The notes beneath the pieces were generated by a model. It was not told where the DNA came from. It did no database searches and saw only the letters and a program-made list of their open reading frames with translations. A stretch of DNA of 64,000 nucleotides from Chloroflexota bacterium (GTDB lineage: Bacteria; Chloroflexota; Anaerolineae; Promineifilales; Promineifilaceae): the NCBI GenBank assembly GCA_018004935.1, contig JAGNBF010000018.1, positions 1 through 64,000 of the forward strand. Reading direction: 5' to 3'. This document shows, in pieces, positions 1 to 64,000 of the stretch. The translations under genes were made by a program, and so were the position numbers. How positions within the stretch are numbered: the first letter of the stretch is position 1; each line of letters starts with the position of its first letter.

Positions 1-50
1 ATGATCTGCCTATGCCACACTTATTTCGAGTTTGAAACAGAGGTGTCATC

Positions 51-341
51 ATGCTGACAGCAACCGTTGATATTGGCAGTTTAATTGTTCAGTCACCAGA
101 GATACGACAGGGGCGGCCGCGTATTGCGGGAACAGGCGTTACCGTACAACGGGTGGTGGGGTGGTACAAACTTGGTTTCACACCAGAGGAAATTGCTGAC
201 AAATTCGGTCATCTTTCTCTGGCCCAGGTTTATGCCGCCCTGGCCTTTTACCATGCCAATCAGGCGGAGATTGAATTGGCCCTGGCGGATGAGATAGAGC
301 AAGTTGAATTGTTAGCTGAAGAAGTGACCATCACCGGCTAA
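51..341 (+). CDS. DUF433 family protein, antitoxin-like
   Basis: A 96-residue protein matching the DUF433 family by its pattern of an early G-x-P-R-I-A-G-T-G-V-T segment (about residues 20-30), then a helical GWYKLGFTPEEIADKFGHLS stretch typical of its helix-turn-helix-like fold. DUF433 proteins are usually the upstream partner of a DUF5615 PIN-like protein and are thought to act as antitoxin or DNA-binding regulator. That is the arrangement here, with the next gene starting 14 bp downstream. AGAGGTGTCATC before the ATG gives a usable ribosome site. The GCGGCCGC word falls inside the gene. Toxin-antitoxin function is inferred from family and pairing. Confidence 0.85.
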   Translation: MLTATVDIGSLIVQSPEIRQGRPRIAGTGVTVQRVVGWYKLGFTPEEIADKFGHLSLAQVYAALAFYHANQAEIELALADEIEQVELLAEEVTITG

Positions 342-355
342 ACAGCAGGAACACC

Positions 356-715
356 GTGGCTCAAATCCGGTTGTATATTGACGAAGACTCAATGGATCAT
401 GCTTTGGTGCGGGCTTTACGTGCCAGAGGTGTTGATGTCGTAACTGCACTAGATGCGGGTTTAATTGAACGTGCTGATAGCCTTCATCTAGCTTATGCTA
501 TCCGGCAAGGACGAGTTCTTTATACTTTTAACGTAGGTGACTATTACGAGTTACATACCGTTTACTTAGCGCAAGGTAAATCTCATACTGGCATGATTCT
601 TGCCCCACAACAGCGTTACTCGGCGGGCGAACAAATGCGACGTGTTTTGCATCTCGTGGCAACGAAATCCGCCGAAGCGATGATCAATCAAATAGAGTTT
701 TTGAGCCGTTGGTGA
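356..715 (+). CDS. DUF5615 family PIN-like protein, putative toxin
   Basis: A 119-residue protein of the DUF5615 (PIN-like, Mut7-C related) family. It has an N-terminal strand with an acidic pair (YIDEDSMDHALVRALRARG), then VDVVTALDAGL and a later FNVGDYYELH segment where the family carries the second acidic cluster. PIN-fold proteins are usually metal-dependent RNases. The start is GTG at 356, fourteen bases after the DUF433 stop, so the two are probably co-transcribed and form a toxin-antitoxin-like pair. No promoter of its own is visible. Confidence 0.8.
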   Translation: MAQIRLYIDEDSMDHALVRALRARGVDVVTALDAGLIERADSLHLAYAIRQGRVLYTFNVGDYYELHTVYLAQGKSHTGMILAPQQRYSAGEQMRRVLHLVATKSAEAMINQIEFLSRW

Positions 716-721
716 TGACAA

Positions 722-844
722 TGGGTATATTTTTTACTGCTTAACGGCCTGCCGGTAGTGGCCGTGTTGATCCTGCTGGCGGAACTGGTGGTGGATATCG
801 CGGCCGCGGGGCTCAATCCCTATCTGACAACCATCAAGCGATAA
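722..844 (+). pseudogene. 3' fragment of a membrane permease gene, copy 1
   Basis: An open frame without a start, beginning at the Trp codon at 722 and ending in TAA. It reads WVYFLLLNGLPVVAVLILL, then an acidic-Val-Val-Asp segment, IAAAGLNP and a short tail. One hydrophobic helix followed by a polar V-D-x-x-x-A-x-L-x-P tail resembles the C-terminus of dipeptide-type ABC permeases (DppB/OppB, which end near a DPR motif). The family call is tentative. Copies 2 and 3 lie at 2704-2862 and 3455-3565 in the same orientation with mostly synonymous differences. No complete gene is in the window. Confidence 0.6.
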
Positions 845-874
845 CACATTCTATCAGGGGAACTTGAAGTAACA

Positions 875-1804
875 CTAATCGTAATCTGCCTTACTTTCTA
901 ACAAACTCAACTGTTGAATTTTTCTCTGCCCATACAATTCATCTACGGACGCTTCAAACTCTTGCAAGGCATTTTCATGGTTTTGCAAAAACCACTTTTT
1001 ATGATTTTCCAGATACGCCTCACGAATATCATCACGACGTAAATCAAAAGGAATCCGTTCCATCCGAGGATCAATAGTATCAAAACCGCTAAACTCAGTT
1101 GCCAGGCGTTTTTGCGTCATTGTTACGTAATCGGGATTAATTTCAATACCGACACCGTTGCGTTGCAATTGTTGACACACCCGTAAAGTCGTTCCGCTAC
1201 CAGAGAAAGGATCAAGAACCCAATCGCCCGAATTACTTGAGGCCAAAACCATCCGTTCCATGAGACCTTCTGGTTTTTGGGTGGGATGTTCCTGGCGATT
1301 ACCATTGGAATAGTGGACATGGGAAAATTCCCACACATCTCCAGGATTTGCGCCGCGCATATTGTTTCGGTCTCGGTAATATTTTTGGGGGACCCGCACA
1401 TCATCCAGATTAAATACAAAATCTTTTCCCTTTGTAAACATCAAAACATCATCATGCCGGGGCGAAAAACCGCGTGTTTTGCCCATTCCCTGTGTGTAAT
1501 GCCAGACAATCCAGTTATTGAAAAAGAAGTTGTACTCTCTATCCAAAATGTCATAGAGATAAGAAATAAACCGAAATCCCATAAACACATAAATGGTTCC
1601 ATTGGATTTTAGCACTCGTTGACAAGCCCCAATCCAACGGCGGGAGAAATCAAGATAGTCGTCAAAACCTTTAATGTCGTGATTATTGCCGTAATCTTTG
1701 CCCAAATTGTAAGGGGGATCGGCAATGATGAGGTCAAAGAATTCTGACGGAAAATCCGAAATTTTTTCTAACGCATCACCAAGAACTATCTTTTGCTCAG
1801 TCAT
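875..1804 (-). CDS. Site-specific DNA methyltransferase, HpaI-like system
   Basis: A 309-residue DNA methyltransferase. The catalytic motif IV DPPY is at residues 29-32 and the AdoMet motif I DPFSGSGTT at 198-206. This IV-before-I order marks a beta-class amino-methyltransferase. HPTQKP (about 173-178) is the usual motif preceding motif I. Its ATG overlaps the stop of the adjacent endonuclease gene as ATGACTGA, so the two are translationally coupled. By pairing with an HpaI-like nuclease it should make N6-methyladenine in GTTAAC. The specificity is inferred. There is no GCGGCCGC word in the gene, unlike most of the window, which suggests acquisition by transfer. Confidence 0.9.
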   Translation of the reverse strand: MTEQKIVLGDALEKISDFPSEFFDLIIADPPYNLGKDYGNNHDIKGFDDYLDFSRRWIGACQRVLKSNGTIYVFMGFRFISYLYDILDREYNFFFNNWIVWHYTQGMGKTRGFSPRHDDVLMFTKGKDFVFNLDDVRVPQKYYRDRNNMRGANPGDVWEFSHVHYSNGNRQEHPTQKPEGLMERMVLASSNSGDWVLDPFSGSGTTLRVCQQLQRNGVGIEINPDYVTMTQKRLATEFSGFDTIDPRMERIPFDLRRDDIREAYLENHKKWFLQNHENALQEFEASVDELYGQRKIQQLSLLESKADYD

Positions 1805-2576
1805 CAGTTTTGATCCACCCCCCTCGAATTGCTAGAACCAGCCATTGGTCAAATGAGCGTCGGCTAGAACCGAGAAATTTTTGATCCAACAAGCGGCAAA
1901 ACTCCCAGGTTGTCCTTTTTTCGATGGTCACATAATGGATGTCTCTGATCTGGATTTGGCCTGTTCCCAAAGCTGGATTATAGCTTAAATCTCTGGCACT
2001 CAGATATTTCAGATCATAAGCGTGATAGTTCACAATCTCCATAATACCATCCATCATGCCAGAAATTTCGTTCCTTTTGGAGTAAACGCGGTGTTTGAGC
2101 GACAGAATGACGAAAATGTAATCGGGGTCTTTTACATACGCGGAACGAATGCGCCCAAACGAAGTAATGTTGGGTGATTTGCCACTGGATTCAATATCTT
2201 CTGCGGTGGCTTTGACATCTATTTCTGCGGTTACACTTGAGCCAACAGGTCTTGATTTCTGAAATTGCAGAATAATGTCAGCCATATAAAGCCGTTCTTG
2301 CGCTTCAACATTGATCAACTGATAGTTGTTTTGACCATCATTGAGTGCGTCATGGAAAATTTCAAAGGCCCATGCTTCAACAAATGGTCCGGCCACCTTG
2401 TTGATGTTCTCCATCGGTAGCCCCAGGCGTAGATTTGTGTTGATGACAATTTTGTTACGCCCTTCTTGAATAGCGTTCTGAACAATGGTCTCGATTTGAT
2501 GAGTCACAAAATTTGAGCATTCTGTGTAATCTTCACTTTCAATGGGAATTTTGAAATCTAGATTATCGTATGACAT
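1797..2576 (-). CDS. Type II restriction endonuclease, HpaI-like
   Basis: A 259-residue protein whose sequence matches what I recall of R.HpaI (254 residues, GTTAAC) along most of its length. Examples are INTNLRLGLPMENINKVAGP (about 45-64), LINVEAQER, KSPNITSFGRIRSAYVKDP, and NPALGTGQIQIRDIHYV near the C-terminus. A PD-(D/E)xK-type site is plausible at D100 and D120-V-K122. The ATG at 2576 (MSYDNLDF) is preferred over an upstream TTG because it matches the HpaI start. The gene precedes and overlaps the methyltransferase. GTTAAC cleavage is inferred from similarity recalled from memory, not from a search. Confidence 0.85.
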   Translation of the reverse strand: MSYDNLDFKIPIESEDYTECSNFVTHQIETIVQNAIQEGRNKIVINTNLRLGLPMENINKVAGPFVEAWAFEIFHDALNDGQNNYQLINVEAQERLYMADIILQFQKSRPVGSSVTAEIDVKATAEDIESSGKSPNITSFGRIRSAYVKDPDYIFVILSLKHRVYSKRNEISGMMDGIMEIVNYHAYDLKYLSARDLSYNPALGTGQIQIRDIHYVTIEKRTTWEFCRLLDQKFLGSSRRSFDQWLVLAIRGGWIKTDD

Positions 2577-2703
2577 AGGAATTGCTTGCTTGTGTGTTGC
2601 GGGATGAAAGGTGGCAGCGTTTACACGGATCAAGACGGGAAACTTTGTAAATTGTAGTTTATTTGCGCTTTACGAACTAACACACCCCGTGTCACCATTC
2701 GGT

Positions 2704-2862
2704 CAGTGGGAGTATTTTTTACTGCTCAATAGCCTGCTGGTAGTGGCCGTGTTGATCCTGCTGGTAGAGATGGGGGTGGATATCGCGGCCGCGTGGCTCA
2801 AACCGCGTTTCCTGTGGGAAGAGGACAACAAATTGTTCTGTTATGAGAAGAACCGCTCATAG
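2704..2862 (+). pseudogene. 3' fragment of a membrane permease gene, copy 2
   Basis: The second copy of the membrane-protein C-terminus (WEYFLLLNSLLVVAVLILL, then V-E-M-G-V-D-IAAAWLKPR). It is in frame with copies 1 and 3 and carries the same GCGGCCGC word at the Ala-Ala-Ala codons. Similarity ends near 2805. The frame then runs into unrelated sequence and stops at 2862, overlapping the 3' end of the RelE-like gene on the other strand. An in-frame start further upstream (2611) covers non-homologous sequence and is probably fortuitous. Copies 1 and 2 bracket the restriction-modification operon. Confidence 0.6.
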
Positions 2863-3104
2863 GCGTCGTGATTGCCGATCCAAAACCAGGTGATGGTATC
2901 ACCATCCATAAACCCAATCGCCCGATAACTGAGCGTAACCCGGACAGACCAGATATTTTCTTCTTGATTGATGCACTTGAAATGCAGTGAAGGATGGAAG
3001 GGATTATCCCGCCACAGACGATACGCTTTCCTGGCGCGGCGTCTCACATCTTCGCTGAGACGAAAGTAGGCTTCCCAAAACGAGGGCAATGTCTCGGAAT
3101 TCAT
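2841..3104 (-). CDS. RelE/ParE-family toxin
   Basis: An 87-residue protein with the RelE/ParE superfamily layout: two N-terminal helices (FWEAYFRLSEDVRRRARKAY), then strands carrying WSVRVTLSYRAIGFMDGD and the C-terminal WFWIGNHDAYERFF, which corresponds to the family's usual W-I-G-x-H-x-x-Y ending. Such toxins cleave ribosome-bound mRNA or poison gyrase. The ATG overlaps the upstream antitoxin stop by four bases, the usual toxin-antitoxin coupling with antitoxin first. Confidence 0.85.
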   Translation of the reverse strand: MNSETLPSFWEAYFRLSEDVRRRARKAYRLWRDNPFHPSLHFKCINQEENIWSVRVTLSYRAIGFMDGDTITWFWIGNHDAYERFFS

Positions 3105-3331
3105 AGCCGATTATAGTCCATGGGTTGGGCTTGCCCTTTGGCTTTTTCTTCTTTGGCACGACGTGCGGCCGCTATCAATTGCGCCTGTGTTTTTTGGAAC
3201 AAATTGTCCCAACGCATTTCATCTTGCAGGTCAGCTAGATATTCACGCAGATGTTCCACTGCCTGATTTTGGGCCGCTTCTGGTAACGCCTCCATCATTT
3301 TGACCATTGTTACAATCGCAGTAGATGCCAT
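3101..3331 (-). CDS. Antitoxin partner of the RelE-like toxin
   Basis: A 76-residue, highly charged, mostly helical protein (MASTAIVTMVKMMEALPEAA, then a K/E-rich tail). The C-terminal half, with QTQAQLIAAARRAKEEKAKG, resembles the tail of small antitoxins that wraps a RelE toxin. The ATG at 3331 is chosen over an upstream GTG at 3340 because AAGGTG lies 8 bases before it. It overlaps the toxin start by four bases. No DNA-binding motif is evident by eye, so the regulatory role is inferred from position. Confidence 0.75.
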   Translation of the reverse strand: MASTAIVTMVKMMEALPEAAQNQAVEHLREYLADLQDEMRWDNLFQKTQAQLIAAARRAKEEKAKGQAQPMDYNRL

Positions 3332-3454
3332 TTGTATCACCTTAAAACCTCATCTCTTGTTTGAGCCAGCGAAATTCCATCATGTCTAACAAAAGATGTG
3401 AACCCATTTGGGGGATCACGTTGATTTTACAGGCAGAATTGTAGCATATTTAAG

Positions 3455-3565
3455 CGGGAATATTTTCTCCTGCTCAATGGCCTGCTGGTGGTTGCTGTGT
3501 TGATGTTGTTGACAGAACTGGTGGTGGATATTGCGGCCGCGTGGCTCATCCCAATACACCAATAA
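3455..3565 (+). pseudogene. 3' fragment of a membrane permease gene, copy 3
   Basis: The third copy, reading REYFLLLNGLLVVAVLMLL, T-E-L-V-V-D, IAAAWLIP, then IHQ and TAA. The stop and last codons are made by the ACCAATA repeat tract that follows. The frame is kept while third positions differ (for example gtggttgct against gtagtggcc in copy 1), so the copies are old or come from paralogues rather than a recent duplication. Copies 2 and 3 bracket the toxin-antitoxin pair. Confidence 0.6.
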
Positions 3566-3593
3566 CCAATACACCAATACACCACCACCCACC

Positions 3594-4082
3594 CTACGGC
3601 TGACTCACCACCACCGTCGCCACATAATCAGCAAAGGAAATGGGATCGGGCGTTTTGGGATAAGGGTCCAGGCTTTGCAGGTGAATGGAGTACCCGGCTA
3701 CCTCAATCGTGTCACGTAATTCGGTGGGCGCAGGGTTGGTATCGAAGGTAATGGTTTGCGGGGCGTCGGTTCCCGCTTGCACTTCCATCTCTACCACCGC
3801 CCGCCCCGTCCAGAAACATTCCACGTCAGTGGGACAGCGGGAATCTTCAACGACATTCGTGAACGTCACACGTAAATCGGTAGCCGCGACAGAAACGCTT
3901 TCCCCGGCCGGTAAAGCAAACGGTTCATGCAAATTCATGGTGAGCACCCCTTCTATCGTGGGTTCAGAGGGAGTGATAGGCATTGATGTAGGCTCTTCGG
4001 CAGTAGGTTCACCGGCATCGCCCCCCTGGCAGGCCACCAGCAACAGCACCAGACTAAACAGGTAGATCAACTTTTTCATCAT
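3594..4082 (-). CDS. Secreted lipoprotein of unknown function
   Basis: A 162-residue protein with a classic lipoprotein signal: two Met-Lys-Lys residues, a hydrophobic core and the lipobox L-V-A-C with the lipidated Cys at 18. It is followed by a low-complexity linker rich in Glu, Pro and Thr. The mature part is a beta-rich domain with VTFTNVVEDSRCPTDVECFW, where two Cys could form a disulfide. This looks like the small calcium- or metal-influenced lipoproteins common in Chloroflexota, but I cannot name the domain. GAGGTG lies just before the ATG. It is probably anchored on the outer face of the membrane. Confidence 0.75.
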   Translation of the reverse strand: MMKKLIYLFSLVLLLVACQGGDAGEPTAEEPTSMPITPSEPTIEGVLTMNLHEPFALPAGESVSVAATDLRVTFTNVVEDSRCPTDVECFWTGRAVVEMEVQAGTDAPQTITFDTNPAPTELRDTIEVAGYSIHLQSLDPYPKTPDPISFADYVATVVVSQP

Positions 4083-4172
4083 ACACCTCGTTTTGTGACA
4101 TGGGCGAGAGTAACCATTCAGCCCAGAGACGATTTTGTGCCATTTTGAATGACATCGTAACCACTAAGGGTT

Positions 4173-4217
4173 CGCTCGAAATTAAGTTGGGTGGCGCGGT
4201 CAGGAGACGGGCCACAG
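4173..4217 (+). repeat. Dispersed element B, partial copy
   Basis: A copy of AAATTAAGTTGGGTGGCGCG followed by GTCAGGAGACGGGCCACAGC. Related copies lie at 31900-31985 and 56411-56495 (longest), 35343-35390, 39452-39520, 45491-45550 and 53241-53285. The core GGTCNGGAGACCGGCC is an imperfect palindrome. Confidence 0.75.
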
Positions 4218-4256
4218 CAAAGGTTCAAGTTATTTAATCGTCAATCTTAAACCTGT

Positions 4257-4294
4257 TGCCTGAGCTTGTCGAAGGCAAACGGGCTTCGACAAGA
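4257..4294 (+). repeat. REP-like hairpin (TGAGCTTGTCGAAGGC family)
   Basis: TGCCTGAGCTTGTCGAAGGC is followed by GGGCTTCGACAAG, forming a stem with a short loop. At least eight related hairpins occur in intergenic regions of the window. The rest of the 4083-4538 gap holds element B and no convincing gene. Confidence 0.8.
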
Positions 4295-4482
4295 TTGGTA
4301 TGGCTTCTTTGCCGGATGTTATACGATACAGAGTTCCCCAGTGCCCTGATAAAGATCATAAACCTATTAAAGCCAGAAAAGCCATGTGAAACGGATATAT
4401 TTGACTATTCTATCCATGTTCACCCCAACCAAGACATAAATTTATAAGGTTCTTGCGGTATCGTTTGTCCCGGAAAAAAGAA

Positions 4483-4506
4483 AAGGCCCGCGGTGAGGCG
4501 GGCCTT
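4483..4506 (-). terminator. Intrinsic terminator of the ammonium transporter gene
   Basis: AAGGCCCGC (4483-4491) pairs with GCGGGCCTT (4498-4506) across a 6-base loop. On the minus strand the stem is followed by a T-rich run (complement of 4472-4484). It lies 33 bases after the amt stop. Confidence 0.85.
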
Positions 4507-4538
4507 AGACAGGATGGAGCGAAAGGAGTAACTCCAGC

Positions 4539-6116
4539 CTAGTCTCCGAGGGCGGGCACGGGTTGTTTACTGCGGCGCACAGTACCAGGAACCGGTGCTT
4601 CCGGGGCGGGTTCCCAATCTTTGGGATACCCTTCCGCGCCCATTTCTGGCAGGTCTAACCCAGCCAACTCGTCGGCGGGAGAAGAACGTAACACCTTGAA
4701 AGCGGCCAGAATTTTGAAGAAGGCGTAGGAGGCGGCAAAGACGACCAGGAAAATCGCCACCACGTCAATGACCTGGGCCAGAAATTGCCCACCCCCACCG
4801 TATAACAGACCGGTTACGGGGCTTTCGACTCCATTCCACAGAGCGGTGTCCGGATTGCCGTTGGCGAAGATGCCGACGGCCAGCACGCCCCAGGCCCCGT
4901 TGAAGAGGTGAACGGGAGCCGCGCCGACGGCGTCGTCAATTTTTAGTTTTTCCAGGAGTACGGCGGCCAGGCAGGCGATGACCCCACCGATGGCCCCGAT
5001 GAGGACCGCGGCCGCGGGCGTGACAAAAGCACAGGGTGCCGTAATCGCTACCAACCCAGCCAAAATACCGTTGACGGATGCGGCCGCGTCCGGTTTCTTC
5101 GTCGGCCCAATCAGCCACATGTAAGACATGGCCGCCATACCCCCCGCCGCTCCTGCCAATAGGGTATTCACTGCCGCCAACACCGCCAGGTTACGGAACG
5201 GCCCCACAAACCCCAACGCCGAACCCGGATTAAAACCAAACCAGCCGAAGAACAGAATAATCGTGCCCAAAATTCCCAGGGTAATGCTGTGGCCGGGAAT
5301 GGCATTGGCCGAACCATCTTTGTTGAAGCGACCAATACGAGGCCCCAACACCATCGCCCCGGCCAGAGCCAATGTCCCCCCAACCATATGCACCACCCCA
5401 GAACCGGCAAAATCTACCACGCCGTTACCCAACCCGGCACTCCGTCCCAGGTTTGCCAGCCAGCCCCCCCCCCACACCCAGTTTCCAATAAGCGGGTAAA
5501 TGAACATGCTGACAAACAAACCCATCAACACAAAGCCGGAGAATTTGAGCCGTTCGGCCATGGAACCGGTGGGAATGGTGGCCGCCGTGTCCATAAAAAC
5601 CATCTGGAACAGGAAGAAGGCCAGAACGCCGAAGTTGGCACTTAGCCCACCCAACATGAAGCCGGACAGGCCCATAAAGCCGGAGTTACCTATCAGCAGG
5701 GGTTTGTCCAACAGGCCAGACCAGTCACCGAGCGTAACCGGAGAAAAGGCCCATTCGCTCAGCCCGTTGACGGCCGGGTATACATGATTGACGCCACCAA
5801 ATTGCAGGGCAAACCCGGTCAGCCAGTACCCCAACGCCCCAATACAGAACACCATCATGTTCATCATCATGGTGTGAACGACATTTTTGTTGCGGGTGAA
5901 ACCTGTCTCTACCAGGGCAAAACCGGCCTGCATGAAGAACACCAGGAACCCCGCCAGGAGAACCCACAACACATTGAGGCTGACAACCGTATCTTCGACG
6001 ATGGCCGGATCCGCGGCCGCGCCCCCATCCTGCGCCCAAGCCGTTCCCGCCCCCATCATCAAGGCAATCAACACCAGCAAAACTACCGACCAGCGGAATA
6101 AGTTCTTACGTTTCAT
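4539..6116 (-). CDS. amt: Ammonium transporter, Amt/Rh family
   Basis: A 525-residue integral membrane protein of the Amt family, which conducts ammonium or ammonia across the cytoplasmic membrane. A cleavable signal peptide ends near residue 28 (A-W-A), and about eleven membrane helices follow. FFMQAGFALVETGFTRNKN (about 60-78) and MDTAATIPTGSMAERLKF are signature segments. The two pore histidines are visible at H243 (VVHMVGG) and H403 (VHLFNGAWG). A charged cytoplasmic tail follows the last helix. No glnB/glnK gene lies next to it, which is unusual for the family. AAGGAGGAGATGA precedes the ATG. A terminator lies directly downstream. Confidence 0.95.
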   Translation of the reverse strand: MKRKNLFRWSVVLLVLIALMMGAGTAWAQDGGAAADPAIVEDTVVSLNVLWVLLAGFLVFFMQAGFALVETGFTRNKNVVHTMMMNMMVFCIGALGYWLTGFALQFGGVNHVYPAVNGLSEWAFSPVTLGDWSGLLDKPLLIGNSGFMGLSGFMLGGLSANFGVLAFFLFQMVFMDTAATIPTGSMAERLKFSGFVLMGLFVSMFIYPLIGNWVWGGGWLANLGRSAGLGNGVVDFAGSGVVHMVGGTLALAGAMVLGPRIGRFNKDGSANAIPGHSITLGILGTIILFFGWFGFNPGSALGFVGPFRNLAVLAAVNTLLAGAAGGMAAMSYMWLIGPTKKPDAAASVNGILAGLVAITAPCAFVTPAAAVLIGAIGGVIACLAAVLLEKLKIDDAVGAAPVHLFNGAWGVLAVGIFANGNPDTALWNGVESPVTGLLYGGGGQFLAQVIDVVAIFLVVFAASYAFFKILAAFKVLRSSPADELAGLDLPEMGAEGYPKDWEPAPEAPVPGTVRRSKQPVPALGD

Positions 6117-6146
6117 CTCATCTCCTCCTTGAGTTCAGTGGATTGT

Positions 6147-6305
6147 GAACAGTAAACAGTGGACAGTAAACAGTAGTCAGACACAGTGGCGTTCACCATT
6201 CACCATTCACCATTCACCATTCACCATTCACCATTCACAATTTCTTCCCCATTAACCATTCACAATTCACCATTCACAATTTCTTCCCCATTAACCATTC
6301 CCCGA
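6147..6305. repeat. Low-complexity tandem repeats (CACCATT and GTGAACAGT)
   Basis: A GTGAACAGTAAACAGT run is followed by about ten units of the heptamer CACCATT or CACAATT, with two ATTTCTTCCCCATTAACC spacers. The same words recur at 28170-28396 and 57470-57515. They sit upstream of amt and downstream of the transporter gene at 6316. Confidence 0.85.
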
Positions 6306-6315
6306 GTTCCCCCCC

Positions 6316-7626
6316 CTAATACCACCCCGTCATCCCCTTCAGCGTCAGCAACACCGAGGCCAGAATCATGGCTACGATGGTGGGGGGGATGGCGATGAGT
6401 GCCCAGCGTTTCCAACCAACCGGGCCATGATGTTTTTCTAAAAAGGAATAAGCCACCACGTTGGCCGACGCCCCGATGGGGGTAATGTTCCCGCCCATGT
6501 TGACACCTAAGGCCAGGGTCCAGACCATGAGGGCCAGGGCTGGCATCCCCGGTATTTGGGACAAATCGCGCAGAACGTAGCTCATAGCCAGGGCCAGTGG
6601 CACGTTGTCTAACATGCCACTGAGAAGACCTGGCCCCCAGTGCAAAGCCATAATAAGGCCATTCTGGTTACGGGTGGATTGGGACATGGCCGTTGCCAGC
6701 ATTTCAAACAGGTGGACTTTTTCCAGCCCACCAATGAGAACAAATAGCCCGGCAAAAAAGAGCAGGCTTTCGCTGTCTTCGCGGAGCAATTTGTGCAGAA
6801 CGGGTTTGCGATGATGTCCGGGCAGGATCAGCAAGGCCAAAACCGCCGGAACCAACGCGGCCGCGGCCGCAGAAATATGAAAACCCGTCCATTCGCCAAT
6901 CGCGTGGTGCGTAACGAGCAAGAAAACAGCGATACCAAAGCCAATCAACCCCACGCGGGTCAACTCGGCGTGCAGGGGGTCACGGTGCAGGGCTTCAATC
7001 TCAGCAACGGCTTCGTCGGTGAGGGCGGCATGGGCATCGCGCAGGATTTGCCGGTTAATGAAGTAGAAGACGAGAGTGATGGTGATCGCGGCCGCGGCCG
7101 AAATCGGTCCCGTGTGGGTGGCAAAATCGGTAAAGCTAAACCCCAACGTCGTACCCAAAATCACATTGGGCGGGTCCCCCACCAGCGTCGCCGAACCGCC
7201 GGTATTGGCGGCACACACCTCGGCCACGATGAAGGGAACCGGATCAATGTTGAGCAGACGGCACAGTTGCAGGGTCAGGGCGGAGAGGAACAACATCACC
7301 GTGATGCTATCCATAAACATGGCCGTAACCGCCGCCAACACTAGTAACACCACAAAGAGCCAGGCCGGATGATAATTCACGGCTTTGACCGCCCGCATGG
7401 CTAACCAGGCAAAGAAGCCTCCTTCGTGCAAAATGGCCACCAGGGCAAACATACCACACAACAAACCCAGGGTTTCCCAGTTGATGTAGTGGAACGCTTC
7501 TAACGGACTCAACACACCAGCCACCAGCAAAACCCCACCCCCAATCAGAGCCACCCAATGGCGGGGGAATTTTTCACTGGCGATAAAACCGTAAGCAATG
7601 ACGAAGATAGTCAGGGCGATCCACAT
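6316..7626 (-). CDS. ArsB/NhaD-family (SLC13-like) ion transporter
   Basis: A 436-residue polytopic membrane protein of the ion-transporter superfamily (ArsB, NhaD, P protein). It has two inverted-repeat signature segments: GGSATLVGDPPNVILG in the first half and GGNITPIGASANVVAY in the second. A membrane Asp sits in AMFMDSITVMLF. Relatives export arsenite or exchange sodium for protons, and the substrate cannot be decided from sequence. The ATG at 7626 is chosen over a longer upstream start because AAGGATC lies just before it. There is no arsR or arsC nearby. GCGGCCGC words occur at Ala-rich positions. Confidence 0.85.
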   Translation of the reverse strand: MWIALTIFVIAYGFIASEKFPRHWVALIGGGVLLVAGVLSPLEAFHYINWETLGLLCGMFALVAILHEGGFFAWLAMRAVKAVNYHPAWLFVVLLVLAAVTAMFMDSITVMLFLSALTLQLCRLLNIDPVPFIVAEVCAANTGGSATLVGDPPNVILGTTLGFSFTDFATHTGPISAAAAITITLVFYFINRQILRDAHAALTDEAVAEIEALHRDPLHAELTRVGLIGFGIAVFLLVTHHAIGEWTGFHISAAAAALVPAVLALLILPGHHRKPVLHKLLREDSESLLFFAGLFVLIGGLEKVHLFEMLATAMSQSTRNQNGLIMALHWGPGLLSGMLDNVPLALAMSYVLRDLSQIPGMPALALMVWTLALGVNMGGNITPIGASANVVAYSFLEKHHGPVGWKRWALIAIPPTIVAMILASVLLTLKGMTGWY

Positions 7627-7703
7627 AAGTTGATCCTTTTCAGAACTGAGTACTAAATACCGAGTACTGCGTGAGTTCCCCCTTCCACACCGGGAAAGCA
7701 AAA

Positions 7704-7738
7704 AAGCCCACTCCCGTCACTGAAACGAGAATGGGCTT
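7704..7738 (-). terminator. Intrinsic terminator, minus strand
   Basis: AAGCCCA (7704-7710) pairs with TGGGCTT (7732-7738), with a further CTC/GAG pairing inside. On the minus strand the stem ends in a run of six T. It probably ends transcription from the histidine kinase gene at 7952 before the transporter gene. Confidence 0.7.
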
Positions 7739-7860
7739 CGCGGCCGCAAATCAATTTATTTGATTGTGTCGTTGATTATAAAAACCTTGACCCGGTGCGT
7801 CATGCGTAAATGTTTACGACATTTGCCGGATGGGATTGTACGAACTGACCAAAAGGGGGG

Positions 7861-7930
7861 GATTGGTATATTGGTATATTGGTGTATTAGTGTATTGGTG
7901 CATTCACTAATATACCAATACACCAATAAC
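7861..7930. repeat. TTGGTATA/TTGGTGTA octamer tract with inverted half
   Basis: About five TTGGTRTA-type octamers run in one direction, then the complementary TATACCAA/TACACCAA units follow after CATTCA, so the tract can fold back. Similar tracts lie at 3546-3585, 22959-23054 and 31829-31899. Confidence 0.85.
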
Positions 7931-7951
7931 TGTTCACTGCTCACTACTCAC

Positions 7952-10069
7952 TCACTCCCCTCTCCCCACCGGCAACACAAACCCAAACGTACTCCCCACC
8001 CCTTCCTGACTTTCGGCAAATACCTGGCCCCCATGCGCCGTGACAACGGCGTTGACCAGAGCTAACCCAAGTCCAACCCCCTCGGCTCCCCGTTTCACCG
8101 GGTCAGCCATCTGGGCAAAGCTGTTCCAAAGTTCCGGCAGGCGAGCCGAGGGCACACCGATACCCGTATCCCGCACGGCCAGATGCACCATTTCCCCTTC
8201 CGGCCAGCAGGCCACCGTCACCTCACCCCCTTCTGGAGTGAACTTGATGGCATTTTGCACCAGGTGGTGGATGGCTTCGCCCAGGCGCGACCCATCGGCG
8301 GAGAGGCCAGGAATGGCCCGGCCATTGTGGTGGTGGAGTTGAATCTGGCGCGACTCAGCCAGCGGCCGCAACGGTTGCAATGTTTGCTCAATCAAAACGG
8401 GCATATCCACCGGCCCCAGCCGCAACTGCCCCTGCTTCTGCAAAAACGAAGCAAACGACACCAGATGCTCCACCATATTTTTGGCCGTTTTGATCCCCTG
8501 CTTCAGACTCTCCAACTCTTCCTTTTGTTCCGGGAGCCAGCCATCCGTACCGTGCCGCTCTAAAATGTGCAGGGAGAAACCAATATTGGCAAACGGTGTC
8601 CGCAATTCATGCGACACCACCCCGATAAAAGCCGATTTGAGCTTATCCACTTCCTGTAACTGACTATTGGCCTGCGCCAATGAAGCATAAGCGGCCTGCA
8701 AATCTTTGTTCACCCGCTCCAGGTCAGCAAAAAGGCGGGCATTTTCCAGAGCCACAGCGGTCTGGTCAGCCAACGTACTCAACAAGGTCAAATCTTTCTC
8801 ATAAAAGCGACTGCGCGAATTTTTCGGCCCCAGGCCAAACAGGCCAATCCATTGCCCCTGGGCATGAATAGGCACATAAACCTCCATCCCTAACGAAGCC
8901 AGCCATTCTTTTTCTTCGGGGGCGGCTTTGTGGAATTGAGGGAGCATATCAATATCGTACTGGGTAAGGGGTTGACGAATCTGGCTCAGATGGGTGGCGA
9001 TGGGGCTGGCAGAGGGTAAGGTTCCCAGCACCAGGCGATCAGGCCCAAAGCTTTGTACACTCCGAAATTCAAAAACCTGGGCTGGGGCGGATAAGGTGTC
9101 TACCAGGAAAAGGGTTCCATGTTGTAATCCCACCCCCTCGCTGATGAGGCCTATGGCGACAGCCTCGAGTTTCTGTAAATCCACAATGTTGCTGATCTGG
9201 GCACTATAACGGCGCACCAGGCCAGTAGTATCATAGTCAGAATCGGCGGTAAGACGCGCGGCCGCACCCTGTAACAGCATCACGAAGGGGCGGAACAGGA
9301 ACGCGGCCGCGATTACCAGCACCATTCCCCCATACACCGACTCATAACCGGGAATATCCGCCAGCAGGCTATCCAGTAGCCGTTCCCCCAGCAAATACAA
9401 AAGCGCCAACAAGGCCGACGCCATGACGTAACTGAACAGCCGCCGCACAAACAGACGGACATCAGGCAGGTTATAGGTCAACCCGACCAGAGCCATAATC
9501 AGCAAAGGAACCCAGCGCCAGATGAGCGCGAAGTTATATTGCTCCGTAAACCAAAGGCCGTCACTGCTGATCAGGCTGAGTAAAATGAATAACCAGAAGG
9601 TAAGCCGGTTACGGTGCAGGGGTTGCAGGCGGGTCTGATGGTAGGCAAAGGAGAGGGTAGCTACGATGCGGCCGCCGATGACAGCCCACAAACTCACCAG
9701 CACAACCAGAAAGGTTCGGGCGTCCAGGAGAGTGGGTAAAGCCAGAGCCAGGACGAGAAATAGCAGGGCGACAGCCAGAGAACCGCGCCGCCAGCCCCAA
9801 GAAACATCAGCGGGGATAAAAGCGGAAGTCAGGTGCAGGAAGGCCACAGAAAGTAGGAGTGTGCCCGCGGCCGCGAACAGGAGGCTCAATTGCGAAATGA
9901 ATAACCAACCAATCAAACCACTCCACAGAGTTGTGAGCAGAAAATAAACCGCCAACCAGCGTGTCAGCCAGGTTTCTCGCGTTCCCCGTACCCACACTAA
10001 CAGTGCCAGCAACACCCCGGCCAAGGCAGTAATCCCCAGAAACAACGGCTGTACACTACTCCACAACAT
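7952..10069 (-). CDS. Membrane-anchored sensor histidine kinase with GAF domain
   Basis: A 705-residue sensor kinase. Roughly ten hydrophobic segments fill residues 1-270 (7TM-type sensor). A GAF-like domain spans about 285-445 (AVAIGLISEGVGLQHGTLFL and DQTAVALENARLFADL). A short coiled coil leads to a HisKA domain with phosphoacceptor H487 in VVSHELRTPF. The C-terminal HATPase domain shows the N box (VQNAIKFTPEGG), G1 (DTGIGVP) and G2 (GVGLGLALV). It probably autophosphorylates in response to a membrane or small-molecule signal. No response regulator is adjacent. The gene ends in a tandem-repeat tract and terminator. Confidence 0.9.
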   Translation of the reverse strand: MLWSSVQPLFLGITALAGVLLALLVWVRGTRETWLTRWLAVYFLLTTLWSGLIGWLFISQLSLLFAAAGTLLLSVAFLHLTSAFIPADVSWGWRRGSLAVALLFLVLALALPTLLDARTFLVVLVSLWAVIGGRIVATLSFAYHQTRLQPLHRNRLTFWLFILLSLISSDGLWFTEQYNFALIWRWVPLLIMALVGLTYNLPDVRLFVRRLFSYVMASALLALLYLLGERLLDSLLADIPGYESVYGGMVLVIAAAFLFRPFVMLLQGAAARLTADSDYDTTGLVRRYSAQISNIVDLQKLEAVAIGLISEGVGLQHGTLFLVDTLSAPAQVFEFRSVQSFGPDRLVLGTLPSASPIATHLSQIRQPLTQYDIDMLPQFHKAAPEEKEWLASLGMEVYVPIHAQGQWIGLFGLGPKNSRSRFYEKDLTLLSTLADQTAVALENARLFADLERVNKDLQAAYASLAQANSQLQEVDKLKSAFIGVVSHELRTPFANIGFSLHILERHGTDGWLPEQKEELESLKQGIKTAKNMVEHLVSFASFLQKQGQLRLGPVDMPVLIEQTLQPLRPLAESRQIQLHHHNGRAIPGLSADGSRLGEAIHHLVQNAIKFTPEGGEVTVACWPEGEMVHLAVRDTGIGVPSARLPELWNSFAQMADPVKRGAEGVGLGLALVNAVVTAHGGQVFAESQEGVGSTFGFVLPVGRGE

Positions 10070-10190
10070 AGACTTATTTTGCCCGATATTGCTATATTCG
10101 TGAAATAGGATAACCGGGTAAAAGGCAGTTCAGATCCGGATTTTATGACACCAATTTTTAGTTTCGACGTATCATAAGCATGAAAGCCTG

Positions 10191-10239
10191 TAGGACGATT
10201 TTGTAAATCGTCCGCTGGGCGATTTACAAAATCGCCTTA
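10191..10239. repeat. Paired inverted repeat (GGACGATTTNNTAAATCGTCC family)
   Basis: GGACGATTTTGTAAATCGTC and GGGCGATTTACAAAATCGCC are two adjacent small palindromes that can also pair with each other. Copies lie at 42757-42785, 59529-59580, 59635-59682 and 61269-61321, each beginning TGTAGGRCGATTT. The element ends 15 bases before the ribosome site of the next gene. Confidence 0.8.
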
Positions 10240-10260
10240 CCTTTTGGAAGGAGTGTTCCC

Positions 10261-11103
10261 ATGTTTGACAAACTTAGTAACAGTTGGCGACTGGTAAAAG
10301 CCAGTGCCGCCGTCCTCATGGCCGATAAAGAGCTGATGATCTTTCCCGTCATCTCCGCGATTGGCGCGTTGATCGTCAGTCTGACCTTCGCGTTTCCCCT
10401 GTTTCTGTCCGGCTTTTTTGAGAATGTGCTGGGTGGGGTAGGGCAAATCGTGGGGCTGGTTGTGCTCTTCGTCTTTTACATCGTGCAATACTTCGTTATC
10501 TTCTTTTGCAACACAGCCCTGGTGGGCGCGGCCCTCATCCGCCTGAACGGGGGCGACCCGACGGTGGGTGATGGGTTCCGCATTGCTCTCAAACACGCCC
10601 CCTCGATTTTGGGCTATGCGGCGATTTCTGCGACGGTGGGTATGATTTTGCGCTGGCTGTCGGAGAGAGGCGGCTGGATCGCACGGATTGTTGTGTCGTT
10701 GATTGGGTTTGCCTGGAACATCGCCACGTATCTGGTAGTGCCGGTGCTGGTGGTGGAAGAGGTTGGCCCGGTGGAAGCGATTAAGCGAAGTGCCGGGTTA
10801 TTGCGTAAGACGTGGGGAGAACAATTGGTGGGGAATTTTGGTATTGGTACGGTCTTTGGCTTGATCACGGTCCTGATGGTTATTTTGATGATACCGGCGA
10901 TCATCCTCGCGGCCGCACTGCAAAACGTCGTCCTCATCATCGGCGTCATCGTGCTGTTTGTGATGGGTTTCATCCTGTTGGGGCTGGTGAACTCCGCCCT
11001 GAGTGGCATCTACGCGGCCGCGGTCTACAACTACGCCGCCAACGGCAAAACCGGCGAATTCTTCGACCCCGACATCATCAAACACACCTTCCGCACGAAA
11101 TAA
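10261..11103 (+). CDS. DUF6159 family membrane protein
   Basis: A 280-residue membrane protein with about six helices. It opens with the characteristic amphipathic segment FDKLSNSWRLVKASAAVLM, then D-K-E-L-M-I-F-P. It also carries AALIRLNGGDPTVGDGFRIA and VLVVEEVGPVEAIKRSAGLL, which are recurrent in the DUF6159 family. The molecular role is unknown. GGAAGGAG lies about 10 bases before the ATG. The gene stands alone between a kinase and the 3' end of an ABC permease gene on the other strand. Confidence 0.85.
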   Translation: MFDKLSNSWRLVKASAAVLMADKELMIFPVISAIGALIVSLTFAFPLFLSGFFENVLGGVGQIVGLVVLFVFYIVQYFVIFFCNTALVGAALIRLNGGDPTVGDGFRIALKHAPSILGYAAISATVGMILRWLSERGGWIARIVVSLIGFAWNIATYLVVPVLVVEEVGPVEAIKRSAGLLRKTWGEQLVGNFGIGTVFGLITVLMVILMIPAIILAAALQNVVLIIGVIVLFVMGFILLGLVNSALSGIYAAAVYNYAANGKTGEFFDPDIIKHTFRTK

Positions 11104-11197
11104 AGTGAACAGTGAACAGTGAAAAAAAGTGAGCAGTAAGTAGTACACACAACTACTCACTACTCACTACTCACTGTCCCTGTCCCCTGTCCCCTAC

Positions 11198-14100
11198 TCA
11201 CTCATACCGCAACGCATCCGCAATCACCACCTGGGCCGTAGCGCGGGCGGGTAGCCAGGCGGTCAGCAAACTGGCGGCGATGATGGCAACGCCAATCCCC
11301 GCCAGCGCACCCCAGGGGGGCAGGAATGCCAGCCCCTGGTCGGCGGCGACTTGCAGGTAGAGGTTGTAGGCGAAGGTCAACGCCAGCCCATAGCCGATAA
11401 TGGCCGCCAGACCGCTGACGAAAATCCCCTCGAACAAGAACACATTTTGCACCATGCCCTTGCTGAAACCGATGGCCCGCAAGACGCCAATCTGTTGGCG
11501 GCGTTCCACAACGGCCCGGATGGTCACAACCCCTAGCGCGGCGATGCCGATGAACAGCCCCAGCCCGATGAATCCTTGAATCAGGTAGAAGATACTGCGG
11601 ACTGAGGCGCGGCTGGCTTCAAGTTGCTCTTTGGGCAGAGAAGTCTGCAACCCACTGCGGCTGAACTCACCTTCGATGGCGTTCGCGGCCGCACGCGCCG
11701 AACTCCCCTCTGGCAGGCGCAGGAAGAACCGGTTGGGCTGTTCATAACCCAGCAACGCGGCCGCATCCTGATTCATCGTCGCCCCAAAGAAATTCGGCGC
11801 AGAGCTGATAACCCCAATAATCGTAAACTCATGGGCCACCCCGTCCACCCCGGTCAGGGAGACGGTGACAGGCTCAAACAGATTGGCAGACGCGCTGATG
11901 CTGTTCACCGCAAACGCCTCTGCATTGCGTTGAGCGGTGGGGTCGCCGCCCCGGTCAATCGAGAAATCGTCAATCAGGATGAGGCTGGCGTCGTTTTGTA
12001 CCGCCGCCCACACCTCAGCCGCCGATTCATACCCCTCTGCCCAGCCGCCCAGTTCCAGGCGATGGGTGGCGAAGAAGGTTTCGTCTACGCCATTGATGAG
12101 GTAAGACGCGGCCGCGTCCATCTCCGGACTTTGCGCTTTGACGGGGCCAAACGTTGCGGCCGCGACCGTCTCCGGCGCACTGATTTCCCCTTCTGCTACC
12201 AACGTGTCCAGCGCACCTTCCAGTTCCGCCACCTCAATCGGGTTGAATGGATTGGCCTGCACCAGCACATCATAATCACCCGACCCGGAGATGGGGTCGA
12301 GGAAGTTGCTGAAGGTGTTAGTGATGGTGATGGTGCTCACCAGCGTGAAAATAATCAGGCTGAACATCGCCAGAGTGGTGGCGGTGCGCCCTTTGTTCAT
12401 CACCGGGTAGGCAATCGCCACCCGTGCCACCGGTAGCAGGCGGCCAAATCGCCCTAGCACCCCGGCAAACAGGTTGAGCAAACTGTCGGCGTTGTAAAGG
12501 AAGAGCACAATCGCCCCGCCCACCAGAAACAGCCCACTGATGAAGAAGTCACCCGGATTACTGCCCAGGTCGGCCAATGCGCCCGCACTGCGGGTCGGCA
12601 AGGCCCAGTACAGAATCAGCCCCAGCCCCACGAAGGAGTAGGCCAGCCGCTCCGGGACACGCAGCCAGTTCATCAGTTGCCCCAGGCCGATGATGAACAG
12701 AGAGACACCCATGCCATAAACCCCAATCTGTTCGGCAAAATTGACCCCGGCATAGGCGAAGGCGTACCCTAACACCAGCAGAACCGGCCCTCGTGCCAGC
12801 AGTCCGCCCCAAAAGTTAAGGATGGCTTTTGGCCCGGCCAGCAGGAAGAGGCGGATGGCTTCGCGGACATTCCCTTTGCCCGCTTTGGTGACAGCCGCCT
12901 GCCAGACCAGGAACGGATGCAGGAACAGCACCCACTGGCTCTCGCGGGGCAGGGTGGGCAGGTTGAGGTCGCGGATGGCGGCGATAATATTGACGCGGCT
13001 GATGCGAATGGCGGAGATGCTGACGGTGATGAAGGTGATAACCAGCCCCAGGCTGTACCCAATCAGAGCGGAGCGCAGACTGACGCGGGGAATGATGTTC
13101 AGGGTACTGTTGGCGAGCAGGCTGGCAATCCCTTGCGCCAATAACATGGCCGCCCCAACCCCCAACAGTGCCCCCACCGCCGAGGCCAAAAAGTTATAGG
13201 CCAGCCCTTCGCTGACGAATTGGCGAATGAGGTCACTGCGTTGTAACCCCACGGCGCGGCTCATCCCCAGTTCGGATTTACGCTCGGCGGCCAGGACGGA
13301 GAAGATGAGGAAGATCAGCAGGATGCCGCTAAAGATGGAGAAGGTGCCAAAGGTGACAAACAGGGTGGTGATGAATGAGGCACTGCTCGCGGCCGCGTCC
13401 AGTTGATCCAACTTCACCGGATTCACAATCAAATCCCCGGCGGCCGTTTCCAAACGGGTCACGGCGGCTTCTGTCAGGTCTACCCCCGTCTCCCGGTCGC
13501 CTGCATTAGAGACGAGAATGGCCGTAATCTGCTCCGCCTGGGCGAAGAAGGATTGCGCCTGGACCAATGTCCAGATGACCGCCGGAGATGCCCCCGCCAG
13601 TTCGCCATCGGGCACGATCCCAGCCACGGTGAACGGGGTGGGTATTCCTTTGACCAGCAGTAGTTCATCGCCGGTGCTGATGTCTAACGCTTCGGCGAGG
13701 GATTCGTTGACGAGCAGTTCGTCATCGGCCAGGGTGGTCAGCCCTTCCGGCAAGGTGAACCCATCGCCAGTCACATCCCCCACGCCCCACACCGCGACGG
13801 CGGCTTCGGAGAGGTTGCTGGTGCTGTTGAAGACGGGCAGGGTTTGTACGATGACGGGCGCGGCCGCGTCGAGGGTTTCACCATCTACCAGGGCGGCAAT
13901 GTCCTCGGCGGTTGCGGCCGCGAACCATTGCGCCGTGTCGGTGTCGGTGTTGGGGGTCGCACTGAAGCTAAAGCCTGCGGCCGCTTCGGCCGCCACCGGG
14001 CTAATCTCCTCATCAATCGCCCCCAGGCCGTCATACACTTCCACCTTCACCGAGTAGTTGATGGTGTCGCCGATGCCCAGGGCACTGGTGATAATCAGGG

Positions 14101-14287
14101 TGGAGAGGGCCAGGCCAACCACGATGAGCATGGTTTGGGATTTGCGCCGGGGCAGGTTACGAATCCCCAGGCGGAAAGGCAGGGGGAAACGCAGGGCTGT
14201 CAGACCAACGCCTAAAAAAATCAGAGCCAGCAGCCCTAATAAAATAAACATTAAACTATCGGCAGGTACACCAAAGATTGTATCCAT
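11198..14287 (-). CDS. ABC transporter permease, FtsX/MacB-like, large two-domain form
   Basis: A permease of about 1029 residues. An N-terminal helix and RNLPRRKSQTMLIVVGLALS introduce an extracellular MacB-like domain (about 60-300). A first FtsX domain follows (about 305-440, with ERKSELGMSRAVGLQRSDLI), then a four-helix middle block, a second MacB-like region, and a final FtsX domain with ERRQQIGVLRAIGFSKGMVQ. Such proteins act as mechanotransmitting exporters of lipids, lipoproteins or peptides. The ATG at 14287 is preferred to an upstream TTG. It is transcribed after the ATPase gene at 14458-15240. The many GCGGCCGC words encode Ala-Ala-Ala stretches in the outer domains. Confidence 0.9.
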   Translation of the reverse strand: MDTIFGVPADSLMFILLGLLALIFLGVGLTALRFPLPFRLGIRNLPRRKSQTMLIVVGLALSTLIITSALGIGDTINYSVKVEVYDGLGAIDEEISPVAAEAAAGFSFSATPNTDTDTAQWFAAATAEDIAALVDGETLDAAAPVIVQTLPVFNSTSNLSEAAVAVWGVGDVTGDGFTLPEGLTTLADDELLVNESLAEALDISTGDELLLVKGIPTPFTVAGIVPDGELAGASPAVIWTLVQAQSFFAQAEQITAILVSNAGDRETGVDLTEAAVTRLETAAGDLIVNPVKLDQLDAAASSASFITTLFVTFGTFSIFSGILLIFLIFSVLAAERKSELGMSRAVGLQRSDLIRQFVSEGLAYNFLASAVGALLGVGAAMLLAQGIASLLANSTLNIIPRVSLRSALIGYSLGLVITFITVSISAIRISRVNIIAAIRDLNLPTLPRESQWVLFLHPFLVWQAAVTKAGKGNVREAIRLFLLAGPKAILNFWGGLLARGPVLLVLGYAFAYAGVNFAEQIGVYGMGVSLFIIGLGQLMNWLRVPERLAYSFVGLGLILYWALPTRSAGALADLGSNPGDFFISGLFLVGGAIVLFLYNADSLLNLFAGVLGRFGRLLPVARVAIAYPVMNKGRTATTLAMFSLIIFTLVSTITITNTFSNFLDPISGSGDYDVLVQANPFNPIEVAELEGALDTLVAEGEISAPETVAAATFGPVKAQSPEMDAAASYLINGVDETFFATHRLELGGWAEGYESAAEVWAAVQNDASLILIDDFSIDRGGDPTAQRNAEAFAVNSISASANLFEPVTVSLTGVDGVAHEFTIIGVISSAPNFFGATMNQDAAALLGYEQPNRFFLRLPEGSSARAAANAIEGEFSRSGLQTSLPKEQLEASRASVRSIFYLIQGFIGLGLFIGIAALGVVTIRAVVERRQQIGVLRAIGFSKGMVQNVFLFEGIFVSGLAAIIGYGLALTFAYNLYLQVAADQGLAFLPPWGALAGIGVAIIAASLLTAWLPARATAQVVIADALRYE

Positions 14288-14352
14288 GAGAGGTTCATCC
14301 ACGCGCAAGGGCGAAAATTGGTTTGACGGGGTAACGACTAAGGTATCGCAGG

Positions 14353-14393
14353 TTGAGCTTGTCGAAGCCTTGTGTTGCCTTCGACAAGCTCAG
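14353..14393. repeat. REP-like hairpin (TGAGCTTGTCGAAG family)
   Basis: TTGAGCTTGTCGAAG pairs with CTTCGACAAGCTCA across a 10-base loop. It lies between the ABC ATPase and permease genes of one operon, so it would be part of the mRNA. Confidence 0.85.
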
Positions 14394-14457
14394 GCAGCAG
14401 GTTTAGTCTTACGTGATGGGAGACAATAACCAATATACTAATAACTAATACACTTAA

Positions 14458-15240
14458 TTACGCGGGTTGCATAGCCGGGACAAGACCCACCCCGTACCCA
14501 TTCACTTGCGGGATAGTGATAACGGGCGCGGCCGCGACTTTTTCCTTGCCATCACTGACCACCAGCCCGTCTTTCATCCACACAATGCGGTCACATTGGT
14601 CGCCAATCTCCTGGGAATGGGTCACGATGACAAAGGTCTGCCCGTTTTCCCGATTCAGGCGGCGCATCAAATCCATGATTTCCTGCGAGGTACGGCTGTC
14701 CAGGTCGCCGGTGGGTTCGTCCGCCCAGACGATGGCCGGTTTGTTGACCAGGGCGCGGGCGATGGTCACACGCTGTTGCTGACCACCGGAAAGTTCGGTG
14801 GGGCGTTGTTCGCCTTGCTCCCCCAGTCCCACGGCTACCAATGCTTCTTGGGCCATTTTGCGGGCGTCTTTGGCCTTGATACGACGGCTGTAATCCAGGA
14901 GCAGGGGCATTTCTACATTTTCGATGGCGCTGAGGACGGGTAACAGGTTGTAGAACTGGAAGACGAACCCCATATTGGCGGCACGGTAGGCGGTGCGCTC
15001 TTTGTCGGTCATTTTGGCCAGGTCGCGGCCGCCAATTTCGATCACCCCTTCGTCAATGGCGTCCAGCCCGGAGAGGGTGTTGAGCAGGGTGGTTTTGCCA
15101 CAGCCCGATGGCCCCATGATGGCGACCATTTCCCCTTCTTTGACGGTTAAGTCCAGGCCGCGTAACGCCTGGACAATCACTTTGCCGGTGTTGTAGGTTT
15201 TCTTAACGCCGTTGGCGCGAATAATGATGTTGTCACTCAT
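14458..15240 (-). CDS. ABC transporter ATP-binding protein, LolD/MacB-type
   Basis: A 260-residue ATPase with Walker A GPSGCGKT at 43-50, Q-loop [10 protein letters not shown] near 95, signature LSGGQQQR near 146, Walker [15 protein letters not shown] near 168 and H-loop VIVTHS near 203. The [10 protein letters not shown] segment after Walker A is typical of the LolD/MacB/FtsE branch, which pairs with FtsX-like permeases. It is directly upstream of such a permease. The ATG at 15240 has GAGGGAA before it; a longer upstream frame is rejected. A sigma-70 promoter lies about 90 bases upstream. Confidence 0.93.
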
Positions 15241-15326
15241 TCCATTCCCTCTTTTTAGCTTAGTAGAGATGGGCCAATTGTGGCGCATCGGGTTGATTGT
15301 GGTAGAGCTACTGCCCTAATGTGGAC

Positions 15327-15355
15327 ATGATAGCGCAATCTTGATATTTTGTCAA
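15327..15355 (-). promoter_or_regulatory. Sigma-70-type promoter for the ABC exporter operon
   Basis: On the minus strand TTGACA (15355-15350) and TATCAT (15332-15327) are separated by 17 bases. The AT-rich stretch upstream (15356-15380) could act as an UP element. The expected start is near 15320, giving a leader of about 80 bases before the ATPase ATG. Confidence 0.7.
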
Positions 15356-15420
15356 TATTTTGCACATATAATTTCTAGATTTACCCATCTTTGCCCGATT
15401 TGACGTAATAACTAAGCCAT

Positions 15421-15469
15421 TGCCTGAGCCTGTCGAAGGCAACACGAGGCTTCGGCAAGCTCAGCCAGC
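15421..15469. repeat. REP-like hairpin (TGAGCCTGTCGAAG variant)
   Basis: TGCCTGAGCCTGTCGAAGGC is followed by GGCTTCGGCAAGCTCAG. It belongs to the same family as 14353-14393 and lies in the 432-base gap between two divergently transcribed units. Confidence 0.8.
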
Positions 15470-15553
15470 GTAAGGCTTAGCCGTTAGAATTTGCCAGAAA
15501 ACTCCCAAGGAAAGTCGCTTTTGAATGGGCTAAAATGGGGTTGACACCATATA

Positions 15554-15611
15554 TACGGGTGGGCCTTGTGCCTGCCCTCTTGTGGCAGGGCAGGCACAAG
15601 GCCCGCCCGTA
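15554..15611. repeat. Long hairpin, ACGGGTGGGCCTTGTGCC family
   Basis: Two 25-base arms (15554-15578 and 15587-15611) differ at one position (GGGTGGG against GGGCGGG). Related pieces preceded by GTTGACACC or GGGTACGG occur at 25154-25197, 38030-38062 and 40703-40763. Confidence 0.8.
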
Positions 15612-15672
15612 CCCAAAATCATTATCTTAAGGTTTATAATTGACACGCGGCCGCGTCTTTTACATCCTGGTT

Positions 15673-18600
15673 ATGAATACTCAACGCCGACTAAACAACG
15701 ACCTCTCCTTTACCCTACCTTCACTGGACAAAATCATCCATCAACTACAGCCGGGTGAACGTCTATGTTATCTATATCAATCCCCGAGTGAACATCAGGC
15801 CATCATTGCCCCTTACATACGTTATGGCCTGGAAAATGGGGAGGCCTGCCTGTATATCACGCAAGAACACACCGTAGCCGAGGTGGAAACATTATTGGCT
15901 TCGTCTGATTTCCCTCTGACTCACTACTTACAGTCAGGGCAATTGATGATTGTACGAGCCGCGGCCGCGTACCAACATGAAGGCCATTTCACCCCGGCCG
16001 CACGGCTTCAATACCTCACCGACCAGACCGAAAAAGCTCTGCAACGCGGGTTTAGGGCTTTGCGCCTCCTGGATGACATGAGTTGGTCTTTGTATGAACC
16101 CCTCGACTCTCGCCAGATCATTGCCCATGAAGCCCACCTCGATGCGTTAACTCACATTCTGCCTGTTGTTGCTATCTGCCAATACAACGACTCCCTTTTC
16201 CCCCCAGAAATTCTGCTCGACACCCTGGTAATCCATTCCCTTATCATCGTTGGGGGAGCCGTATGCCACAATCTCTACTACATCCCACCCGACAAATTCC
16301 TGCAAAGCCTGCACGACCCTCAAAAAGAATATCAGTATTACCTTAATCACCTTCGATCTTCGGCCCAATTGCATCATGCTCTCCAATCTACCGAACGACG
16401 CTACCAGGAATTGTTCAATAACCTGCCCATTGGGCTATACCAGATTACTCGTGAAGGGGAAATCCTCAATGTGAACCAGACCCTGGTTGAGCTATTGCGT
16501 TACCCCAACGCCGAAACCCTACTCCAGAGCAACATCCGTTCACTGTATGTCAACACCAAAGATCAGAACTACCTCTGGGAAAAAATGTGGCTAGATGACC
16601 CCGTGACAGATTTCGTGACCCAAATACGTCGTTATGATGGCACGATTATCTGGGCCAGACAGAACATTCGCACCATCGCCAGCACCACAGAACACCCCGT
16701 AGTTTACGAAGGCATCCTTGAGGACATTACGGATCGTCGGCAGGCGGAAGAAACGTTGCACAAATTGTTGCGTGCCGTAGAACAAACCGATGACAGTGTG
16801 GTGATCACCAATCGCAAAGGGATTATTGAATACATCAATCCGGCCTTTGAACGGCTAACGGGTTACAGTGTCAATGAAGCCCTGGGACAGACCCCCCGCC
16901 TACTCAAATCAGGGGTACATGATGAAAGGTTTTATCAGCAATTGTGGACAGCCATTCTACGCGGCGATACATTTTGGGCGGAGTTTACCAACCGGAAAAA
17001 GAGCGGGGAACTGTATTATCAGGAAGAAACGGTAACACCCATCCGCAACAGTCACGGCGAAATCACCCATTTTGTTTCGACGGGACGAGATATTACGGAA
17101 CGGAAGCGGCAGGAGTTGGAAAGAGCGCAACTGTATGAAGCGGAGCGGCAACAACGCCAGCATGCGGAAGCCTTACATGCGGCTGGTGTCAGTGTCAGCA
17201 GTACGTTAGACATGCAAGAGGTGCTGGAGCGGATTCTCAATGAACTGGGCAAGGTAATTGCTTATGACAGCGCCTCTGTGCTTTTGCCGGAGGGGGATAG
17301 TGTGTGGATCGCGGCCGCACGGGGTTTACCCCTGAAATCTTTATTCGCTCACCAATTGTTCCGGGCCAATGCACTCCTGATTGACATGAAAGAAAACCAC
17401 CAACCCCTTATCCTGGAGGACGCCTCTGCGGATCCCCGCTTTGAACAGTTATCGTCCACCTATTACATCCGGGGGTGGATGGGTGTGCCCCTCCTGGCAC
17501 GAGACAGACTCATTGGTTATCTAACACTGGATAGCCGCACACCGGGGACTTATTCCATCCAACATGCGAATCTGGCGATGGGATTCGCGGTGCAGGCGGC
17601 TATGGCCGTAGAAAATGCCCGCCTGCATCAAGATTTACAAAAGCAGATACAGGTATTGCAAGAAGCCCAGGTACGCCTGATCCAGAGTGAGAAATTGGCG
17701 GCCATTGGCGAACTGATCGCGGGTGTGGCCCATGAGTTAAACAATCCATTGGGCACGGTGATTCTGTATGCCCAGTTGTTACAGCGCAAAATCGGCGACG
17801 CGGCCCAACAAAAGGATTTAAGTATCCTGGTACAGCAGGCTCAGCGAGCGGCTGGGATTGTCCGGGCTTTGCTCGATTTTGCCCGGCAACGACCCCCAGA
17901 ACGGATGCCGATTCAGTTGAATGACATCATTGCCAGCGCCCTCAGTCTCATGGCCTATGAGCTACGTACCCATAATATCCAGTACCGTACCGAGCTAACC
18001 AATGATTTGCCACTGACACTGGCCGATAGCCATCAACTCCAACAAGTATTTATTAATCTGCTTAATAATGCTTACCAGGCGATTAGCAGTGTGCGGCCGC
18101 AAGGCACCCTTACCATCAGCACCGAATTAGGCCCTTCGCTTTTCCTGCGCCAACAGCGCCATTCCCCCCTCATGCTCCGCGCCCGTCTGGCAGATGATGG
18201 CCCAGGGATATCGCCTGAGGCGCTGAATCGTGTTTTTGATCCCTTTTTTACGACCAAACCTCCGGGAGAAGGGACCGGACTGGGGCTTTCTGTTTGCCAT
18301 GGCATTATTAATGAACATGCCGGTCACATTTGGGCCGAGAGTCAACTCGGACAGGGAACGACCTTTTTTGTGGAGATTCCCTGGATCAGGACAAAGCCTG
18401 ATGATGATGAAAGCGTGGCGGAAAATAATGGGCGGCCCGCGGCCGCGATTTCCGGCACCATTTTGATCATTGACGACGAAACGGGCCTGCGCCAGGTAAT
18501 TGCCCGTGCCCTCCGCCAGGAACAGTATCAGGTAGATACGGTGGATGACGGGCAGGCCGGGTGGCAGAAATTACAGACGAATGATTACGATCTGATCTTG

Positions 18601-18843
18601 TGTGATGTGCGCATGCCGGGACTGAGTGGCCCGGAGTTTTACTGGCGCATACAGGCAGAGAAACCACACCTGTTAAACCGTCTGTTTTTTATCACCGGAG
18701 ATACCGTGAGCCAGTCCACCCAGCAGTTTTTACAGGCGCAAAAAGTGCCGTATCTGGTGAAACCGTTTGAACTGGATGTGCTGGGACAGGCGGTACAAAA
18801 ACACATCGCGGCCGCAGTGCGCTCTACCATCTCCGATCATTGA
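15673..18843 (+). CDS. Hybrid sensor kinase: MEDS-PAS-PAS-GAF-HisKA-HATPase-REC
   Basis: A protein of about 1056 residues. A MEDS-like sensor fills about 20-190 (PGERLCYLYQSPSEHQAI and LRLLDDMSWSL). Two PAS domains follow (LFNNLPIGLYQITREG; DDSVVITNRKGIIEYINPAF with FVSTGRDITERK), then a GAF domain (VSVSSTLDMQEVLERIL). HisKA has GVAHELNNPLGTVI, and HATPase has DDGPGISPE and GTGLGLSVCHGI. The C-terminal receiver has IIDDETGLR and phosphoacceptor Asp in LILCDVRMPG. MEDS domains sense methylated or methanogen-linked ligands in some bacteria, and the ligand here is unknown. The ATG at 15673 is chosen; a TTG 33 bases upstream has no better ribosome site. Confidence 0.9.
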   Translation: MNTQRRLNNDLSFTLPSLDKIIHQLQPGERLCYLYQSPSEHQAIIAPYIRYGLENGEACLYITQEHTVAEVETLLASSDFPLTHYLQSGQLMIVRAAAAYQHEGHFTPAARLQYLTDQTEKALQRGFRALRLLDDMSWSLYEPLDSRQIIAHEAHLDALTHILPVVAICQYNDSLFPPEILLDTLVIHSLIIVGGAVCHNLYYIPPDKFLQSLHDPQKEYQYYLNHLRSSAQLHHALQSTERRYQELFNNLPIGLYQITREGEILNVNQTLVELLRYPNAETLLQSNIRSLYVNTKDQNYLWEKMWLDDPVTDFVTQIRRYDGTIIWARQNIRTIASTTEHPVVYEGILEDITDRRQAEETLHKLLRAVEQTDDSVVITNRKGIIEYINPAFERLTGYSVNEALGQTPRLLKSGVHDERFYQQLWTAILRGDTFWAEFTNRKKSGELYYQEETVTPIRNSHGEITHFVSTGRDITERKRQELERAQLYEAERQQRQHAEALHAAGVSVSSTLDMQEVLERILNELGKVIAYDSASVLLPEGDSVWIAAARGLPLKSLFAHQLFRANALLIDMKENHQPLILEDASADPRFEQLSSTYYIRGWMGVPLLARDRLIGYLTLDSRTPGTYSIQHANLAMGFAVQAAMAVENARLHQDLQKQIQVLQEAQVRLIQSEKLAAIGELIAGVAHELNNPLGTVILYAQLLQRKIGDAAQQKDLSILVQQAQRAAGIVRALLDFARQRPPERMPIQLNDIIASALSLMAYELRTHNIQYRTELTNDLPLTLADSHQLQQVFINLLNNAYQAISSVRPQGTLTISTELGPSLFLRQQRHSPLMLRARLADDGPGISPEALNRVFDPFFTTKPPGEGTGLGLSVCHGIINEHAGHIWAESQLGQGTTFFVEIPWIRTKPDDDESVAENNGRPAAAISGTILIIDDETGLRQVIARALRQEQYQVDTVDDGQAGWQKLQTNDYDLILCDVRMPGLSGPEFYWRIQAEKPHLLNRLFFITGDTVSQSTQQFLQAQKVPYLVKPFELDVLGQAVQKHIAAAVRSTISDH

Positions 18844-18848
18844 TCTGC

Positions 18849-18900
18849 CTGGGGTGGGGGAAACCCTGTTACCTGACTGTTTTTTTAAACGACAACGGGG
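18849..18900. repeat. C-rich repeat (element A) edge: GTTACCTGACTGTTTTT
   Basis: GGGGTGGGGGAAACCC is followed by TGTTACCTGACTGTTTTT and ACGACAAC. The complement of the same string is at 29366-29410, and a diverged form is at 26985-27020. It marks one end of element A. Confidence 0.65.
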
Positions 18901-18926
18901 AAAGGGAAAAATCAATTTTGCTTTGT

Positions 18927-19478
18927 TTAGTCAGGCAGGAAATCTTCGCGCAGGATGGCGTAGAGGATCAAATCCTCGAAGGAGTCACCCTTTTTGGCGG
19001 CCTGACGTAGTAGCCCTTCGTAGGTCATGCCCATTTTTTGCATGACGCGGCCAGAGGCGGGGTTGCGGGGCAGGTGGTAGGCGTAGATGCGATTCAGTTT
19101 GAGGGTGGTAAAGCCAAAATGGAGCATCACCTGAGCGGCTTCGGTGGCGTAGCCCTGGTTCCAGTAGGGTTGCCCCAGCCAGTATCCCATTTCGGCCATC
19201 TCCTGGTGGGGGTGAAAGCCCAGGCTAATACAGCCGAGCAGAGCATCATCTTCACACAGGGTGATAGCGTAGGTGACACTGCGCCCCTGTTGCCAATTTT
19301 CGGGGTGGGTGCTGATCCATTGCGCGGCCGCGCCGTCCGGGTACGGGTGGGGTATGTTGAGCGTCATCTCGGCAATGGCCGGGTTGCCAGCGAGGGTTTG
19401 TACCGCGGCCGCGTCTTCCTGTGTAAAAGGGCGCAGACGCAAACGGGGGGTGAACAGGTCAGGGGGTGGATTCATCAT
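18927..19478 (-). CDS. GNAT-family N-acetyltransferase (RimJ/RimL type)
   Basis: A 183-residue acetyltransferase with the RimJ/RimL-like start LFTPRLRLRPFTQEDAAAV. It also has GYWLGQPYWNQGYATEAAQV (acetyl-CoA binding, Q/R-x-x-G-x-A variant), FGFTTLKLNRIYAYHLPRN, and PASGRVMQKMGMTYEGLLRQ. Members acetylate ribosomal protein N-termini, antibiotics or small amines, and the substrate is not predictable. Its 5' end overlaps or abuts the divergent HigA-like gene, so the two share a very short promoter region. Confidence 0.9.
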   Translation of the reverse strand: MMNPPPDLFTPRLRLRPFTQEDAAAVQTLAGNPAIAEMTLNIPHPYPDGAAAQWISTHPENWQQGRSVTYAITLCEDDALLGCISLGFHPHQEMAEMGYWLGQPYWNQGYATEAAQVMLHFGFTTLKLNRIYAYHLPRNPASGRVMQKMGMTYEGLLRQAAKKGDSFEDLILYAILREDFLPD

Positions 19479-19504
19479 TGCACTTTTGTTCGCAGTTCGC
19501 TAAC

Positions 19505-19978
19505 ATGCCACGTATGATAAAGGGAATTGGAAAGATGATAAATGGTACTCGTAGTTACCCGGAACTGCTACAAACCTACCAGCCCCGCACCATTACAACC
19601 GAGGCACAGTATGATGCGGTTGTTGAACAAATGAATGCCCTCATTGACAAAGGGAATCTGCCACCAGCCGAACAGGCACTGTTAGACTTGTTGGGCACGT
19701 TGGTGACAGTTTACGAACAACAGCATTATCCTGACACATTGTTTGAATTGAGAGGAATTGCGCTGGTAAAGGCTCTTTTGACAGAGTACGAACTTAAACA
19801 AGTGGATTTAGTCCCGATTTTCAAAACCAGGTCCATCGTTTCAGCGGTGTTGGCAGGCAAACGCCAATTGACTGTTGAACATATCAACCGATTGGCGGCC
19901 TTTTTTAATTTACCCCATGAACTGTTTTTTGAGCCGCTAAAACCAGAACCGCTCTCTGCCTTGCCGGTTGTCTCTTAA
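19505..19978 (+). CDS. HigA-like XRE antitoxin/regulator, no adjacent toxin
   Basis: About 157 residues. The N-terminal half (YPELLQTYQPRTITTEAQYD through LPPAEQALLDLL) and the helix-turn-helix part (LVPIFKTRSIVSAVLAGKRQ, then LTVEHINRLAAFFNLPHELF) match the long HigA/YgjM antitoxin type. Its usual partner is a HigB mRNA interferase encoded just upstream. Here the upstream gene is an acetyltransferase on the other strand, so the antitoxin is an orphan or acts as a plain regulator. Starts at 19505, 19514 and 19535 are all possible. The stop overlaps the 3' end of the convergent glycosyltransferase gene. Confidence 0.8.
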   Translation: MPRMIKGIGKMINGTRSYPELLQTYQPRTITTEAQYDAVVEQMNALIDKGNLPPAEQALLDLLGTLVTVYEQQHYPDTLFELRGIALVKALLTEYELKQVDLVPIFKTRSIVSAVLAGKRQLTVEHINRLAAFFNLPHELFFEPLKPEPLSALPVVS

Positions 19979-21258
19979 CCGGCTGTCTTCTCTCTGGCGT
20001 AGGCTTCGATAACAGCTGCCGCCTGGCCTATGCCGTCCTCTTCCCGAATGGTTTGACCCACAGCCCCGGCCTCATGCCACATCCGTTTGTCGGTCTGGAT
20101 TTGTTGTAACGCGGCCGCGAGCTTCTCAGCCGTCAATTTTGCGCGTGGAATAGGCAGGGGGCTGACCCCCAGTTGGTAGACATGCTCCGCCCAAAAGGGC
20201 TGATCGGCGAAGAACGGGATGATGAGGGAAGGGATGCCGGAACGGAGCGCGGCCGCAGTCGTGCCCGCGCCGCCATGATGCACAATGGCACTCATCCGGG
20301 GAAACAGCCAATCATGGGGCACATCATCCACCATAAATACCGTCTCTGGCAGGTTGGCCCGGTCTAACCCACCCCAACCGGAGAGAAGAATGCCGCGCTG
20401 ATTTGCGGCCGCGAGCGCATCCAACACCAGTTTCGTCGTTGCCTGCGGGTCCCGGTTGTTCATACTGCCAAACCCCACATACACCGGGGGCGGCCCCGCT
20501 TCCAAAAATGCCATTAACTCCCGCGACGGCTCCCAATGGTCGGGGCGTTCCAGAAACCAGTAGCCGGTCACATGGGTAAAATCCCCCCAATCGGGTTGGT
20601 GGGGAATGAGGCGCGGGCTGAACCCATACAGCACCGGATTCTGCCCGTACAATTTCCAGAAGGGGCCGCCCAGTGGGTACGGCTTGAGGCCCAGTTGTTG
20701 GCGGCGCACCTGATTAATGGCCGGGCGCATCGCCTGCCAGAACACCTGCCCGCCAAAATAATGGCTCATTTTGTTATACCAGCCCCAATGCCAGCGGGGT
20801 GGGGGCATCATCGGACTGGCGAACCCTTTGGTGGGGGTGAGGGGCTGAACATACGCCTCGATCTGGGGAATGCCCAGCTTCTCGGCGATAGATGTTCCGG
20901 CGAAGTAGCCCGGCCCGCCTAAAAGGAGCAGATCACTCCCCTGGCAACCGGTCCAGCAGTCACGGAACATGTCCAGAATGAGGGGTTTGAGTTCTTTGAA
21001 GGTGGTGAGGGCGATACGGACGGGGTTTTGACCACTTTCAAGCATGTCGCGGCCGCGATCACTCTGCAAAATGGCGTGAATATCTCCTGCTACCGGGTGA
21101 AAATCCAGCCCCTGCGCCTGGGCCAGGTCGGCAAAACGGCCATACGTGACCAGTTTAACAGCGTGACCGGCTTGTTTCAGCCCCACCCCCAACGCGACAA
21201 ACGGCTGTACGTCGCCGCGTGATCCAAATGTGAGAATGGTGATGTGCATCGGTGTCAT
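19975..21258 (-). CDS. Glycosyltransferase family 1/28, sterol-glucosyltransferase-like
   Basis: A 427-residue GT-B glycosyltransferase. The N-terminal signature HITILTFGSRGDVQPFVALG is that of UDP-glucose:sterol and macrolide or rhamnolipid-type transferases. The C-terminal donor site reads PVYVGFGSMNNRD and later VDDVPHDWLFPRMSAIVHHG, then GAGTTAAALRSGIPSLIIPF. The acceptor is probably a lipid or terpenoid. It lies 7 bases after the GH5 gene on the same strand, with a P450 gene further upstream, so a small glycoside pathway is possible. AGGGAG lies before the start, and a second ATG 9 bases on is also possible. Confidence 0.9.
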   Translation of the reverse strand: MTPMHITILTFGSRGDVQPFVALGVGLKQAGHAVKLVTYGRFADLAQAQGLDFHPVAGDIHAILQSDRGRDMLESGQNPVRIALTTFKELKPLILDMFRDCWTGCQGSDLLLLGGPGYFAGTSIAEKLGIPQIEAYVQPLTPTKGFASPMMPPPRWHWGWYNKMSHYFGGQVFWQAMRPAINQVRRQQLGLKPYPLGGPFWKLYGQNPVLYGFSPRLIPHQPDWGDFTHVTGYWFLERPDHWEPSRELMAFLEAGPPPVYVGFGSMNNRDPQATTKLVLDALAAANQRGILLSGWGGLDRANLPETVFMVDDVPHDWLFPRMSAIVHHGGAGTTAAALRSGIPSLIIPFFADQPFWAEHVYQLGVSPLPIPRAKLTAEKLAAALQQIQTDKRMWHEAGAVGQTIREEDGIGQAAAVIEAYAREKTAG

Positions 21259-21265
21259 TGACTCC

Positions 21266-22930
21266 CTATTGGCTCAATCCCAGACGTAAAATACCCGCCA
21301 GACCCTCATCCACCTGTTCCCCGGTGTACAACCCAAAATTGGGGGTGAGGGCGCGATACGTCCACAGGGTCCAGTGCAACCCGGCCTCGTTCATCAGGCT
21401 GATTTTGTCGGCGATCAGATTGTTTCGGGAGTTGCCGGGGGCTGTGGCCATCGCGCCAAACTCCCCCACCAAAAGGGGCACCTGGTGCGCGGCCGCCCAA
21501 TCCAGATAAGGTTGAATATCGGCCTGTAAGCGGGTGCGGTCGTAAGCGCTGTAGACGCCATTGAGATAATCTACCCCCAACGAGATGCCGCCGCCGTTGT
21601 TCTCCGGGGCCAGAAACCAGCCGCGCACCTGGAGTGTATCCCCGGCCTGCACCGGAAAAAGTGGTTGGATCATCACCCATTCTGATTGGGTCCAGATGCC
21701 AAATCCATCCCCCGTGCCGTTGATTTTCAGGCTGTATGCGCCGCTGTGGGCCGCTTCGTTGCTCCACGTGCCGGTGTAACCAGTGTCGCTCCAGAAATGC
21801 CAGTTGGCCGGTTGGCTGGCATCATCTACGGATGCTTTTTCCATATCCGGATTGAAGACGGCCTGGGGGACGCCGTTATGGCTGAGTTCCATGTCATCGA
21901 ACCAGACCTGACCGACATTACCCCAGACGTTTGGTTTGAGGGTGGCAAATTCGACCCCTTCGGGCACGGTGAGTGGGCCGCTGTCCCAGTAGAGCCAGTC
22001 GGCGGTGGCGTCGGTGAATTGGGTCGCGTCCTGAGACCAATCCGCCCATTCCGTCGCTTCGATGACCGGGCCGGGGTAGTGGAAGGTGACGGGCATGGGG
22101 GAATCGCCCACCCAATCGGCTCCGGCATGGCTGACGAGGAACGGGGTGTAATCGTGGTAGGAGTAAACGACGTTGGCATCGGGGATGAGGCGAAAGGCCC
22201 AGTCGGCGCTGAGGGGGTTTTCCACAAAGAGGATGTGGTTGTTGTCTACGGTGCGAATCGCGGCCGCGCTCTGTTCCGCCAGTGCCCACCATTGCCCGGC
22301 CTCATCCGGGGCCGGTTCGTTGTACAAATCGTACCCGGCGATGCGGGGATGATCGGCATAGCGGGCGGCAATCTCGACCCATAACGCAATGAACTGCTGT
22401 TGGGCGGTGGGATCATCCCATATCCGGCTTTCCAGGATGTCAATTTCTGGTGGGACAACGTGCATATCCAGGATGACGTAAATGCCCACCTGCTCACACC
22501 ACGCCAGGTAGCTGTCAATCAGTTCATACCCCAGGCCAGTCTCGAAATATTGCCAGTGCAGGGCCAGGCGGATGACGTTGGCTCCCAGGTCGGCCAGGAA
22601 TTGGATGTCGGCTTGGGTGGCGTATTGGGAGGGCGCGGCCGCGTCCCACACATAGCTGTAGTAATACGTGTCCATGTTGATGCCGCGCAACCGGATGGGT
22701 TGCCCTGCCCCGTCCACCACATCTGTCCCTTGCACACGCAGGAAACCGGTGTTGGGTGCGGCCGCGCTGTCAGGGGTGGGTGAGAATGGGGTGGTTGCGG
22801 CCGCGGTGTCTGCCGGAGCGGTGGTTGCTACCAGGGGAGCCGCGTCCGGCGTGGGCAGGGCCGCACTCCCACCACAAGCCAGCAGGGTAAGAACCAGTAA
22901 GGTGAGAAGAAGGATGGTGCGTGGTTTCAT
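21266..22930 (-). CDS. GH5-like glycoside hydrolase lipoprotein with inserted domain
   Basis: A 554-residue lipoprotein with lipobox Cys at 19, then a Thr/Ala/Pro linker to about residue 60. A cellulase-type (GH5) barrel follows: LRGINMDTYYYSY, LGANVIRLALHW, GIYVILDMHVV and GYDLYNEPAP, with acid/base E205. The nucleophile is probably E490 in PLLVGEFGAM. Between them about 170 residues (300-470) look like a beta-sandwich (VEFATLKPNVWGNVGQVWFD, SGAYSLKINGTGDGFGIW), a carbohydrate-binding-type domain set inside the barrel. It should act outside the membrane on a polysaccharide or glycolipid. It probably shares an mRNA with the glycosyltransferase. Confidence 0.85.
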   Translation of the reverse strand: MKPRTILLLTLLVLTLLACGGSAALPTPDAAPLVATTAPADTAAATTPFSPTPDSAAAPNTGFLRVQGTDVVDGAGQPIRLRGINMDTYYYSYVWDAAAPSQYATQADIQFLADLGANVIRLALHWQYFETGLGYELIDSYLAWCEQVGIYVILDMHVVPPEIDILESRIWDDPTAQQQFIALWVEIAARYADHPRIAGYDLYNEPAPDEAGQWWALAEQSAAAIRTVDNNHILFVENPLSADWAFRLIPDANVVYSYHDYTPFLVSHAGADWVGDSPMPVTFHYPGPVIEATEWADWSQDATQFTDATADWLYWDSGPLTVPEGVEFATLKPNVWGNVGQVWFDDMELSHNGVPQAVFNPDMEKASVDDASQPANWHFWSDTGYTGTWSNEAAHSGAYSLKINGTGDGFGIWTQSEWVMIQPLFPVQAGDTLQVRGWFLAPENNGGGISLGVDYLNGVYSAYDRTRLQADIQPYLDWAAAHQVPLLVGEFGAMATAPGNSRNNLIADKISLMNEAGLHWTLWTYRALTPNFGLYTGEQVDEGLAGILRLGLSQ

Positions 22931-22958
22931 GGTGGGTTTACTGTTTTAGCGTGGGAAT

Positions 22959-23054
22959 TGGTTATTGGTGTATTGGTGTATTGGTGTGTTGGTGTGTTGG
23001 TGTGTTGGTGTATTGGTGTATTGGTGTGTTGGTGTATTGGTGTATTGGTTATTG
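22959..23054. repeat. TTGGTGTA/TTGGTGTG octamer tandem array
   Basis: About eleven 8-base units TTGGTGTR run without a break, bounded by TTGGTTATTG at each end. It lies between the P450 and GH5 genes. Related shorter tracts are at 3546-3585, 7861-7930 and 31829-31899. Confidence 0.95.
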
Positions 23055-23087
23055 TCATGGGTGGAGCTGGATTTAGCCAAAGTTGTG

Positions 23088-24458
23088 TTAGCGTTCTTCC
23101 AGCCGCATCTGTAGACCGTGGCGGGTTTGCAGGATAAAGAGGGCGAATGGGTCTGTGTTTTGGCCGGGCATGAGGCGCAGGCGGTAACGTTGGGCGATGG
23201 TGGCGGTGACGAGTTGGGCTTCGGCCAGGGCGAACGACTCACCGATACATTTGCGCGGCCCGCCGCCAAAGGGCATGAAGGCGAATTTGTGCCGGTTGGC
23301 GGAGCGCTCCGGGCTGAACCGCTCCGGGTCGAACTGTTCCGGGTTGTCCCAGTAGTCAGGGTGGCGGTGCAGGGTGAAGATGTTGATCAGGACGTTGCCC
23401 CCGGCGGGAATCTGGTAGCCGCCGATGGTGTCGGCGTTAAGGGCATGACGGGTGAGGGTCCAGGCGGCGGGGTAGAGGCGCATGGTTTCGTCTATGACCA
23501 TGCGGGTGTAGGGCAGATTGGGGAGATCAGCGAAGGTGGGGATGCGGCCGCGTAATACCCTGTCTAACTCCTCATGCAATTTCGCCTCTACGTCCGGGTG
23601 CTGTGCGAGCATACCGAAGAGCCAGGTCAGGGTGGTGGCGGTCGTTTCATGTCCGGCAAAGACGATACCGGCCAATTCACCCAACAGTTCCGCCCGCGAC
23701 AGGGTGATCTGGCCCTCTTTTTCTTCGGCCAGGGTTGCCAGGAGCATATCCAACAAATCCCCTTTGACTTCTTTGGTATCCAGCCGCTTTTGCACGATCT
23801 GCTCCAGGGTGCTGTTGATGGTGTTGCGGGCCTTGATAAAGCGGCGATTGGCGGGGAGGGGAACCCAGAGGGGGGGAGAGAATGGGTTTTGTAGTTGTTG
23901 GATGACGAAGCTGGATGTGGTGTTGAAGGCGTGGTGCAGGTGGTCGGCGTTTTGACGCATGTCGAGGCTGAGCATGGCCCGCCCGATGATGTTCATGGTC
24001 AGGTCTTTCATCTCATGTTCGAGTTCGATGGTACGGTCTGCGGCCGCGAGCCATTCCTCCACTTTCCATTCCGTCACCTCTGTCATCATCTCCCCAAACG
24101 TTTCCAGCCGCTGTTTGTGGAAGGCCGGTTGCATCAGGCGACGCCGCTTCAGCCATTCGTCCCCATCCGTGCTGAACAGGTTTTCTCCGGCCAGATTGAC
24201 CGCACGCACCAGGTTTGGCTCCTTGATGTAGTTGCGATTGTTGGTCTGGAGCACCTGCTGAATGTAATCGGGGTGGGTGAGGACGTATTGGTACACCCAG
24301 AAATAACGCACCCTGGCGATGGGGCCATGCGTCATGCCCACATGATAGAAAAATTTCAGCGCATCTTCTTTGAAGCGGGGCAAATCTCCGCTAATAAAAC
24401 TATGGGGTTTGTTGAGCGGGGGTTGTTGGGCTACGGAATTGGCCGTGAATGTCGTCAT
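23088..24458 (-). CDS. Cytochrome P450
   Basis: A 456-residue soluble-type P450, a heme monooxygenase. The I-helix oxygen site AGHETT is at 268-273, the K-helix ExxR as E324-T-M-R327, and the heme loop [10 protein letters not shown] with the iron-ligand Cys at 404. [20 protein letters not shown] is a typical segment before the meander. The layout resembles the CYP102/CYP4-like branch seen in bacteria. No reductase or ferredoxin is adjacent, so redox partners must come from elsewhere. The substrate is unknown; linkage with a sterol-type glycosyltransferase downstream hints at a lipid or terpenoid. AAGGAGCG lies before the ATG. Confidence 0.95.
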
Positions 24459-24543
24459 ATTACGCTCCTTGAGTTTGTACTTTATCAGCTACCGGTGTTT
24501 GGCTATGGATTCGCTCAAAATTAAGTTGGGCGGGGCGGCCGCG

Positions 24544-24819
24544 TTACCGCAACCACCCCAACAACGCAAACAAAATCCCTGCTCCCCACACCGGCAAAAT
24601 AAACCACCCTCCGGTGCGCAGGGCCAGCCAGCGCCCCTTGCCCCCATTTTCCTGACTTCGCAGACGGTAAATCACATCAGTTACCAGCATAAGAACACCA
24701 CACAGCCGTAGAGCTTCCATAGCTGTCATAACCTCATCGCCAATGAAGATACGGGTAATGGCGGCGATAATCACGCAGATGCCGGTCATGTTCATACCAA
24801 TGATGTTGAAGCGAAACAT
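24544..24819 (-). CDS. Small membrane protein of unknown function
   Basis: About 91 residues with three hydrophobic segments (GMNMTGICVIIAAITRIFIG; LRLCGVLMLVTDVIYRL; GGWFILPVWGAGILFALLGW). The start at 24819 (MFRFNIIGMN) is favoured over one 36 bases upstream, but neither has a strong ribosome site. Just downstream (24508-24541) is ATTCGCTCAAAATTAAGTTG, an edge of repeat element B, with a GCGGCCGC word. No family recognised. Confidence 0.55.
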   Translation of the reverse strand: MFRFNIIGMNMTGICVIIAAITRIFIGDEVMTAMEALRLCGVLMLVTDVIYRLRSQENGGKGRWLALRTGGWFILPVWGAGILFALLGWLR

Positions 24820-24903
24820 AGGGAGACTCTTTGGTGGTGGGGAACTCGTAGGCACTGAGGGGAACTCTGGGAACTCAGGTGATCTTCTCAGTCGTTATTC
24901 CTG

Positions 24904-25024
24904 CAAATTTTAGTAACTATTCAGACCCTAAAGGTTTTGACCTCTGGTGATTCTGGCCTCAAGTTAATCAAAACCTTTAGGGTCTCTCTGGCAAAAGTGC
25001 CACCTGAATAGTTACAAATTTTAG
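24904..25024. mobile_element. MITE-like element with 10-bp target duplication
   Basis: An inverted-repeat element spans 24914-25014. Its ends are TAACTATTCAG and CTGAATAGTTA. Just inside lie AGACCCTAAAGGTTTTGA and its complement TCAAAACCTTTAGGGTCT. It is flanked on both sides by CAAATTTTAG (24904-24913 and 25015-25024), the expected target-site duplication. It has no coding capacity and must have been moved by a transposase encoded elsewhere. A 9-11-bp duplication is typical of IS4-type transposases; that assignment is an inference. Confidence 0.85.
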
Positions 25025-25039
25025 ACGAAAACCCCGATT

Positions 25040-25121
25040 TTGCACCTGCCCTAACCCCACCCTCAGGGGGGGAACCTTTTGAGGGCCGTTTTTCGCAGGC
25101 GTTTGCCCGCGAAAAACGGCC
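25040..25121. repeat. Element A copy with GGCCGTTTTTCGC hairpin
   Basis: The C-rich head CCCTAACCCCACCCTCAGGG is followed by a perfect hairpin with arms GGCCGTTTTTCGC (25084-25096) and GCGAAAAACGGCC (25109-25121). It has the same head-plus-hairpin plan as 26985-27088, 33130-33215 and 48104-48185, with different arm sequences. Confidence 0.75.
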
Positions 25122-25197
25122 CCCCTTGATTTTGCGTCTTTGGAAATTCACGGGGTTGACACCAAATGTACGGGCTGGCCTTGTGCCTGCCCCCCCC

Positions 25198-25260
25198 TTG
25201 ACAACGGGCTGGTTTATCATGTAGTATATCACTCGTTATATAGTACAAGTACTATATAAC
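25198..25260 (+). promoter_or_regulatory. Promoter and palindromic operator of the PadR gene
   Basis: TTGACA (25198-25203) and TAGTAT (25222-25227) form a possible promoter with an 18-base spacer. Just downstream is a 26-base inverted repeat: GTTATATAGTAC (25235-25246), AA, then GTACTATATAAC (25249-25260). A further ATGTCATATAAC follows. The placement fits autorepression by the PadR protein encoded 22 bases later. Confidence 0.75.
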
Positions 25261-25282
25261 ATGTCATATAACAAGGTGAACG

Positions 25283-25858
25283 ATGTCGCTAAAACATGCC
25301 ATTCTTGGTTTTCTCTCCCTTTCGCCGTTGAGCGGGTACGACCTGAAAAAGACGTTTGACCGCTCAGTGCAACACTTTTGGCCCGCCAACCAGAGCCAGA
25401 TTTACCGCACGCTGGCGGAGTTGGATGAACAGGGGTTGGTGAGTAAAGAGGTGATTAGCCGGGATGAGCGGCTGGATATGAAGGTGTACAGCTTGACTGA
25501 GGCCGGGCGGGTGGAATTACACAACTGGCTGGTGACGCCACTGCGGCCGCAGGACACCCGCGAACCTTTCCTCATTCAACTATTCTTCGGCGGGCAACTC
25601 AGTGAAGCCGAACTGCTCAACCTGCTCCAGCACCAATTGCGCGGCGTCGAGGAGATGTTGACGGTGTATACCACCTTCTACGAAGCTACCTCGGCCTACC
25701 TGCAACAAAATCCGGCTACCCGCGACCAGTTTCTCCAGGCGTTGACGCTGGAATTTGGCCTGAAAGCGCAACAGGTACATCAACATTGGCTCCAGAGCAC
25801 CATTGAACGGATTCAAACCGGCCATTACACCCTGGCCGCTTTAAATTCACCCTTCTAA
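25283..25858 (+). CDS. PadR-family transcriptional regulator
   Basis: A 191-residue regulator with the PadR winged helix at the N-terminus (LKHAILGFLSLSPLSGYDLK, YRTLAELDEQGLVSKEVISR, VYSLTEAGRVELHNWL). The C-terminal half is a Vir_C-type alpha-helical dimerisation domain. PadR proteins sense phenolics or other small toxic molecules, and neighbouring efflux or membrane genes are often the targets. The next gene, a CPBP protease at 26022, is on the same strand 163 bases downstream but separated by an inverted-repeat element. AAGGTG lies 6 bases before the ATG. Confidence 0.93.
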   Translation: MSLKHAILGFLSLSPLSGYDLKKTFDRSVQHFWPANQSQIYRTLAELDEQGLVSKEVISRDERLDMKVYSLTEAGRVELHNWLVTPLRPQDTREPFLIQLFFGGQLSEAELLNLLQHQLRGVEEMLTVYTTFYEATSAYLQQNPATRDQFLQALTLEFGLKAQQVHQHWLQSTIERIQTGHYTLAALNSPF

Positions 25859-25864
25859 CTGACG

Positions 25865-25958
25865 CGACTTTGGCGAATTTGCGGTCTACCTCTGGATGTA
25901 GCACAGCCTGGAAAGGCTGTGCTACGGTCAGAGGTCATGGTCAAATTCGCCAGTGTCG
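25865..25958. repeat. 94-bp imperfect inverted-repeat element
   Basis: Outer arms TTTGGCGAATTTG and CAAATTCGCCAG and inner arms ACCTCTGGATGTAGCACAGC and GCTGTGCTACGGTCAGAGGT fold into one long hairpin. It starts a few bases after the PadR stop. No flanking target duplication is evident. Confidence 0.8.
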
Positions 25959-25973
25959 AATAACGGACAAAAG

Positions 25974-26002
25974 ACCTGACAGGTTTCTGAAACCTGTCAG
26001 GT
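25974..26002. repeat. ACCTGACAGGTTT hairpin
   Basis: ACCTGACAGGTTTC pairs with GAAACCTGTCAGGT. A nearly identical hairpin lies at 35263-35298. It could also act as a terminator-like structure between the PadR and CPBP genes, but no T-run follows. Confidence 0.8.
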
Positions 26003-26021
26003 TTGGCAAAGGTAACAAACC

Positions 26022-26912
26022 ATGAACAAAATCAGTCGTAATCTCATCATTTTTTCGCTTGTCACCTTGGGCGGTGGCTGGTTGGGCGTGGCCGTTGACA
26101 AGGTTGCCCCTGGCCCAACGCCGATGCAAGGGTTAGGCGCACTGCTCTGGCTGGCTTCGCCTCTGGTGGCCGTGATTCTCCTGCGGGCCTTCGGCGGGGA
26201 TGGCTGGCAGGATTTTGGGTTGGCCCCTAAACTGAAAAGCGGCTGGCGGTGGTATGTCGTGGCCGTTTTGTTGGCCCCCGTCGTTACCCTGCTGTTGTTG
26301 GGCCTGGGGCTGGTGGTGGGGGCGATTTCGCTAACTGGATTAGCCGAACAAGGGCTGTCGGCCTTATTGACCATGATGGGCATGGGGTTCATGGGGGCGA
26401 TGGTCAAAAACATTTTCGAGGAGTTTGCCTGGCGCGGTTATCTCACCCCTCGTTTTGTCGCCCTGAAAGTAAATCCATTTCTCGGTTATCTCCTGACTGG
26501 GCTAGTCTGGGCGGGGTGGCATCTGCCCTACTGGTTTTATTTTTTGGATCGAGATGAACTTCTCAGCCATACCTCACTCAGTTTGCCCGTCTTTATCCTG
26601 CTAGGCTTCACCCTTTTGCCCCTCCACGCCATTGTCTATGGCGAATTGCGCCTGCTGAGTGGTTCGGTGTGGCCGGTCTGGCTGTTGCACAACATCGCTA
26701 ATGCCCTGAGCCTGACGCTTCTCACCGGTGGATTTGTGGTTCTGGATGAGGGTATGCTGGGGGCTTTGTTGTCGCCGGGGACGGAAGGGGTACTGTTTTC
26801 GGGGCTTATGGCATTGATAGGTATACGCCTCTACCAGTATCGGCAAAACCAAAGGGGAGAGGCTAAACCGACAGCCATTCTCAATTCGGGCCTTCAAGAA
26901 TCCACGGGCTGA
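26022..26912 (+). CDS. CPBP-family intramembrane protease
   Basis: A 296-residue membrane protein with seven to eight helices and the CPBP (Rce1/Abi) motifs. These are FEEFAWRGYLTPRF with the Glu-Glu pair, LVWAGWHLPYWFYF with the first catalytic His, and VWLLHNIANAL with the second His. These glutamic-type intramembrane proteases process membrane-anchored peptides or act in bacteriocin immunity. It lies downstream of the PadR regulator and may belong to its regulon, but an inverted repeat separates them. Confidence 0.9.
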   Translation: MNKISRNLIIFSLVTLGGGWLGVAVDKVAPGPTPMQGLGALLWLASPLVAVILLRAFGGDGWQDFGLAPKLKSGWRWYVVAVLLAPVVTLLLLGLGLVVGAISLTGLAEQGLSALLTMMGMGFMGAMVKNIFEEFAWRGYLTPRFVALKVNPFLGYLLTGLVWAGWHLPYWFYFLDRDELLSHTSLSLPVFILLGFTLLPLHAIVYGELRLLSGSVWPVWLLHNIANALSLTLLTGGFVVLDEGMLGALLSPGTEGVLFSGLMALIGIRLYQYRQNQRGEAKPTAILNSGLQESTG

Positions 26913-26984
26913 CAGGCGTTGTAGAGGCAACCCTTTTTACCTGCCTTAAAAAACTCCCCGCCCCTTCCTTTGTTGTTTAATAAA

Positions 26985-27088
26985 ATAGTCAGTTAATAGG
27001 GTTTCCCCCACCCCTAACCCCGCCCCCAGGGGCGGGGAACTTTCTCCTGTGCCGGTTATCGAGCGCGGCCGCGCTCGATAACCGGCAC
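26985..27088. repeat. Element A copy carrying a 40-bp perfect palindrome
   Basis: ACCCCTAACCCCGCCCCCAG and GGGCGGGGAAC lead through TTTCTCCT to a perfect 40-base palindrome at 27049-27088. Its arms begin GTGCCGGTTATCGAG, and its centre is a GCGGCCGC word. An inverted copy with a compensated base pair lies at 33130-33169. The 295-base gap holds no gene. Confidence 0.9.
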
Positions 27089-27207
27089 GCCTGGTGTTGC
27101 CCCTTCCCGCCGGAAATCGCCGGGGAATGGGCGAATCAACTCATTACCTGATTAATAATTTAATCAACAATGGGGCGGGGTGGGGGAACTCCGAGTAGGC
27201 AATCGCC

Positions 27208-28149
27208 CTATCGATGCCCCCGCACTCCGATCTCTTGTTTGGCTCGTTTACCAGCGGCAATGGCCTGCAAAAAATCGGCTAACGTGATTTGGCAGGTTAC
27301 CCCTTCACGCTCCAAAGCGGCCGCGGCCGCGAGCACCACGCTGTTGAGAATATCCCCCCCGGCCAGCCCGTCCGTCTCGGCTACCAGGCAAGCCCAATCT
27401 TCACGGCTCAGTTGCACCGGTAACCGGCTGGGGATATGCGTTTGCCACAAGCGCAGACGTGCGGCCGCGTCCGGCAAGGGCATTTCAATATGCCCCAAGA
27501 TTCGCCGGATGAAGGCGGTGTCGTAGTTTGAGGCCAGGTTGGTGGCAAACGCCGTCACCCCCTGGAAATGATCCAGTTCCAACAACATCACCGACCGGCT
27601 CACATTCACGGCATGATCCGTGCTTTGGGAAATGTTCGACAACCGTCGCCCCAAAATCGAATCGGCTTCATCAAAAAAGAGGAGCGCGTTGGTCTCTCTG
27701 GCTTTTTGGAAGGCCGCTTTGATGTTTTTGGCCGTCTCGCCCACATATTTCGACTCAATTTCGGCATAATTGGCCCGGATCAACCCCAGCCCCAGTTCAT
27801 GGGCGATGGCTTCCACGGCAAAGCTCTTCCCCGTACCCGGTGGCCCGTATAAGTTAATGGCGGTGCGGCCGCCGGATGGATCAATCTCGCCCAGCCCAAA
27901 ATCTTCATACAAAACCCGGTGATACCTGATTTTAGTCAGCAGGGTGTTGAACTGGAGCCGGGTCGTTTCTGGGATAATCAAATCCTGCAAACGGCGGCGG
28001 GGCGTTTCCACCACGAACATCCCCAGCCGTTTGCTGATGGTATCCGCCTCTCTGTCTTGCGGCCGCGGCCGCCCCTGCGGCGATACAAACCGCTCCCCAA
28101 TCGCCGGAACCGCCACATGTGTCTCCTCAGTCGGCACACTATCTTGCAT
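27208..28149 (-). CDS. AAA+ ATPase
   Basis: A 313-residue AAA protein with Walker A GPPGTGKS at 102-109, Walker B LLFFDEAD ending at 163, and a sensor-1-like FATNLASNYD. An arginine finger is plausible in DTAFIRRILGHIEM. A C-terminal lid helix domain follows. The first 60 residues are unlike FtsH or proteasome ATPases, and no protease domain is attached, so it is a stand-alone remodelling ATPase of unknown target. SKYVGETAKNIKAAFQKA is the typical pore-loop region. Five GCGGCCGC words sit in the gene, two of them overlapping pairs. It has no operon partner. Confidence 0.9.
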   Translation of the reverse strand: MQDSVPTEETHVAVPAIGERFVSPQGRPRPQDREADTISKRLGMFVVETPRRRLQDLIIPETTRLQFNTLLTKIRYHRVLYEDFGLGEIDPSGGRTAINLYGPPGTGKSFAVEAIAHELGLGLIRANYAEIESKYVGETAKNIKAAFQKARETNALLFFDEADSILGRRLSNISQSTDHAVNVSRSVMLLELDHFQGVTAFATNLASNYDTAFIRRILGHIEMPLPDAAARLRLWQTHIPSRLPVQLSREDWACLVAETDGLAGGDILNSVVLAAAAALEREGVTCQITLADFLQAIAAGKRAKQEIGVRGHR

Positions 28150-28164
28150 ACCATCACCTCATTG

Positions 28165-28396
28165 GGGTAGTAAACAGTGAACAGTAAACAGTGCGTCCAC
28201 TGAAAAAAGGAACCGCCAAGACGCCAAGAACGCCAAGAACGGATGGACTCCAGAGAAAATCTTTGCGACCTTTGCGTCTTGGCGGTGAAAACTCCCCTTT
28301 CTTCAGTAGTCTCAACAGTGAACAGTAAACAGTGTCAGGTTCCCCATTCCCCATTCACCATTTACCATTCACCATTCCCCATTCCCCATTCCCCAT
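28165..28396. repeat. Repeat-rich gap: AACAGT, CCGCCAAGACGC and CATTCACC tracts
   Basis: GTGAACAGTAAACAGT at 28171-28190 recurs at 28316-28333. AACCGCCAAGACGCCAAGAA (28210-28229) pairs with GCGTCTTGGCGGTG (28275-28288) as a long stem. CACCATTTACCATTCACC and CCCCATT units fill 28345-28396. No gene is seen in the gap. Confidence 0.85.
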
Positions 28397-28425
28397 TCTT
28401 TCCGAGTTCCCCCCAAATCCCATCC

Positions 28426-29211
28426 TCACCCCGCATCCTCCAGAATCGCCAGCTCCCGCTCCAGCCACTCCATCTCCAACGTATCCACATAATGGTTAAT
28501 CGCCTTCTGCAAAAACGGCGGCAAATCCGGGTGGATGGCGGTAAAGGTGGCGTTGAAATCGGGGTGATCGTTGTAACTATTGCCCAGACCACGAAGCACT
28601 TCCAGCGATGGCTCAAAAAAATAATGCATGTGCTGGTGCCAGCGTTGCAAAATTGCCTGCACTTCCTGGCTCTCCGGCCCCTTGTCCATCTGCGCCACCA
28701 TATCAGTATAGACAACACTGCCTTCCTGCATGATCGCCTCTTTCTTAGCTTCGCTGTAGCTGTTCCACAATTTGATGGACTGGGCGACACCCTCACCCCA
28801 CAAATTTTTGGCCTCTTCCTCATACTGCTTCTGCTTTTCCGGGCTAAACCCGGTAAAAATCTTCTTCTTACTCATATTCACTTCTCCGACTAAATGCATG
28901 ATGCTATTGTCCACCGTGTTGATGAGGGTTTGCAGGCGGATCACTTTCTCCTGCAAATGACGGCGGTGCAGTTGCAATGCCGACACCAGATCAAAACCCG
29001 GCGCATCCAGAATTTCCTTGATTTGTCCCAATTCCAACTCCATCTCCCGGAAAAAGAGAATTTGCTGGAGCCGAAACAACGCGTCATCGGCGTAATAGCG
29101 ATAACCATTGTTGCCTACCGATGAGGGTTTAAGCAAACCAATTTCGTCATAGTAGTGCAAGGTTCGCACGCTAACTCCGGCCAGGGTAGAAAGTTGTTTA
29201 ACGGTGTACAT
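28426..29211 (-). CDS. MerR-family regulator with TipAS domain
   Basis: A 261-residue TipAL-type regulator. The N-terminal winged helix reads YTVKQLSTLAGVSVRTLHYY, DEIGLLKPSSVGNNGYRYY. A dimerisation helix follows, then a C-terminal antibiotic-binding TipAS globin-like domain (about 135-255) with WHQHMHYFFEPSLEVLRGLG. Such proteins bind thiopeptides or other hydrophobic drugs and activate promoters with long spacers. No transporter gene sits next to it. The start is the ATG just after CCATG context at 29211, supported by the fixed MerR N-terminus. Confidence 0.92.
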   Translation of the reverse strand: MYTVKQLSTLAGVSVRTLHYYDEIGLLKPSSVGNNGYRYYADDALFRLQQILFFREMELELGQIKEILDAPGFDLVSALQLHRRHLQEKVIRLQTLINTVDNSIMHLVGEVNMSKKKIFTGFSPEKQKQYEEEAKNLWGEGVAQSIKLWNSYSEAKKEAIMQEGSVVYTDMVAQMDKGPESQEVQAILQRWHQHMHYFFEPSLEVLRGLGNSYNDHPDFNATFTAIHPDLPPFLQKAINHYVDTLEMEWLERELAILEDAG

Positions 29212-29606
29212 GGGATGAGTTTCTAGTTTCGAGTTTCAGGTTTTGAGTTGTCATAAGTTTTTACGAGTTCCTCTTGTTCCAAGCTTTATCTTAAACCATC
29301 ACGTTACGTAAGGGTCAAGAGGCAATTTTATTTTATATGTGACGAATAATCGCTTTTCCTGGTTGTCGCTAAAAACAGTCAGGTAACACGGGTGTCCCCC
29401 ACCCCTAACCCCGCCCCCAGGGGAGCGGGAATCGTAGGGGGATGGATTCATTTTAGGGAGGATGCTATCGCCCTACGTGTGGGGACCTGTTTTTGGTGGC
29501 CCCAATCTTTTCAGATACGATTAGGCAAACACCACCCTGGTATCATGCTTATTCTGTGCCTTGCGCGACGATAAGCTATTACCAGCACCAGCACTGGGAG
29601 TGAAGT
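29212..29606. other. Intergenic region with element A fragment
   Basis: AACAGTCAGGTAACACGGGT and CCCCCACCCCTAACCCCGCC (29374-29413) are an inverted copy of the 18849 element edge plus the element A head; the long hairpin is missing. The rest holds the MerR promoter area and no convincing gene. Confidence 0.6.
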
Positions 29607-30131
29607 ATGCCTACCTCAGCCAAATCAATCATCATCAAAGTTGCGGTTATCTGGTTTGTCTTTGCCTTTCTCCATTATGCCAACGACGCCTTTCCCAACC
29701 CGGTTCTCGCCTTTTTCGGCGAAGCGGAAGGGAGAGAAAGTATTTTTGGGCATGTAAAGATGAATTTTTACACCTACCTGCTGGTATCAGTGGGGGAATT
29801 TCTCCTTTTCCGTAAAAAAATAATGAATGTGAGTCAGTTTTGGTACACCCGCCTGCTTGGGGCCGTAATTTATCCCTGGTTTTCCCTGACTTTTTGGATG
29901 ACTGGTTCAGCATTAAATGGCGGGGCTGAACCCATTCGCCCCATTGAATTATCATTTTCGCTCCTGTCGAATGTTTTTGCGGCGTATCTAATGGTGCGTC
30001 TGGAGCAAGTTCTCGATGGGGTGCATTTTCGCAAAGCGACCCAGTGGACTATTCTGGCCTTCTTTTTGATGGCCCTGGTGCAATATATTTCTTTTGAGTT
30101 GAACACGCCCTGGTGGGAATATTTTGGTTAA
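29607..30131 (+). CDS. Membrane protein of unknown function
   Basis: A 174-residue protein with about five hydrophobic segments: IIIKVAVIWFVFAFLHYAND, FYTYLLVSVGEFLLF, WYTRLLGAVIYPWFSLTFWM, LLSNVFAAYLMVRL and WTILAFFLMALVQYISF. No family is recognised. GGGAGTGA lies before the ATG. It stands alone between the MerR gene (divergent) and a repeat-rich gap. Confidence 0.7.
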   Translation: MPTSAKSIIIKVAVIWFVFAFLHYANDAFPNPVLAFFGEAEGRESIFGHVKMNFYTYLLVSVGEFLLFRKKIMNVSQFWYTRLLGAVIYPWFSLTFWMTGSALNGGAEPIRPIELSFSLLSNVFAAYLMVRLEQVLDGVHFRKATQWTILAFFLMALVQYISFELNTPWWEYFG

Positions 30132-30194
30132 GAAAATTCGCTGGGTGCGATTAGGGCTGATTGGTGTTTGTGTTTTATGCTTATGCTTCACTGC

Positions 30195-30365
30195 TGGAGT
30201 TTAGAGTTCAGAGCTAGAGCGAGAGGGTTTTCCAGAGTAATTTCCTCTCGCTCTCTCCTCTCGCTCTAAACTCCAGATGAATGCGTCCCCTCTTTATAAA
30301 CGTAGCTTTCCCGTAACGATACAGCCCCTCACCCTAACCCTCTCCCCAGGGAGAGGGAACTTTAC
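30195..30365. repeat. Inverted CTCTCGCTCT repeats and CCCTAACCCTCTCCCC tract
   Basis: GAGCGAGAGGGTTTTCC at 30214 pairs with several CTCTCGCTCT units at 30246-30270. A C-rich CCCTAACCCTCTCCCCAGGG string at 30330-30355 is a diverged element A head. No gene is seen in the 388-base gap. Confidence 0.7.
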
Positions 30366-30519
30366 CTATAACCATGTGGGCGACAGCTCTCCGTTGCATC
30401 TCTACAAAACCTCCCCGGCCCATCCATCGTTTCTCCACAATTGCCTGGCATAGTAAGCAATGTGATGCGTAACGCAACACGCAACACATTAACTGGACAC
30501 AATTGTAAGGAGACACACC

Positions 30520-30972
30520 ATGTTTTTGCGACGACCGTTTTTCTTAGGCCGCATGTTAGGGCTATTTTTGCTCTTGGGGGGCTTACTCTTGGGCTTTTCG
30601 GCCGCTTACCGGGCCGGGCAAATGCGCGGCTACATGATGGGCACGATGACTGCCTATCAGCAGACTACTCCACGCGGTGAATCGGCCAGCCCGGAGATGC
30701 CGATGCCGTTTTATGGCCGGGGTTATGATGGGTATAGCGGTTGGGGCACGCGGCCGCATTCCGGCTTTTTCTTCCTCCCCTTCCTCTGCCTGTTGCCATT
30801 AGGGTTCCTCTTCCTGGGGGGTCTCTTCTTCCGGCGGCGCTGGCATCACGGCAAACACGGCCCTATGGGTGGCCCCTGGGGTCATCACCCCGGCAAAGCC
30901 CACTTCTGGGGCGGCCACCCCTGGTCTGGCGAAGGCCCCATTGACCCGGACGAACCCATCCAAAAAGCCTAA
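30520..30972 (+). CDS. Small membrane protein with Gly/His-rich tail
   Basis: A 150-residue protein. The N-terminal helix LGRMLGLFLLLGGLLLGFSA has a following GRAGQMRGYMMGTMTAY-like linker. A second hydrophobic segment (FFLPFLCLLPLGFLFLGGLF) is followed by a basic His/Gly/Trp-rich tail with more than eight His (for example RRRWHHGKHGPMGGPWGHH). Such tails often bind divalent metals; that is an inference. GTAAGGAGA precedes the ATG. It lies just upstream of a two-component pair whose kinase also starts with a His-rich segment. Confidence 0.8.
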   Translation: MFLRRPFFLGRMLGLFLLLGGLLLGFSAAYRAGQMRGYMMGTMTAYQQTTPRGESASPEMPMPFYGRGYDGYSGWGTRPHSGFFFLPFLCLLPLGFLFLGGLFFRRRWHHGKHGPMGGPWGHHPGKAHFWGGHPWSGEGPIDPDEPIQKA

Positions 30973-30987
30973 AAAGCAAAAACAGGG

Positions 30988-31100
30988 TTACACAGAGGGT
31001 CACAGAGGGAAAAACACAGAGATTCACAGAGGGAAAACCAACACCTCTTAAAACTCTGTGCCCCTCTGTGCCTTCTCTGTGTCCTCTGTGTTCCATTTCT
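30988..31100. repeat. Inverted ACACAGAGG/CCTCTGTG repeats
   Basis: Several CACAGAGGG units (30994-31040) face CCTCTGTGCC and TCTCTGTGTCC units (31063-31095). They form a long interrupted stem just upstream of the response regulator gene. Confidence 0.85.
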
Positions 31101-31140
31101 TCCGTCCGGCATAACGCCTAAATTCTGCTAAACTTTCCCC

Positions 31141-31827
31141 ATGCAAGAGCGCATCCTGGTCGTAGATGACGAACCGAAAATTGTGAAGCTGGCCCGCGAT
31201 TACCTGGAGAAATCCGGCTTTCAGGTACTCAGTGCCGGGGATGGAGAAACCGCCCTGGCCATAGCCCGGCGTGAACGGCCCGACCTGGTGGTGCTAGACC
31301 TGATGCTCCCCGGCCTGGATGGCTGGGATGTATGCCGCACGTTGCGCCGGGAAAGTGATGTACCCATCATTATGCTCACCGCCCGCGCCGAAGAGAGTGA
31401 TCAGATTGTAGGTCTGGAACTGGGGGCGGATGATTATGTGACCAAGCCGTTCTCACCCCGTGCCCTGGTTGCTCGCGTGCGGGCACTTTTGCGCCGGACG
31501 CAAAACCAGCTCAAACTACCCAACACCCTGCGCTTTAATGGCTTAGAAATTAATCTGCCGGGACATCAGGTGATGGTAGATGGTGAACCGCTCCACCTGA
31601 CGCCCAATGAATTCCGCCTGCTGGTGGTATTGGCCCAACACGCGGGCCAGACCCTCAGCCGGGATCAGTTGATCGAGCAAGTGCATGGCGCGGCCGCGGC
31701 CGGTTTCGACCGTAGCATTGACTCCCACGTCAAAAACCTGCGCCGCAAACTCGAACCCGACCCCGCCCAACCCCGCTTCATCGAGACGGTGTATGGAGTG
31801 GGGTATCGGTTTGCGGCCTTGGAATAA
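31141..31827 (+). CDS. OmpR-family response regulator
   Basis: A 228-residue regulator. The receiver has acidic pair D9-D10, phosphoacceptor D53 in VVLDLMLPG and K102 in VTKPFS. The C-terminal OmpR winged helix has LHLTPNEFRLLVVLAQHAGQ and the end DRSIDSHVKNLRRKLEPDP, then ETVYGVGYRF. It is the likely partner of the kinase at 31993, on the same strand 165 bases downstream. The closest known architecture is BaeR/MtrA-like. A GCGGCCGC word adds an Ala-rich insertion (AAAAG) in the DNA-binding part. Confidence 0.95.
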   Translation: MQERILVVDDEPKIVKLARDYLEKSGFQVLSAGDGETALAIARRERPDLVVLDLMLPGLDGWDVCRTLRRESDVPIIMLTARAEESDQIVGLELGADDYVTKPFSPRALVARVRALLRRTQNQLKLPNTLRFNGLEINLPGHQVMVDGEPLHLTPNEFRLLVVLAQHAGQTLSRDQLIEQVHGAAAAGFDRSIDSHVKNLRRKLEPDPAQPRFIETVYGVGYRFAALE

Positions 31828-31828
31828 G

Positions 31829-31899
31829 GTGTATTGGTATATTGGTGTATTAGTAACAAGAAGCTCAATACACCAATATACCAATATACCAATATACTA
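31829..31899. repeat. TTGGTGTA tract with inverted half
   Basis: GGTGTATTGGTATATTGGTG is followed, after a short spacer, by CAATACACCAATATACCAAT, a fold-back of the same octamer. It lies between the response regulator and its kinase. Confidence 0.9.
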
Positions 31900-31985
31900 T
31901 ACTCGGCACGGTCACAGTTTGGTGGCTCGGTCAGGAGACCGGCCACAGCGCAAAAGCGCAACTACCGACCGCGAACAGTATAATA
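31900..31985. repeat. Dispersed element B, long copy
   Basis: CACGGTCACAGTTTGGTGGC, then TCGGTCAGGAGACCGGCCAC and CGCAAAAGCGCAACTACCGA precede GCGAACAGTATA. The reverse complement of this whole unit is at 56411-56495, with small differences. It contains a nested palindrome (GGTCAGGAGACC, GCGCAAAAGCGC). Confidence 0.85.
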
Positions 31986-31992
31986 ACCACTC

Positions 31993-33090
31993 ATGCACCA
32001 TCACCCTCGTCACAGCCCCCACTGGCCCCATCACTCCCGTCCCAAACGGCGGTTTTTGCTGGGGCGGTTCATCTTCTTTATCGGCCCCCTCTTTTTACTT
32101 TTTCTCATCGCCATTTTGACCATCATTTGGCTGGTATCGGGGCCACGCGAGGGAGATTTCAGCCGTCCACCGATGTTCGTGCCCCTCATTTGTTGTATTC
32201 CTCTGGGCTTTACCTTCTTGGTCTTTATGCTAGGGGGGATGATGTTCCAGCGATTGGGGATGCCTCTGGCCGAACTGATGGCGGCCGCAGACGCCGTCGC
32301 TGAAGGGGATTTCTCGGTGCGGGTACAGGAGCATCGCCCTGGCGAGTTTGGCCGGTTAGCCCAGAGCTTCAACCGCATGGCGACAGAATTGGAGCGGGCG
32401 GAACAACAGCGGCGTAACCTGACCGCCGATGTGGCTCATGAGTTACGTACACCATTGCACATCATCCAGGGCAATCTGGAAGGGGTGTTAGATGGGGTGT
32501 ATGAAGCCACGCCGGAACACATCACGGCCACACTAGACGAAACCCGCCTGCTGGCCCGGCTGGTGAGTGATCTGCAAACCCTCTCCCTGGCCGAAGCGGG
32601 ACAACTGCCCCTCTATCCGGTAGAAACGTTGGTGGCCGATTTGTTGGCTGATGTGCAGACCAGTTTTGCCGGACAGGCCGCGGCCGCGAACATCACCCTC
32701 GCCGTTGACATTCCCTCCGATGCGGAAAAACTCACCCTCGTCGTAGACGCTGACCGGATGGAGCAAGTATTGTCCAACCTGGTCGCCAACGCCCTAAGAC
32801 ACACGCCAGAACGCGGCCGCGTATCCCTCAGTGCTTCCCCTACGGCCAATGGCATCCGCCTGACCGTCAGCGACAGCGGCAGTGGCATCCCCCCGGAAGA
32901 ACTCCCCTACATTTTTGACCGCTTCTGGCGCGGTGAAAAATCCCGCACCCGGCAAGACGGAGCCGGGAGCGGCCTGGGGTTGGCTATTACCCGTCAACTC
33001 GTTCAGGCCCACGACGGTCACATCCACGTCGAAAGTCATCTGGGACAGGGCACAACCTTCACCATTGACCTGCCCCCCAGCCGGTTGTAA
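31993..33090 (+). CDS. Sensor histidine kinase with His-rich N-terminus
   Basis: A 365-residue kinase. The first 14 residues hold seven His. Two membrane helices follow (about 22-48 and 62-86) with a short external loop, then a HAMP domain (about 88-140). HisKA has H149 in ADVAHELRTPLH. HATPase has N box LVANALRHTPERG, G1 DSGSGIPPEELP and G2 GSGLGLAITRQL. It pairs with the OmpR-type regulator just upstream, in the style of BaeS or CpxA. The external loop is only about 14 residues, so it may sense the membrane or a partner such as the His-rich protein at 30520. Confidence 0.93.
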   Translation: MHHHPRHSPHWPHHSRPKRRFLLGRFIFFIGPLFLLFLIAILTIIWLVSGPREGDFSRPPMFVPLICCIPLGFTFLVFMLGGMMFQRLGMPLAELMAAADAVAEGDFSVRVQEHRPGEFGRLAQSFNRMATELERAEQQRRNLTADVAHELRTPLHIIQGNLEGVLDGVYEATPEHITATLDETRLLARLVSDLQTLSLAEAGQLPLYPVETLVADLLADVQTSFAGQAAAANITLAVDIPSDAEKLTLVVDADRMEQVLSNLVANALRHTPERGRVSLSASPTANGIRLTVSDSGSGIPPEELPYIFDRFWRGEKSRTRQDGAGSGLGLAITRQLVQAHDGHIHVESHLGQGTTFTIDLPPSRL

Positions 33091-33129
33091 CCCAAAGAAC
33101 CAGGTAGTTGAGTTGAGAATTCAGAAGGA

Positions 33130-33215
33130 GTGTCGGTTATCGAGCGCGGCCGCGCTCGATAACCGACACAGGAGAAAGTTCCCGGCCCCAGGGGCGGGGG
33201 AACTCCGAGTATGCA
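33130..33215. repeat. Element A copy (inverted) with 40-bp perfect palindrome
   Basis: A perfect palindrome at 33130-33169 has arms beginning GTGTCGGTTATCGAG and a GCGGCCGC centre. It is followed by AGGAGAAAGTTCCC and GGGGCGGGGGAACTCCGAG. The head lies on the opposite side compared with 27049-27088. Confidence 0.9.
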
Positions 33216-33329
33216 ATCGCCCTATCCCCCCTTCCCTCTGGGAATCGCCAGGGGGTATAATCTGACATTAGGAGGCCCTTTTCATCCATCCAGGTGATCG
33301 CCCAGCTCATAAAGACGTCTACGAAATGT

Positions 33330-33400
33330 ATGCAAGGGGGAAATCGCCCGACAAATTTTCATTCCCCTTGGTATGCCATAGGCCCATGGGGAATTTTTGA
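33330..33400. repeat. Element D fragment (CATTCCCCTTGGTATGCC)
   Basis: AAATTTTCATTCCCCTTGGT and ATGCCATAGGCCCATGGGGA also occur, with changes, at 42705-42740, 59580-59625 and 59690-59720. It lies just before the kinase gene at 33418. Confidence 0.7.
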
Positions 33401-33417
33401 GAATAAAGATCAGCCCT

Positions 33418-35229
33418 ATGCTCATAAGTACGGCCACACTTTACCTCATTCCCTACTTTCTCTCTTGTACCATCTCCCTGTGGATTGGCCTTAACGCCTG
33501 GCGACATCGAGAAGAAAACGCGGCCGCGCCCTTTGCCTGGATCGCCCTTTCTCAGGCGGCCACTACCATCGGCTATATTCTTGAACTACTTTCCCCTACC
33601 ATTCCCGGCAAAATTTTCTGGGACAACCTGCAATTTGTGGGTTTAGTCGTCTGGCCTCTGGCTTTATTCGCCTTTGCCCTGCAATACACAGGACAAAAAC
33701 TCAGCCGCCCACGCCTGCTCTGGACTATTCTGGCCCTGCCCGGCATCTTGGTCCTTGCTATCATTTTTACGGATCCCTGGCATAGCCTCATCCGTCCCAC
33801 CACAACATTAATCCCCGGTGAACCATTCCCAGCCCTGGTTTATACATTCACACCGACCATTTTAGCCTCATTTAGTTATTTTCTGTTGCTTATGGGTGGG
33901 TCGTTACTGCTGTTGCTGAACCGGCTGGCCTTCCCCCAGCGCCTTTACCGTGCTCAGATTCTCGCCATTACCATCGGTACCCTGGTTCCGGTGATAGGTT
34001 TAGGGCTGACCGCCTTAGGGATTCAGATCACATTTCACCGGGATACCACACCCTTAACCTATGCAGTAAGCAATCTCATCATTGCCTGGGCATTATTCCG
34101 TTATAAACTGTTCGATGTTGTCCCCGTTGCCCGGGAAGCGGTGATTGAGAACATGACGGATGCGGTATTGGTATTAGACCGTAGCGGCCGCGTCATAGAT
34201 TACAACCCATCGGCTATTACCGTACTCCAACTACCGGTACAAGGAGTAATTGGCACCAGTATTACCAATCTAACGGGCAAAATAATGGGGCAACTCCCCC
34301 CAGATCTGCTATCACGGAATGGTTCTACAGAGCAGATCATAAAAACAGCAACGGGTGAGCACACCTTTGAGGTAGATGTCAGACCCTTACCCGCCCGTCG
34401 CGGCCGCGAGTCAGGCCACCTCATCATCTGGCACGACATCTCCGAACGCAAACAGGCCGAAGAAGCTATCCACCAATACGCCCATCAACTCGAAGAGGCT
34501 AACCGTCACCTCTCTGAACTCAGCCAGCTTAAAGACCAATTTGTCGCCAACGTTTCCCACGAACTACGCACCCCCATCGCCAATATCAAACTATCTCATG
34601 AACTCATCGCCGCAGGCACAGAACGCACAAATTATTATCTGGACATCCTACAACGAGAGGTAATTCGCCTGGAAAATCTGATCGAAGATTTACTTACTCT
34701 CTCTCGCCTCGACCAGGGGCGGATTGATTTCCACTTTTTCCCCCTCAATTTGGATCGGCTCTTACAAGAATACGTCATAGATCGTCGGGCTATGGCAGAA
34801 CAAAAAGAGTTGACCCTCACCTTACAACTCACCCCCGATTTATCTTCCACCTGGGCCGAATCCCGCCTTGTGGGGCAGGTGCTCAGCATTCTGCTCACGA
34901 ACGCCCTGAACTACACACCAGCAGGCGGCCAAATTACCATTCGCACGGTTCAAAAGATAGCCAATGAGAAACAATGGGTGGGTTTCCAGGTACAAGATAC
35001 TGGCCCTGGTATCACCCCCGCCGATCAGGCCCACCTGTTTGAACGGTTCTTTCGCGGTACGGTGGGGCAAAAATCAGGTGCACCCGGTACGGGACTCGGG
35101 CTGGCGATTGCTCAAGAAATTATGCGTCGTCATGCAGGTTGTATTGAGGTGCAAAGTAGTGGCGTTGCGGGCGAGGGGACAACCTTTTCCGTCTGGCTAC
35201 CGGTCATTGAACGGAATGAACTTGAATGA
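33418..35229 (+). CDS. Sensor histidine kinase with 7TM N-terminal domain and PAS
   Basis: About 603 residues. Seven hydrophobic segments in the first 240 match the histidine kinase N-terminal 7TM region (LIPYFLSCTISLWIGLNAWR to YAVSNLIIAWALFRYKLFDV, then VPVAREAVIENM). A PAS domain follows (DAVLVLDRSGRVIDYNPSA). HisKA has VANVSHELRTPIANIK. HATPase has LTNALNYTPAGG, DTGPGITPAD and GTGLGLAIAQEI. There is no response regulator beside it. The ATG at 33418 is chosen over a TTG 21 bases earlier. Its ribosome site is weak. Confidence 0.92.
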   Translation: MLISTATLYLIPYFLSCTISLWIGLNAWRHREENAAAPFAWIALSQAATTIGYILELLSPTIPGKIFWDNLQFVGLVVWPLALFAFALQYTGQKLSRPRLLWTILALPGILVLAIIFTDPWHSLIRPTTTLIPGEPFPALVYTFTPTILASFSYFLLLMGGSLLLLLNRLAFPQRLYRAQILAITIGTLVPVIGLGLTALGIQITFHRDTTPLTYAVSNLIIAWALFRYKLFDVVPVAREAVIENMTDAVLVLDRSGRVIDYNPSAITVLQLPVQGVIGTSITNLTGKIMGQLPPDLLSRNGSTEQIIKTATGEHTFEVDVRPLPARRGRESGHLIIWHDISERKQAEEAIHQYAHQLEEANRHLSELSQLKDQFVANVSHELRTPIANIKLSHELIAAGTERTNYYLDILQREVIRLENLIEDLLTLSRLDQGRIDFHFFPLNLDRLLQEYVIDRRAMAEQKELTLTLQLTPDLSSTWAESRLVGQVLSILLTNALNYTPAGGQITIRTVQKIANEKQWVGFQVQDTGPGITPADQAHLFERFFRGTVGQKSGAPGTGLGLAIAQEIMRRHAGCIEVQSSGVAGEGTTFSVWLPVIERNELE

Positions 35230-35262
35230 GGACACTAAGTAATCGTCCAAAAATAAGTTCCG

Positions 35263-35390
35263 CACAGACCTGACAGGTTTTCGGAAACCTGTCAGGTCTA
35301 AATCGGGAAGTTATTTTTAGATGTTCACTAAGTCATCATTCAGAAATAACGTGGGTGGCGCGGTCAGGAGACCAGCCACAGCAACATCGT
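35263..35390. repeat. ACCTGACAGGTTT hairpin and element B partial
   Basis: ACCTGACAGGTTTTCGGAAA and CCTGTCAGGT form a strong stem (35263-35298). AACGTGGGTGGCGCGGTCAG (35349-35368) begins a partial element B ending in CCACAGC, eight bases before the next gene's leader. Confidence 0.85.
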
Positions 35391-35400
35391 ACAGCAAACC

Positions 35401-36237
35401 ATGAACAGAAGACCATCACTTTGGTTTTTACCCCTCATCTTACTTCTGATCATATTAATTTTAGGCGATTGGTCAGGTATGCCTCATCGTTCATCCCCAT
35501 CGGGAGCACAACAAGTGTCACCAGCCGATGGGGCGTTGTTGGTGTATGTACCCGCCGGGGTGTTTTACATGGGCATGCCCGAAGATAATCCCTTCGCCGA
35601 CATGGATGAACATCCACAACGCACCATCACACTGGGTGCTTTCTGGCTTGACCGGACAGAAGTCACCAATGGGATGTATGAACGGTGTGTACAGGCTGGA
35701 GCCTGTAGCCCTATTGTCACCCCACGCCCCGATTATCTAACGGCACCAAACTACCCGGTACAAGGCGTGATCTGGCCTAACGCGGCCGCGTACTGTGCCT
35801 GGGTTGGACGCCGCCTGCCCACGGAAGCAGAATGGGAAAAGGCGGCCAGGGGAACAGATGGCCGTCTCTACCCCTGGGGAGATACATCCCCCGAGCAGTT
35901 ACAAGTCAATGTGAACTTCCGCGTGGGCGATGTGGCCCCCGTAGGCACTCACGCCGATGATATCAGCCCGTATGGGGCGTTGGATATGGGCGGGAATGTG
36001 TTAGAGTGGGTGGCGGATTGGTATGAGAAAGGGTATGATGCGGCCGCGACAAACAACCCCAGCGGCCCAGCCACCGGCGCCCAAAAAGTTTTGCGTGGGG
36101 GAAGTTGGAATGCTCAACCCACGAATGCCCGCACCACCAACCGCTTCTACGCCTTCCCCACACGTAACGACTTTGATGGTTTCCGCTGTGCCCTTTCCGT
36201 TACCACTTTCCTGGACAAACTGACCCCCCATGAATGA
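35401..36237 (+). CDS. FGE-sulfatase (SUMF1) fold protein, lacks the usual Cys pair
   Basis: A 278-residue exported or membrane-anchored protein: one N-terminal helix, then an FGE-sulfatase domain. Landmarks are YVPAGVFYMGMPEDNPFADM, FWLDRTEVTNGMYERC, PVQGVIWPNAAAYCAWVGRR, LPTEAEWEKAARG, LYPWGD, GNVLEWVADWY, VLRGGSWN and FDGFRCALS. In true formylglycine-generating enzymes two copper-binding Cys sit between RGGS and GFR. Here that stretch (NAQPTNARTTNRFYAF) has none, so the copper oxidase activity is unlikely. It may be a ligand-binding or EgtB-like relative. It overlaps the next gene by 8 bases, implying coupling. Confidence 0.88.
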   Translation: MNRRPSLWFLPLILLLIILILGDWSGMPHRSSPSGAQQVSPADGALLVYVPAGVFYMGMPEDNPFADMDEHPQRTITLGAFWLDRTEVTNGMYERCVQAGACSPIVTPRPDYLTAPNYPVQGVIWPNAAAYCAWVGRRLPTEAEWEKAARGTDGRLYPWGDTSPEQLQVNVNFRVGDVAPVGTHADDISPYGALDMGGNVLEWVADWYEKGYDAAATNNPSGPATGAQKVLRGGSWNAQPTNARTTNRFYAFPTRNDFDGFRCALSVTTFLDKLTPHE

Positions 36238-36538
36238 TTCTCCCGCTATCGCCCCCTTCCTCTGCCGTGTTGGTTGCGGAGCTTGTTGTATTGCTCTTTC
36301 CATCTCCTCACCTATCCCTGGTATGCCGGAAGGTAAACCAGCCGGGGTACGCTGTGTGCAATTAACAGAAGACAACCGGTGCAACTTATTTGGTTTGCCG
36401 GAGCGGCCGCGTGTATGTGACCGTCTGATACCCATGGAAGAAATGTGCGGCCGCAGTTTTGCCGACGCCATGACTTACCTTACCGCCCTGGAAATTGCCA
36501 CACGACCAGAATCCATACTTACCACAGTCATAAAATGA
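36230..36538 (+). CDS. YkgJ-like cysteine-cluster protein
   Basis: A 102-residue protein with FLCRVGCGACCIALSISSPI (a C-x3-C-x2-CC arrangement), then CVQLTEDNRCNLFGLPERPR and VCDRL, the usual order in YkgJ-family putative metal or Fe-S cluster proteins. The function is unknown. The ATG lies within the 3' end of the FGE-fold gene and is probably translated from the same mRNA. Two GCGGCCGC words encode RPR and GRS-type codons rather than Ala runs. Confidence 0.85.
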   Translation: MNDSPAIAPFLCRVGCGACCIALSISSPIPGMPEGKPAGVRCVQLTEDNRCNLFGLPERPRVCDRLIPMEEMCGRSFADAMTYLTALEIATRPESILTTVIK

Positions 36539-36610
36539 CAGTTTGTTGACGGCAAATTGCTCCTGAAACTTGTCATAAAAACCTGAACTCGACTTCCGTA
36601 ATTGCAAACT

Positions 36611-37486
36611 ATGCCCCCACAAACCCAAGGACAAGCCACTTTAATTGGAAGCAGTGCCATTTTATTATGGGCCACCTTAGCCACCTTAACTACCCTGGCA
36701 GGTTCTTTGCCTCCCTTCCAGCTAATGGCGATGGCCTTCACACTGGCCTTCATCATCGGCCTGGTTTTATGGCTCAAACAGGGCCACCCCATCGGCCAAC
36801 ACCTGCGTCTACCCCTATCGGTCTGGCTATTGGGTATCTATGGTCTATTCGGCTACCACTTTTTATATTTTATGGCCTTACGCCGTGCTCCCGCCGTTGA
36901 GGCCAGCCTGATTGCTTACCTCTGGCCGTTACTCATTGTTCTGCTTTCCGCCCTATTACCCGGGGAAAAACTACGCTGGTTCCATATCATCGGGGCCGTT
37001 ATTGCCTTCATTGGAGCGGCACTTCTGGTAACAGGGGGAGAGTCGCTCACTTTTGAACCGGCATACACCTTAGGTTATGGTTTGGCCTTATTGTGTGCTT
37101 TCACCTGGTCCAGCTACTCCGTCTTATCCCGCCGTTTTGGCACTATCCCCACCGATGCTGTGGGTGCCTTCTGCGGCGTAACCGCCATACTTGCCGCCTT
37201 TTGCCACCTGATCTTTGAAACCACCGTCTGGCCGGTAGGGTGGGAATGGTTAGCCGTGCTAGGATTGGGGTTAGGGCCAGTGGGTACAGCTTTTTATACC
37301 TGGGATTATGGCGTTAAACAGGGCAATATTCGGGTGCTGGGGGCTTTTGCCTATGCCGCACCCCTACTGTCTACCCTTTTGCTCATTACACTGGGGTTGG
37401 CACAACCAACAGGTGCTTTAATGCTGGCCTGTCTGTTCATTGTAGGTGGCGCCCTATTAGCCTCAGCCGATTCATTGCGCCGCTAA
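36611..37486 (+). CDS. EamA/DMT-family transporter, YddG-like
   Basis: A 291-residue membrane protein with ten helices of the drug/metabolite transporter type. Landmarks are ATLIGSSAILLWATLATLTT, YGLFGYHFLYFMALRRAPAV, EASLIAYLWPLLIVLLSALL, LGYGLALLCAFTWSSYSVLS and GPVGTAFYTWDYGVKQGNIR. The pattern is closest to the YddG amino-acid exporter branch. The ATG at 36611 is favoured over a TTG at 36602. A bidirectional terminator lies 38 bases downstream. It contains no GCGGCCGC word. Confidence 0.9.
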   Translation: MPPQTQGQATLIGSSAILLWATLATLTTLAGSLPPFQLMAMAFTLAFIIGLVLWLKQGHPIGQHLRLPLSVWLLGIYGLFGYHFLYFMALRRAPAVEASLIAYLWPLLIVLLSALLPGEKLRWFHIIGAVIAFIGAALLVTGGESLTFEPAYTLGYGLALLCAFTWSSYSVLSRRFGTIPTDAVGAFCGVTAILAAFCHLIFETTVWPVGWEWLAVLGLGLGPVGTAFYTWDYGVKQGNIRVLGAFAYAAPLLSTLLLITLGLAQPTGALMLACLFIVGGALLASADSLRR

Positions 37487-37523
37487 ATCAAATGATGACG
37501 TAATCGTTACCGTGGGAAAAACA

Positions 37524-37559
37524 AAAAGCGCCTTCTCAGGAGGGGAAGAAGGCGCTTTT
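37524..37559. terminator. Bidirectional intrinsic terminator
   Basis: Perfect 13-base arms AAAAGCGCCTTCT (37524-37536) and AGAAGGCGCTTTT (37547-37559) are flanked by A and T runs. It would end the DMT transporter transcript. Confidence 0.92.
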
Positions 37560-38126
37560 ATCAGTGGTACTCACAAAACAGGAGAGAGTACATATTGTCG
37601 AGCCAAACTCAAAATCGAGGGAGGGGGGAGTCAGCTCTGGGTTTAGACAGGGGAATTTAATCCAGTCGCGTTTCTCTCGTGCCAGTTCAGGGGGGGAAAT
37701 TTCCCTCTTAACCTGCCCAAACTTAAGCAAAAGTATACCACCGATTGTGCAAAAAGTCACGAACGAAAATTCTTTCTCATTTAGCATTAAAAACATTTTC
37801 ACCGGCTCCAGGGGGAAGAAATGCCCGGCCACTATCCGTTTGACCCCGAATAATCTCCATAATTACCCTGTTTTGACATTTTAGGTGGCACTGTTACAAT
37901 CTCAGGGGCACGTTTGGCGCATGCACCAAATAGGGTGAATTTCTGAAGCAGAGGGACTCATGGCCGTCCTCACAAAGATGAACATGTAAGCGGAGGGCTT
38001 GGGAATTTTGCGGGGTGATCATCAGTACGGTAGGGGCTGGCCTTGCGCCTGCCCACTCAGGAGAGGTATCAACACCTGAATTCCCAGGTAAACCTGTTTG
38101 TGTCACTTTTTGATAGTGGAGTTAGT
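37560..38126. other. Intergenic region, no gene recognised
   Basis: About 570 bases without a supportable gene. An open frame of 98 codons on the minus strand (37536-37832) runs through the terminator and has no ribosome site. A fragment of the GGGGCTGGCCTTGCGCCTGC repeat lies at 38034-38053. The area has few GCGGCCGC words and is AT-richer than its neighbours. Confidence 0.6.
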
Positions 38127-38723
38127 ATGAGAACAAATAAGGAAACAGGCACTGATATAGGGCAAATGGATGGGTTTTGGGGTTCACAAGCACGTCTTCT
38201 CGTGTCTGTAAATCTCTTCAACCTTTTGTTAAGCGTGGGTTTACACTGGCCTTACACCAGCAGTCGCTTCTTTTTCGGGCTGGGACACCCGGTTTCTTCG
38301 ACCATTGCCCTGGCAATTGTTTTAACCGCCGGTTTTTTTGTACCTATCTGGTTAGCCCAGGGCACACTTTGGTTAGTAGCTCGCCAACGGGCATTTACGA
38401 CCTATTTTGTCTCGCCTCAAACCGCGCAACGCATTAATCCGAAAAAGATTGTACCGTTTGTTTTACGGTTTCGATTTAATGCGAACACCCTGGTTGCGGC
38501 TCTTTATTTGCCTGAAGCTCTAGATGCACCCAAAAACATGCCCCCTCTCACCGTGGTGTATCTGGTGTATTTGCTCGCCACCATGGGAGTAATTACATTT
38601 TCCCCCTTACGCACGGTGGTAGATGAACTGATCTTCTTTTTTGTGCGTAGTGGGGCGGTAGCGGCTTTTTTGGGGGGGTGGGCACACTATCGCTTACAAC
38701 ATAGCCCGGAGACAACGCCCTAA
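38127..38723 (+). CDS. Membrane protein of unknown function
   Basis: About 198 residues with four or five hydrophobic segments (ARLLVSVNLFNLLLSVGLHW, STIALAIVLTAGFFVPIWLA, LTVVYLVYLLATMGVITF, DELIFFFVRSGAVAAFLGGW). No family is recognised. The ATG at 38127 has GGAG 7 bases upstream; a longer in-frame extension upstream has no support. The stop overlaps that of the convergent DUF2231 gene by four bases. Confidence 0.7.
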   Translation: MRTNKETGTDIGQMDGFWGSQARLLVSVNLFNLLLSVGLHWPYTSSRFFFGLGHPVSSTIALAIVLTAGFFVPIWLAQGTLWLVARQRAFTTYFVSPQTAQRINPKKIVPFVLRFRFNANTLVAALYLPEALDAPKNMPPLTVVYLVYLLATMGVITFSPLRTVVDELIFFFVRSGAVAAFLGGWAHYRLQHSPETTP

Positions 38724-39196
38724 TCCTTATCACGGTCGCCAAAGACGGAGATGCCGTGGCGCATAACCAGTTCACCCCCAAACCAACCGCCGATGGTGAT
38801 GAGCAAGGCGGTGAACAGGGACAAGATGAGGCCAAAATAGACAATGTATTGGCCAGGTTCGTCGCCCAGGCGGAGCAGGATGTTGAGGAGTGATAGGGTG
38901 AGGGCGATGGTGTTGAGGATGAAATGGATCCAGCCAGCACGTTTGGCTTTGGGGGGCACGACGGTAAAGAAGTCTATGATGCCCATGACCGCGGCCGCGA
39001 TGCCCATCAACACCCCCAGTCCGATTAACCAGGCCGAAGCCCGCGCCCAAAATACATCTTCCTGTCCATTTAACCAATAAGCGACATCTGTCAACGCTCC
39101 CCCTATCCAGAAGGCAATCGGAAAATCTACTAAAATCGGATGCAGGGCATGGTGAAACATGGCCGCTTTACTGGGAATGCCTTTGGGTTGACTCAT
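38720..39196 (-). CDS. DUF2231 family membrane protein
   Basis: A 158-residue membrane protein with four helices. The DUF2231 start is plain: HALHPILVDFPIAFWIGGAL followed by TDVAYWLNG. It also has GIAAAVMGIIDFFTVVPPKA, and FTALLITIGGWFGGELVMRH at the end. The H-x-x-x-V and D-x-P-I pattern near the start suggests heme or metal binding in relatives; the function is not established. AGGAGGTTT is a strong ribosome site before the ATG. Confidence 0.9.
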   Translation of the reverse strand: MSQPKGIPSKAAMFHHALHPILVDFPIAFWIGGALTDVAYWLNGQEDVFWARASAWLIGLGVLMGIAAAVMGIIDFFTVVPPKAKRAGWIHFILNTIALTLSLLNILLRLGDEPGQYIVYFGLILSLFTALLITIGGWFGGELVMRHGISVFGDRDKD

Positions 39197-39718
39197 AGAA
39201 ACCTCCTTGATTAATGATGGGTTCTGGGTGAATTTGTGGGGTGCGGCTCAATATTGGGTGGGCCGTGTTTCTGCCGCATCGAGGGCAATTACCTGGATTT
39301 CCCTTACAGATGAGAGTGTGTCAACTCCCTGTGTTCTTAAAGGGCTATTGGGCTGCGATAAAGTGTGGATGTGGTGGAGCAGGCAAGCACGTAGGCACAG
39401 TGTACCACATTTTTAGACCTGTGTAGGGTCTATAAATGGGGGGGTCCTCAGTAATCGTCCAAAAATAACCTGGGTGGCGCGGTCAGGCGATCGGCCACAG
39501 CCAATCGCTAAGTTAATTGCGCCCGACTGCTAAGACTCTCGAGGGCTGAGCTTGTTGAAGCCTCGTGTTGCCTTCGACAAGCCCGGGTAAGGGTGTAGGC
39601 TCAAGGATTGAATTGCCTACGGAGCTGAGACGACAGGTTCGTACAGCTTGACCTGAGCCTTTCATAAATTGAGTCGGAAGACCCATCCCCATTGCCTAAA
39701 GGGGAATGGGTGGGGTCT
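39197..39718. repeat. Gap holding element B and a REP-like hairpin
   Basis: AATCGTCCAAAAATAACCTG and GGTGGCGCGGTCAGGCGATC open an element B copy (39452-39520). TGAGCTTGTTGAAGCC with CCTTCGACAAGC (39547-39583) is a REP-like hairpin. An imperfect stem at 39678-39718 (AAGACCCATCCCCATT against GGAATGGGTGGGGTCTT) may terminate the hydrolase gene on the minus strand. No gene is seen. Confidence 0.75.
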
Positions 39719-40522
39719 TTATTTCTTGCGCTTCTGTGGGGGGCGAAGTTGGTGCCACCACCGGGCGAGGGTAGATCGCGGCCGCGTTTTTCTCCCCACA
39801 AATTCAGTTATTTGAGCAAATAACTGGGACTGCTCTACATCTTCAGTTACCAGATGACCACTGCGTTCCAAAATGAGTTTTTCTTTGTGGCTGGAGCCAA
39901 TTTCACGATAAATTGTGTCAAAATTGGAGAGGGGGATCATTTCATCGGCCAGGGAGTGAATGATGAGGGCAGGGGAGGTAATGGTGGAGAGGCGCGGCCG
40001 CAATTCTGCCAACATATCTCTTAATTCCGCAATAGCGTGAACCGGTTGCACAGCGTAACGAGCGTTGAGTTTTTGCGTCGGATCAAACCCTTGTTTGGGG
40101 AGAAAGGGATAGACGCGAGCAATGGTGCGGGCATAATTCATGCGCCAATCGGTCAGGTGAATGGGTGCGGCCATCACTACCAGGGCGGTTACAGGTTGCT
40201 CTACGGCCAGAAGTAAGGCCAAACTGCCCCCCATGGAAAGCCCAATAACGACTACTTCGGCACATTGTTGGCGTAGGATGTGATACCCATCCAGCGCTGA
40301 GAAATACCAGTCGTGCCAATGCGTGCGGGTCATATCTTCGGCCATGGTGCCATGATGGGTCAGCCGGGGGCCATAGACGGTATATTCCTGAGCGGCCAGG
40401 TGTTGCCCCAGACTGAGCATTTCCTGAGGGGATGCCGTGAATCCATGCAGAAGGAGGCAACCTATGTCGCGGCCGCGGAAGAAAAATGGTTCGGCCTGGG
40501 GAATGAACTGGAGGGAATTCAT
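39719..40522 (-). CDS. Alpha/beta hydrolase, carboxylesterase/monoacylglycerol-lipase type
   Basis: A 267-residue hydrolase with the oxyanion segment LLLHGFTASPQEM near residue 25, nucleophile elbow GLSMGGSLAL with the Ser near 95, a catalytic Asp in LIIHSLADEMIPL near 207 and His in ERSGHLVTED near 235. The layout matches Est30-like carboxylesterases and bacterial monoacylglycerol lipases, including a small cap after the nucleophile strand. The C-terminal basic tail (RKTRPRSTLARWW) is an oddity. No operon partner. Confidence 0.92.
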   Translation of the reverse strand: MNSLQFIPQAEPFFFRGRDIGCLLLHGFTASPQEMLSLGQHLAAQEYTVYGPRLTHHGTMAEDMTRTHWHDWYFSALDGYHILRQQCAEVVVIGLSMGGSLALLLAVEQPVTALVVMAAPIHLTDWRMNYARTIARVYPFLPKQGFDPTQKLNARYAVQPVHAIAELRDMLAELRPRLSTITSPALIIHSLADEMIPLSNFDTIYREIGSSHKEKLILERSGHLVTEDVEQSQLFAQITEFVGRKTRPRSTLARWWHQLRPPQKRKK

Positions 40523-41104
40523 AAAAAGGTGGCAGTCTGTAGGGTGGTTTACTTAAAGGTTTTGTTATTAGTACAGTACGGCATAAGTAGAAACCAGATT
40601 TTTACAGCAAATTCGGAATGCTTTACAGGAGAAAAACCTGGTTTCTAAACCTGTGAGAGAGTTCCGCCCAGGTGTACTATAGAGCTTAAGATAATGATTT
40701 TGGGTACGGGCTGGCCTTGTGCCTGTCCTGCCACGAGAGGGCAACCACGAGGGTTGCCCGTACAGCCAAAATCTTTTTCTTGAAAACTATAGTACAAGTT
40801 CCCGGAAGTTCGTGGCATGTTTTTGGTTCGTAGTAACGGCTTTAGCACTCCAGCGTGGGACGACTAAAGTCGTTACTACAAACCGATTAAAGACTTCCGT
40901 AAAGCTGTACTAGACACGTCCTCGAGGGATGAGCTTGTCGAAGGCGGAGATGGGCTTCGACAAGCTGAGGCAGAGTCGTACACCATCTGTATAGATACGG
41001 TCTGTAACTATACACGTCAGAAACCGTTTTTTTCTCTTGTAGGGCATGAGTGGGCATCAGCAAAAACCCGGTTTCTCCAGTGAGACTGTATAGTTACCAA
41101 GGTT
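40523..41104. repeat. Cluster of four different inverted repeats
   Basis: AGAAACCAGATTTTTACAGC faces ACCTGGTTTCT (40589-40648). GTACGGGCTGGCCTTGTGCC and GGGTTGCCCGTAC lie at 40705-40763. GTAGTAACGGCTTTAGCAC faces GACTAAAGTCGTTACTAC (40831-40879). A REP-like hairpin TGAGCTTGTCGAAGGC lies at 40929-40970, and GTAACTATACACGTCAGAAA faces GTTTCTCCAGTGAGACTGTA near 41005-41098. No gene is seen. Confidence 0.85.
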
Positions 41105-42616
41105 TTATAACTGAGCTTGTAACTTAAGCCAGGCTTCGGTGTGGGGGGACTGGATGACGGGGCGACGCAATTCTGTTAAGACATCCTGTACATAGAGTGC
41201 ACGGCGCATTCCCACCAGCACACTGGTAACACCCTGGGTACTCCGCAATACGCGAATGGCTAATTGGCTAAACGTCGCGGCCGCGGCCCAGTCTGGGCTG
41301 ATAGCTTTCACTTTTGCCTGAAGTTGTCCCGCTTCGTCGAGTGCCTGTTCCTGATAATATGCAGTAATGGCCTCAAAGGTCATGTTGGCGGCCGTTATAT
41401 ATTGTTCAATCCAATTGTCTAAGCCTTCGGGCTGTTTTTTCAGCATTTCCAGAAAACGCAGAGCGCTGTTTATGCGCGGAATCAGATACCCTGAACGGGT
41501 TTCAAGCCACCGTTGATGATTGTTGATTCCTAACCAATAACCATCTAGTGCCTGCCCTGCCGAAAGCATCTGACCGAGCTGATCTTGTACATCGGCGGTT
41601 ACATCCAGGACGGGCAGAATATCCCGATGGAGTGTGAGTTCCTGGGCGACCAGATTAGCAATACGGGCATCTACGGCCGCCGGGGAGACGTAATCGGGTT
41701 CGGGCAGATCGGCCAGGCGCGTCAGGTTGCTGTTTTGGTAAGCATTGAGAGGCCGATTGACGAGAACGGCGAGTTGATGTCCCTGGGCAAATTCCAACAC
41801 TGATTGCCCACTGGGCTGGTTAATTTGGGTGACAGCGCCGGTTTCGAGCAGGTTAAGGGGGAGTTGTATGACGCGGAAATGGTGGCGGGCACGGGTTTGC
41901 CGGGCTAATTCCCAGCAAGTGGCGAGGCTGGTAAATTCAGGGTGCGCGGCCGCGTAAGGGAAGCTATTAGAACTGATGCCATAATAACGGATGCGGCCGC
42001 GTTCTACCTCTTTTTCTAAATGAGCAAAGGCCAGCTTAAGGCGACGATAATACTCGGCGCGTGCTTCATCCAGTGGCATTGTCTGAGTTTTGGCCCAACT
42101 GAGGTAATACTCTGGGTTGTGGAGCAGGTATACATCAATGGTGTCCATATCTAACCGGCGTAAACTGCGGGTAATTTGGTCGGCGAGGAACTCGGGGTGG
42201 ATACAATGCTCCAGGTCGCTCATGTATGGAACCAGGTCAGGGAAAGGTTGACCCAATTCGCGGCGACGCTGGCTCAATTGAAAATTACTTCCCTGCAAAT
42301 AGCCCCCTTTGGTTACGATCACCAGTTGGTCTCGTTGGAGTTGCCCCTGGCGCACCAGGGCATTGATGGTTTGCCCGATAAGTTCTTCCGAACCACCATC
42401 GGCATAGTTGGTACTGGTATCTATGAGGTTGATACCCTCGACCAGGGCCAGGTTTAAGGCCTCGTGATAGCCAGGTATGCCTGTATCCACCCGGTAGCCC
42501 CCAAAACCGACGGGGCTGACATGCAAACCCGTCTCGCTCAGGGAGTGAAACGTTAAGTCGGGATGCGCGGCCGCGTATCTTTGGGTTCCTTCAGGGGTGG
42601 CAAAGCCATTTAACAT
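41105..42616 (-). CDS. Aldo/keto reductase, enlarged form
   Basis: A 503-residue protein; typical aldo/keto reductases have 300-340. The N-terminal barrel part is clear: VSPVGFGGYRVD, INLIDTSTNYADGGSEELIG (catalytic D and Y), LVIVTKGGYLQG and DTIDVYLLHNPEYYLS (H position). IRYYGISSNSFPYA and FRVIQLPLNLLE follow. Beyond about 300 an added helical block of roughly 150 residues precedes a final barrel piece with LAIRVLRSTQGVTSVLVGMR. NADPH-dependent oxidation or reduction of a sugar or steroid is likely. The ATG at 42616 has AGGAGGAG before it; the upstream extension is repeat sequence. Confidence 0.88.
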   Translation of the reverse strand: MLNGFATPEGTQRYAAAHPDLTFHSLSETGLHVSPVGFGGYRVDTGIPGYHEALNLALVEGINLIDTSTNYADGGSEELIGQTINALVRQGQLQRDQLVIVTKGGYLQGSNFQLSQRRRELGQPFPDLVPYMSDLEHCIHPEFLADQITRSLRRLDMDTIDVYLLHNPEYYLSWAKTQTMPLDEARAEYYRRLKLAFAHLEKEVERGRIRYYGISSNSFPYAAAHPEFTSLATCWELARQTRARHHFRVIQLPLNLLETGAVTQINQPSGQSVLEFAQGHQLAVLVNRPLNAYQNSNLTRLADLPEPDYVSPAAVDARIANLVAQELTLHRDILPVLDVTADVQDQLGQMLSAGQALDGYWLGINNHQRWLETRSGYLIPRINSALRFLEMLKKQPEGLDNWIEQYITAANMTFEAITAYYQEQALDEAGQLQAKVKAISPDWAAAATFSQLAIRVLRSTQGVTSVLVGMRRALYVQDVLTELRRPVIQSPHTEAWLKLQAQL

Positions 42617-42639
42617 ACAAAGCTCCTCCTGCGAAAATA

Positions 42640-42800
42640 GCCACTGATGGTGGAAACATGGATAGGAAAGAACACGGATGGGGATGAAAAATGGTGGCGT
42701 TATTTTCATCCCTCTTGGTGTGCGTTCCGTCCATGGGGAACTCCTACGAAAATGTAGGGCGATTTGGTAAATCGCCCGGTAAGAGGAAGAAAATAATTAA
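42640..42800. repeat. Element D copy, ends in a GATTT palindrome
   Basis: GCGAAAATAGCCACTGATGG, GAAAGAACACGGATGGGGAT and TTTTCATCCCTCTTGGTGTG lead to TGTAGGGCGATTTGGTAAAT. The same order with small changes occurs at 59590-59800. It lies upstream of the aldo/keto reductase gene. Confidence 0.85.
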
Positions 42801-42912
42801 TCGGTGAATTGGTGAATTGGTGAATGATTAACGAGAGGAACGTCTACCGCTTCATTAACAGTTCAACAATTAATTATTCAACTCATTTGAAACACACCCT
42901 TTACTAAATTGT

Positions 42913-43806
42913 TCAATGTAACCCTTTTTTCTTCCAATAACGCATAATGCCATCTACTGACATATATAAAGGGTTGGCGGCTACGTATCGGGTAAAGTCG
43001 GATTCAGAAATGCCGACTGCGGCCGCACGTTCCCAGTTCCATTGTTCATACAATGAAACCAGATTATCCCGGTCTACCCCATGGAGCATTTGATCGTGCA
43101 CAAAGAGCGCGGCCGCGTCCAGCAACTCACGAAACTCATCCAAATGGGTATGGACATCATCTACTGGCCCAGCATGGGTAGGATAAAGCCGTTGAAAATT
43201 GGCCCCCTTTAACCGGGCAAGCGTCTCCTGCCATACTTCCCAGTTAAATTCTGGGGGTGGGGCGGGCAAATCTCTCAAGGGACTCCCAGGCAGACAAATC
43301 CCTGCCGCATCACCGGTAAAAGCGACATCCTCTAGCTGATAGGTGTGATGATGATTCGCATGACCGGGAGTATCGAGGGCCGTAAAGGTCAAACCCGCCG
43401 CCTGAATTTTGTCTCCATCGTAGAGAGCGGTAACTTGTGTCGCGGGTGAGGCTAAAAAAGCACCCCATAATTCATCCATGCGGTCGCCATAAATGCGGGT
43501 GGCGCTGGCCAGCAATTTGGAAGGATCAATCAGATGGGGTGCGCCCAGGTGATGCACATAGATTTGTGTTCCTTGTTGGGCCCACCAGCCTGCGGCTCCG
43601 GCATGGTCCAGGTGTATGTGGGTTACAAGCAAATGTTTGATATCTTGCGGAACATAGCCAAACTCGGCTAACCGTGCGTGTAATGTTTTGAGCGTCGAGC
43701 CGGGACCTGTTTCAACCAGTACTGGCCCGCCTGGCCCCACCACCAGATAGGCCACGGTGACATTGGGTTTGCCTTGATAATGTAAGTCTAGGGCATGAAT
43801 CTGCAT
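42913..43806 (-). CDS. MBL-fold metallo-hydrolase
   Basis: A 297-residue hydrolase of the metallo-beta-lactamase fold. The metal motif HIHLDHAGAAGWW lies near residue 75 and a second His is in LDTPGHANHHHTY near 165. The metal-bridging Asp is in VAFTGDAAGI near 180, and a third His is in YPTHAGPVDDVHTHL near 230. A helical C-terminal domain follows. Members hydrolyse lactones, thioesters or phosphodiesters, and the substrate is not determined. The ATG at 43806 has GAGGTT before it and is preferred to an upstream in-frame start. Confidence 0.92.
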   Translation of the reverse strand: MQIHALDLHYQGKPNVTVAYLVVGPGGPVLVETGPGSTLKTLHARLAEFGYVPQDIKHLLVTHIHLDHAGAAGWWAQQGTQIYVHHLGAPHLIDPSKLLASATRIYGDRMDELWGAFLASPATQVTALYDGDKIQAAGLTFTALDTPGHANHHHTYQLEDVAFTGDAAGICLPGSPLRDLPAPPPEFNWEVWQETLARLKGANFQRLYPTHAGPVDDVHTHLDEFRELLDAAALFVHDQMLHGVDRDNLVSLYEQWNWERAAAVGISESDFTRYVAANPLYMSVDGIMRYWKKKGLH

Positions 43807-43934
43807 AACAACCTCATTGGAGGGTAGCACAAGAGCCAAAACATTAAATAGTTACCCGGTCTCTGGCGCTACGTCTATCGTTGCTAAAAAGTATCCCTGA
43901 AAATGGGTCAAACTTTCCTCCGCTAAGCCTGTTG

Positions 43935-43975
43935 TCTGAGCTTATCGAAGCCCCTGTTGCCTTCGACAAGCTCGA
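43935..43975. repeat. REP-like hairpin
   Basis: CTGAGCTTATCGAAGCC faces CCTTCGACAAGCTCG. Same family as 14353-14393, in the gap between the MBL gene and the DNA-binding-like gene. Confidence 0.8.
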
Positions 43976-44024
43976 CCCTCGAGAGGCTTAGTAGTTACGG
44001 TATATTAGTGTATTCGTTTATTCT

Positions 44025-45212
44025 TCACCAGTCGGACTTACTGAGTAAATACCAAATCTGACCTTGCCCCCTTTTACCGCGGCCGCGCCAATACACCTCT
44101 TCCCCTTTTTGTTTTGTCACAGCTTCGGCCCCCTGAGCAAAAAAACGTTTATGGCGTGGGCCGTTCCCCGCTGTCCCTTGTTGCCGCAGGTCTGCCAGCC
44201 GCCGATTAAGTCGTTTTTGGTGCCGTTTGGGTTGGGGCTGATGAGGCCCTGTGTAATCATTGGGAAGTTGCCAGGCCAGATAGGTCGTGTGGGCCTGCCC
44301 TTGCTCTCCATTGTAATCAGTAAAGGTGAACATACCCGACCCCCGTTGCCACGCGCACTCTTCTTGTGTTTCTGGGGTAGCGATTTCCCCCAGGGCGAAG
44401 TTAGTCTGCGGCCGCACACCGACCCGTTTTTCATAACTCCGTTGGGTTTGGTGGCTTACCCCTGAGAGGTGGCTCAGAGTCGCACGGGCAATAGGCTGAT
44501 GGGGATGGTTGCGGCCGCTGTGAAAGCTGGCATAAAAATGGGCCTTCACTTCTCCAATGGGCCGGGTGAGTGTCAGCAGGGGTAAAATGATGGGGTAGCC
44601 GGAGAGGTGTGTAAGACCAAGCGCGGCCGCGACCTTCACCACCGAGCGGAGCCATAGCCGGTCTCCTTGCTTTTGCCAAAATAGCCCTTCTCCCTGGCCT
44701 AACAAAATCCGTAATTGCCGCCAGCCACAAAGCCGCCATACCGAAGTCGCATCGCATAGAGATCGCCGTACCTGCGCCATCTCTAGCCAGCCACGGCCCG
44801 CTTCATCCAAATGTCGTAATAAAAACCAGATGCGGCTTTCGGCCACACGATTGTGGTTAAGAAGAGCCAATGCCAGATCTGGGGAGAGGGTGAGTGTTGC
44901 GGGAGGGGTAGAGGCAGGGGGAAACTCTGCGGCCGCGGTCCCCATAAAAAAGGCATTCTCAACAAACACCGGTTTGCCCGCCTGCGGCTGTTGCCCCAAT
45001 CGGGAAAGAGACTCACTGTGCCAACCCAGATGCGTTGGCCAGATCGTCATGGGTGGGCTTGTTTTTCCCAATTGATCCTTTATCGGCGACTCAACTGGTT
45101 CACGGTAAATGTGTACTTGTTGCCGTAACGCCAACAACTTCTCTTGAGCCGCCAATAACGCCTGCGATGGCTGTGTATCCACCTTGCACCACACCCGGCA
45201 AACACCATAACC
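44025..45212 (-). CDS. Putative DNA-binding protein, replication-initiator-like
   Basis: About 395 residues; the family is not recognised. The middle has ALALLNHNRVAESRIWFLLR, a winged-helix-like DEAGRGWLEMAQVRRSLCDA and GWRQLRILLGQGEGLFW. Then RATLSHLSGVSHQTQRSYEK, VGVRPQ looks like a second helix-turn-helix. The C-terminus is basic and Gln-rich. Two winged helices in a row, divergent from an origin-like intergenic region, are the layout of many plasmid Rep proteins; that reading is an inference. The start is uncertain: a TTG at 45245 and ATG at 45212 are possible, without a good ribosome site. It carries five GCGGCCGC words, so it is not a very recent arrival. Confidence 0.6.
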   Translation of the reverse strand, partial: GYGVCRVWCKVDTQPSQALLAAQEKLLALRQQVHIYREPVESPIKDQLGKTSPPMTIWPTHLGWHSESLSRLGQQPQAGKPVFVENAFFMGTAAAEFPPASTPPATLTLSPDLALALLNHNRVAESRIWFLLRHLDEAGRGWLEMAQVRRSLCDATSVWRLCGWRQLRILLGQGEGLFWQKQGDRLWLRSVVKVAAALGLTHLSGYPIILPLLTLTRPIGEVKAHFYASFHSGRNHPHQPIARATLSHLSGVSHQTQRSYEKRVGVRPQTNFALGEIATPETQEECAWQRGSGMFTFTDYNGEQGQAHTTYLAWQLPNDYTGPHQPQPKRHQKRLNRRLADLRQQGTAGNGPRHKRFFAQGAEAVTKQKGEEVYWRGRGKRGQGQIWYLLSKSDW

Positions 45213-45275
45213 CATAAGCCAAAGGAGTGAGGCAACATAAAACAAGCGTTACGCTGAGAACAGCCTACGCTTGCA

Positions 45276-45304
45276 TTGACACCGATCTGGCCGTGTGTTA
45301 TGCT
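45276..45304 (+). promoter_or_regulatory. Strong sigma-70-like promoter, divergent from the rep-like gene
   Basis: TTGACA (45276-45281) and TATGCT (45299-45304) have exactly 17 bases between them. The only thing it can transcribe before a terminator is a region of about 145 bases with no convincing gene. Confidence 0.7.
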
Positions 45305-45310
45305 TTTTGC

Positions 45311-45455
45311 AACTGTGAGGCTTCCGGGAGGAATGCAAAAATCCCCCTCCCCAAAGAAAGGGGCATACACTTTACCTTATTTGCAGACCGGTAGTGTGAT
45401 GGGAAGCTTTGTTTATACAAAGGCCGGGCGCGCGTACGCCTGGCCTTTTCGTTTC
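45311..45455 (+). ncRNA. Candidate small RNA between promoter and terminator
   Basis: The interval lies between a near-consensus promoter and an intrinsic terminator. The transcript could fold: TTTTTGCA (near 45304-45311) with TGCAAAAA (near 45333-45340), CCCCTCCCC with AGGGG, and the terminator stem. The only frame through it has 71 codons and no ribosome site. It lies antisense to any leader of the rep-like gene, as copy-number RNAs do in plasmids. It matches no known RNA that I can recall. Confidence 0.4.
45420..45450 (+). terminator. Intrinsic terminator
   Basis: AAGGCCGGGCG (45420-45430) pairs with CGCCTGGCCTT (45437-45447), one mismatch, followed by TTTTCGTTTCTT. Confidence 0.75.
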
Positions 45456-45490
45456 TTGGGCATGGTTCAGTTCAGCTTTATAAGCGGTTA

Positions 45491-45550
45491 AGTAATCGTC
45501 CCAAAATAGCCTGGGTGGCGCGGTCAAGAAACCGGCTACAACCAATCACT
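45491..45550. repeat. Dispersed element B, partial copy
   Basis: AATCGTCCCAAAATAGCCTG and GGTGGCGCGGTCAAGAAACC are followed by GGCTACAACC. It is more diverged than other copies. Confidence 0.75.
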
Positions 45551-45631
45551 AAATTATTTGCGCACGATTACAAAGTACTGTTTGCCGACGTTTGCACCAC
45601 GCCGTTTCTTGGGTATTCCCCGCTGAGGTAC

Positions 45632-45661
45632 ACAGTAAAAAGAAGAACTTCTTTTTACTGT
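45632..45661. repeat. 30-bp inverted repeat near the origin-like region
   Basis: ACAGTAAAAAGAAG (45632-45645), AA, then CTTCTTTTTACTGT (45648-45661). It could be a regulator site or the terminator of an opposing transcript. Confidence 0.75.
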
Positions 45662-45689
45662 CCGTTTATCTCATGGTGATGATATACCA

Positions 45690-45955
45690 GAAACCTGAAC
45701 CGTATTAACAGACATTTGTTGCTATCTATCCCCTAAACCTGACTGATAACAAGAACAAATGTATTAAAAACGCAATCAAGGCGATCCTAACATAATTGAT
45801 TGCCCTTGTCAATCAATCTATAGGCTATAGATTGGCGAAAACATAAGAGTTTATGCCAAATATCCACAAGCTATCCACAGGTAGTGGGTATTTGTCCACA
45901 GCCAGGGCAGGAGAAACAATATAGTTATCCCCAATACTGGACAGTTATCCCTGAA
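45690..45955. other. Candidate replication origin with phased DnaA-box-like sites
   Basis: Five near-matches to the DnaA box TTATNCACA lie in one orientation: ATATCCACA (45860), CTATCCACA (45871), TTGTCCACA (45892), TTATCCCCA (45925) and TTATCCCTG (45945). Start-to-start distances are 11, 21, 33 and 20 bases, close to whole helical turns. To the left is an AT-rich stretch (45690-45850) with inverted repeats ACATTTGTT/AACAAATGT and CAATCTATA-GGC-TATAGATTG (45814-45834). No dnaA, dnaN or rpmH gene is near, so a plasmid-type or secondary origin is more likely than a standard oriC. Confidence 0.55.
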
Positions 45956-46082
45956 TTTGTGAAAATGGGGGAAATTAGTTGCTCTTTCTCCTCTGGTTTG
46001 GTTATATCCAATAGTCGTTTACGCATAAGACCCTGGCTTTTACTGACAACCGGGTGGGAGAAATCACTTCAGGACACAGACA

Positions 46083-46961
46083 ATGATGGAAAATATAAAA
46101 CTCGAATTTTTTAGCAAAGCTGATTGGAGCCGTCTGGGGCTGGTTGTCCCCCCTTTTAGTATCGAAGCTGATCCTCGCTTCATGTACATTTCGGTAGATA
46201 CACGACGTGCCCTGTCAAAGGTGAGTTTCATGGTGGAGTCAGGGCAGGGGGCATCTATCATTGTCGGTGAAGTGGGCACAGGTAAAACAACGTTGGCCAC
46301 CTGGTTTCATAGCCGTTACCAACGTCGCCCGGACTTTGTGGCTGCCCGTGTGGATGAACCGCCTAAACGAAGTGGTTTGCTTCTGCTCCGCCGTATCGCC
46401 GCCGAATTGGGCATCCGCACCCGTCGGGCTACGGAAGATCAGTTGAATGAGTTTCGTGCCTTCCTCATCAAACAAAGTGAAAAGGGTATCATTCCCCTCA
46501 TTATTATTGACGAAGCCCATGAATTAAGTGCGGAGCAATTTGTGGAATTACGGCGTCTTTTGAACTTTCGGGATCCCGGCGGCCGCAAAGCTTATCAGCT
46601 TGTGCTCCTGGGTCGCCCAGAGCTGGATATTAACCTGCGTGAAGTCCCCGATTTTAATGACCGGGTAGCAACGCGTTCCTCTCTGGACCCACTTACCCCG
46701 GAAGATACCAAATCTTTAATTGAGTACCGCCTTTTGGCCGCGGGGCGAGATGTCAAACAACCACAACTATTCAATGATGATGCAGTACTCCCTATTTGGC
46801 GGGAAACGCGCGGTTATCCCCGGAGTATTTGCCTGTTGTGTCTGCATCTGTGCTTGCATTTGTTAGATCAGAATGCTCCCCAGGTAGATGAAGCGTTTGT
46901 GGCCTGGTTTCTGGAGAAAGAACATAGCTACCGGCAACTTTTGGGTGATAAGCGAGCTTAG
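46083..46961 (+). CDS. ExeA/TniB-like AAA ATPase
   Basis: A 292-residue ATPase. FSIEADPRFMYISVDTRRAL near the N-terminus is the usual ExeA/TniB opening. Walker A GEVGTGKTT is at 62-70 and Walker B IIIDEAHEL at 141-149. A sensor-1-like VLLGRPELDINL and FNDRVATRSSLDPLTPEDT follow, then an Arg-rich lid. Family members act in type II secretion (ExeA), Tn7-like transposition (TnsC/TniB) or plasmid maintenance. No transposase or secretin gene is near. It starts 130 bases after the DnaA-box-like cluster and is followed by a basic protein gene on the same strand. Confidence 0.9.
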   Translation: MMENIKLEFFSKADWSRLGLVVPPFSIEADPRFMYISVDTRRALSKVSFMVESGQGASIIVGEVGTGKTTLATWFHSRYQRRPDFVAARVDEPPKRSGLLLLRRIAAELGIRTRRATEDQLNEFRAFLIKQSEKGIIPLIIIDEAHELSAEQFVELRRLLNFRDPGGRKAYQLVLLGRPELDINLREVPDFNDRVATRSSLDPLTPEDTKSLIEYRLLAAGRDVKQPQLFNDDAVLPIWRETRGYPRSICLLCLHLCLHLLDQNAPQVDEAFVAWFLEKEHSYRQLLGDKRA

Positions 46962-47012
46962 GGACGCTTTCACCGATAGAACTGGGTTTTCCGGTTTCAG
47001 CGGGTTGACACT

Positions 47013-47561
47013 ATGAGTAAACAACCGCAACGAGAAGAAAGCACCCTAACGGCGTTGTTGCGTGAAAAACCCAAACGCGGCCGCCCCCGTCATGCTGTCA
47101 GTCGCCAGAGTGTGTATGTGGCGCTGACGGTAGAGCAAAAAGAACTGGTTAAACAATTAGCGGAAACTCTGAATGAGGGGTTAGACCGGTCTGATATACC
47201 GGATATGGCGGTGATGCTTTTGGCGGTGCGTTTAGAAGCCTTGCGCCGGGCAGTGTCTGATCGGGATCGAGAGATGCCGGAGGGGATTACGGTTCTAGAT
47301 TCTCTTTATTTGTTATGGGATGTGCCGTTGCCGTTGCCTTCTGAAGCGTCCTGGACATCTATTCGTCTTTCGCCACAACAGATTATTCAGTTGGGGCGAT
47401 CCCAGGGTTTGCTCCATGCTTTATTTAATGCGAATCGGAGTGAAGTGTTTAGTTTGGGGCTTGGTTTATTGAAGCTTTTGCTGGAGAGCGAAGCCTTGCC
47501 CTTGGCGGATGTTCACACCCTGAATGACTTTGAAACCAAAATGACGATGATTTATTTGTGA
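47013..47561 (+). CDS. Basic protein of unknown function, AT-hook-like start
   Basis: 182 residues. The N-terminus has EKPKRGRPRHAVSRQSVYVA, in which KRGRPRH resembles an AT-hook. A helical region, LTVEQKELVKQLAETLNEGL, and a hydrophobic C-terminal half with LGRSQGLLHALFNANRSEVF follow. A ribbon-helix-helix fold in the first 70 residues is possible. It starts 51 bases after the ATPase gene and is probably co-transcribed. A DNA-binding partner for the ATPase is a reasonable inference. No family recognised. Confidence 0.65.
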   Translation: MSKQPQREESTLTALLREKPKRGRPRHAVSRQSVYVALTVEQKELVKQLAETLNEGLDRSDIPDMAVMLLAVRLEALRRAVSDRDREMPEGITVLDSLYLLWDVPLPLPSEASWTSIRLSPQQIIQLGRSQGLLHALFNANRSEVFSLGLGLLKLLLESEALPLADVHTLNDFETKMTMIYL

Positions 47562-47644
47562 GCTACTCACTAATAAATATAACCACTTAGAAGCATATTT
47601 TTTTCGTATAAACACCACTTGATTATTGGTTTTTCTGAGAAAAA

Positions 47645-48110
47645 CCTTCCCCATTTTAATGCCCATAATGGGCTTATACACTCCGAACCTGGAGGGATTT
47701 CTACGGTGACAGGTTGACCCTGTTCGCCGAAATAGATCCGCCGTACCCCTAGTGGCAAACAACCTGTTTCCACACCAACGATGCACATGATCTGTTTCAC
47801 CAGATCGCGTAAATGTTGGAACGCACGGTCGGTGAGGGTTTGTGCTGGGGCGAGGGTAATGCTATCACCGGTATGGACACCCATCGGGTATACGTTCTCG
47901 ATGGTGTAGATTACCACAAAATTGTCGGCGCGGTCGCGCATGACCTCTAGCTCGTACTCTTTCCAGTCAAGGAGTAATTTTTTGATGAAGATTTCGCCCA
48001 CCGGGCCAGAGCGAAGCCCATGGGCGGATTATGCGCTCAACTTCGTCGGCATGATAGATGATACCGCCTCTGGCGCCCCCGAGGTAAAGGAGGGGAAACC
48101 AATGGTGCGG
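47645..48110 (-). pseudogene. carB: Decayed fragment of carbamoyl-phosphate synthase large subunit
   Basis: The open frame at 47570-48001 contains IKKLLLDWKEYELEVMRDRA, MGVHTGDSITLAPAQTLTDR and IVGVETG, all recognisable CarB ATP-grasp segments. The usual N-P-R metal motif is lost (E-I-P-P-G-S-E). The preceding CarB segment (FPLLYLGGARGGIIYHADEV, E-R-I-I-R) is in another frame at 48020-48110, so a frameshift separates them near 48001. Only about 150 of more than 1000 residues remain. An element A hairpin sits at its upstream edge. It is certainly non-functional. Confidence 0.85.
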
Positions 48111-48185
48111 TTTGGCGGGCGTCCGCCCGCCAAACCGCACCAGAAATAGTTCCCCGCCCCTGGGGGCGGGGTTAGGGGTGGGGCC
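48104..48185. repeat. Element A copy with 18-bp-arm hairpin
   Basis: GGTGCGGTTTGGCGGGCG (48104-48121), TC, then CGCCCGCCAAACCGCACC (48124-48141), followed by the reversed element head CCCCGCCCCTGGGGGCGGGG and TTAGGGGTGGGG. It interrupts the carB remnant region. Confidence 0.85.
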
Positions 48186-48388
48186 GCCTCGGGCAAACCG
48201 ATCATGAGACCAGGCACAAAAACATGGCCCCATTCCCGCCATGATGATCAGGCGTGTGGCGATTATTAAATGACCTGAACCGCCACTCTCTGGGAAAATG
48301 TCAGATTGTGCCCTTTGACAGTATAGAGACAGAAAGCTCAGGGTTTTTAGGGTAGTTTTAGCTTTTGGTAATGAGTAGATGTCCAACC

Positions 48389-48838
48389 TTATTTCTCATA
48401 AGATGAACGAGGGCGATCCAGAGATTTGGCGGCCAGAGCTGGGCCAACGATCATTACCAGGGCGGCGATGGCTTTACCCGTTTGGGTGATGGCAAAGATG
48501 TCGGCATAACCAACCGAGGCACAGGTGGAGATGTAATAAAAAGCGTCGGTATAGGTGTTTACACGTGGATTGATCCCTTTTTCAGCCCGGTAAAAGGCGG
48601 CTGAAGCCATGCCCAAAAAAATGAAGGCCGCATCGAGTGGGTTGCCTTCGACCCACTCCAAAAATAATGTTTCTGCCTTATCTTTCTGTTGCATCAGGGA
48701 TAGGAGCTGATTTTGGATTTCCTGCTCGGAAAGGCCCAGCCAGGTTTGCAGAAAGCCTGCATCCTGGGGTGGGGGAGTGGTCGGAGCAGGGATATGCCGC
48801 AAAAGTTCTTCGAGGGCTTTTTCTTGTTCAGGTGTCAT
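48389..48838 (-). CDS. Two-helix ion-channel-like protein with altered filter
   Basis: About 149 residues. An N-terminal cytoplasmic helical part (EQEKALEELLRHIPAPTTPP through QEIQNQLLSLMQQKDKAETL) is followed by a first helix (DAAFIFLGMASAAFY). A pore-loop region TDAFYYISTCASVGYADIFA and a second helix (GKAIAALVMIVGPALAA) follow. The T-C-A-S-V-G-Y-A-D segment is where potassium channels have TTVGYGD, with Gly replaced by Ala. It may be a channel with altered selectivity. The start at 48838 is an ATG; an upstream TTG is less likely. Confidence 0.75.
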   Translation of the reverse strand: MTPEQEKALEELLRHIPAPTTPPPQDAGFLQTWLGLSEQEIQNQLLSLMQQKDKAETLFLEWVEGNPLDAAFIFLGMASAAFYRAEKGINPRVNTYTDAFYYISTCASVGYADIFAITQTGKAIAALVMIVGPALAAKSLDRPRSSYEK

Positions 48839-48893
48839 ACGTATTATCAATTGATTAGGGGTTGTGTTTTCTCAATAAAGCAGGGTGACGTTG

Positions 48894-48943
48894 GTTGAGC
48901 CTGTCGAAACCTATGGCCTGCGACAAGCTCAGGCCACGTTTTC
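48894..48943. repeat. REP-like hairpin
   Basis: TTGAGCCTGTCGAAACC faces GGCCTGCGACAAGCTCAGGCC. Same family as 14353-14393. Confidence 0.8.
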
Positions 48944-49060
48944 CCCCAAATATTGAGAAGATGCAAGCCGTTGAACCTTTCTCTGGTAATGCGTCGTTCG
49001 GCAGGGCTAAAAGTTCAACGTCTCCAGAAGGACTGAATGTTTACATGAAGAATTGTTAAA

Positions 49061-49660
49061 TCAGGTGTCGGGCAGGCTTTTGTCTTCCAGATCCTGTCGG
49101 GCGGAGAGGGAATCTTCACGGCGGGCCAGGTGTTCTCCATGATCGGCTAGACGTTGACGCAGATCATTCATCTCCTGTTTGTGATCTTGTTTGGTCTGGT
49201 TGAGTTGTTCTAGCATCACAATGTTTTCTTCTTGTTCGGCCAGAGAGCCACTGAGGTTTTGGGTGTGTTGGATTTGTTTTAGCAGGTGATCCATCTCTAT
49301 ACGCAGAATATTGCTGGCCTGCTGATAGGTCTGATAACGATTTTGGGCGGCGTCAGCTTGTTGTTGCTGTTGGTTGAGAGTGGGGAGCAGGCGTGCGGCC
49401 GCGTCTGGATTGCCGTTATTCATGAGCGTATGAATACGTTGATTGATTTCTGCGGCCGCGGCCGCAGACTGTTTGTAAGCCGCCTGTCCCCGTTTTTCTC
49501 GTGCGACTGCCTGGGCTAACTCCTGGCGTAAGTGCACGAGTCTGGCCTGGCTATCAGCCAGCACCGTCTGTGTGCGATTGGCCGGTTGATAGGGTTCCTC
49601 ACTGAACAGATCGTTTGCGGCCGCACGCACCAGTTGTGTAACCCGTTCTAGTAGTTTCAT
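49061..49660 (-). CDS. PspA/IM30-family-like coiled-coil protein
   Basis: A 199-residue, almost wholly helical coiled-coil protein starting MKLLERVTQLVRAAANDLFS, with the amphipathic N-terminal helix of PspA/Vipp1-type proteins. Long Gln/Arg/Glu-rich helices follow. PspA proteins coat and protect the inner membrane under stress. It is slightly shorter than typical (about 220). It lies upstream on the same strand of nothing else, but next to the flotillin and NfeD-like genes, which is the usual context. Its assignment rests on pattern rather than exact motif. Confidence 0.75.
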   Translation of the reverse strand: MKLLERVTQLVRAAANDLFSEEPYQPANRTQTVLADSQARLVHLRQELAQAVAREKRGQAAYKQSAAAAAEINQRIHTLMNNGNPDAAARLLPTLNQQQQQADAAQNRYQTYQQASNILRIEMDHLLKQIQHTQNLSGSLAEQEENIVMLEQLNQTKQDHKQEMNDLRQRLADHGEHLARREDSLSARQDLEDKSLPDT

Positions 49661-49765
49661 GGAGCATCCATCTGTCTGGTAATCAGAACCGCCTCTTCGT
49701 TTGGCAATCAGTCAGCCTGACCCAGCCGCAATTCTCAGTTTGAACGATAAACGTTCCGTTAATCC

Positions 49766-49788
49766 GCCCGGCGGTCGAACCGCCGGGC
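49766..49788. repeat. GC-rich hairpin
   Basis: GCCCGGCGGT, CGA, then ACCGCCGGGC. It lies between the flotillin gene (ends 49958) and the PspA-like gene and may terminate transcription, although no long T-run follows. Confidence 0.6.
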
Positions 49789-49957
49789 TATCAGTACCAA
49801 GCCTACGGGCTAAAACAGCAGGCCAACGGCCTTCGTAACCATAGCCCGGCCCGTTTTACGCTGGGCGGCCGCGCCATTTTTAGAGACTCAGACCAAATTG
49901 AGAATTGCTGTTGACCCGGTAAGGGTGTGGCGATTAACCCTCCGCCCATGGCTGTTT

Positions 49958-52012
49958 CTATTTCTGCATCATGGCCCGTAAATATAACTCATCAAAGGGC
50001 AATTCATTGAGAACAGGCAATTCCGCTAACATCTTTTGCGCCTTCTCGATGGTTGGCTTGTCCTCACTCTTAACCTTGTTTTGCAGTTGAACCAGAACCT
50101 CACGCACCGTTTGCCCTTTCAGTTTATTAATGTCGAGATGATTTTCCGCCAGGTGCAGGATGTCGGGGACCAGTTGGCCTAATTCGCTGATGGCATTGCC
50201 GTTGTTGTTTCCTTGCCCCAAATGTAATAGAGCATCCCCGGTGGGGTCGCCGGTTACTTTATTGACGACCTGCTGGGCAATTTCGCGCACGGGTTGGGGG
50301 GTGGCCGAGACCAATTCGCCCAAACCATCGGCCAGTGTGACCATGCGGAGGAGCGACGCGGCCGCGTTGGGGTCGCCAATGAGCTTAATGTTCATTGCTG
50401 AGAGAGCAGACGCCAGAGCTTGCGATTTAGCGATTTCGATACGGACCTGGGCGTCCAATTGGAGTTTGAGGATTTCGACCCGTTGGGCCACACCATCGTA
50501 AGCGGCCAAGGCTTCGGCTTTGGCTTTTTCACTTTCGGCGTGAGCCAGACCTTGCGCTCTGATAGCTTCGGCCTCGCGCAGGCCTGCTTCAGCTTTGGCT
50601 TTCAATACATCGGCCTGGGCCAGACCATCCGCCGAGGCTTTAGCTTTAGCGGCTTCGGCGCGGAGCTTTTCGGCTTCGACTTCGGCCTGGGCCTGGGTGC
50701 GGAGCGTTTCGGCCTGTTTGAGAGCGGCATCAGCTTCCGCGGCCGCGATCTCTTTCATCGCTTTGGCCTGGGCTTCCGCTTCCCGTTGTTTGCGTAACGC
50801 GTCCAGTTCGATCCGGTTCTTTTGCTCGATCATCGCCTTTTGCGCTTCCCGCTCCGCCTCAATAACGCTGATTCTGGCCTGACGTTCTGCCTGAGCACGA
50901 GCCTCTACCGTCTTTACCCCTTGCGCCGCCTCTTCACGTTGCGCCAGAAGCAACAACCGATCTTTTTCCGCCTTTTCTCGCTCCTGCTCAGCTTGTACGA
51001 CAGCGATTTGCCGTTGCTGTTCCGCCAATTCAATTGCCTGACGACGAATAACTTCGGCGGCCATTACTTCTTGTTGTCTACGTTCGTTCTGGATAGCCAG
51101 TTGTTGCTCTTTCTCCAGTTCGGTCAGAGCTACGGCCCGCTCTTTGGATACTCGCGCCAACTCCGAACGTTGAATTTCTTCAAACACTTTCTGATCCGCC
51201 TGGGCTTTTTCCATCGCCTGTAAAGTGCGAATTTCACGTTCCTGGGATGCTGTCGCCAGAGCCAGGTCACGGTCTAGATCTAACCGCATTTTGGACGCTT
51301 CGGTATCCCGCTGTTTGATCTCAATCTCTGTCCGGCGTTCAATATCGTTACGTTCACGTAGTGCCTGTTGAATAACCTGCGCATTGGCCCGTGCTACTTG
51401 TGCGCCAAATACGTCATCTATGCCAAATGATCCCTGCCGGGCGGCCCGAAGGGTCAGAATTGAGACCGATTCCAGGAAAAGACCATTGGCTTCCAGGTCT
51501 GTCTTGAGGCGACTTTGCACTTGTTTAATAAATTCATCTCGTTCCTGGTGTAGGCTCATCAGGGTGAAGGTGGCGGCAACGTCACGCAATGCGCCGTCTA
51601 GTTTGGCGTCTACCAACTGTTTCACCACCATTGCATCTACCTGTTTGCCGCCGATGGTACGGGCGGCTTCAATAACCCCATCTTCGGAAGGATGGACGCG
51701 GATGTAGAAGATGACCTTGATGTCGGCGTATTGGGGGTCAATGGTCAAAAGTGCATTGCCTTCGGTGCGTTCAATTTCGATGGCCATTGTGCCTAGATCA
51801 ACCCAGGTGATTTCATGGAGGGCACTAAATACCCAGGCACCCCCATTCATGACCACTTTTGGCTTGGCATCTGGGGCGCGGAACAGGCCACCCGTACGCA
51901 CATAAGCACGATTGGCCGGAGTTTTGACATATGACTTCAAAATGGAAGCAAATAGCGCAATAACGATGAGGACAACAACACCAATGATGGCAAAAATAAC
52001 CAGGGGTTGCAT
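49958..52012 (-). CDS. Flotillin-like SPFH-domain protein
   Basis: A 684-residue protein with one N-terminal helix (LVIFAIIGVVVLIVIALFAS), then an SPFH/Band-7 domain (about 30-200, with NRAYVRTGGLFRAPDAKPKV and VDLGTMAIEIERTEGNALLT). A very long Glu/Ala/Lys/Gln-rich coiled coil (about 220-500) and a C-terminal helical part follow. Flotillins organise membrane microdomains and accompany NfeD proteins, as YqiK/YqiJ and FloT/YuaF do. The NfeD-like gene at 52233 is upstream on the same strand, 220 bases away with a half REP between. CTCCTTT on the plus strand gives a good AAAGGAG ribosome site. Confidence 0.92.
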   Translation of the reverse strand: MQPLVIFAIIGVVVLIVIALFASILKSYVKTPANRAYVRTGGLFRAPDAKPKVVMNGGAWVFSALHEITWVDLGTMAIEIERTEGNALLTIDPQYADIKVIFYIRVHPSEDGVIEAARTIGGKQVDAMVVKQLVDAKLDGALRDVAATFTLMSLHQERDEFIKQVQSRLKTDLEANGLFLESVSILTLRAARQGSFGIDDVFGAQVARANAQVIQQALRERNDIERRTEIEIKQRDTEASKMRLDLDRDLALATASQEREIRTLQAMEKAQADQKVFEEIQRSELARVSKERAVALTELEKEQQLAIQNERRQQEVMAAEVIRRQAIELAEQQRQIAVVQAEQEREKAEKDRLLLLAQREEAAQGVKTVEARAQAERQARISVIEAEREAQKAMIEQKNRIELDALRKQREAEAQAKAMKEIAAAEADAALKQAETLRTQAQAEVEAEKLRAEAAKAKASADGLAQADVLKAKAEAGLREAEAIRAQGLAHAESEKAKAEALAAYDGVAQRVEILKLQLDAQVRIEIAKSQALASALSAMNIKLIGDPNAAASLLRMVTLADGLGELVSATPQPVREIAQQVVNKVTGDPTGDALLHLGQGNNNGNAISELGQLVPDILHLAENHLDINKLKGQTVREVLVQLQNKVKSEDKPTIEKAQKMLAELPVLNELPFDELYLRAMMQK

Positions 52013-52176
52013 TTTCTACTCCTTTAACCGGTTTTGTTTGACTGGGTAAGCGTCAGTATTTCAGAACAAGAGTCTTCGAGACGGCAAAAGCATGACTCCC
52101 TTTGTCCGGCAGGTATGAGGATCGCACATTTCCCATAAATTCTGCAAGAGTCAAAACGTAACGACTAAGCCCGTTT

Positions 52177-52216
52177 GCCTTCGACAAGCTCAGACAACAG
52201 GCTTAGTCGTTACGTC
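52177..52216. repeat. Half REP-like repeat
   Basis: GCCTTCGACAAGCTCAGACA is the right half of the REP-like hairpin, bracketed by AACGACTAAGCC and GGCTTAGTCGTTACG, so the whole makes a longer stem (52158-52216). Confidence 0.75.
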
Positions 52217-52232
52217 AAAACGCTCAATCCGC

Positions 52233-52988
52233 TCATGACAAACGGGTAGCGGTGTACCGTTTTTCCTGTTCATCATAAGCGACTAAGACGATTTGGTCGT
52301 CTTGAAGGATGGGGTCTTCATCTTGAACAATCGCGAACACATTGATGGTTAAACCGCCTTTGTCTCTAACCTGTACCATGCCGTATTTGCTATCTAGCTG
52401 GCGACTAAGCACGACGCCGGGTCGCCCCACCAAATCTTTCATAGATGTGGCGGTTGATACCACGGGCGGCAATGCTCGTCCAATCAGACGGGCCAGCCGC
52501 GAACTGATAACCCCGCCGCTGAGGAAGGAGGCGATTAATACTGGGGCAAAGGCCAGTGAAGGATAGGTGGTAAATAATTCTTGGATAAGGTTGTTTAAGA
52601 GCCAGCCTATCACCCCGGTCATACCAAACAGGATGATCAGCACTACAAAAAGAGGAGCCTTGCCAACACCAAGAAAGGCCAGAATGCCGAGGGTAGACAA
52701 TCCATTATGACCGTCTAGATCTGCATCATGATCCGCATCCAAATCGGTGTCCGCATCGGTGTCCAGGCCAACATCCCCATCTACATCAATATCGGCATCA
52801 ATATCCGCATCAATATCGGCATCCAAATCAGTATCTATATCCAGGTCGGCATCCGTGTCTACATCTGTGTCATGTTCGCCGCCCAGGCCAATGAGTTGTA
52901 GGACAGTTAATAAAACACACAGGAGGAGTAGGATGGAGTAAGGGAGATTGTACCAGGCAGTAATGAAAGACCAGGTTTCAGTGAGCAT
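52233..52988 (-). CDS. NfeD/YqiJ-like membrane protein with Asp-repeat loop
   Basis: A 251-residue membrane protein: one helix (NLPYSILLLLCVLLTVLQLI), then about 60 residues of alternating Asp with Val, Ile, Ala, Leu or Thr (residues 38-95). Two more helices follow (LGILAFLGVGKAPLFVVLII, FAPVLIASFLSGGVISSRLA), and a C-terminal OB-like domain (about 180-251, LVGRPGVVLSRQLDSKYGMV). The plan is that of YqiJ/YuaF proteins paired with flotillins. The Asp repeats (DADIDADIDADIDVDGD) could bind calcium. Their DNA is a short tandem repeat, so length may vary. Confidence 0.88.
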   Translation of the reverse strand: MLTETWSFITAWYNLPYSILLLLCVLLTVLQLIGLGGEHDTDVDTDADLDIDTDLDADIDADIDADIDVDGDVGLDTDADTDLDADHDADLDGHNGLSTLGILAFLGVGKAPLFVVLIILFGMTGVIGWLLNNLIQELFTTYPSLAFAPVLIASFLSGGVISSRLARLIGRALPPVVSTATSMKDLVGRPGVVLSRQLDSKYGMVQVRDKGGLTINVFAIVQDEDPILQDDQIVLVAYDEQEKRYTATRLS

Positions 52989-53409
52989 AATTGGGGTTTA
53001 GTGTACAAGATGAACACGGTCAATGGGGTCATTATAACAAAAATCTGGCGGTACGGGTTAGGGCGATTGCCTGCTCCTCCAAAGAATCCAACCCTTTAAC
53101 GATTCCCCGTGGGAAGGGGGTGGGGGAAATCCGAGTATGCACTCACCCTGGGTAATCACCCTAATGATCGGCAGGAAGGGGGGGCAATGGGTATACTTAT
53201 GCCGTCACTTGTTTTGAAAGGATGAGAAAGTAGTTTCTCCATAACTTGGGGTGGCTGGGAGCGATCTCCTGACCGCATCACAGCCCCGAAATATGGAGAA
53301 ATTATATGAGAAACAATACGGACAACGCGGCCGCACGTTGCCCTATTTTTTCCCTTTGACATGGTTTAGGGTGACGATTTGGCGGATTACCTAACATCTG
53401 GAGGTATCT
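52989..53409. repeat. Repeat-rich gap with element A and B fragments
   Basis: CGATTCCCCGTGGGAAGGGG and GTGGGGGAAATCCGAGTATG (53100-53140) match the element A tail seen near 33195. TTGGGGTGGCTGGGAGCGAT and CTCCTGACCGCATCACAGCC (53247-53286) are an inverted, diverged element B. No gene is convincing; a 68-codon minus-strand frame at 53156-53362 runs through the repeats. Confidence 0.7.
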
Positions 53410-54036
53410 GTGCCAATCAGGAAGGGTATTGTGGGTTTTATCAGACGGCTTTTGGGTAGAAAAGAGATAACGTATATCACCATCGTTTCCGGGTTGCCCC
53501 GTTCTGGAACTTCAATGATGATGAAAATGTTGGTGGCCGGGGGCATTGCACCGTTGACCGATGCCATTCGCTCTGCTGATGGAGATAACCCGGAAGGGTA
53601 TTATGAATTTGAACGGGTAAAGCAGTTGGATAAGGGAGATACAACCTGGTTAGTGGAAGCGCAAGGTAAGGTGGTGAAGGTAATTTCGGCCTTGTTGAAA
53701 CATTTACCAACCAGATATGAGTATCGGGTGGTGTTTATGCGGCGGCGGATTGAGGAAGTGTTGGCTTCGCAAAAGAAAATGTTGATCCACCGGGGGGAAG
53801 CAACTGATGCGGTAAGTGATGAGGAGTTGGCGCAATTGTACCGTAAGCATTTGGGTCAGGTGGATGCCTGGTTGAATAGCCAGCCTAATGTCCGGGTGTT
53901 GTATGTAAATTACAACACGATTCTTAAAAACCCGGAAGCGGAGTTGCCTGCTATTCTGGCTTTTTTTGATGATAAGTTAGATCGGGACAAGATGCTTCAG
54001 GTGGTGAAGCCGGAGCTGTATCGTAATCGGACTTGA
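53410..54036 (+). CDS. Sulfotransferase-like P-loop protein
   Basis: A 208-residue protein of the sulfotransferase fold. The 5'-PSB-like loop TIVSGLPRSGTSMMMKML is near residue 22, with the P-R-S-G-T-S motif. RVVFMRRRIEEVLASQKKML is near the 3'-phosphate site. VNYNTILKNPEAELPAILAF is the usual C-terminal part. It would move sulfate from PAPS to a carbohydrate or lipid, but it is short and could be an inactive relative. The start is GTG at 53410 with GGAGG eight bases upstream. Confidence 0.85.
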   Translation: MPIRKGIVGFIRRLLGRKEITYITIVSGLPRSGTSMMMKMLVAGGIAPLTDAIRSADGDNPEGYYEFERVKQLDKGDTTWLVEAQGKVVKVISALLKHLPTRYEYRVVFMRRRIEEVLASQKKMLIHRGEATDAVSDEELAQLYRKHLGQVDAWLNSQPNVRVLYVNYNTILKNPEAELPAILAFFDDKLDRDKMLQVVKPELYRNRT

Positions 54037-54077
54037 ACGAGAGAGGTTTGATCTCACAGATGGAAAAGGAGAATTGA

Positions 54078-54263
54078 ATGAAAAAAGTTGTAAATGTAGT
54101 TGCTGTTTTGCTGATATTGGGTGGGGGAGTGTGGTTCTTGCAGGGGATTAATGTTTTGCCGGGTAGTTTTATGACGGGCCAGATTGAGTGGGCTATTTAT
54201 GGTGGTTTGGCTATTCTTATCGGTGCGGGGATGGTGTTCTTTGCTAACCGTCGCCGGGGGTGA
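54078..54263 (+). CDS. Small two-helix membrane protein
   Basis: 61 residues: VVNVVAVLLILGGGVWFLQG, then INVLPGSFMTG, a second helix WAIYGGLAILIGAGMVFF, and a basic end ANRRRG (positive-inside). AAAAGGAGAATTGA gives an excellent ribosome site. It starts 42 bases after the sulfotransferase stop and may share its mRNA. Small proteins of this plan are frequent in Chloroflexota; the function is unknown. Confidence 0.85.
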   Translation: MKKVVNVVAVLLILGGGVWFLQGINVLPGSFMTGQIEWAIYGGLAILIGAGMVFFANRRRG

Positions 54264-54274
54264 AGAAGTATCGT

Positions 54275-54375
54275 GTTCGTAACTGTACAGTTTCGCTGGA
54301 GAAACCGGGTTGTGCTGAGGCCAACGCATGCCCTACAAAAGAAATACCCGGTTTCTGATGTGTATAATTACTCGT
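54275..54375. repeat. AGAAACCGGGTTT inverted-repeat family
   Basis: GTACAGTTTCGCTGGAGAAA and CCGGGTT, then ATGCCCTACAAAAGAAATAC and CCGGTTTCTGATGTGTATAA. The reverse complement of this whole order occurs at 41005-41098. Confidence 0.8.
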
Positions 54376-54380
54376 GTTCT

Positions 54381-55229
54381 TTAGCTCGTAATGAGAATGA
54401 TCGCCATCAACGCGGCCGCAACGCCCCACCATTGCCCCCCTTGTAGTCGTTCCTTTAGGATTAACCAGGCTAAGAGTACCGTTGTCGCCGGATAAAGTGA
54501 TGACAGAACCGCGGCTACATCCAGTCGCCCGGCCTGGGCGGCCAACATAAAAAAAGCATTCCCTCCAGTATCCCCTAAACCAGAAAGAACAATAATTGGC
54601 AATTCGCGTAGTGTGGGTCGCGGCCGCGGCCGCCCCAACCAAACCAGTATTCCTATTACTGTTATTGAGGCCAGACGGGCCGCCATTAACGGCCACAAAA
54701 CGGCCCCTTCATTTACCTGATCGAGAGAGATATAAAACAGCCCAAACCCTAAACCAGCTATACCGGCCAGGGTTAAATCTTGCCGGACAATACCCCCTTT
54801 TTCCTGTGTGCGGGAGATGAGCCAGACACCCAATAGCGCAGTACCAAACCCGAGGAGCGGCCGCGCACCAGGCCAGCCCTCTGACCAAAATGAAACGACC
54901 AACGGAGGTAGGGTGGTTATGACGGCGGCAATGGGGGCCACAACCCCCATGCGGCCGCGGGCCAACCCTTGATAAAGTACCAGTAGCCCTACCGCTCCTG
55001 CCAGACCGCCCACCGCGCCTTTGAGTAGGTCGGTGGGGTGGGGGGGGCGTTCGCCGATAATAAGCGTAAGCCCTAGCAGAAAAACAATCCCTATTAGTTG
55101 TGAGAAGAGTACCACAAAGTAAGCACTGCTTTTTTTGGTTGCCAGCCCCCCGGCAAAATCACCCGTTCCCCAACTGGCCGCTGAGAGCAAACCAAAGATT
55201 GCGGCCGCGAATAATGGATTGTTTGACAT
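54381..55229 (-). CDS. EamA/DMT-family transporter
   Basis: A 282-residue protein with ten helices. It starts LFAAAIFGLLSAASWGTGDF, then VLFSQLIGIVFLLGLTLIIG, LLVLYQGLARGRMGVVAPIA and FFMLAAQAGRLDVAAVLSSL. YPATTVLLAWLILKERLQGG, near the end, is the signature of the second EamA repeat. It exports a small metabolite of unknown nature. GGAGAGAAC lies before the ATG. Six GCGGCCGC words, two overlapping, fall inside. Confidence 0.9.
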   Translation of the reverse strand: MSNNPLFAAAIFGLLSAASWGTGDFAGGLATKKSSAYFVVLFSQLIGIVFLLGLTLIIGERPPHPTDLLKGAVGGLAGAVGLLVLYQGLARGRMGVVAPIAAVITTLPPLVVSFWSEGWPGARPLLGFGTALLGVWLISRTQEKGGIVRQDLTLAGIAGLGFGLFYISLDQVNEGAVLWPLMAARLASITVIGILVWLGRPRPRPTLRELPIIVLSGLGDTGGNAFFMLAAQAGRLDVAAVLSSLYPATTVLLAWLILKERLQGGQWWGVAAALMAIILITS

Positions 55230-55402
55230 AAAGTTCTCTCCTTGTCGTCAAGCCATCATTATATGCTTTTTGTCGCCTGTGGCGGCATTTGCGGTTTGTT
55301 GGTTTAGGACGATTGCCTAGAAGAGGTGGGAGTTGCCATATTCATTGAGGGTCTCAGGACTTTCGGGTTTTGATGTTGTTTGATTGTTTTTTTTGTTGGT
55401 TG

Positions 55403-55493
55403 ATTACTATACGTAATAACATAATAACCCATCCCGATTTTTAAGGATTCAGGGGGGATTTATTTGTTTGTAATTACTATACGTAATAACATA
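55403..55493. promoter_or_regulatory. Pair of 21-bp direct repeats with inverted core
   Basis: ATTACTATACGTAATAACATA occurs exactly at 55403-55423 and again 70 bases on at 55473-55493. Each contains ATTAC-N5-GTAAT. The spacing is about seven helical turns. The pair sits 175-265 bases upstream of the EamA start. It may be a regulator site. Confidence 0.65.
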
Positions 55494-55590
55494 AACAAAA
55501 AAAAGACCGTTTAGCCGCGCAGTTCATCCGTCAGGCCCGTCTGGTCGTAATTGTTGATTAGATGTATCTATACAGGTGGTGTATGGCTCT

Positions 55591-55634
55591 GCCTGAGCTT
55601 GTCAAAGGCGGAGTGGGGCTTTGACAAGCTCAGC
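55591..55634. repeat. REP-like hairpin
   Basis: GCCTGAGCTTGTCAAAGGC faces GGGCTTTGACAAGCTCAGC. The G-to-A change in the left arm (GTCAAAG) is matched in the right arm (CTTTGAC), so the stem is conserved. Confidence 0.85.
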
Positions 55635-55788
55635 TATCGAGGATGTGTAGCGTTGGAACGGCTGGTTTGTTTCAGGGGTGGTGCTTGCGGCCGCTGGTGG
55701 AGTATTGGCGACGCACCCCCAGAACGCGAGGTATGGTACTGTCCCTGATGTGGGTAAAAGCAGAAGGTGCTCCCCCCGGAGCCGGAAT

Positions 55789-56169
55789 CTACTCTAATGC
55801 CTGAAAAAGAGCCGATAGCCCCCATATAATGAGGAGAATAGGCCAGATCATTCCCCAATTGAGACCAAAAAGGAAGATAGCGCCGACGATACTCCAAATG
55901 AGGGCCCCGGCAAGGTGACGGCGTACACCCCGGGTAATGCGGCCGCGGACTTGCCATTTAGCAAAGGCCTTGGCCACACTGCTGGCGGCGGGAAATAGAA
56001 AGAATAAAGCCCACCAGTTATGTAACGTGAAAATCCCCAGGTTACTCAATAAAAAGACGGTACCAAAAACAATGAGCATTATGGGGAAAGCCCAATTTTG
56101 CTCATTGTGCGGTTCAACGGTGCGGGCTTGCTCTTTTTCAGCTTCTTTAAGAGCGGAAATTTCATCCAT
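55789..56169 (-). CDS. LiaI/LiaF-like transmembrane protein
   Basis: 126 residues with four hydrophobic segments. WAFPIMLIVFGTVFLLSNLG, then IFTLHNWWALFFLFPAASSV and WSIVGAIFLFGLNWGMIWPI, LLIIWG match the LiaI/LiaF-type transmembrane domain (DUF5668), with its recurrent W-x-x-x-x-P-x-x-x-I-x-x-G. The N-terminus is charged. Related proteins take part in cell-envelope stress responses. The start is the ATG at 56169. Confidence 0.82.
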   Translation of the reverse strand: MDEISALKEAEKEQARTVEPHNEQNWAFPIMLIVFGTVFLLSNLGIFTLHNWWALFFLFPAASSVAKAFAKWQVRGRITRGVRRHLAGALIWSIVGAIFLFGLNWGMIWPILLIIWGLSALFQALE

Positions 56170-56410
56170 GGTATCACCTGCTAAAGAAAGGAATCACGGG
56201 TAATGGCAGATAGGCAGATTTGCTATTACCCGTAACCTCTATACGGCAACCATAGGACAAAGTTGCGGCCGCGAATCGTTTACTACGTATCTGCCGCGAG
56301 AGGATGAAAAAACCTTGGATTATGCCCTTTGGCCTACTTGAGAAATTTCCTGCCCAGGAGCGGAGTGGGGCGGAAATTCAGTAAGCAATCATCCCCGGCA
56401 CACCTATCTG

Positions 56411-56495
56411 TACTGTTCGCGGTCAGTTATTGCGCTTTTATGCTGTGGTCGGTCTCCTGACCGAGCTACCAATATGTGACCGTGATGGGTATAGT
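56411..56495. repeat. Dispersed element B, long copy (inverted)
   Basis: TACTGTTCGCGGTCAGTTAT, TGCGCTTTTATGCTGTGGTC and GGTCTCCTGACCGAGCTACC match the complement of 31900-31985. The gap 56170-56499 otherwise holds one GCGGCCGC word (56267) and no gene. Confidence 0.85.
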
Positions 56496-56499
56496 GCAC

Positions 56500-57453
56500 T
56501 CAAATCTGGGCCATAAAGGTATACCCGGCCATACCGTCTTTGACGGCGAAGGAACCCATAAGCCAGATGCGCCGGATGGTGAGGAACGGCTCAATTGCCT
56601 GATGTTCAGCCTGAGTCAGCGGCCGCACCGAATAATAACCGGCAAAAAAGGCTTCGGAATACTCAACTGGCGCATGCAACAGGTTGGTATTAGCCAGAAA
56701 TGTAGCAATATCGTAGGCTCGCCAGCCATAGGAGCAGAGGTCGAAATTGAAAAACGTAGGATTGCCGGTTTCATCAAAATGGACATTGGTGCTATGGAAA
56801 TCGCCCCCAATCACACCCCAGGCATCATTTGTTGGCGTACTGCCGAGTAGTCGGGTAATTTCTTCTTTAGCTTCCTCTGCCGAGGTGACTAACAAATCCA
56901 GGTCCTCAAAATCACTTTCATTCCAGAACAGTTTGATCCGCTCTAACGGGCGATCTACCAAAAAGGCCAGATCACTAAGTTGACGACCATGAGTACTATT
57001 GTATTCATTGGAGGCGATATGGATATGCGCCATTTTTTCGCCAATCCGGTAAAACTGATCCTCACTGTGTTCGGACATAGGTTCGCCCGAAGCAAAACTA
57101 AAGAGGGCGTAATAACGTAAGCCTTCCGGGGCGTTGAGTTTGCCCAGGTATCCCCCATCGCGGCGACGAATGGGATAAGAGACGGGGCAACCCCGATCCC
57201 GCAGAAAGGTAAGCCAATCTAATTCAAACAGGTAGTCGGACTCATGACGCATGAGCCGTTCGCCTGGTTGGTAAATACGGGCGACGTATTTTTGGCCTGC
57301 TGTTTTTACCTGGTAATGGTCGTTGTCCTGGGTACGCAGTAATTTACTGAACATTTTGCAGGTAACAGGGGTGTCAAAGACGTATTCATCATTAATAATT
57401 TCGGCTAATGAATCCGGGGCAATAAAAGAACGAAGGACACGAACATCTCTCAT
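56500..57453 (-). CDS. Phosphotransferase of the APH/HSK2 kinase-fold family
   Basis: A 317-residue kinase-fold protein. HYQVKTAGQKYVARIYQPGE is the N-lobe Lys segment. GVIGGDFHSTNVHFDETGNP holds the catalytic Asp and Asn in the D-F-H-x-x-N form; the usual His before Gly-Asp is Gly here. FFNFDLCSYGWRAYDIATFL supplies the metal-binding Asp. The pattern resembles SrkA/RdoA and homoserine kinase type II rather than antibiotic kinases. The substrate is unknown. The ATG at 57453 has AGGAGA before it and is preferred to an upstream in-frame start. Confidence 0.88.
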   Translation of the reverse strand: MRDVRVLRSFIAPDSLAEIINDEYVFDTPVTCKMFSKLLRTQDNDHYQVKTAGQKYVARIYQPGERLMRHESDYLFELDWLTFLRDRGCPVSYPIRRRDGGYLGKLNAPEGLRYYALFSFASGEPMSEHSEDQFYRIGEKMAHIHIASNEYNSTHGRQLSDLAFLVDRPLERIKLFWNESDFEDLDLLVTSAEEAKEEITRLLGSTPTNDAWGVIGGDFHSTNVHFDETGNPTFFNFDLCSYGWRAYDIATFLANTNLLHAPVEYSEAFFAGYYSVRPLTQAEHQAIEPFLTIRRIWLMGSFAVKDGMAGYTFMAQI

Positions 57454-57499
57454 GGGGTTCTCCTGTTTCAGTGAACAGTTTCGTTTTACTGCTAACTGT

Positions 57500-58306
57500 T
57501 TACTGTTCACTGTTCACTATAAATGTTTCCACCCAACTGGCGGGTCGTTTTTGTACAAAAGCCATCATCCCTTCTTGCCCATCGGGGCTGGTGCGGAGAT
57601 GGTTGAGCTGGTTGACACGGTAGCCGACGGTTTCACCGGGTGATTTGGCGGTGATTTCAAAGAGTAAGGCTTTGCAGGCGGCCAGAGCGGTGGCGGGAGC
57701 CTGGAGCACATCATTGAGCAGGGCGGTTACCTGTTGGTCGAGTTGGTCGGCGGGACAGGCGGTGGTAATGAGACCGTGCGCGGCCGCGGCCTCAGCCTTT
57801 ACCCGTAACCCCCGCAACATCCACTCCCGTGCCCGTGCCAACCCAATGCGGGCCACAACATAGGGGGAGATGATGGCGGGGACCAGCCCCAAGCGGACTT
57901 CTGGGAGACCTATTTTAACCTCTGCGGCCGCGACTGCCATATCTGCCACACAAATCAATCCCACTCCGCCCCCCATCACATCCCCCTGGATGCGGGCAAT
58001 CACCACTTGCGGGGCCTCATTCACCGCCCGAAGCATCGTATCAAACGTCTCCACCTGGGACATCTGCGCTTCCGGGGGGATGGTCAAATCTTCCCGTAGC
58101 TCCTTGATATCGCCACCGGCGCAAAACGTCGGGCCATGTGCACCTAAAACCACCGCCCGAATTGACCGATCCCGTTTGATGGATTGGAAAAAGTCCAGCA
58201 ACTCACGTACCATCTGCCGGTTCATGGCGTTGCGACTCTCCGGGCGGTTGAGGTAAACAAAAAGCACACTACCAGTTTGTTGTATAGTTAAGGTTTCGTA
58301 GTTCAT
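57500..58306 (-). CDS. Enoyl-CoA hydratase/isomerase family protein
   Basis: A 268-residue crotonase. SVLFVYLNRPESRNAMNRQM starts it. The oxyanion segment HGPTFCAGGDIKELREDL is near residue 60. QVVIARIQGDVMGGGVGLIC carries the second oxyanion site, and a possible catalytic Glu is in IGLPEVRLGL. It hydrates or isomerises an acyl-CoA in fatty-acid or branched-chain degradation, the same pathway type as the acyl-CoA dehydrogenase at 60040. It starts within the 3' end of the DUF4143 ATPase gene (4-base overlap), so the two are coupled. Its last codons are made by the AACAGTGAACAG repeat. Confidence 0.92.
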   Translation of the reverse strand: MNYETLTIQQTGSVLFVYLNRPESRNAMNRQMVRELLDFFQSIKRDRSIRAVVLGAHGPTFCAGGDIKELREDLTIPPEAQMSQVETFDTMLRAVNEAPQVVIARIQGDVMGGGVGLICVADMAVAAAEVKIGLPEVRLGLVPAIISPYVVARIGLARAREWMLRGLRVKAEAAAAHGLITTACPADQLDQQVTALLNDVLQAPATALAACKALLFEITAKSPGETVGYRVNQLNHLRTSPDGQEGMMAFVQKRPASWVETFIVNSEQ

Positions 58307-59448
58307 ACTGTTTTTGGGAACACCATTTTCAGCAACGGGATCGCCGTAATCTTTTCTGCCAGAGGGTAAGTTTGTTCACCGGGATAAACAACAAACAAAT
58401 GATCCAATTCCAGATCCGTCAAGGCAACTTGCATGGAACGAGTCAGGCGGGGTGCGTCTACTCGTTTACATTCAATACCCACTTTTTGCCCCCCGGTTTG
58501 TAGGAGCAAATCTAATTCTGCCCCACCGTGTGTTGCCCAAAAGAAGGTGGCATCTGCTTTGAACGCTTTGATGATTTCCTCCAGGGCGTAGCCTTCCCAG
58601 GACGCACCGAGTTTAGGATGGGTCATCAGGTCTGGAACGGAGTGAATACCCAATAAATAGTGCAACAAACCGGTATCCCGAAAATAGATTTTGGGCGATT
58701 TGACCTGCCGCTTTTGCATATTGACGTGCCAGGGGGGTAGCTGGCGAATCATAAAAACCTGTTCCAACAAATCCAGATACCGCCGCACTGATGTCTCGCT
58801 GACACCTAAGGAACGAGCCGGTTCGGCGGCGTTCCAGGTTTGGCCGTGATAATGGGCTAACATACTCCAAAAACGGAACACCATCGCGGTGGGCAGTCCT
58901 ATTCCTAGCTGGGGTAAGTCTCGCTCCAGAATGGTTTGGATGAAATTTTTGCGCCAGGCCAGACTATTAGCTTCGGTGGGGGCCAGGTAGGAGAGTGGGA
59001 AACCACCTCGGAGCCAATGGAGTGGAAGTGCGGCCGCGCCCACCTCCGGCAGACTAAAACCACTCAGGGCAATCATCTCCATCCGCCCCGCCAACGATTC
59101 CGATGATTGGCGTAATAATTCGGGCGCGGCACTCCCCAAAACCAGGAACCGGGCGGGCAACGGGGTACGATCTACCAACACCCGCAAAATAGGAAACAAA
59201 TCAGGTCGTCTCTGGATTTCATCAATTACCACAATCCCTTGCAAATCCCGTAAGGCCAGCATTGGCTGATCCAGTCTGGCTAAACTGATGGGGTCTTCCA
59301 GGTCAAAATAATTGAGTGAATCCGGGGATACAAACTGTCGTGCCAATGTCGTCTTGCCACTTTGCCGAGGCCCAAGCAAAGTGACGACCCGGCTCCGTCC
59401 CAATGCCGTCTCAATCTCTTGCCTTATCCCTGAGCGTTCTACAAACAT
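58303..59448 (-). CDS. AAA ATPase with DUF4143 domain
   Basis: 381 residues. The P-loop is LLGPRQSGKTTLARQF near residue 27, Walker B is GIVVIDEIQRRPDLFPIL near 75, and a sensor-like FLVLGSAAPELLRQSSESLA follows. The C-terminal DUF4143 part has LGVSETSVRRYLDLLEQVFM (winged helix) and a PD-(D/E)xK-like end, GAELDLLLQTGGQKVGIECK. The family is widespread and of unclear role; a nuclease-like C-terminus suggests DNA or RNA handling. The ATG at 59448 matches the family start M-F-x-E-R. Confidence 0.9.
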   Translation of the reverse strand: MFVERSGIRQEIETALGRSRVVTLLGPRQSGKTTLARQFVSPDSLNYFDLEDPISLARLDQPMLALRDLQGIVVIDEIQRRPDLFPILRVLVDRTPLPARFLVLGSAAPELLRQSSESLAGRMEMIALSGFSLPEVGAAALPLHWLRGGFPLSYLAPTEANSLAWRKNFIQTILERDLPQLGIGLPTAMVFRFWSMLAHYHGQTWNAAEPARSLGVSETSVRRYLDLLEQVFMIRQLPPWHVNMQKRQVKSPKIYFRDTGLLHYLLGIHSVPDLMTHPKLGASWEGYALEEIIKAFKADATFFWATHGGAELDLLLQTGGQKVGIECKRVDAPRLTRSMQVALTDLELDHLFVVYPGEQTYPLAEKITAIPLLKMVFPKTV

Positions 59449-60039
59449 AGCCACATTTTACCATGAAAATCCGCGCTATCATGTGGGAATTTCAAGGATG
59501 ACCGCCATTTTAGTCTCCTACGAAAATGTAGGGCGATTTTTTAAATCGCCCAGTGGACGATTTACCAAATCGTCCTACAAATTTTCATTCCACCTGGTGA
59601 GCACCCCGCTCATGGGGAATTCCTGCGAAAATGTAGGGCGATTTGACAAATCGCCCGGACGATTTACCAAATCGTCCTACAGATTTTCATCCCTCTTGGT
59701 GTGCCAAAGGCACATGGGGAACTCCTACGAAAATAGCCACTGACACTGGAAACAAGGATAGAAAAGAACACGGATAAGAATGAAAAGTTGTGGCGTTATT
59801 TTCAGCCTCTCAAGACGGGTTTGGTGCGCCGCAATTCGTAGAGACGCAAAATCTTGCGTCTCTACTTTAGTGCCAATGAGTTAAATAACAGCCATTCTCA
59901 ATTGGCCCCGATGGGTAGAGGTGAGGCTGGTGGGAGAGACAACCGGGAGAACAAGTGGGGGTGATCAGTCAATATTTCCCCCCGGTTGCCCCCCTACGAC
60001 TCATATGTTTTATTAAATTTTTGTTCCTAGCCCCACCCC
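59449..60039. repeat. Gap with two element D copies and GATTT palindromes
   Basis: CCTACGAAAATGTAGGGCGA, then TTTTTTAAATCGCCCAGTGG, is repeated near 59628 as CCTGCGAAAATGTAGGGCGA. TTTTCATCCCTCTTGGTGTG and AAAATAGCCACTGACACTGG match 42640-42740. GAGACGCAAAATCTTGCGTC (59842-59861) is a separate small palindrome. No gene is seen. Confidence 0.85.
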
Positions 60040-61215
60040 CTAACCTTTCCGGCGCGAGGGCAAAATTCCTTCATATTTGGCGATAATGCCCAACATAATT
60101 TCATCCGCCCCGCCGCCGATGGACATGAGCCGGGCATCGCGGAAGTAACGAGCCATGGGGTACTCTTCAACGTAGCCCATGCCGCCATGAAACTGGAGAC
60201 AGGTATCAGCCACTTCGCGCGCCAACCGTCCCGCCTTGAGCTTGCCCATCGAAACCTCACGGGTCACATCCTCTCCGGTGATCATTTTCCGTACGCAATA
60301 ATAATTCAGATGCTTCATTAGCTCGATTTCGGTGAGCAGTTCGGACAGCTTGAAGTGAATCCACTGGTTGTCAATGAGGGGAATGCCAAAGGTTTTGCGC
60401 TGGCGGCAGTAATCAATCGTCATCCGCACGATTTTTTCCATCCCGGCTGTGCCCATCAGGCAGGCCACCAGCCGCTCCTTTTGGAACTGTTGCATTTGCA
60501 GGATGAAGCCCATGCCTTCCGCGCCGATGCGATTGGCCTGGGGCACACGCACGTTGTCGAAGGAGAGAATGGCGGTGTCACTACTGTGGTTGCCCAGTTT
60601 GTCCAGCTTTTTGCTAACGCTGAAACCGGGGGTGCTGGTGGGCACAACGATGAGGGACATACCGGTAAAACCATAATTGCGCTCATCAGAGCGGGCCAAC
60701 AGGGTGATGTAATCGGCCTGCGTGCCGTTGGTGATCCACATTTTCGTGCCGTTGATGATGTAGTCGTCGCCGTCGCGCACGGCGCGGGTGCTGATTCCGG
60801 CGACATCGGAGCCTGCGCCCGGTTCGCTGACGCCGATGGAGAAGACGCATTCCCCCTTGATGGCGGGCACGAGGAATTGCTCTTTGAGTTCGTGGGAGCC
60901 ATGTTGGGCCAAAGCGGGGGTAGCCATATCGGTGTGGACGGAAATACCCATCGGCACCCCGGCACAACTGGCCTGGCCTAGCTCTTCCATGAGGATGGCG
61001 TTGTACCAGTAGTCGGCCCCACCGCCGCCGTATTCTTCAGGGTAGGACAGGCCCAGCAAACCCAGATCGCCCATTTTTTTGAACAGTTGGTGGGCAGGGA
61101 AGATGCGTTCGGCTTCCCATTCTTCAACATAGGGGTTAATTTCGGTTTGGATAAATTTCCGCACCATCTGGCGGAACATGTCGTGTTCTGGGGTGAAATA
61201 GAGGGGGTCGGACAT
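60040..61215 (-). CDS. Acyl-CoA dehydrogenase
   Basis: A 391-residue flavoprotein with all family segments: GLLGLSYPEEYGGGGADYWY, VFSIGVSEPGAGSDVAGIST (flavin and substrate site), YIINGTKMWITNGTQADYIT, GNHSSDTAILSFDNVRVPQA, and the C-terminal YVEEYPMARYFRDARLMSIG. In the last of these the catalytic Glu position is uncertain. It oxidises an acyl-CoA to the enoyl-CoA, passing electrons to ETF. It lies near an enoyl-CoA hydratase gene, consistent with a small beta-oxidation or amino-acid degradation set. It has no GCGGCCGC word. GGAGCCTCCC context gives a GGGAGG ribosome site. Confidence 0.95.
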   Translation of the reverse strand: MSDPLYFTPEHDMFRQMVRKFIQTEINPYVEEWEAERIFPAHQLFKKMGDLGLLGLSYPEEYGGGGADYWYNAILMEELGQASCAGVPMGISVHTDMATPALAQHGSHELKEQFLVPAIKGECVFSIGVSEPGAGSDVAGISTRAVRDGDDYIINGTKMWITNGTQADYITLLARSDERNYGFTGMSLIVVPTSTPGFSVSKKLDKLGNHSSDTAILSFDNVRVPQANRIGAEGMGFILQMQQFQKERLVACLMGTAGMEKIVRMTIDYCRQRKTFGIPLIDNQWIHFKLSELLTEIELMKHLNYYCVRKMITGEDVTREVSMGKLKAGRLAREVADTCLQFHGGMGYVEEYPMARYFRDARLMSIGGGADEIMLGIIAKYEGILPSRRKG

Positions 61216-61268
61216 GGGAGGCTCCAGAATTGTGAATTATGGCATGGTTCCGGTCAGCTTTACAAATT

Positions 61269-61321
61269 TGTAGGACGATTTGGTAAATCGTCTCGTGGGC
61301 GATTTACCAAATCGCCCTACA
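61269..61321. repeat. GGACGATTTGGTAAATCG paired inverted repeat
   Basis: TGTAGGACGATTTGGTAAAT, then CGTC, then GGGCGATTTACCAAATCGCC. Same family as 10191-10239, between two minus-strand genes. Confidence 0.85.
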
Positions 61322-61398
61322 AAGTGTTAAGCACCGTTTGCCAACTTTTGAACCATGCCTGAATTATGAATTGTGAAGGGGATCTGTTTTCATAATTC

Positions 61399-62520
61399 CT
61401 AATTTGTCCAGGGTAATTGTTGTTCGCGGCCGCAAATCGTATACCGTTCTATCTGTTCCAGCGTCACCTGGGCCATATCATCGCCCCGTTGGTACGCTTT
61501 GAACCAGGCCACCGTCTCGGCTAATGCCTGTTCCCAGGTGTAAAGCGGTTGCCAGCCCAGCAGGCGGGCGGCTTTGTCCCAGTTCATCGTTAATAAATGG
61601 GATTCTTTCCACACCACCTCTGGCTCCAGGTGAACCCATGCCCCGCTACCCCACAGTGCGATGGCTTTTTCCACCACCTGTCGGGTCGAGACGCCGCGCC
61701 GTTCCTGGGGACCAAAGTTCCAGGCCTCGGCGAAGCGAGGGCCATTGGTCAATAATTTCGCCCCCAACCAGAGATACCCGGCGACCGGTTCGAGGACGTG
61801 TTGCCAGGGGCGGACGGCGTTGGGGTTACGCAAACCCAGTGGCTCATCGGCCAGGAGAGCCTTCATACAGTCGGGAACCAGCCGGTAGGGGGCAAAATCG
61901 CCGCCGCCGATGACGTTGCCTGCCCGGGTTGAGGCGATGGCGACATGGTGTTGCTCATATTTTTCCGGGGCGAAGTAGCTCTGGCGATAAGCGGCAATGG
62001 CCAGTTCGGCCATCGCTTTGCTGGCACTGTAGGGATCCGTACCGCCCAGGCGGTCGTTTTCGCGGTAGCCCCAGGGCATTTCCTGGTTTTCGTAAACCTT
62101 ATCGGTGGTGATGCAGACGACGGCAAGGGGTGAGGAGTGAGGAGTGAGGGCTGAGGTGCGGACAGCATCCAGCAGGTTGATGGTTCCGGTGGTGTTGGTG
62201 GAAAAGGTGTTGAGCGGGTCCTGGTAGCCGGGGATGACGAGGGGTTGGGCGGCCAGGTGGAAGATGACTTGGGGTTGGTGGGTGAGGAGAAGGGAGTGGA
62301 TCGCGGCCGCGTCCCGCACATCCCCTCTCATGTCCACAATCCCCTGCCCGGCCCCCGTCAGGGTGAACATGTTGGGTTCGGTGGGTGGCTCCAGGCTGAA
62401 ACCGATAACGTTGGCCCCCATCGCTTTGAGCCAATGGGTGAGCCAGGAACCTTTGAAACCGGTGTGCCCGGTAATGAGAACGGTTTTACCCGTGTAGATT
62501 TGTCCGAAGGGGTGGTGCAT
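61399..62520 (-). CDS. rfbG: CDP-glucose 4,6-dehydratase
   Basis: A 373-residue extended short-chain dehydrogenase. The NAD site is VLITGHTGFKGSWLTHWLKA, followed by QVIFHLAAQPLVIPGYQDPL. The catalytic Y-x3-K is in GTDPYSASKAMAELA, and RAGNVIGGGDFAPYRLVPDC and VRPWQHVLEPVAGYLWLGAK are characteristic of CDP-glucose dehydratases. It makes CDP-4-keto-6-deoxyglucose for dideoxyhexose or related surface sugars. No rfbF (cytidylyltransferase) is in the window. It is preceded by minus-strand genes and starts with a His-rich M-H-H-P. Confidence 0.9.
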   Translation of the reverse strand: MHHPFGQIYTGKTVLITGHTGFKGSWLTHWLKAMGANVIGFSLEPPTEPNMFTLTGAGQGIVDMRGDVRDAAAIHSLLLTHQPQVIFHLAAQPLVIPGYQDPLNTFSTNTTGTINLLDAVRTSALTPHSSPLAVVCITTDKVYENQEMPWGYRENDRLGGTDPYSASKAMAELAIAAYRQSYFAPEKYEQHHVAIASTRAGNVIGGGDFAPYRLVPDCMKALLADEPLGLRNPNAVRPWQHVLEPVAGYLWLGAKLLTNGPRFAEAWNFGPQERRGVSTRQVVEKAIALWGSGAWVHLEPEVVWKESHLLTMNWDKAARLLGWQPLYTWEQALAETVAWFKAYQRGDDMAQVTLEQIERYTICGREQQLPWTN

Positions 62521-62561
62521 AGAAACTCGTAGGTAACTCAGGGAACTTCAGGAACGCCAAA

Positions 62562-63026
62562 TCACATCGGCCCAAAGTAAAAGCTGTTTTCTGTGGGATC
62601 AATAGCAAAGCGCATCCGATTGAGAAACCCATCCAGGCCAACAAAATTGGGCAGAGTCCAGATTTCCCCATTAGTAAGTATAGGTACAAATACGGTTGCT
62701 TCTACTTGCAGGCTTTCGCCCTGAAAAGATGGAAGTGTAAGAGTAAGGCGCAATAAGCGGCCGCGATATAAAACGCCTCGAATCATCAACCTTTGTTCCG
62801 GCGTGTATAGGGCTTGCACCGCATCCTGAACCCACTCAGCAATTTCTGGGTCAAGGATGCACCAGGGCGCACCGGTATCCACGATAGCGGGAACGGTTAA
62901 TTGCCCGGCAACAACCAATGGGATCACCATACGAGCAGAATCTTCCTGACCTGGATAATGATCTTCATACCGGGTGACACCCGATACAAAACCCGTTCTG
63001 GTTAATTTCGAGAAGAATTGGGCCAT
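62562..63026 (-). CDS. Retropepsin-like aspartic protease-fold protein
   Basis: 154 residues with one aspartic-protease half-domain. RMVIPLVVAGQLTVPAIVDT with G-A-P-W-C-I-L after it gives the D-T-G-A catalytic motif near residue 53. A final FVGLDGFLNRMRFAIDP resembles the conserved ILG-type second motif. It likely works as a homodimer. AAATGGCC context leaves the start at the ATG at 63026. It begins two bases after the stop of the next gene upstream on the same strand (63029), so the two are co-transcribed. Confidence 0.8.
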   Translation of the reverse strand: MAQFFSKLTRTGFVSGVTRYEDHYPGQEDSARMVIPLVVAGQLTVPAIVDTGAPWCILDPEIAEWVQDAVQALYTPEQRLMIRGVLYRGRLLRLTLTLPSFQGESLQVEATVFVPILTNGEIWTLPNFVGLDGFLNRMRFAIDPTENSFYFGPM

Positions 63027-63028
63027 TT

Positions 63029-63502
63029 TTACAGCACTTTAGTAATTAAAATAGTGCGATCAGCCAAAGGGAGATGAGAATGTAGAAGTTTGAGTGTCGC
63101 GGCCGCGGCCAGTACCTCACCTTCCTTCAACGCTACCCACTGACCTCGATATTTCTCAGCTTGTTTGTTGGCCTCGCGCATAGAGTCGGCAATTCCATCA
63201 TCACCCACTTCATCCAGGGTACGAGCGTTTTTCGGGGCCAACACCGTGTGAGCATCTTGCAATCGGGCATGGTTGGGAAATTGGCGAAATCCATCTCGGG
63301 CCAATTGTGTGGCCACTGTTGACATGTCTAAAGCGAGAGCCAGATCAATCGCGTGGAGAAATAACTCCGGTGATTGCAATGACCAATCAATACTCTGTAC
63401 GGTTTGGGCAAAGGATTGAGAACCTTGTTTGGCTTTACTTTGCAACAAACGGGCCAGTTTCGCCGATACTTTTGCACGATTAATCATTAACGCTGTACCC
63501 AT
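63029..63502 (-). CDS. Helical protein of unknown function
   Basis: 157 residues, mostly helical: INRAKVSAKLARLLQSKAKQ, then ELFLHAIDLALALDMSTVAT and LARDGFRQFPNHARLQDAHT, which resembles a single tetratricopeptide-like pair. No family is recognised. It overlaps the stop of the peptidase gene by one base (TAATG) and has AGGAG upstream, so it forms an operon with the peptidase before it and the protease-fold gene after it. Confidence 0.75.
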   Translation of the reverse strand: MGTALMINRAKVSAKLARLLQSKAKQGSQSFAQTVQSIDWSLQSPELFLHAIDLALALDMSTVATQLARDGFRQFPNHARLQDAHTVLAPKNARTLDEVGDDGIADSMREANKQAEKYRGQWVALKEGEVLAAAATLKLLHSHLPLADRTILITKVL

Positions 63503-64000
63503 TACTCACTCCTTTCCGTCAGCTCCAGCACCTTCAAGAAAAAGGCGTAATCGTTGGCGACTTCGCGCAGGAAGTCGTAACGACCAGAGGCCCCGCCATG
63601 CCCGGCTCCCATGTTGGTGCGGAGCAGGAGCAGGTTATCATCCGTTTTGGTGGCGCGGAGCCGGGCTACCCATTTAGCCGGTTCCCAATATTGTACCCGG
63701 GGATCGTTTAGCCCGGCAGTGACCATCAGGTTGGGGTAGGTTTGGGCCGTTACGTTGTCGTAAGGTGAATAGGAGAGCATGTAGTGGTAATAGGCTTCAT
63801 TCTCCGGGTTGCCCCATTCCTCGTATTCGGTCACGGTGAGGGGGATGGTGGGGTCGCTCATGGTGGTGATGACATCCACAAAGGGGACATCGGCAATGAT
63901 CCCTTTGAACAGGTCGGGGCGCAGGGTGGCCACGGCTCCCATGAGTAAACCCCCGGCACTGCCGCCCAGGGCCACAAGTTGATCGGCTGAGGTGTAGCCT
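63502..64000 (-). CDS. ptrB: Oligopeptidase B (S9A), 3' part; gene runs off the window
   Basis: The last 166 or so residues of a prolyl-oligopeptidase-family serine peptidase. The nucleophile elbow is [12 protein letters not shown]. The catalytic Asp is in [17 protein letters not shown] and the His in [13 protein letters not shown]. The D-P-x-x-P-L-T-x-x-E-Y-x-E-W-G-N-P pattern ([20 protein letters not shown]) is typical of oligopeptidase B, which cleaves after Arg or Lys in short peptides. The 5' part, with the propeller, is beyond position 64000. Confidence 0.9.

Follow-up and report, generated by a model that had tools for sequence, protein, structure and literature searches.

A probable plasmid-type Rep/antisense-RNA module at a putative replication origin of uncultured Chloroflexota

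DnaA acting at oriC is regarded as near-universal for bacterial main chromosomes. CopG is a small ribbon-helix-helix protein. In pMV158, the transcriptional repressor CopG and the antisense RNAII jointly act on one rep gene, RepB (PMC4485353). A plasmid-type initiator also serves an essential replicon in Vibrio, where the central domains of the chromosome 2 protein RctB resemble RepE, and in repABC systems, found on chromids and megaplasmids and linked to partition genes, the initiator is under the control of an antisense ctRNA (PMC6090056). In cyanobacteria, the CyRepA1/asRNA1 rep locus of pSYSA encodes an antisense RNA of ~150 nt with three hairpins (PMC9978351), and control of the chromosome can pass to an integrated plasmid origin when dnaA is deleted (PMC7198777).

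We analyzed a 64,000-nt window (positions 1 to 64,000, forward strand, of contig JAGNBF010000018.1, assembly GCA_018004935.1; Chloroflexota, Promineifilaceae). Its locus of three genes, A, B and C, resembles pMV158 in that a predicted ribbon-helix-helix protein and an antisense RNA, both presumed to repress, are found at one putative rep gene. Unlike in pMV158, the putative Rep is predicted to fold like RepE, with tandem winged helices; C, by prediction a tandem ribbon-helix-helix protein, is encoded divergently alongside an AAA+ ATPase, and the whole lies at a GC-skew minimum among core genes. With the F plasmid RepE/Rep_3 superfamily A shares, by prediction, two winged helices in the same order, RepE being the closest solved structure. 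It differs in lacking a Pfam match and detectable iterons, and an antisense RNA appears to replace iteron control. Iterons and a Chr1 checkpoint site are features of Vibrio ori2; the locus described here has instead the antisense RNA and a palindrome of its own. It differs from repABC replicons in its initiator, its RNA and the order of its genes, and CyRepA1 is set apart by helicase and primase domains, although its three-hairpin antisense RNA is similar. The cyanobacterial takeover arose as a suppressor in the laboratory, whereas this locus is fixed across genera that have kept dnaA. We consider it probable that a Rep/antisense-RNA/repressor module of plasmid type has been domesticated here, at what we infer to be the origin of a core-gene-bearing replicon. 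The best reading is that this replicon is either the main chromosome or a second chromosome of ~1 Mb.

Table 1. Features of the A-B-C locus and its surroundings (window positions).
Feature	Position	Strand	Remark
MBL-fold hydrolase gene	42913..43839	-	adjoins A on its downstream side; conserved
Gene A, tandem winged-helix, RepE-like putative replication initiator	44025..45245	-	predicted fold
Antisense-RNA promoter, TTGACA-N17-TATGCT	45276..45304	+	form found in 19/19 intergenic regions tested
Structured antisense RNA	45309..45452	+	RNA model R1 match, E 1.1e-16
Putative A promoter, TTGACA-N17-TAGGAT	45784..45812	-	read from sequence
Palindrome AATCTATAGGCTATAGATT, putative operator or origin element	45815..45833	no strand	abuts -35 box of A promoter
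Four DnaA-box-like 9-mers	45860..45933	+	one mismatch each; this genome only
Gene B, AAA+ ATPase of TniB/TnsC/ExeA type	46083..46961	+	PF13401 match
Gene C, tandem ribbon-helix-helix, putative CopG-like repressor	47013..47561	+	predicted fold

The initial annotation had described three genes framing an origin-like region, and their positions, strands and the 51 bases between B and C were all correct. It had overlooked three features: the antisense position of the short RNA, the single-copy palindrome at 45815-45833 and the conserved MBL-fold neighbour. It had also called the module resident, as the genes carry an iterated palindrome. The window holds 112 copies of GCGGCCGC (1.7 expected), with copies inside A, B and C, and the locus proved to be conserved in a family of uncultured Chloroflexota whose named relatives are Ardenticatenaceae and Promineifilum. 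B is present as a single copy, ~70-84% identical, in 35/52 family genomes, accompanied in the loci examined by the divergent A and the downstream C, and it keeps its position and its divergent pairing with A across ~20 genera. The gene order MBL-A / B-C is retained in 20 relatives; the MBL-fold gene adjoins A in 19 of the 20 relatives compared, as it does in the window. The locus is missing from genera g9 and g22, whose genomes are equally complete, and so is not indispensable throughout the family.

Gene A had been thought to encode a double winged-helix protein, and structure prediction backed both domains. Its start codon is uncertain, the TTG at 45245 being the first in frame. Profile searches with A found no family in Pfam (E up to 1), NCBIfam or PHROGs; comparison with the Rep_3 profile gave no sequence match, and a search of PDB sequences with an A profile was likewise empty. 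The AlphaFold (AF2) model (pLDDT 80.6) gave six best Foldseek matches that were all RepE54 (E 0.06-0.14), and the only matches in VIA covering two winged helices were RepE54 or Rep-DNA entries (best Z 6.8). Over residues 114-334, 163 residues of the model align with RepE54 at an rmsd of 4.4, a modest score. The non-RepE folds in the VIA list were dismissed, as they match the first winged helix only. The model thus suggests, with modest scores that fall short of proving the fold, that A is a RepE-like initiator with two winged helices. Conserved clustered direct repeats that might serve as iterons were not found within 2.5 kb of A, a search that degenerate repeats could escape.

Homologues of A in genome contigs were recovered with an alignment-based scan, a single-sequence scan having been unsuccessful. 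Homologues scattered without the ATPase had been expected to count against a replicon module. Such paralogues of A, without B and C, do exist, but they keep an antisense RNA of the same type and usually a ParA gene, which strengthens the replicon reading rather than weakening it. ParA lies within 6 kb of 12 of the 17 full-length paralogues, some of which also have ParB. A more distant homologue (hhalign 98.7%, 238 columns) neighbours an actin-like segregation protein on a contig with a perfect end overlap of 2019 bp; the contig is therefore circular, with 35,187 bp. Neither A nor this homologue had a tblastn match among PLSDB plasmids, and IMG/VR gave no match either.

The divergent short RNA of the initial annotation is real and conserved: a plus-strand RNA between A and B, composed of a closing stem, three hairpins and an intrinsic terminator. 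It is complementary to the leader of the A mRNA, and its gene overlaps this leader as in antisense-RNA-controlled plasmid replicons. Compensatory changes were seen in 18 base pairs, as compared to 7.0 in shuffled alignments. Of the 62 matches across 52 genomes, 60 are antisense and immediately precede a gene of the A family; their stems and loops vary according to the A paralogue. Only sub-threshold, chance-looking matches were obtained in Rfam. As judged by sequence comparison, the RNA forms a previously undescribed, new RNA family, and it probably throttles A. Four tandem copies are present in one contig (G000:C25). In relatives, the A promoter reads TTGACA-N17-TARACT in 18 of 20 cases, 17 of which place it 2 bp from the palindrome AATCTATAGGCTATAGATT. 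This palindrome is nearly invariant, and each of 23 genomes has exactly one copy of it, located every time at the A-B locus; the backward pattern used as a control gave zero, and the A-paralogue loci lack it.

The AT-hook-like character ascribed to C holds for its basic RGRP stretch at the N terminus, but the protein is mainly a tandem ribbon-helix-helix protein by structure prediction (AF2, pLDDT 86.6). Foldseek ranked F-plasmid relaxosome chains highest, and identity in relatives amounts to 49-61%. Based on the model, C is a putative CopG-like repressor that would act on the palindrome at the A promoter. The assignment of B as an ExeA/TniB-type ATPase was confirmed (AAA_22, PF13401, E 8e-24). 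Walker A and Walker B are intact, and there is a weak sequence match to TnsC. We regard B as a putative initiation partner or helicase-loader-like ATPase.

GC skew turns from negative to positive at the locus, as at a replication origin of any kind, and does so for plus- and minus-strand genes separately. On a 1-Mb contig, the skew rise at the locus was the largest among 453 positions tested. On the short contig of the window, the steepest change lies 5-7 kb off the locus at small and medium window sizes, and the top-ranking skew positions of G003 do not include the locus. Core genes are found nearby: 16S rRNA within 25 kb of the locus in two genomes (G003, G005) and, in G028, ~1.2 kb past B, and tRNA-Thr/Tyr/Trp and nusG at ~40 kb in G033. 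In four genomes, a ParB (350-380 aa) is encoded at a distance of 4-22 kb. The DnaA-like boxes, previously taken as origin-like, form a genuine cluster in the window, four lying within 74 bp, a density reached by 0/1000 local shuffles. No other family genome tested has this cluster at the locus. Because they are absent in relatives, we rejected the boxes as a conserved origin signal of a DnaA-dependent oriC. The idea of a plasmid-like, chromosome-adopted control region hence loses its DnaA-box argument, but is sustained by the RepE-like fold, the antisense RNA, the partition-linked paralogues, the conservation and the skew minimum.

We propose that a plasmid-derived replication-control module has long been fixed at a replication origin. 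A would be transcribed from the promoter at 45812-45784 through a leader of ~530 nt. Inside this leader, a strong short RNA gene on the opposite strand would give rise to the structured antisense RNA. By base pairing with the leader, this RNA would hold down A synthesis, in the way of CopA/RNAI-type RNAs. C probably binds the unique palindrome by the A promoter in the manner of a CopG-like repressor. B is probably a partner of A for loading or remodelling at the origin, the weakest step of the scheme.

We wondered whether the locus might instead be an ancient plasmid remnant near a conventional DnaA-dependent oriC, with A, the RNA and B-C doing other jobs such as incompatibility against A-type plasmids or gene regulation. 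An intact dnaA in 11/11 genomes tested, the box cluster in the intergenic region of the window genome and the rRNA operons close by in some genomes, as at ordinary origins, would fit. However, other relatives have no DnaA-box cluster at the locus or in short stretches beside dnaA, in G033, where dnaA and the skew switch are 200 kb apart, the skew does not change at dnaA, B is far better conserved than a remnant would be, and the palindrome is nearly invariant. We consider a remnant unlikely. A stronger candidate, though still on the doubtful side, is that a second chromosome (chromid) of ~0.8-1 Mb starts its replication at the locus, much like the RctB-driven chromosome 2 of Vibrio, and that a larger replicon uses DnaA and the other ParB. 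This is a sub-case of our main reading, and the confidences in the two overlap. On the 1.004-Mb contig of G033 the skew has a single minimum, at 870 kb, and a single maximum, at ~430 kb, the pattern expected of a circular replicon, the skew maximum of G026 lies ~400 kb from the locus, each large G033 contig has its own ParB type, and the G033 contig C1 is little skewed in nine samples. Yet no end overlap was seen on the 1-Mb contig, which carries dnaA, tRNAs and nusG (rRNA and dnaN are on C1), and the 16S rRNA gene beside the locus in G003, G005 and G028 speaks against a chromid. That the main chromosome itself handed initiation to a captured plasmid system, fixed over ~20 genera with dnaA retained, is a possibility we hold tentatively.

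That a TniB/TnsC-type transposon or a secretion locus left B and C behind as a relic, with A unrelated to them, is hardly credible. The best families of B (AAA_22, TniB, XrtA-associated ATPase and TnsC) would allow it, but B is a single-copy gene in a fixed position, paired divergently with A over ~20 genera, and the window neighbourhood contains no transposase, TniQ or secretion gene, in line with the earlier observation that none accompanies the ATPase. Alternatively, the short RNA could be a free-standing trans-acting regulator (e.g. 6S-like) that overlaps the A leader incidentally, given its strong promoter, its terminator and the tandem copies. Its missing Rfam match, the antisense position of nearly all matches and the stems and loops that follow the A paralogue make this very improbable.

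If our reading of a domesticated plasmid-type module is true, the locus would represent a natural, long-lived origin capture on an essential replicon in ~20 genera, with an antisense-RNA brake, and an essential chromosome may owe its replication start to a captured plasmid system. It would offer an origin hypothesis for these uncultured Chloroflexota. The locus also yields two new families, one Rep-like and one of antisense RNAs, together with a DNA site present once per genome. In a tree of A proteins, those from the locus were not recovered as a monophyletic group; the locus labels nevertheless cluster (3 changes vs 12.7 when shuffled). The A of the window groups with the C108 paralogue of its own genome (84/89), so A and its antisense RNA may have been exchanged in this genome.

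The initial annotation's three open reading frames, their strands and the 51-base gap were borne out when the window was re-read, and the set proved to be conserved in other genomes: the order of the MBL-fold hydrolase gene (MBL), A divergent from B, and C is kept across 20 fetched relatives, with MBL adjoining A in 19 of them. The window is part of an 88-kb contig (C112) of a 7.98-Mb genome in 229 contigs, within which B, an AAA+ ATPase, is single copy. B matches at E <= 1e-60 were found in 35/52 family genomes, and the next family of the order holds B in diverged versions only. A, which shares 41-53% identity with its best matches, has named relatives in Ardenticatenaceae, Promineifilum and further Anaerolineae MAGs. 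It is scarce beyond the family (distant matches in three other-family genomes; 396 genomes of the class searched), and both A and B are missing from all five genomes of genus g22. Paralogues of A are many, with 10 matches in the window's genome and 14 in genome G007.

Features of the locus in the window
Feature	Position	Strand	Basis
MBL	42913-43839	-	
A, putative RepE-like initiator	44025-45245	-	
Antisense RNA	45309-45452	+	
Putative A promoter, TTGACA-N17-TAGGAT	45812-45784	-	read from sequence
Palindrome	45815-45833		
B	46083-46961	+	
C	47013-47561	+	

A has no family match in Pfam, NCBIfam or PHROGs. The six top Foldseek matches of its AlphaFold model (35 sequences, pLDDT 80.6) were RepE54; VIA-align of the model against RepE54 gave moderate scores (Z 6.8, residues 114-334), and other high rows covered the first winged helix only. 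ParA lies within 6 kb of 12 of 17 A paralogues, and ParB, confirmed by Pfam, is also found at some of these loci. A distant homologue (hhalign 98.7%) lies beside a gene for an actin-like segregation protein on a 37,206-bp contig (G293:C6; stretches L267, L269), whose perfect 2019-bp end overlap makes it a 35,187-bp circle. The Par-linked paralogues and this circular contig provide independent support for A as a plasmid initiator; the A family is associated with plasmids. G007, whose 14 A-family matches are on large contigs, lacks the B locus and has many A-RNA-ParA cassettes on contigs of 44-400 kb, one sharing its contig with dnaA. A 109-kb contig of the window's genome (G000:C62, L064) is possibly a large plasmid or phage-plasmid: it carries a diverged paralogue of A, two matches to ParB and the second dnaN-like gene.

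GC skew, signed in B's reading direction and used to place the putative origin, switches at the locus: in five sampled genomes, to the extent that each flank was covered, it is negative towards MBL and positive towards C. Further contigs had the expected sign in 12/13 cases on the MBL side and 10/13 on the C side. Third-position skew shifts in the same direction for genes of both strands wherever both sides were measurable, evidence against gene orientation as the sole cause. In G033, the largest skew rise among 453 positions of the 1.0-Mb contig lies at 870 kb and the locus at ~870-874 kb; skew is unchanged at dnaA (670 kb). With small skew windows, the steepest change on the short contigs of G000 and G003 is not exactly at the locus. 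Both G003 and G005 have 16S rRNA genes within 25 kb of the locus, and in G028 16S rRNA lies ~1.2 kb past B. In G033 tRNAs and nusG are ~40 kb from the locus, and in four genomes a ParB is 4-22 kb from it.

The G033 contig could also be read as a chromid, which would suit its single skew minimum and maximum and the presence of another ParB on the 4-Mb contig. Its dnaA, tRNAs and nusG count against this; rRNA and dnaN are on the other contig. A circular end overlap of the 1-Mb contig was looked for and none was found. Two ParB types per genome occur in G033, G026, G003, G029 and G001, of ~300-350 aa on other contigs versus 356-380 aa on the locus contig.

The DnaA-like boxes of the initial annotation are non-random in the window, where four lie within 74 bp. 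The cluster is missing in the relatives tested and is thus a feature of the window's genome and not the defining element; it may assist Rep-type initiation.

Behind a plus-strand promoter (TTGACA-N17-TATgcT), all 19 intergenic regions tested encode a closed three-hairpin RNA and then a terminator. Under a structure named by hand for the covariation test, 91% of alignment cells pair, with both-sided changes at 18 pairs versus 7.0 in shuffles. In 52 genomes the covariance model R1 gave 62 matches with E under about 1e-6. Of these, 60 are antisense to an A-family match and sit immediately upstream of it; one of the other two (G040:C843) falls at that genome's B locus. In several paralogues the RNA start coincides with A's start codon. 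The core with CCCCCTCCCCAAT.AAGGGGC is mostly constant among paralogues, and the closing stems and third-hairpin loops vary; the third hairpin is GUUGGCGGCAC in most orthologous loci, from which the window copy deviates. Copy-number antisense RNAs whose loops set their specificity have this pattern, and we infer inhibition. Four tandem RNA-type copies with differing loops precede one A paralogue (L062:10571-12205, G000:C25). In genus g2 a near-perfect inverted repeat, AAGACCCTAAGGGTTT..AAACCCTTAGGGTCTT, lies just past the RNA terminator (L084:9141-9187; same place in L083 and L085).

Each of 23 genomes has a single copy of the palindrome AATCTATA-N3-TATAGATT, invariably at the locus (backward pattern as control: zero matches); A-paralogue loci lack it. 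In 17 relatives 2 bp separate the palindrome from the -35 box of the A-directed promoter TTGACA-N17-TAGACT. C, predicted to be a tandem ribbon-helix-helix protein, is the natural candidate to bind the palindrome. Such a pairing of C at the palindrome with the antisense RNA would resemble pMV158, where CopG and antisense RNAII set a precedent for dual control (PMC4485353). We propose that A would act as replication initiator, limited by the RNA, that C may be a repressor acting through the palindrome and that B might help in loading. RctB-driven Vibrio chromosome 2 is a precedent for a chromosome driven from a plasmid origin (PMC6090056), as are laboratory dnaA mutants of S. elongatus (PMC7198777).

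A different palindrome, CGGCCG, is highly iterated (112 sites in the window) with a lineage-specific outer base, and resembles cyanobacterial HIP1. In a survey that also took in L082-L099, L072 and L079, the GCGGCCGC form reached 1.75/kb in the window's genome, the ACGGCCGT form 1.2-2.5/kb in many sister genera and the TCGGCCGA form ~1.4/kb in other genera.

Follow-up and report, generated by a model that had tools for sequence, protein, structure and literature searches.

Control of replication initiators by antisense RNA is well known. The F plasmid uses iterons. CopA was the subject of a 1992 paper. In that system it is the act of translating the leader that matters and not the leader product, as stated in the part of PMC5304414 that concerns it. 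The target loop of ColIb-P9 is 5'-rUUGGCG-3' (1998 paper, cited in PMC10724649), and U-turn loops were reported on either the sense or the antisense RNA in such systems (passage in PMC4485353). The section of PMC6090056 devoted to repABC replicons describes antisense control of their initiators, chromids included, with a ctRNA of ~50 nt located between repB and repC. Ktedonobacteria, another class of Chloroflexota, were described in the corresponding passage of PMC13289182 as having chromid-like contigs with no Rep initiator by Pfam. Neither a described antisense replication control in Chloroflexota nor a named initiator family for the replicons considered here was found in the openly licensed literature, Rfam, Pfam and plasmid and phage records.

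The locus studied here lies in a stretch of 64,000 nucleotides that was analysed as a whole (the window). Judged by its conservation, the spot is a genuine gene for a folded RNA of 145 bases, conserved in one uncultured Chloroflexota family. Most likely this is a countertranscribed (cis-antisense) RNA limiting the synthesis of a plasmid-type replication initiator (Rep), and it probably sets the copying frequency of a plasmid or second chromosome. Cis-antisense (ctRNA) replication control RNAs are encoded opposite an initiator leader and have their own promoter, a stable fold and an intrinsic terminator; these features were found here, with rep as the putative initiator gene. The features of the locus are collected in Table 1.

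Table 1. Coordinates of the features of the antisense RNA and rep locus in the window.
Feature	Position	Strand	Details
sRNA promoter TTGACA-N17-TATGCT	45276..45304	+	TTGACA 45276-45281, TATGCT 45299-45304, spacer 17, TG ahead of -10
Antisense RNA gene, ~145 nt	45311..45455	+	fold z -3.57; covariance-model match 87.6 bits
Basal stem P1, left arm	45317..45325	+	fold; 93.5% of P1 cells paired in relatives
Hairpin H1	45326..45347	+	loop contains complement of leader start codon; window fold and relatives
Core CCCCCTCCCC	45343..45352	+	complement of rep-strand Shine-Dalgarno site GGGGAGGGGG; near-invariant columns in A1 and A2
Hairpin H2	45349..45363	+	window fold and relatives' alignments
Hairpin H3	45364..45401	+	loop UUUGCAG in window; UUGGCGG in most syntenic relatives
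Basal stem P1, right arm	45402..45410	+	fold; relatives' alignment
Intrinsic terminator	45419..45448	+	12 pairs, 8 G-C; 97% of cells paired in relatives
Leader ORF, TTG start, 29 codons, TAA	45249..45338	-	opened by Shine-Dalgarno site opposite sRNA core; GGGGAGGGGG then TTG
rep-like gene	44025..45245	-	first possible start 45245; homology from 45167; likely start GTG 45182
Candidate rep promoter TTGACA-N17-TAGGAT, extended -10	45784..45812	-	10 of 12 match, equals sRNA promoter
Palindrome AATCTATAGGCTATAGATT, candidate operator adjoining rep promoter	45815..45833	+	sole window match at <=2 mismatches, 0.01 expected
Metallo-beta-lactamase-fold gene	42913..43839	-	syntenic neighbour, downstream of rep
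AAA_22 / TniB- and ExeA-like ATPase	46083..46961	+	syntenic neighbour
Small protein, no family assigned	47013..47561	+	syntenic neighbour

An earlier note, made from the letters of the window, had proposed that a sigma-70 promoter and a terminator at 45420-45450 frame a candidate 145-base RNA. The promoter is present with the spacer as described and a TG before its -10, a 12-bp terminator was found within a base or two of the proposed ends, and the plus-strand RNA of ~145 nt predicted between them is conserved in relatives. The promoter had been called the best sigma-70 match; it is top-scoring, but it is tied by a 10-of-12 minus-strand site (45812-45784). The 5' end of the RNA at 45311 is deduced from the position of the -10, and the stretch down to 45455 folds with -56 kcal/mol, more stably than its shuffles. 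Within the window only, the promoter and terminator signals are little better than chance: in region 44000-47000 the promoter-like sites number 5 (shuffles: 2.6, sd 1.7) and the terminator-like sites 9 (shuffles: 3.9, sd 2.1). The case for an RNA gene therefore rests on conservation instead. The absence of a ribosome site, also claimed, practically holds for the plus strand, where GGGAGG stands 1 base ahead of an ATG and the ORF from that ATG reads through the terminator, but not for the opposite strand, which carries GGGGAGGGGG and then TTG. No conserved short protein is found on the plus strand of the interval; the short ORF present there belongs to the minus strand and is the likely target of the RNA.

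In the predicted fold three hairpins (H1, H2 and H3) radiate from a junction closed by the basal stem P1, and a linker and the terminator follow. The alignment A2 and the covariance model R1 were built from 22 RNA sequences, the more diverged ones being omitted at this stage and added later by the model. The 36 pairs of A2 hold in 89.9% of cells, and 17 of them show two-sided changes versus 6.8 in shuffled alignments (this count was reached by 0 of 500 shuffles). The extended alignment A6 comprises 72 model-aligned sequences (E up to 1e-5) from 73 sources and has a covariation score of 0.410 versus 0.151 shuffled and at most 0.106 slid; as the rows of A6 are related and had been fitted to this structure, these statistics overstate independence. 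The covariation analysis in relatives, suggested by the earlier note as a check, supports the fold, with compensatory changes at 33 of 36 pairs over the 72 sequences. Cells with G-U outnumber those with A-C by 58 to 15 in P1 and by 44 to 5 in the terminator, which favours the plus strand as the RNA. In H1 the relation is reversed (7 to 47), as expected if the rep mRNA folds at H1. The H3 loop contains TTGGCG in 28 of the 72 sequences; other loops, e.g. CTGCCAA, place UUGGCAG on the target strand. A UUGGCGGC-like site, which might be a pseudoknot partner of the H3 loop, is seen close to the start of rep in a minority of the 25 loci compared and is absent in the window. The motif YUNR in the H3 loop (38 of 72 sequences) was discounted as too common by chance, and a kissing pair UGCAAA/UUUGCA inside the window RNA is not claimed because it is specific to the window's own loops.

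Matches to the covariance model were found in 28 of 59 genomes of relatives, all 28 within the window's own family. An order-wide search gave 41 of 56 genomes, namely 41 of the 52 family members and none of the 4 genomes from the rest of the order, and across the phylum (301 genomes) strong scores were confined to two family members. Weak matches outside the family (five genomes of the 301, E 2.4e-4 to 9.5e-4) were taken as chance. The window itself has no Rfam match at gathering score, ctRNA families included, and a permissive threshold yields sub-threshold matches only, the best of them on the terminator.

The RNA is closely linked to rep. Of the 71 matches in the 59-genome search, 64 are located a short way upstream of rep matches, in every case on the other strand, and 7 have no rep nearby. 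Among the first 30 rep loci, 27 have an opposite-strand TTGACA-N17-TAnnnT followed by the same folded sequence and terminator; two of the three loci without this arrangement have a contig end within about 100 nt. A second genome collection, which overlaps the 59-genome set (many contigs seem identical, judging from their length), contains 57 rep loci, all from Chloroflexota MAGs including Promineifilum and Ardenticatenaceae. A minus-strand RNA match is present in 46 of these loci, upstream of rep in 46 of 46 at a median distance of ~158 nt, and 8 of the 11 loci without it begin at a contig end. At three loci (L201, L208, L212) rep and its upstream sequence are present with no match to the RNA model. 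About 80 rep matches have a linked, structure-supported RNA. Tandem diverged copies of the antisense RNA stand upstream of one rep gene at eight loci (L020, L088, L090, L094, L145, L174, L193, L197). The suggestion that transcription would run antisense to the leader of the rep-like gene agrees well with the relatives, which keep promoter, fold and terminator on that strand and opposite the same leader.

The near-invariant CCCCCUCCCC core of the RNA reads GGGGAGGGGG on the rep strand. A start codon (ATG, GTG or TTG) is found 2-5 nt past this G-run in 43 of 44 rep-proximal copies versus 30% in shuffles of the following bases; of 6 distal tandem copies, only 3 have one. Conservation of the Shine-Dalgarno site and start codon opposite the core suggests that selection preserves the complement of a working ribosome site in the core of the RNA. 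In five loci (L092, L097, L099, L102, L143) the start codon is in the rep frame, so the rep start lies inside the complement of the RNA and the overlap is certain for any transcript serving that start. In the other rep-proximal loci the start codon opens a short leader ORF of variable sequence. In 13 of 44 loci, including the window, the leader stop falls between -40 and +30 nt relative to the point where the rep ORF opens, and only at these is coupling of leader to rep evident by position. In the window the TAA is 3 nt ahead of the first possible rep start, although homology points to a start of rep near 45182. Many other loci have ~100 nt between leader stop and rep.

Of 45 anchored loci, 21 have a promoter TTGACA-N17-TAGACT or its near variant on the rep strand, on the far side of the RNA gene; no such promoter was found in the other 24, mostly non-syntenic. 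A rep transcript starting at this conserved promoter, which on the rep strand is upstream of the RNA gene, would include the full complement of the RNA. A palindrome, AATCTATAnnnTATAGATT, often adjoins the rep promoter at the same place in relatives and has a single occurrence in the window. The 70-base stretch 45489-45560 between the RNA terminator and the rep promoter belongs to a dispersed repeat with about 40 genome matches (40 scored).

A different palindrome is iterated throughout the window: GCGGCCGC has 112 copies in 1-64000 versus 1.7 expected. An iterated palindrome is also seen at loci L306-L315 and others. The relative G451 has 449 copies of ACGGCCGT in 200 kb versus 4.7 expected, thus the outer bases of the palindrome differ by species. 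The element resembles cyanobacterial HIP1.

The simplest reading of the mechanism, as far as it can be deduced from the sequences, is a translation block. Both strands would be transcribed, and the RNA would pair with the nascent rep leader, probably first at the H3 loop. The duplex would mask the ribosome-binding site of rep itself in five loci, while in most loci, the window included, it would mask the site of the short leader ORF whose translation rep presumably needs. The dosage of the RNA is expected to track gene copy number, so that rep output would drop as copies rise. The layout of copy-number control RNAs, to which the earlier note had likened the locus, is supported insofar as the RNA stands opposite the rep leader in relatives; the copy-number role itself is deduced from this layout.

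The same antisense RNA might instead act by attenuation of the pT181/pIP501 type, where pairing would promote a rep-leader hairpin CCCCUUnnUUGGGG(AGGGGG) followed by U's and transcription would end before rep. Terminator-like sites were indeed found by the scan on the minus strand at 45363-45343, and at least 5 T occur in the 7 bases past the G-run in 25 of 44 rep-proximal copies. However, the T-run is absent in the remaining 19 of 44, whereas all but one of the 44 copies retain the start codon, and in five loci the start codon after the G-run is that of rep itself, which favours translation control. We consider attenuation unlikely.

It is still less probable that we deal with a structured RNA having some other job, such as a trans-acting sRNA or a binder of Rep or of the AAA ATPase, which happens to be beside rep by chance. 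With four stems and a terminator the RNA is more elaborately folded than one would expect of an antisense RNA, tandem copies stand beside several rep genes and 7 of 71 matches stand alone; yet the most conserved bases fall on the Shine-Dalgarno site and start codon of the opposite transcript, and the linkage to rep is near complete and always on the opposite strand. Conservation might also act on the DNA, as origin hairpins or protein sites, with the promoter and terminator being chance look-alikes. The locus may be a replication origin, and inverted repeats are typical of origins, but the promoter spacing and -10, the polarity of the T-tail and the excess of G-U over A-C in P1 and the terminator mark a plus-strand transcript, which makes this explanation very improbable. 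A cis-antisense RNA blocking translation remains our preferred reading.

Relatives of rep were found in 31 of the 59 searched genomes, the most distant one being a weak partial match in G045. The protein has no Pfam family match, only an unrelated sub-threshold match in NCBIfam and nothing credible by sequence in the PDB. Searches of plasmid, phage and viral-contig collections gave no rep either. The predicted model of Rep (pLDDT 84.1) weakly resembles the mini-F initiator RepE: its best PDB fold match is RepE54, itself weak (Foldseek E 0.021, model residues ~93-313), and VIA against RepE gives Z ~6 over 154-170 residues, inside the range of chance arrangements. Of the families listed by VIA, RepE alone spans both domains; the other rows cover one winged helix only. 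Of the 94 fetched loci with rep, 16 have Pfam ParA- or ParB-like genes in the neighbourhood, a rough count as many loci are short and three fetches overlap. The assignment of Rep as a putative initiator is based on the RepE54 fold match and these neighbours. Replacement of DnaA by Rep was ruled out, as DnaA is present in 59 of 59 genomes.

Two types of rep setting were observed. In the syntenic type, to which the window belongs, rep occurs with an AAA ATPase and a small protein (33 of 94 loci, overlapping fetches included), and the usual gene order is small protein - AAA ATPase - RNA - rep - metallo-beta-lactamase. In the other type the neighbouring genes vary, and a single genome can have as many as 14 matches. 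The ATPase gene adjoins the rep promoter, and its nearest relatives are the ATPases of ExeA/TniB type and of phage DNA transposition. A role in loading a helicase or in regulating the replicon is conceivable. Four one-mismatch DnaA-box-like sites lie within ~75 bases between the ATPase and the rep promoter of the window (45860-45960; 0.74 expected). A DnaA-dependent origin as a family trait was dropped, since the other 22 syntenic-type loci have 0-2 boxes in the corresponding region versus shuffled means of 0.28-1.14.

In G023, the best-assembled relative, the syntenic locus shares a contig of 1,004,044 bp (G023:C2; loci L229 and L236) with dnaA and a second ParB; another contig, of 3,989,163 bp, has ribosomal L2 and the strong ParB. 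Besides dnaA, at 670 kb, the 1.0-Mb contig carries a tRNA group; both are absent from the 4.0-Mb contig with L2, tRNA genes being sought in sampled stretches only. The GC skew of G023:C2 is negative at ~450-870 kb and switches at ~875 kb, beside rep at 873 kb; the coarse cumulative minimum is at 935 kb and not at 873 kb because the skew is near zero beyond 875 kb. The 603-kb contig G007:C12 has the same pattern of skew signs. The expectation of a negative left and a positive right flank was set after these two contigs and before five new ones, in which the right flanks were positive over the first 20 kb in 5 of 5 and the left flanks negative in 2 of 3 stretches. Exceptions among the contigs examined earlier are the negative right flanks of G010, G027 and G013 and the positive left flank of G009. 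The largest skew jump of the window contig is at 37.5 kb, ~8 kb off the rep locus, and in G018 the jump at the locus ranks 37 of 45 positions. All these genomes are related, and local gene direction also produces skew. No terminal overlap indicating circularity was found in G023:C2, G007:C12 or 16 smaller contig records.

The frequent position of one syntenic rep type at GC-skew switches suggests that it is a chromid origin, which is plausible but not established. A further, quite tentative reading, about which we have more doubt than confidence, is that the family (which includes Promineifilum) keeps a second chromosome of ~0.6-1 Mb with its origin at the rep locus, and that a plasmid-type antisense RNA sets the copy number of this core-gene replicon. 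The same cassette would then also occur on as many as a dozen further replicons or integrated elements in one genome, having diversified through tandem duplications of the antisense gene and shifts of the UUGGC loop between antisense and target strands. If this is true, a replicon with core genes, which in one genome are dnaA and tRNA genes, has its copies under a plasmid-type antisense RNA. Rep and its linked RNA offer a handle on the copying, separation and compatibility of such replicons in one cell, and the core complementary to a Shine-Dalgarno site makes a sharp and readily testable prediction.

With respect to the described systems, RepE of mini-F, one of the two-winged-helix initiators, provides the best PDB fold match to the Rep model, though with a weak score and no sequence match. 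The locus resembles the RepE/ctRNA control of repABC plasmids and chromids in that an antisense RNA would limit the initiator, the replicons may include chromids and ParA/ParB-type genes are near. In contrast to the repABC ctRNA, the RNA described here is ~145 nt long and divergent from rep, the initiator belongs to another family and there is no repABC operon. With Inc RNA (RNAI) of ColIb-P9 and the I-complex plasmids it shares the UUGGCG loop motif and a leader ORF; however, syntenic loci bear UUGGCG on the antisense strand and not on the target, and elsewhere the antisense strand often has CUGCCAA, hence UUGGCAG on the target. In CopA/CopT-tap-repA of plasmid R1 (IncFII), as here, an antisense RNA lies opposite an initiator leader with a short ORF; the start of translation of this ORF seems to be the target, and its product is not conserved. 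Unlike R1 CopA, the present RNA has a four-stem fold and a C5UC4 core placed over the Shine-Dalgarno site itself, and five loci target the start of rep directly with no leader. By its sequence it is a new family in this well-known class, unusual in the Shine-Dalgarno-complementary core and in the tandem copies.

Follow-up and report, generated by a model that had tools for sequence, protein, structure and literature searches.

Bacterial oriC clusters are characterized by several near-consensus DnaA boxes on the same strand, adjoining an AT-rich stretch. Such an arrangement is found at 45860-45953 of the window, that is, of the whole 64-kb stretch of DNA from a member of the Chloroflexota that was analyzed here. 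Unlike oriC clusters, it lies outside any dnaA/dnaN context and is not conserved, and a better array is present elsewhere in the same genome. DnaA boxes also occur outside origins, in titration or control sites of the datA/DARS kind; the window cluster resembles these in its placement, but differs in being unconserved and in lying in a promoter region. A third point of comparison is the mini-F type of origin, which combines RepE with DnaA boxes. Here too, DnaA-like boxes, a palindrome next to a likely rep promoter, and a neighboring gene whose product is modelled with possible tandem winged helices are found together. However, this product has no sequence similarity to RepE, no iterons were seen, and the window locus is chromosomal, conserved in the family, and accompanied by a divergent structured RNA.

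Plasmids such as pIP501, pT181 and R1 control their copy number by means of antisense RNAs. In the window, a small structured RNA that has a promoter and a terminator of its own is encoded on the strand opposite to the predicted leader of a gene with an initiator-like product, and its position appears to resemble that of an antisense copy-control RNA. It differs from the plasmid examples in that it has no relative in Rfam, and in that several tandem RNA copies exist at some paralogous loci. Finally, the best sequence relatives of the ATPase encoded next to the cluster are AAA ATPases of the TnsC/MuB/ExeA kind, but its scores fall below the curated cut-offs of these specific families, and no transposase was recognised in its neighborhood. 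Our literature search on Chloroflexota origins, and on plasmids of the family studied here, returned nothing relevant.

In this report, we compare the locus with its counterparts in the same bacterial family, and examine a proposal made in an initial annotation, namely that the box cluster is a candidate origin. Our main finding is that the cluster was seen in the window lineage only, within a control region and gene order that the family conserves together with a structured RNA. We tentatively read the whole as a plasmid-derived module, and the boxes as a local DnaA-binding switch.

Five DnaA-box-like sites and the adjoining control region

All five sites of the initial annotation were found on the + strand in a single orientation. 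Site 1 (ATATCCACA, 45860-45868), site 2 (CTATCCACA, 45871-45879), site 3 (TTGTCCACA, 45892-45900) and site 4 (TTATCCCCA, 45925-45933) have one mismatch each to TTATCCACA, and site 5 (TTATCCCTG, 45945-45953) has two. Successive sites are 11, 21, 33 and 20 bp apart, which gives offsets from site 1 of about 0, 0.5, 0.5, 2 and 1 modulo 10.5 bp, so that the earlier remark that they share one helical face holds. Chance was rejected as the origin of the cluster: in 300 simulated 64-kb sequences, generated with a first-order Markov model and with the same dinucleotide make-up as the window, the largest group of same-strand boxes within 95 bp comprised one box (279 runs) or two (21 runs), compared to four in the real sequence. 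The pattern TTWTNCACA taken alone is not above chance level in the 64-kb window, and the case therefore depends on the clustering of near-consensus boxes. A multi-copy repeat was also considered as the source of the cluster and discarded, as only short partial matches exist elsewhere in the genome.

The stretch that adjoins the sites (45690-45859) is 64% AT, versus 47% for the whole window, and includes a palindrome (AATCTATAGGCTATAGATT, 45815-45833), in line with the AT-rich flank with inverted repeats described initially. This palindrome, a likely operator, is kept in nearly all family orthologs, where its conserved form is AATCTATAGgCTATAGATT; in many genomes a third half-site is located exactly 31 bp ahead of the palindrome AATCTATAGnCTATAGATT. 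The search for iterons recovered three half-sites alone (AGTCTATC, AATCTATA and TATAGATT), the first two of them 31 bp apart. Beside the palindrome is a leftward sigma70-type promoter (TTGACA-17-TAGGAT, 45784-45812, - strand), whose conserved form, TTGACA-17-TAGACT or a near variant, was found in 31 of 32 orthologous sequences; some relatives are included in these 32 under two locus names, so that the counts refer to sequences and not to independent genomes. Since the conserved parts of the AT-rich, inverted-repeat stretch are promoters and the palindrome, this stretch, for all its resemblance to an unwinding element, is mainly a control region conserved in the family. Upstream of it lies a perfect inverted repeat of 13 bp (ACAGTAAAAAGAAGAACTTCTTTTTACTGT, 45632-45661).

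On the other side, a promoter of the form TTGACA-17-TAnnnT stands directly before the ATPase gene in 25 of the 32 orthologous sequences. The window lacks it, as do six other sequences for the motif as written, and has at 45938-45966 (+ strand) a weak promoter-like match, TGGACA-17-GAAAAT, that overlaps site 5. The box cluster itself was found at none of the orthologous loci of relatives carrying the ATPase locus, a comparison that covered genomes of the family from genera other than that of the window. The conservation of the sites in relatives, which had been put forward as a check on the origin proposal, was thus not observed at any of these loci.

Conserved genes and a structured small RNA

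The genes that flank the control region encode an AAA ATPase (46083-46961, + strand) and a protein modelled with winged-helix domains (44025-45245, - strand), which agrees with the ATPase and DNA-binding-like protein named in the initial annotation. A single close match to the ATPase was obtained per genome of the family; these orthologs are present in most family genomes and are 73-84% identical (about 80%). Downstream of it is encoded a tandem ribbon-helix-helix (RHH) protein (47013-47561, + strand), the structure of which matches a subunit of the F relaxosome, presumably TraY, with Z up to 9.0. A gene for a metallo-beta-lactamase-fold (MBL) protein (42913-43839, - strand) is a further conserved neighbor, and the order MBL, winged-helix, ATPase, RHH is kept across the family. 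At 42600-42709, a dispersed repeat that is also present at 3404-3742 of locus L162 supplies the N-terminal part of a long ORF (MKITPPFFIPIRV...), and for this reason the start codon mechanically assigned to that ORF is probably wrong.

The winged-helix protein matched no family above cut-off in Pfam, NCBIfam, PADLOC or PHROGs, a profile search of the PDB gave no match, and no relative was present in known plasmid and phage records or in viral contigs. Its relatives occur almost exclusively in this bacterial family, with 11 matches in the window's genome, some of which are fragments. The predicted model has winged-helix-like domains and a core pLDDT mostly above 90. Among the aligned structures, the matches covering both domains are those to RepE54 and related Rep entries; for RepE54 they reach Z 6.1-6.5 over 156-171 residues spanning 113-333, that is, under 8 and below the safe level, and the Foldseek probability for likeness to RepE is about 0.2, in the grey zone. 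Values of Z in this range can mean a common arrangement alone, and on the strength of the model the protein is a possible RepE-like replication initiator.

A structured small RNA of about 150 nt is encoded at 45303-45454 (+ strand), with a promoter at 45276-45304 (TTGACA-17-TATGCT) and an intrinsic terminator hairpin at 45419-45448, and lies antisense to the predicted leader of the winged-helix gene. Its structure is supported by covariation: 14 of 31 pairs have changes on both sides, versus 5.6 in shuffles, with support for the base stem and the terminator, and sliding the pairing abolishes the signal. A covariance model finds the RNA in 47 of 52 family genomes, often together with weaker extra copies; in the window's RNA, the central hairpin is divergent. 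Rfam yielded no match once chance hits to miRNAs were disregarded, and this small RNA family is undescribed.

The extra copies have a winged-helix paralog beside them at all eight loci fetched (8/8), although one of these paralogs, at the end of a contig, gave just a weak and partial hit. At L249, the locus examined most closely, RNA and paralog have the divergent orientation that is also found in the window. Pairs of RNA and winged-helix gene were found at L249, L250, L251, L252, L253, L255 and L256, with several copies per genome, and the RNA copies are in tandem at some loci, as on contig C25 of the window's genome. Neighbors of the paralogous pairs include ParB and ParA (L256), ParA (L252) and TraG-like ATPases (L249 and L255). 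These neighbors, and the near-confinement of the winged-helix protein to the family, point to the pairs as a module for the replication of plasmids or integrative elements.

A proposed plasmid-derived control region and competing explanations

The explanation that we favor, with a confidence just short of even, is that a gene module of plasmid descent has become established in the family's chromosomes, that the locus is its control region, and that the boxes are a lineage-specific, local DnaA-binding switch. The initiator-like winged-helix protein would be read leftward from the conserved promoter at 45812-45784. The small RNA would be read rightward from within the leader, and would therefore be antisense to it and limit expression of the winged-helix protein. 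One of the DNA-binding proteins of the module probably binds the palindrome at 45815-45833. In the window lineage only, the DnaA-box cluster occupies the place held in most relatives by the ATPase promoter; there DnaA, to judge from the boxes the obvious candidate binder, would most likely regulate the ATPase genes or be titrated, rather than start chromosome replication. A local switch of this type is more likely than the main origin of the chromosome.

It is conceivable, but on balance unlikely, that the cluster is related to an array widespread in the family, as a decayed form or a copy of it, and has no present function. Three-box arrays on a single strand, with spacings of mostly 20-21 bp, are present in 43 of 52 family genomes (a reversed control pattern gave few), and adjoin dnaA in G001, G022, G018 and G026. 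With a profile of these arrays, the best match in the window's genome is an intergenic array on contig C118, at 16.5 kb (46.0 bits; 16528-16577, loci L128/L132), behind which stand tandem copies of the dispersed repeat that is also found at 42600-42709 of the window. Next is an array within a gene on contig C72 (35 bits), and the window cluster, at 11.4 and 10.7 bits, does not match the profile. The C72 array (30967-30996, L126) and those at L175, L181, L186 and L196 lie, in several genomes, within or at the edge of a coding region for a glycosyltransferase-like membrane protein. Positions 45923-45950 of the window, which take in site 4, align with the C118 array over 28 bp, with 89% identity, and both arrays have TATGCCAA before the boxes and GGGGGAAA after them; because of this likeness, the two may be related, with the window cluster having diverged. 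Sites 4 and 5 are degenerate, which together with the low profile score would fit decay. However, the regular same-face spacing, the retention together of four one-mismatch boxes, and the location in a promoter region argue against this reading.

About as improbable is a plasmid-type origin, active or dormant, in which the winged-helix protein would be the initiator, DnaA would sit on the boxes, the AT-rich stretch would melt, and the RNA would limit initiation. This idea draws on the weak, two-domain RepE likeness of the modelled protein and on the paralogs beside ParA/ParB and transfer genes, as well as on the AT-rich stretch next to the boxes. Against it, the boxes are not kept together with the module, no iteron array was seen, and promoters and operator account for the AT-rich region. 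GC skew in relatives bears on the same point. In G023, whose assembly has three contigs, contig C2 shows negative skew between about 450 and 870 kb, and the cumulative minimum within the contiguous 750-1004 kb is at 871 kb, on the orthologous locus, with dnaA 200 kb away. In G007, skew is negative over 400 kb, from 205 kb up to the contig end at the orthologous locus. Such a local minimum could come from divergent transcription together with the rRNA operon of some relatives, in which a 16S rRNA gene lies next after the ATPase and RHH genes (L098:7171-8125, L104:7089-7118 and L019:1-327); the window has other genes at this place. Moreover, the remaining large contig of G023 (C1) has no clear skew pattern. 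These data are suggestive at most of an origin at the locus. No change of skew sign occurs at either of the three-box arrays of G023. The contigs of many relatives end close to the locus.

Distinctly less probable still is that the plasmid module, domesticated throughout the family, provides the chromosome with a second origin or a substitute for the usual one, for which DnaA boxes were recruited in the window lineage. We consider it very improbable that another regulator, with no relation to DnaA, has its sites in the TATCCACA repeats: two sites are weak, and CTATCCACAGGTAGTGGGTAT is additionally able to form a short hairpin, but the repeats match both the DnaA consensus and the arrays adjoining dnaA in relatives.

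The initial proposal of an origin is supported in part: the sites are real, but their assignment to a chromosomal oriC is not supported. The window belongs to the 88-kb contig C112 of a draft genome of 8.0 Mb in 229 contigs, and dnaA is on contig C98. In line with the initial annotation, which saw no standard oriC genes nearby, neither dnaA nor dnaN is near the cluster, and no replication genes were found beside it in the window; origins unlinked to dnaA exist, so that the missing linkage merely lowers the claim. The skew check that had been proposed with it was not decisive: on the window's own contig the minimum, at about 38 kb, is some 8 kb from the cluster (with weak skew and draft contigs), while the local minimum of G023 falls on the orthologous locus. 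The C118 array, with neither adjacent replication genes nor a skew mark, is for these reasons unproven as the chromosomal origin. That the window cluster is the chromosome's main oriC is the least probable reading of all: five boxes with an AT-rich flank, in a genome whose dnaA lacks a box array within 10 kb, are outweighed by the better, family-type intergenic array on C118, the absence of replication genes and of conservation, and the displaced skew minimum.

If the module is correctly identified, a whole bacterial family would retain plasmid-like replication or maintenance genes at a core locus of its chromosomes, and with them a structured RNA that is undescribed. This would be a rare instance of plasmid control machinery in chromosomal use, and the DnaA sites of the window lineage would show one route by which a locus of this type becomes linked to the host cycle. 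The pairing of RNA and initiator would also provide a handle on unknown mobile elements of the Chloroflexota.
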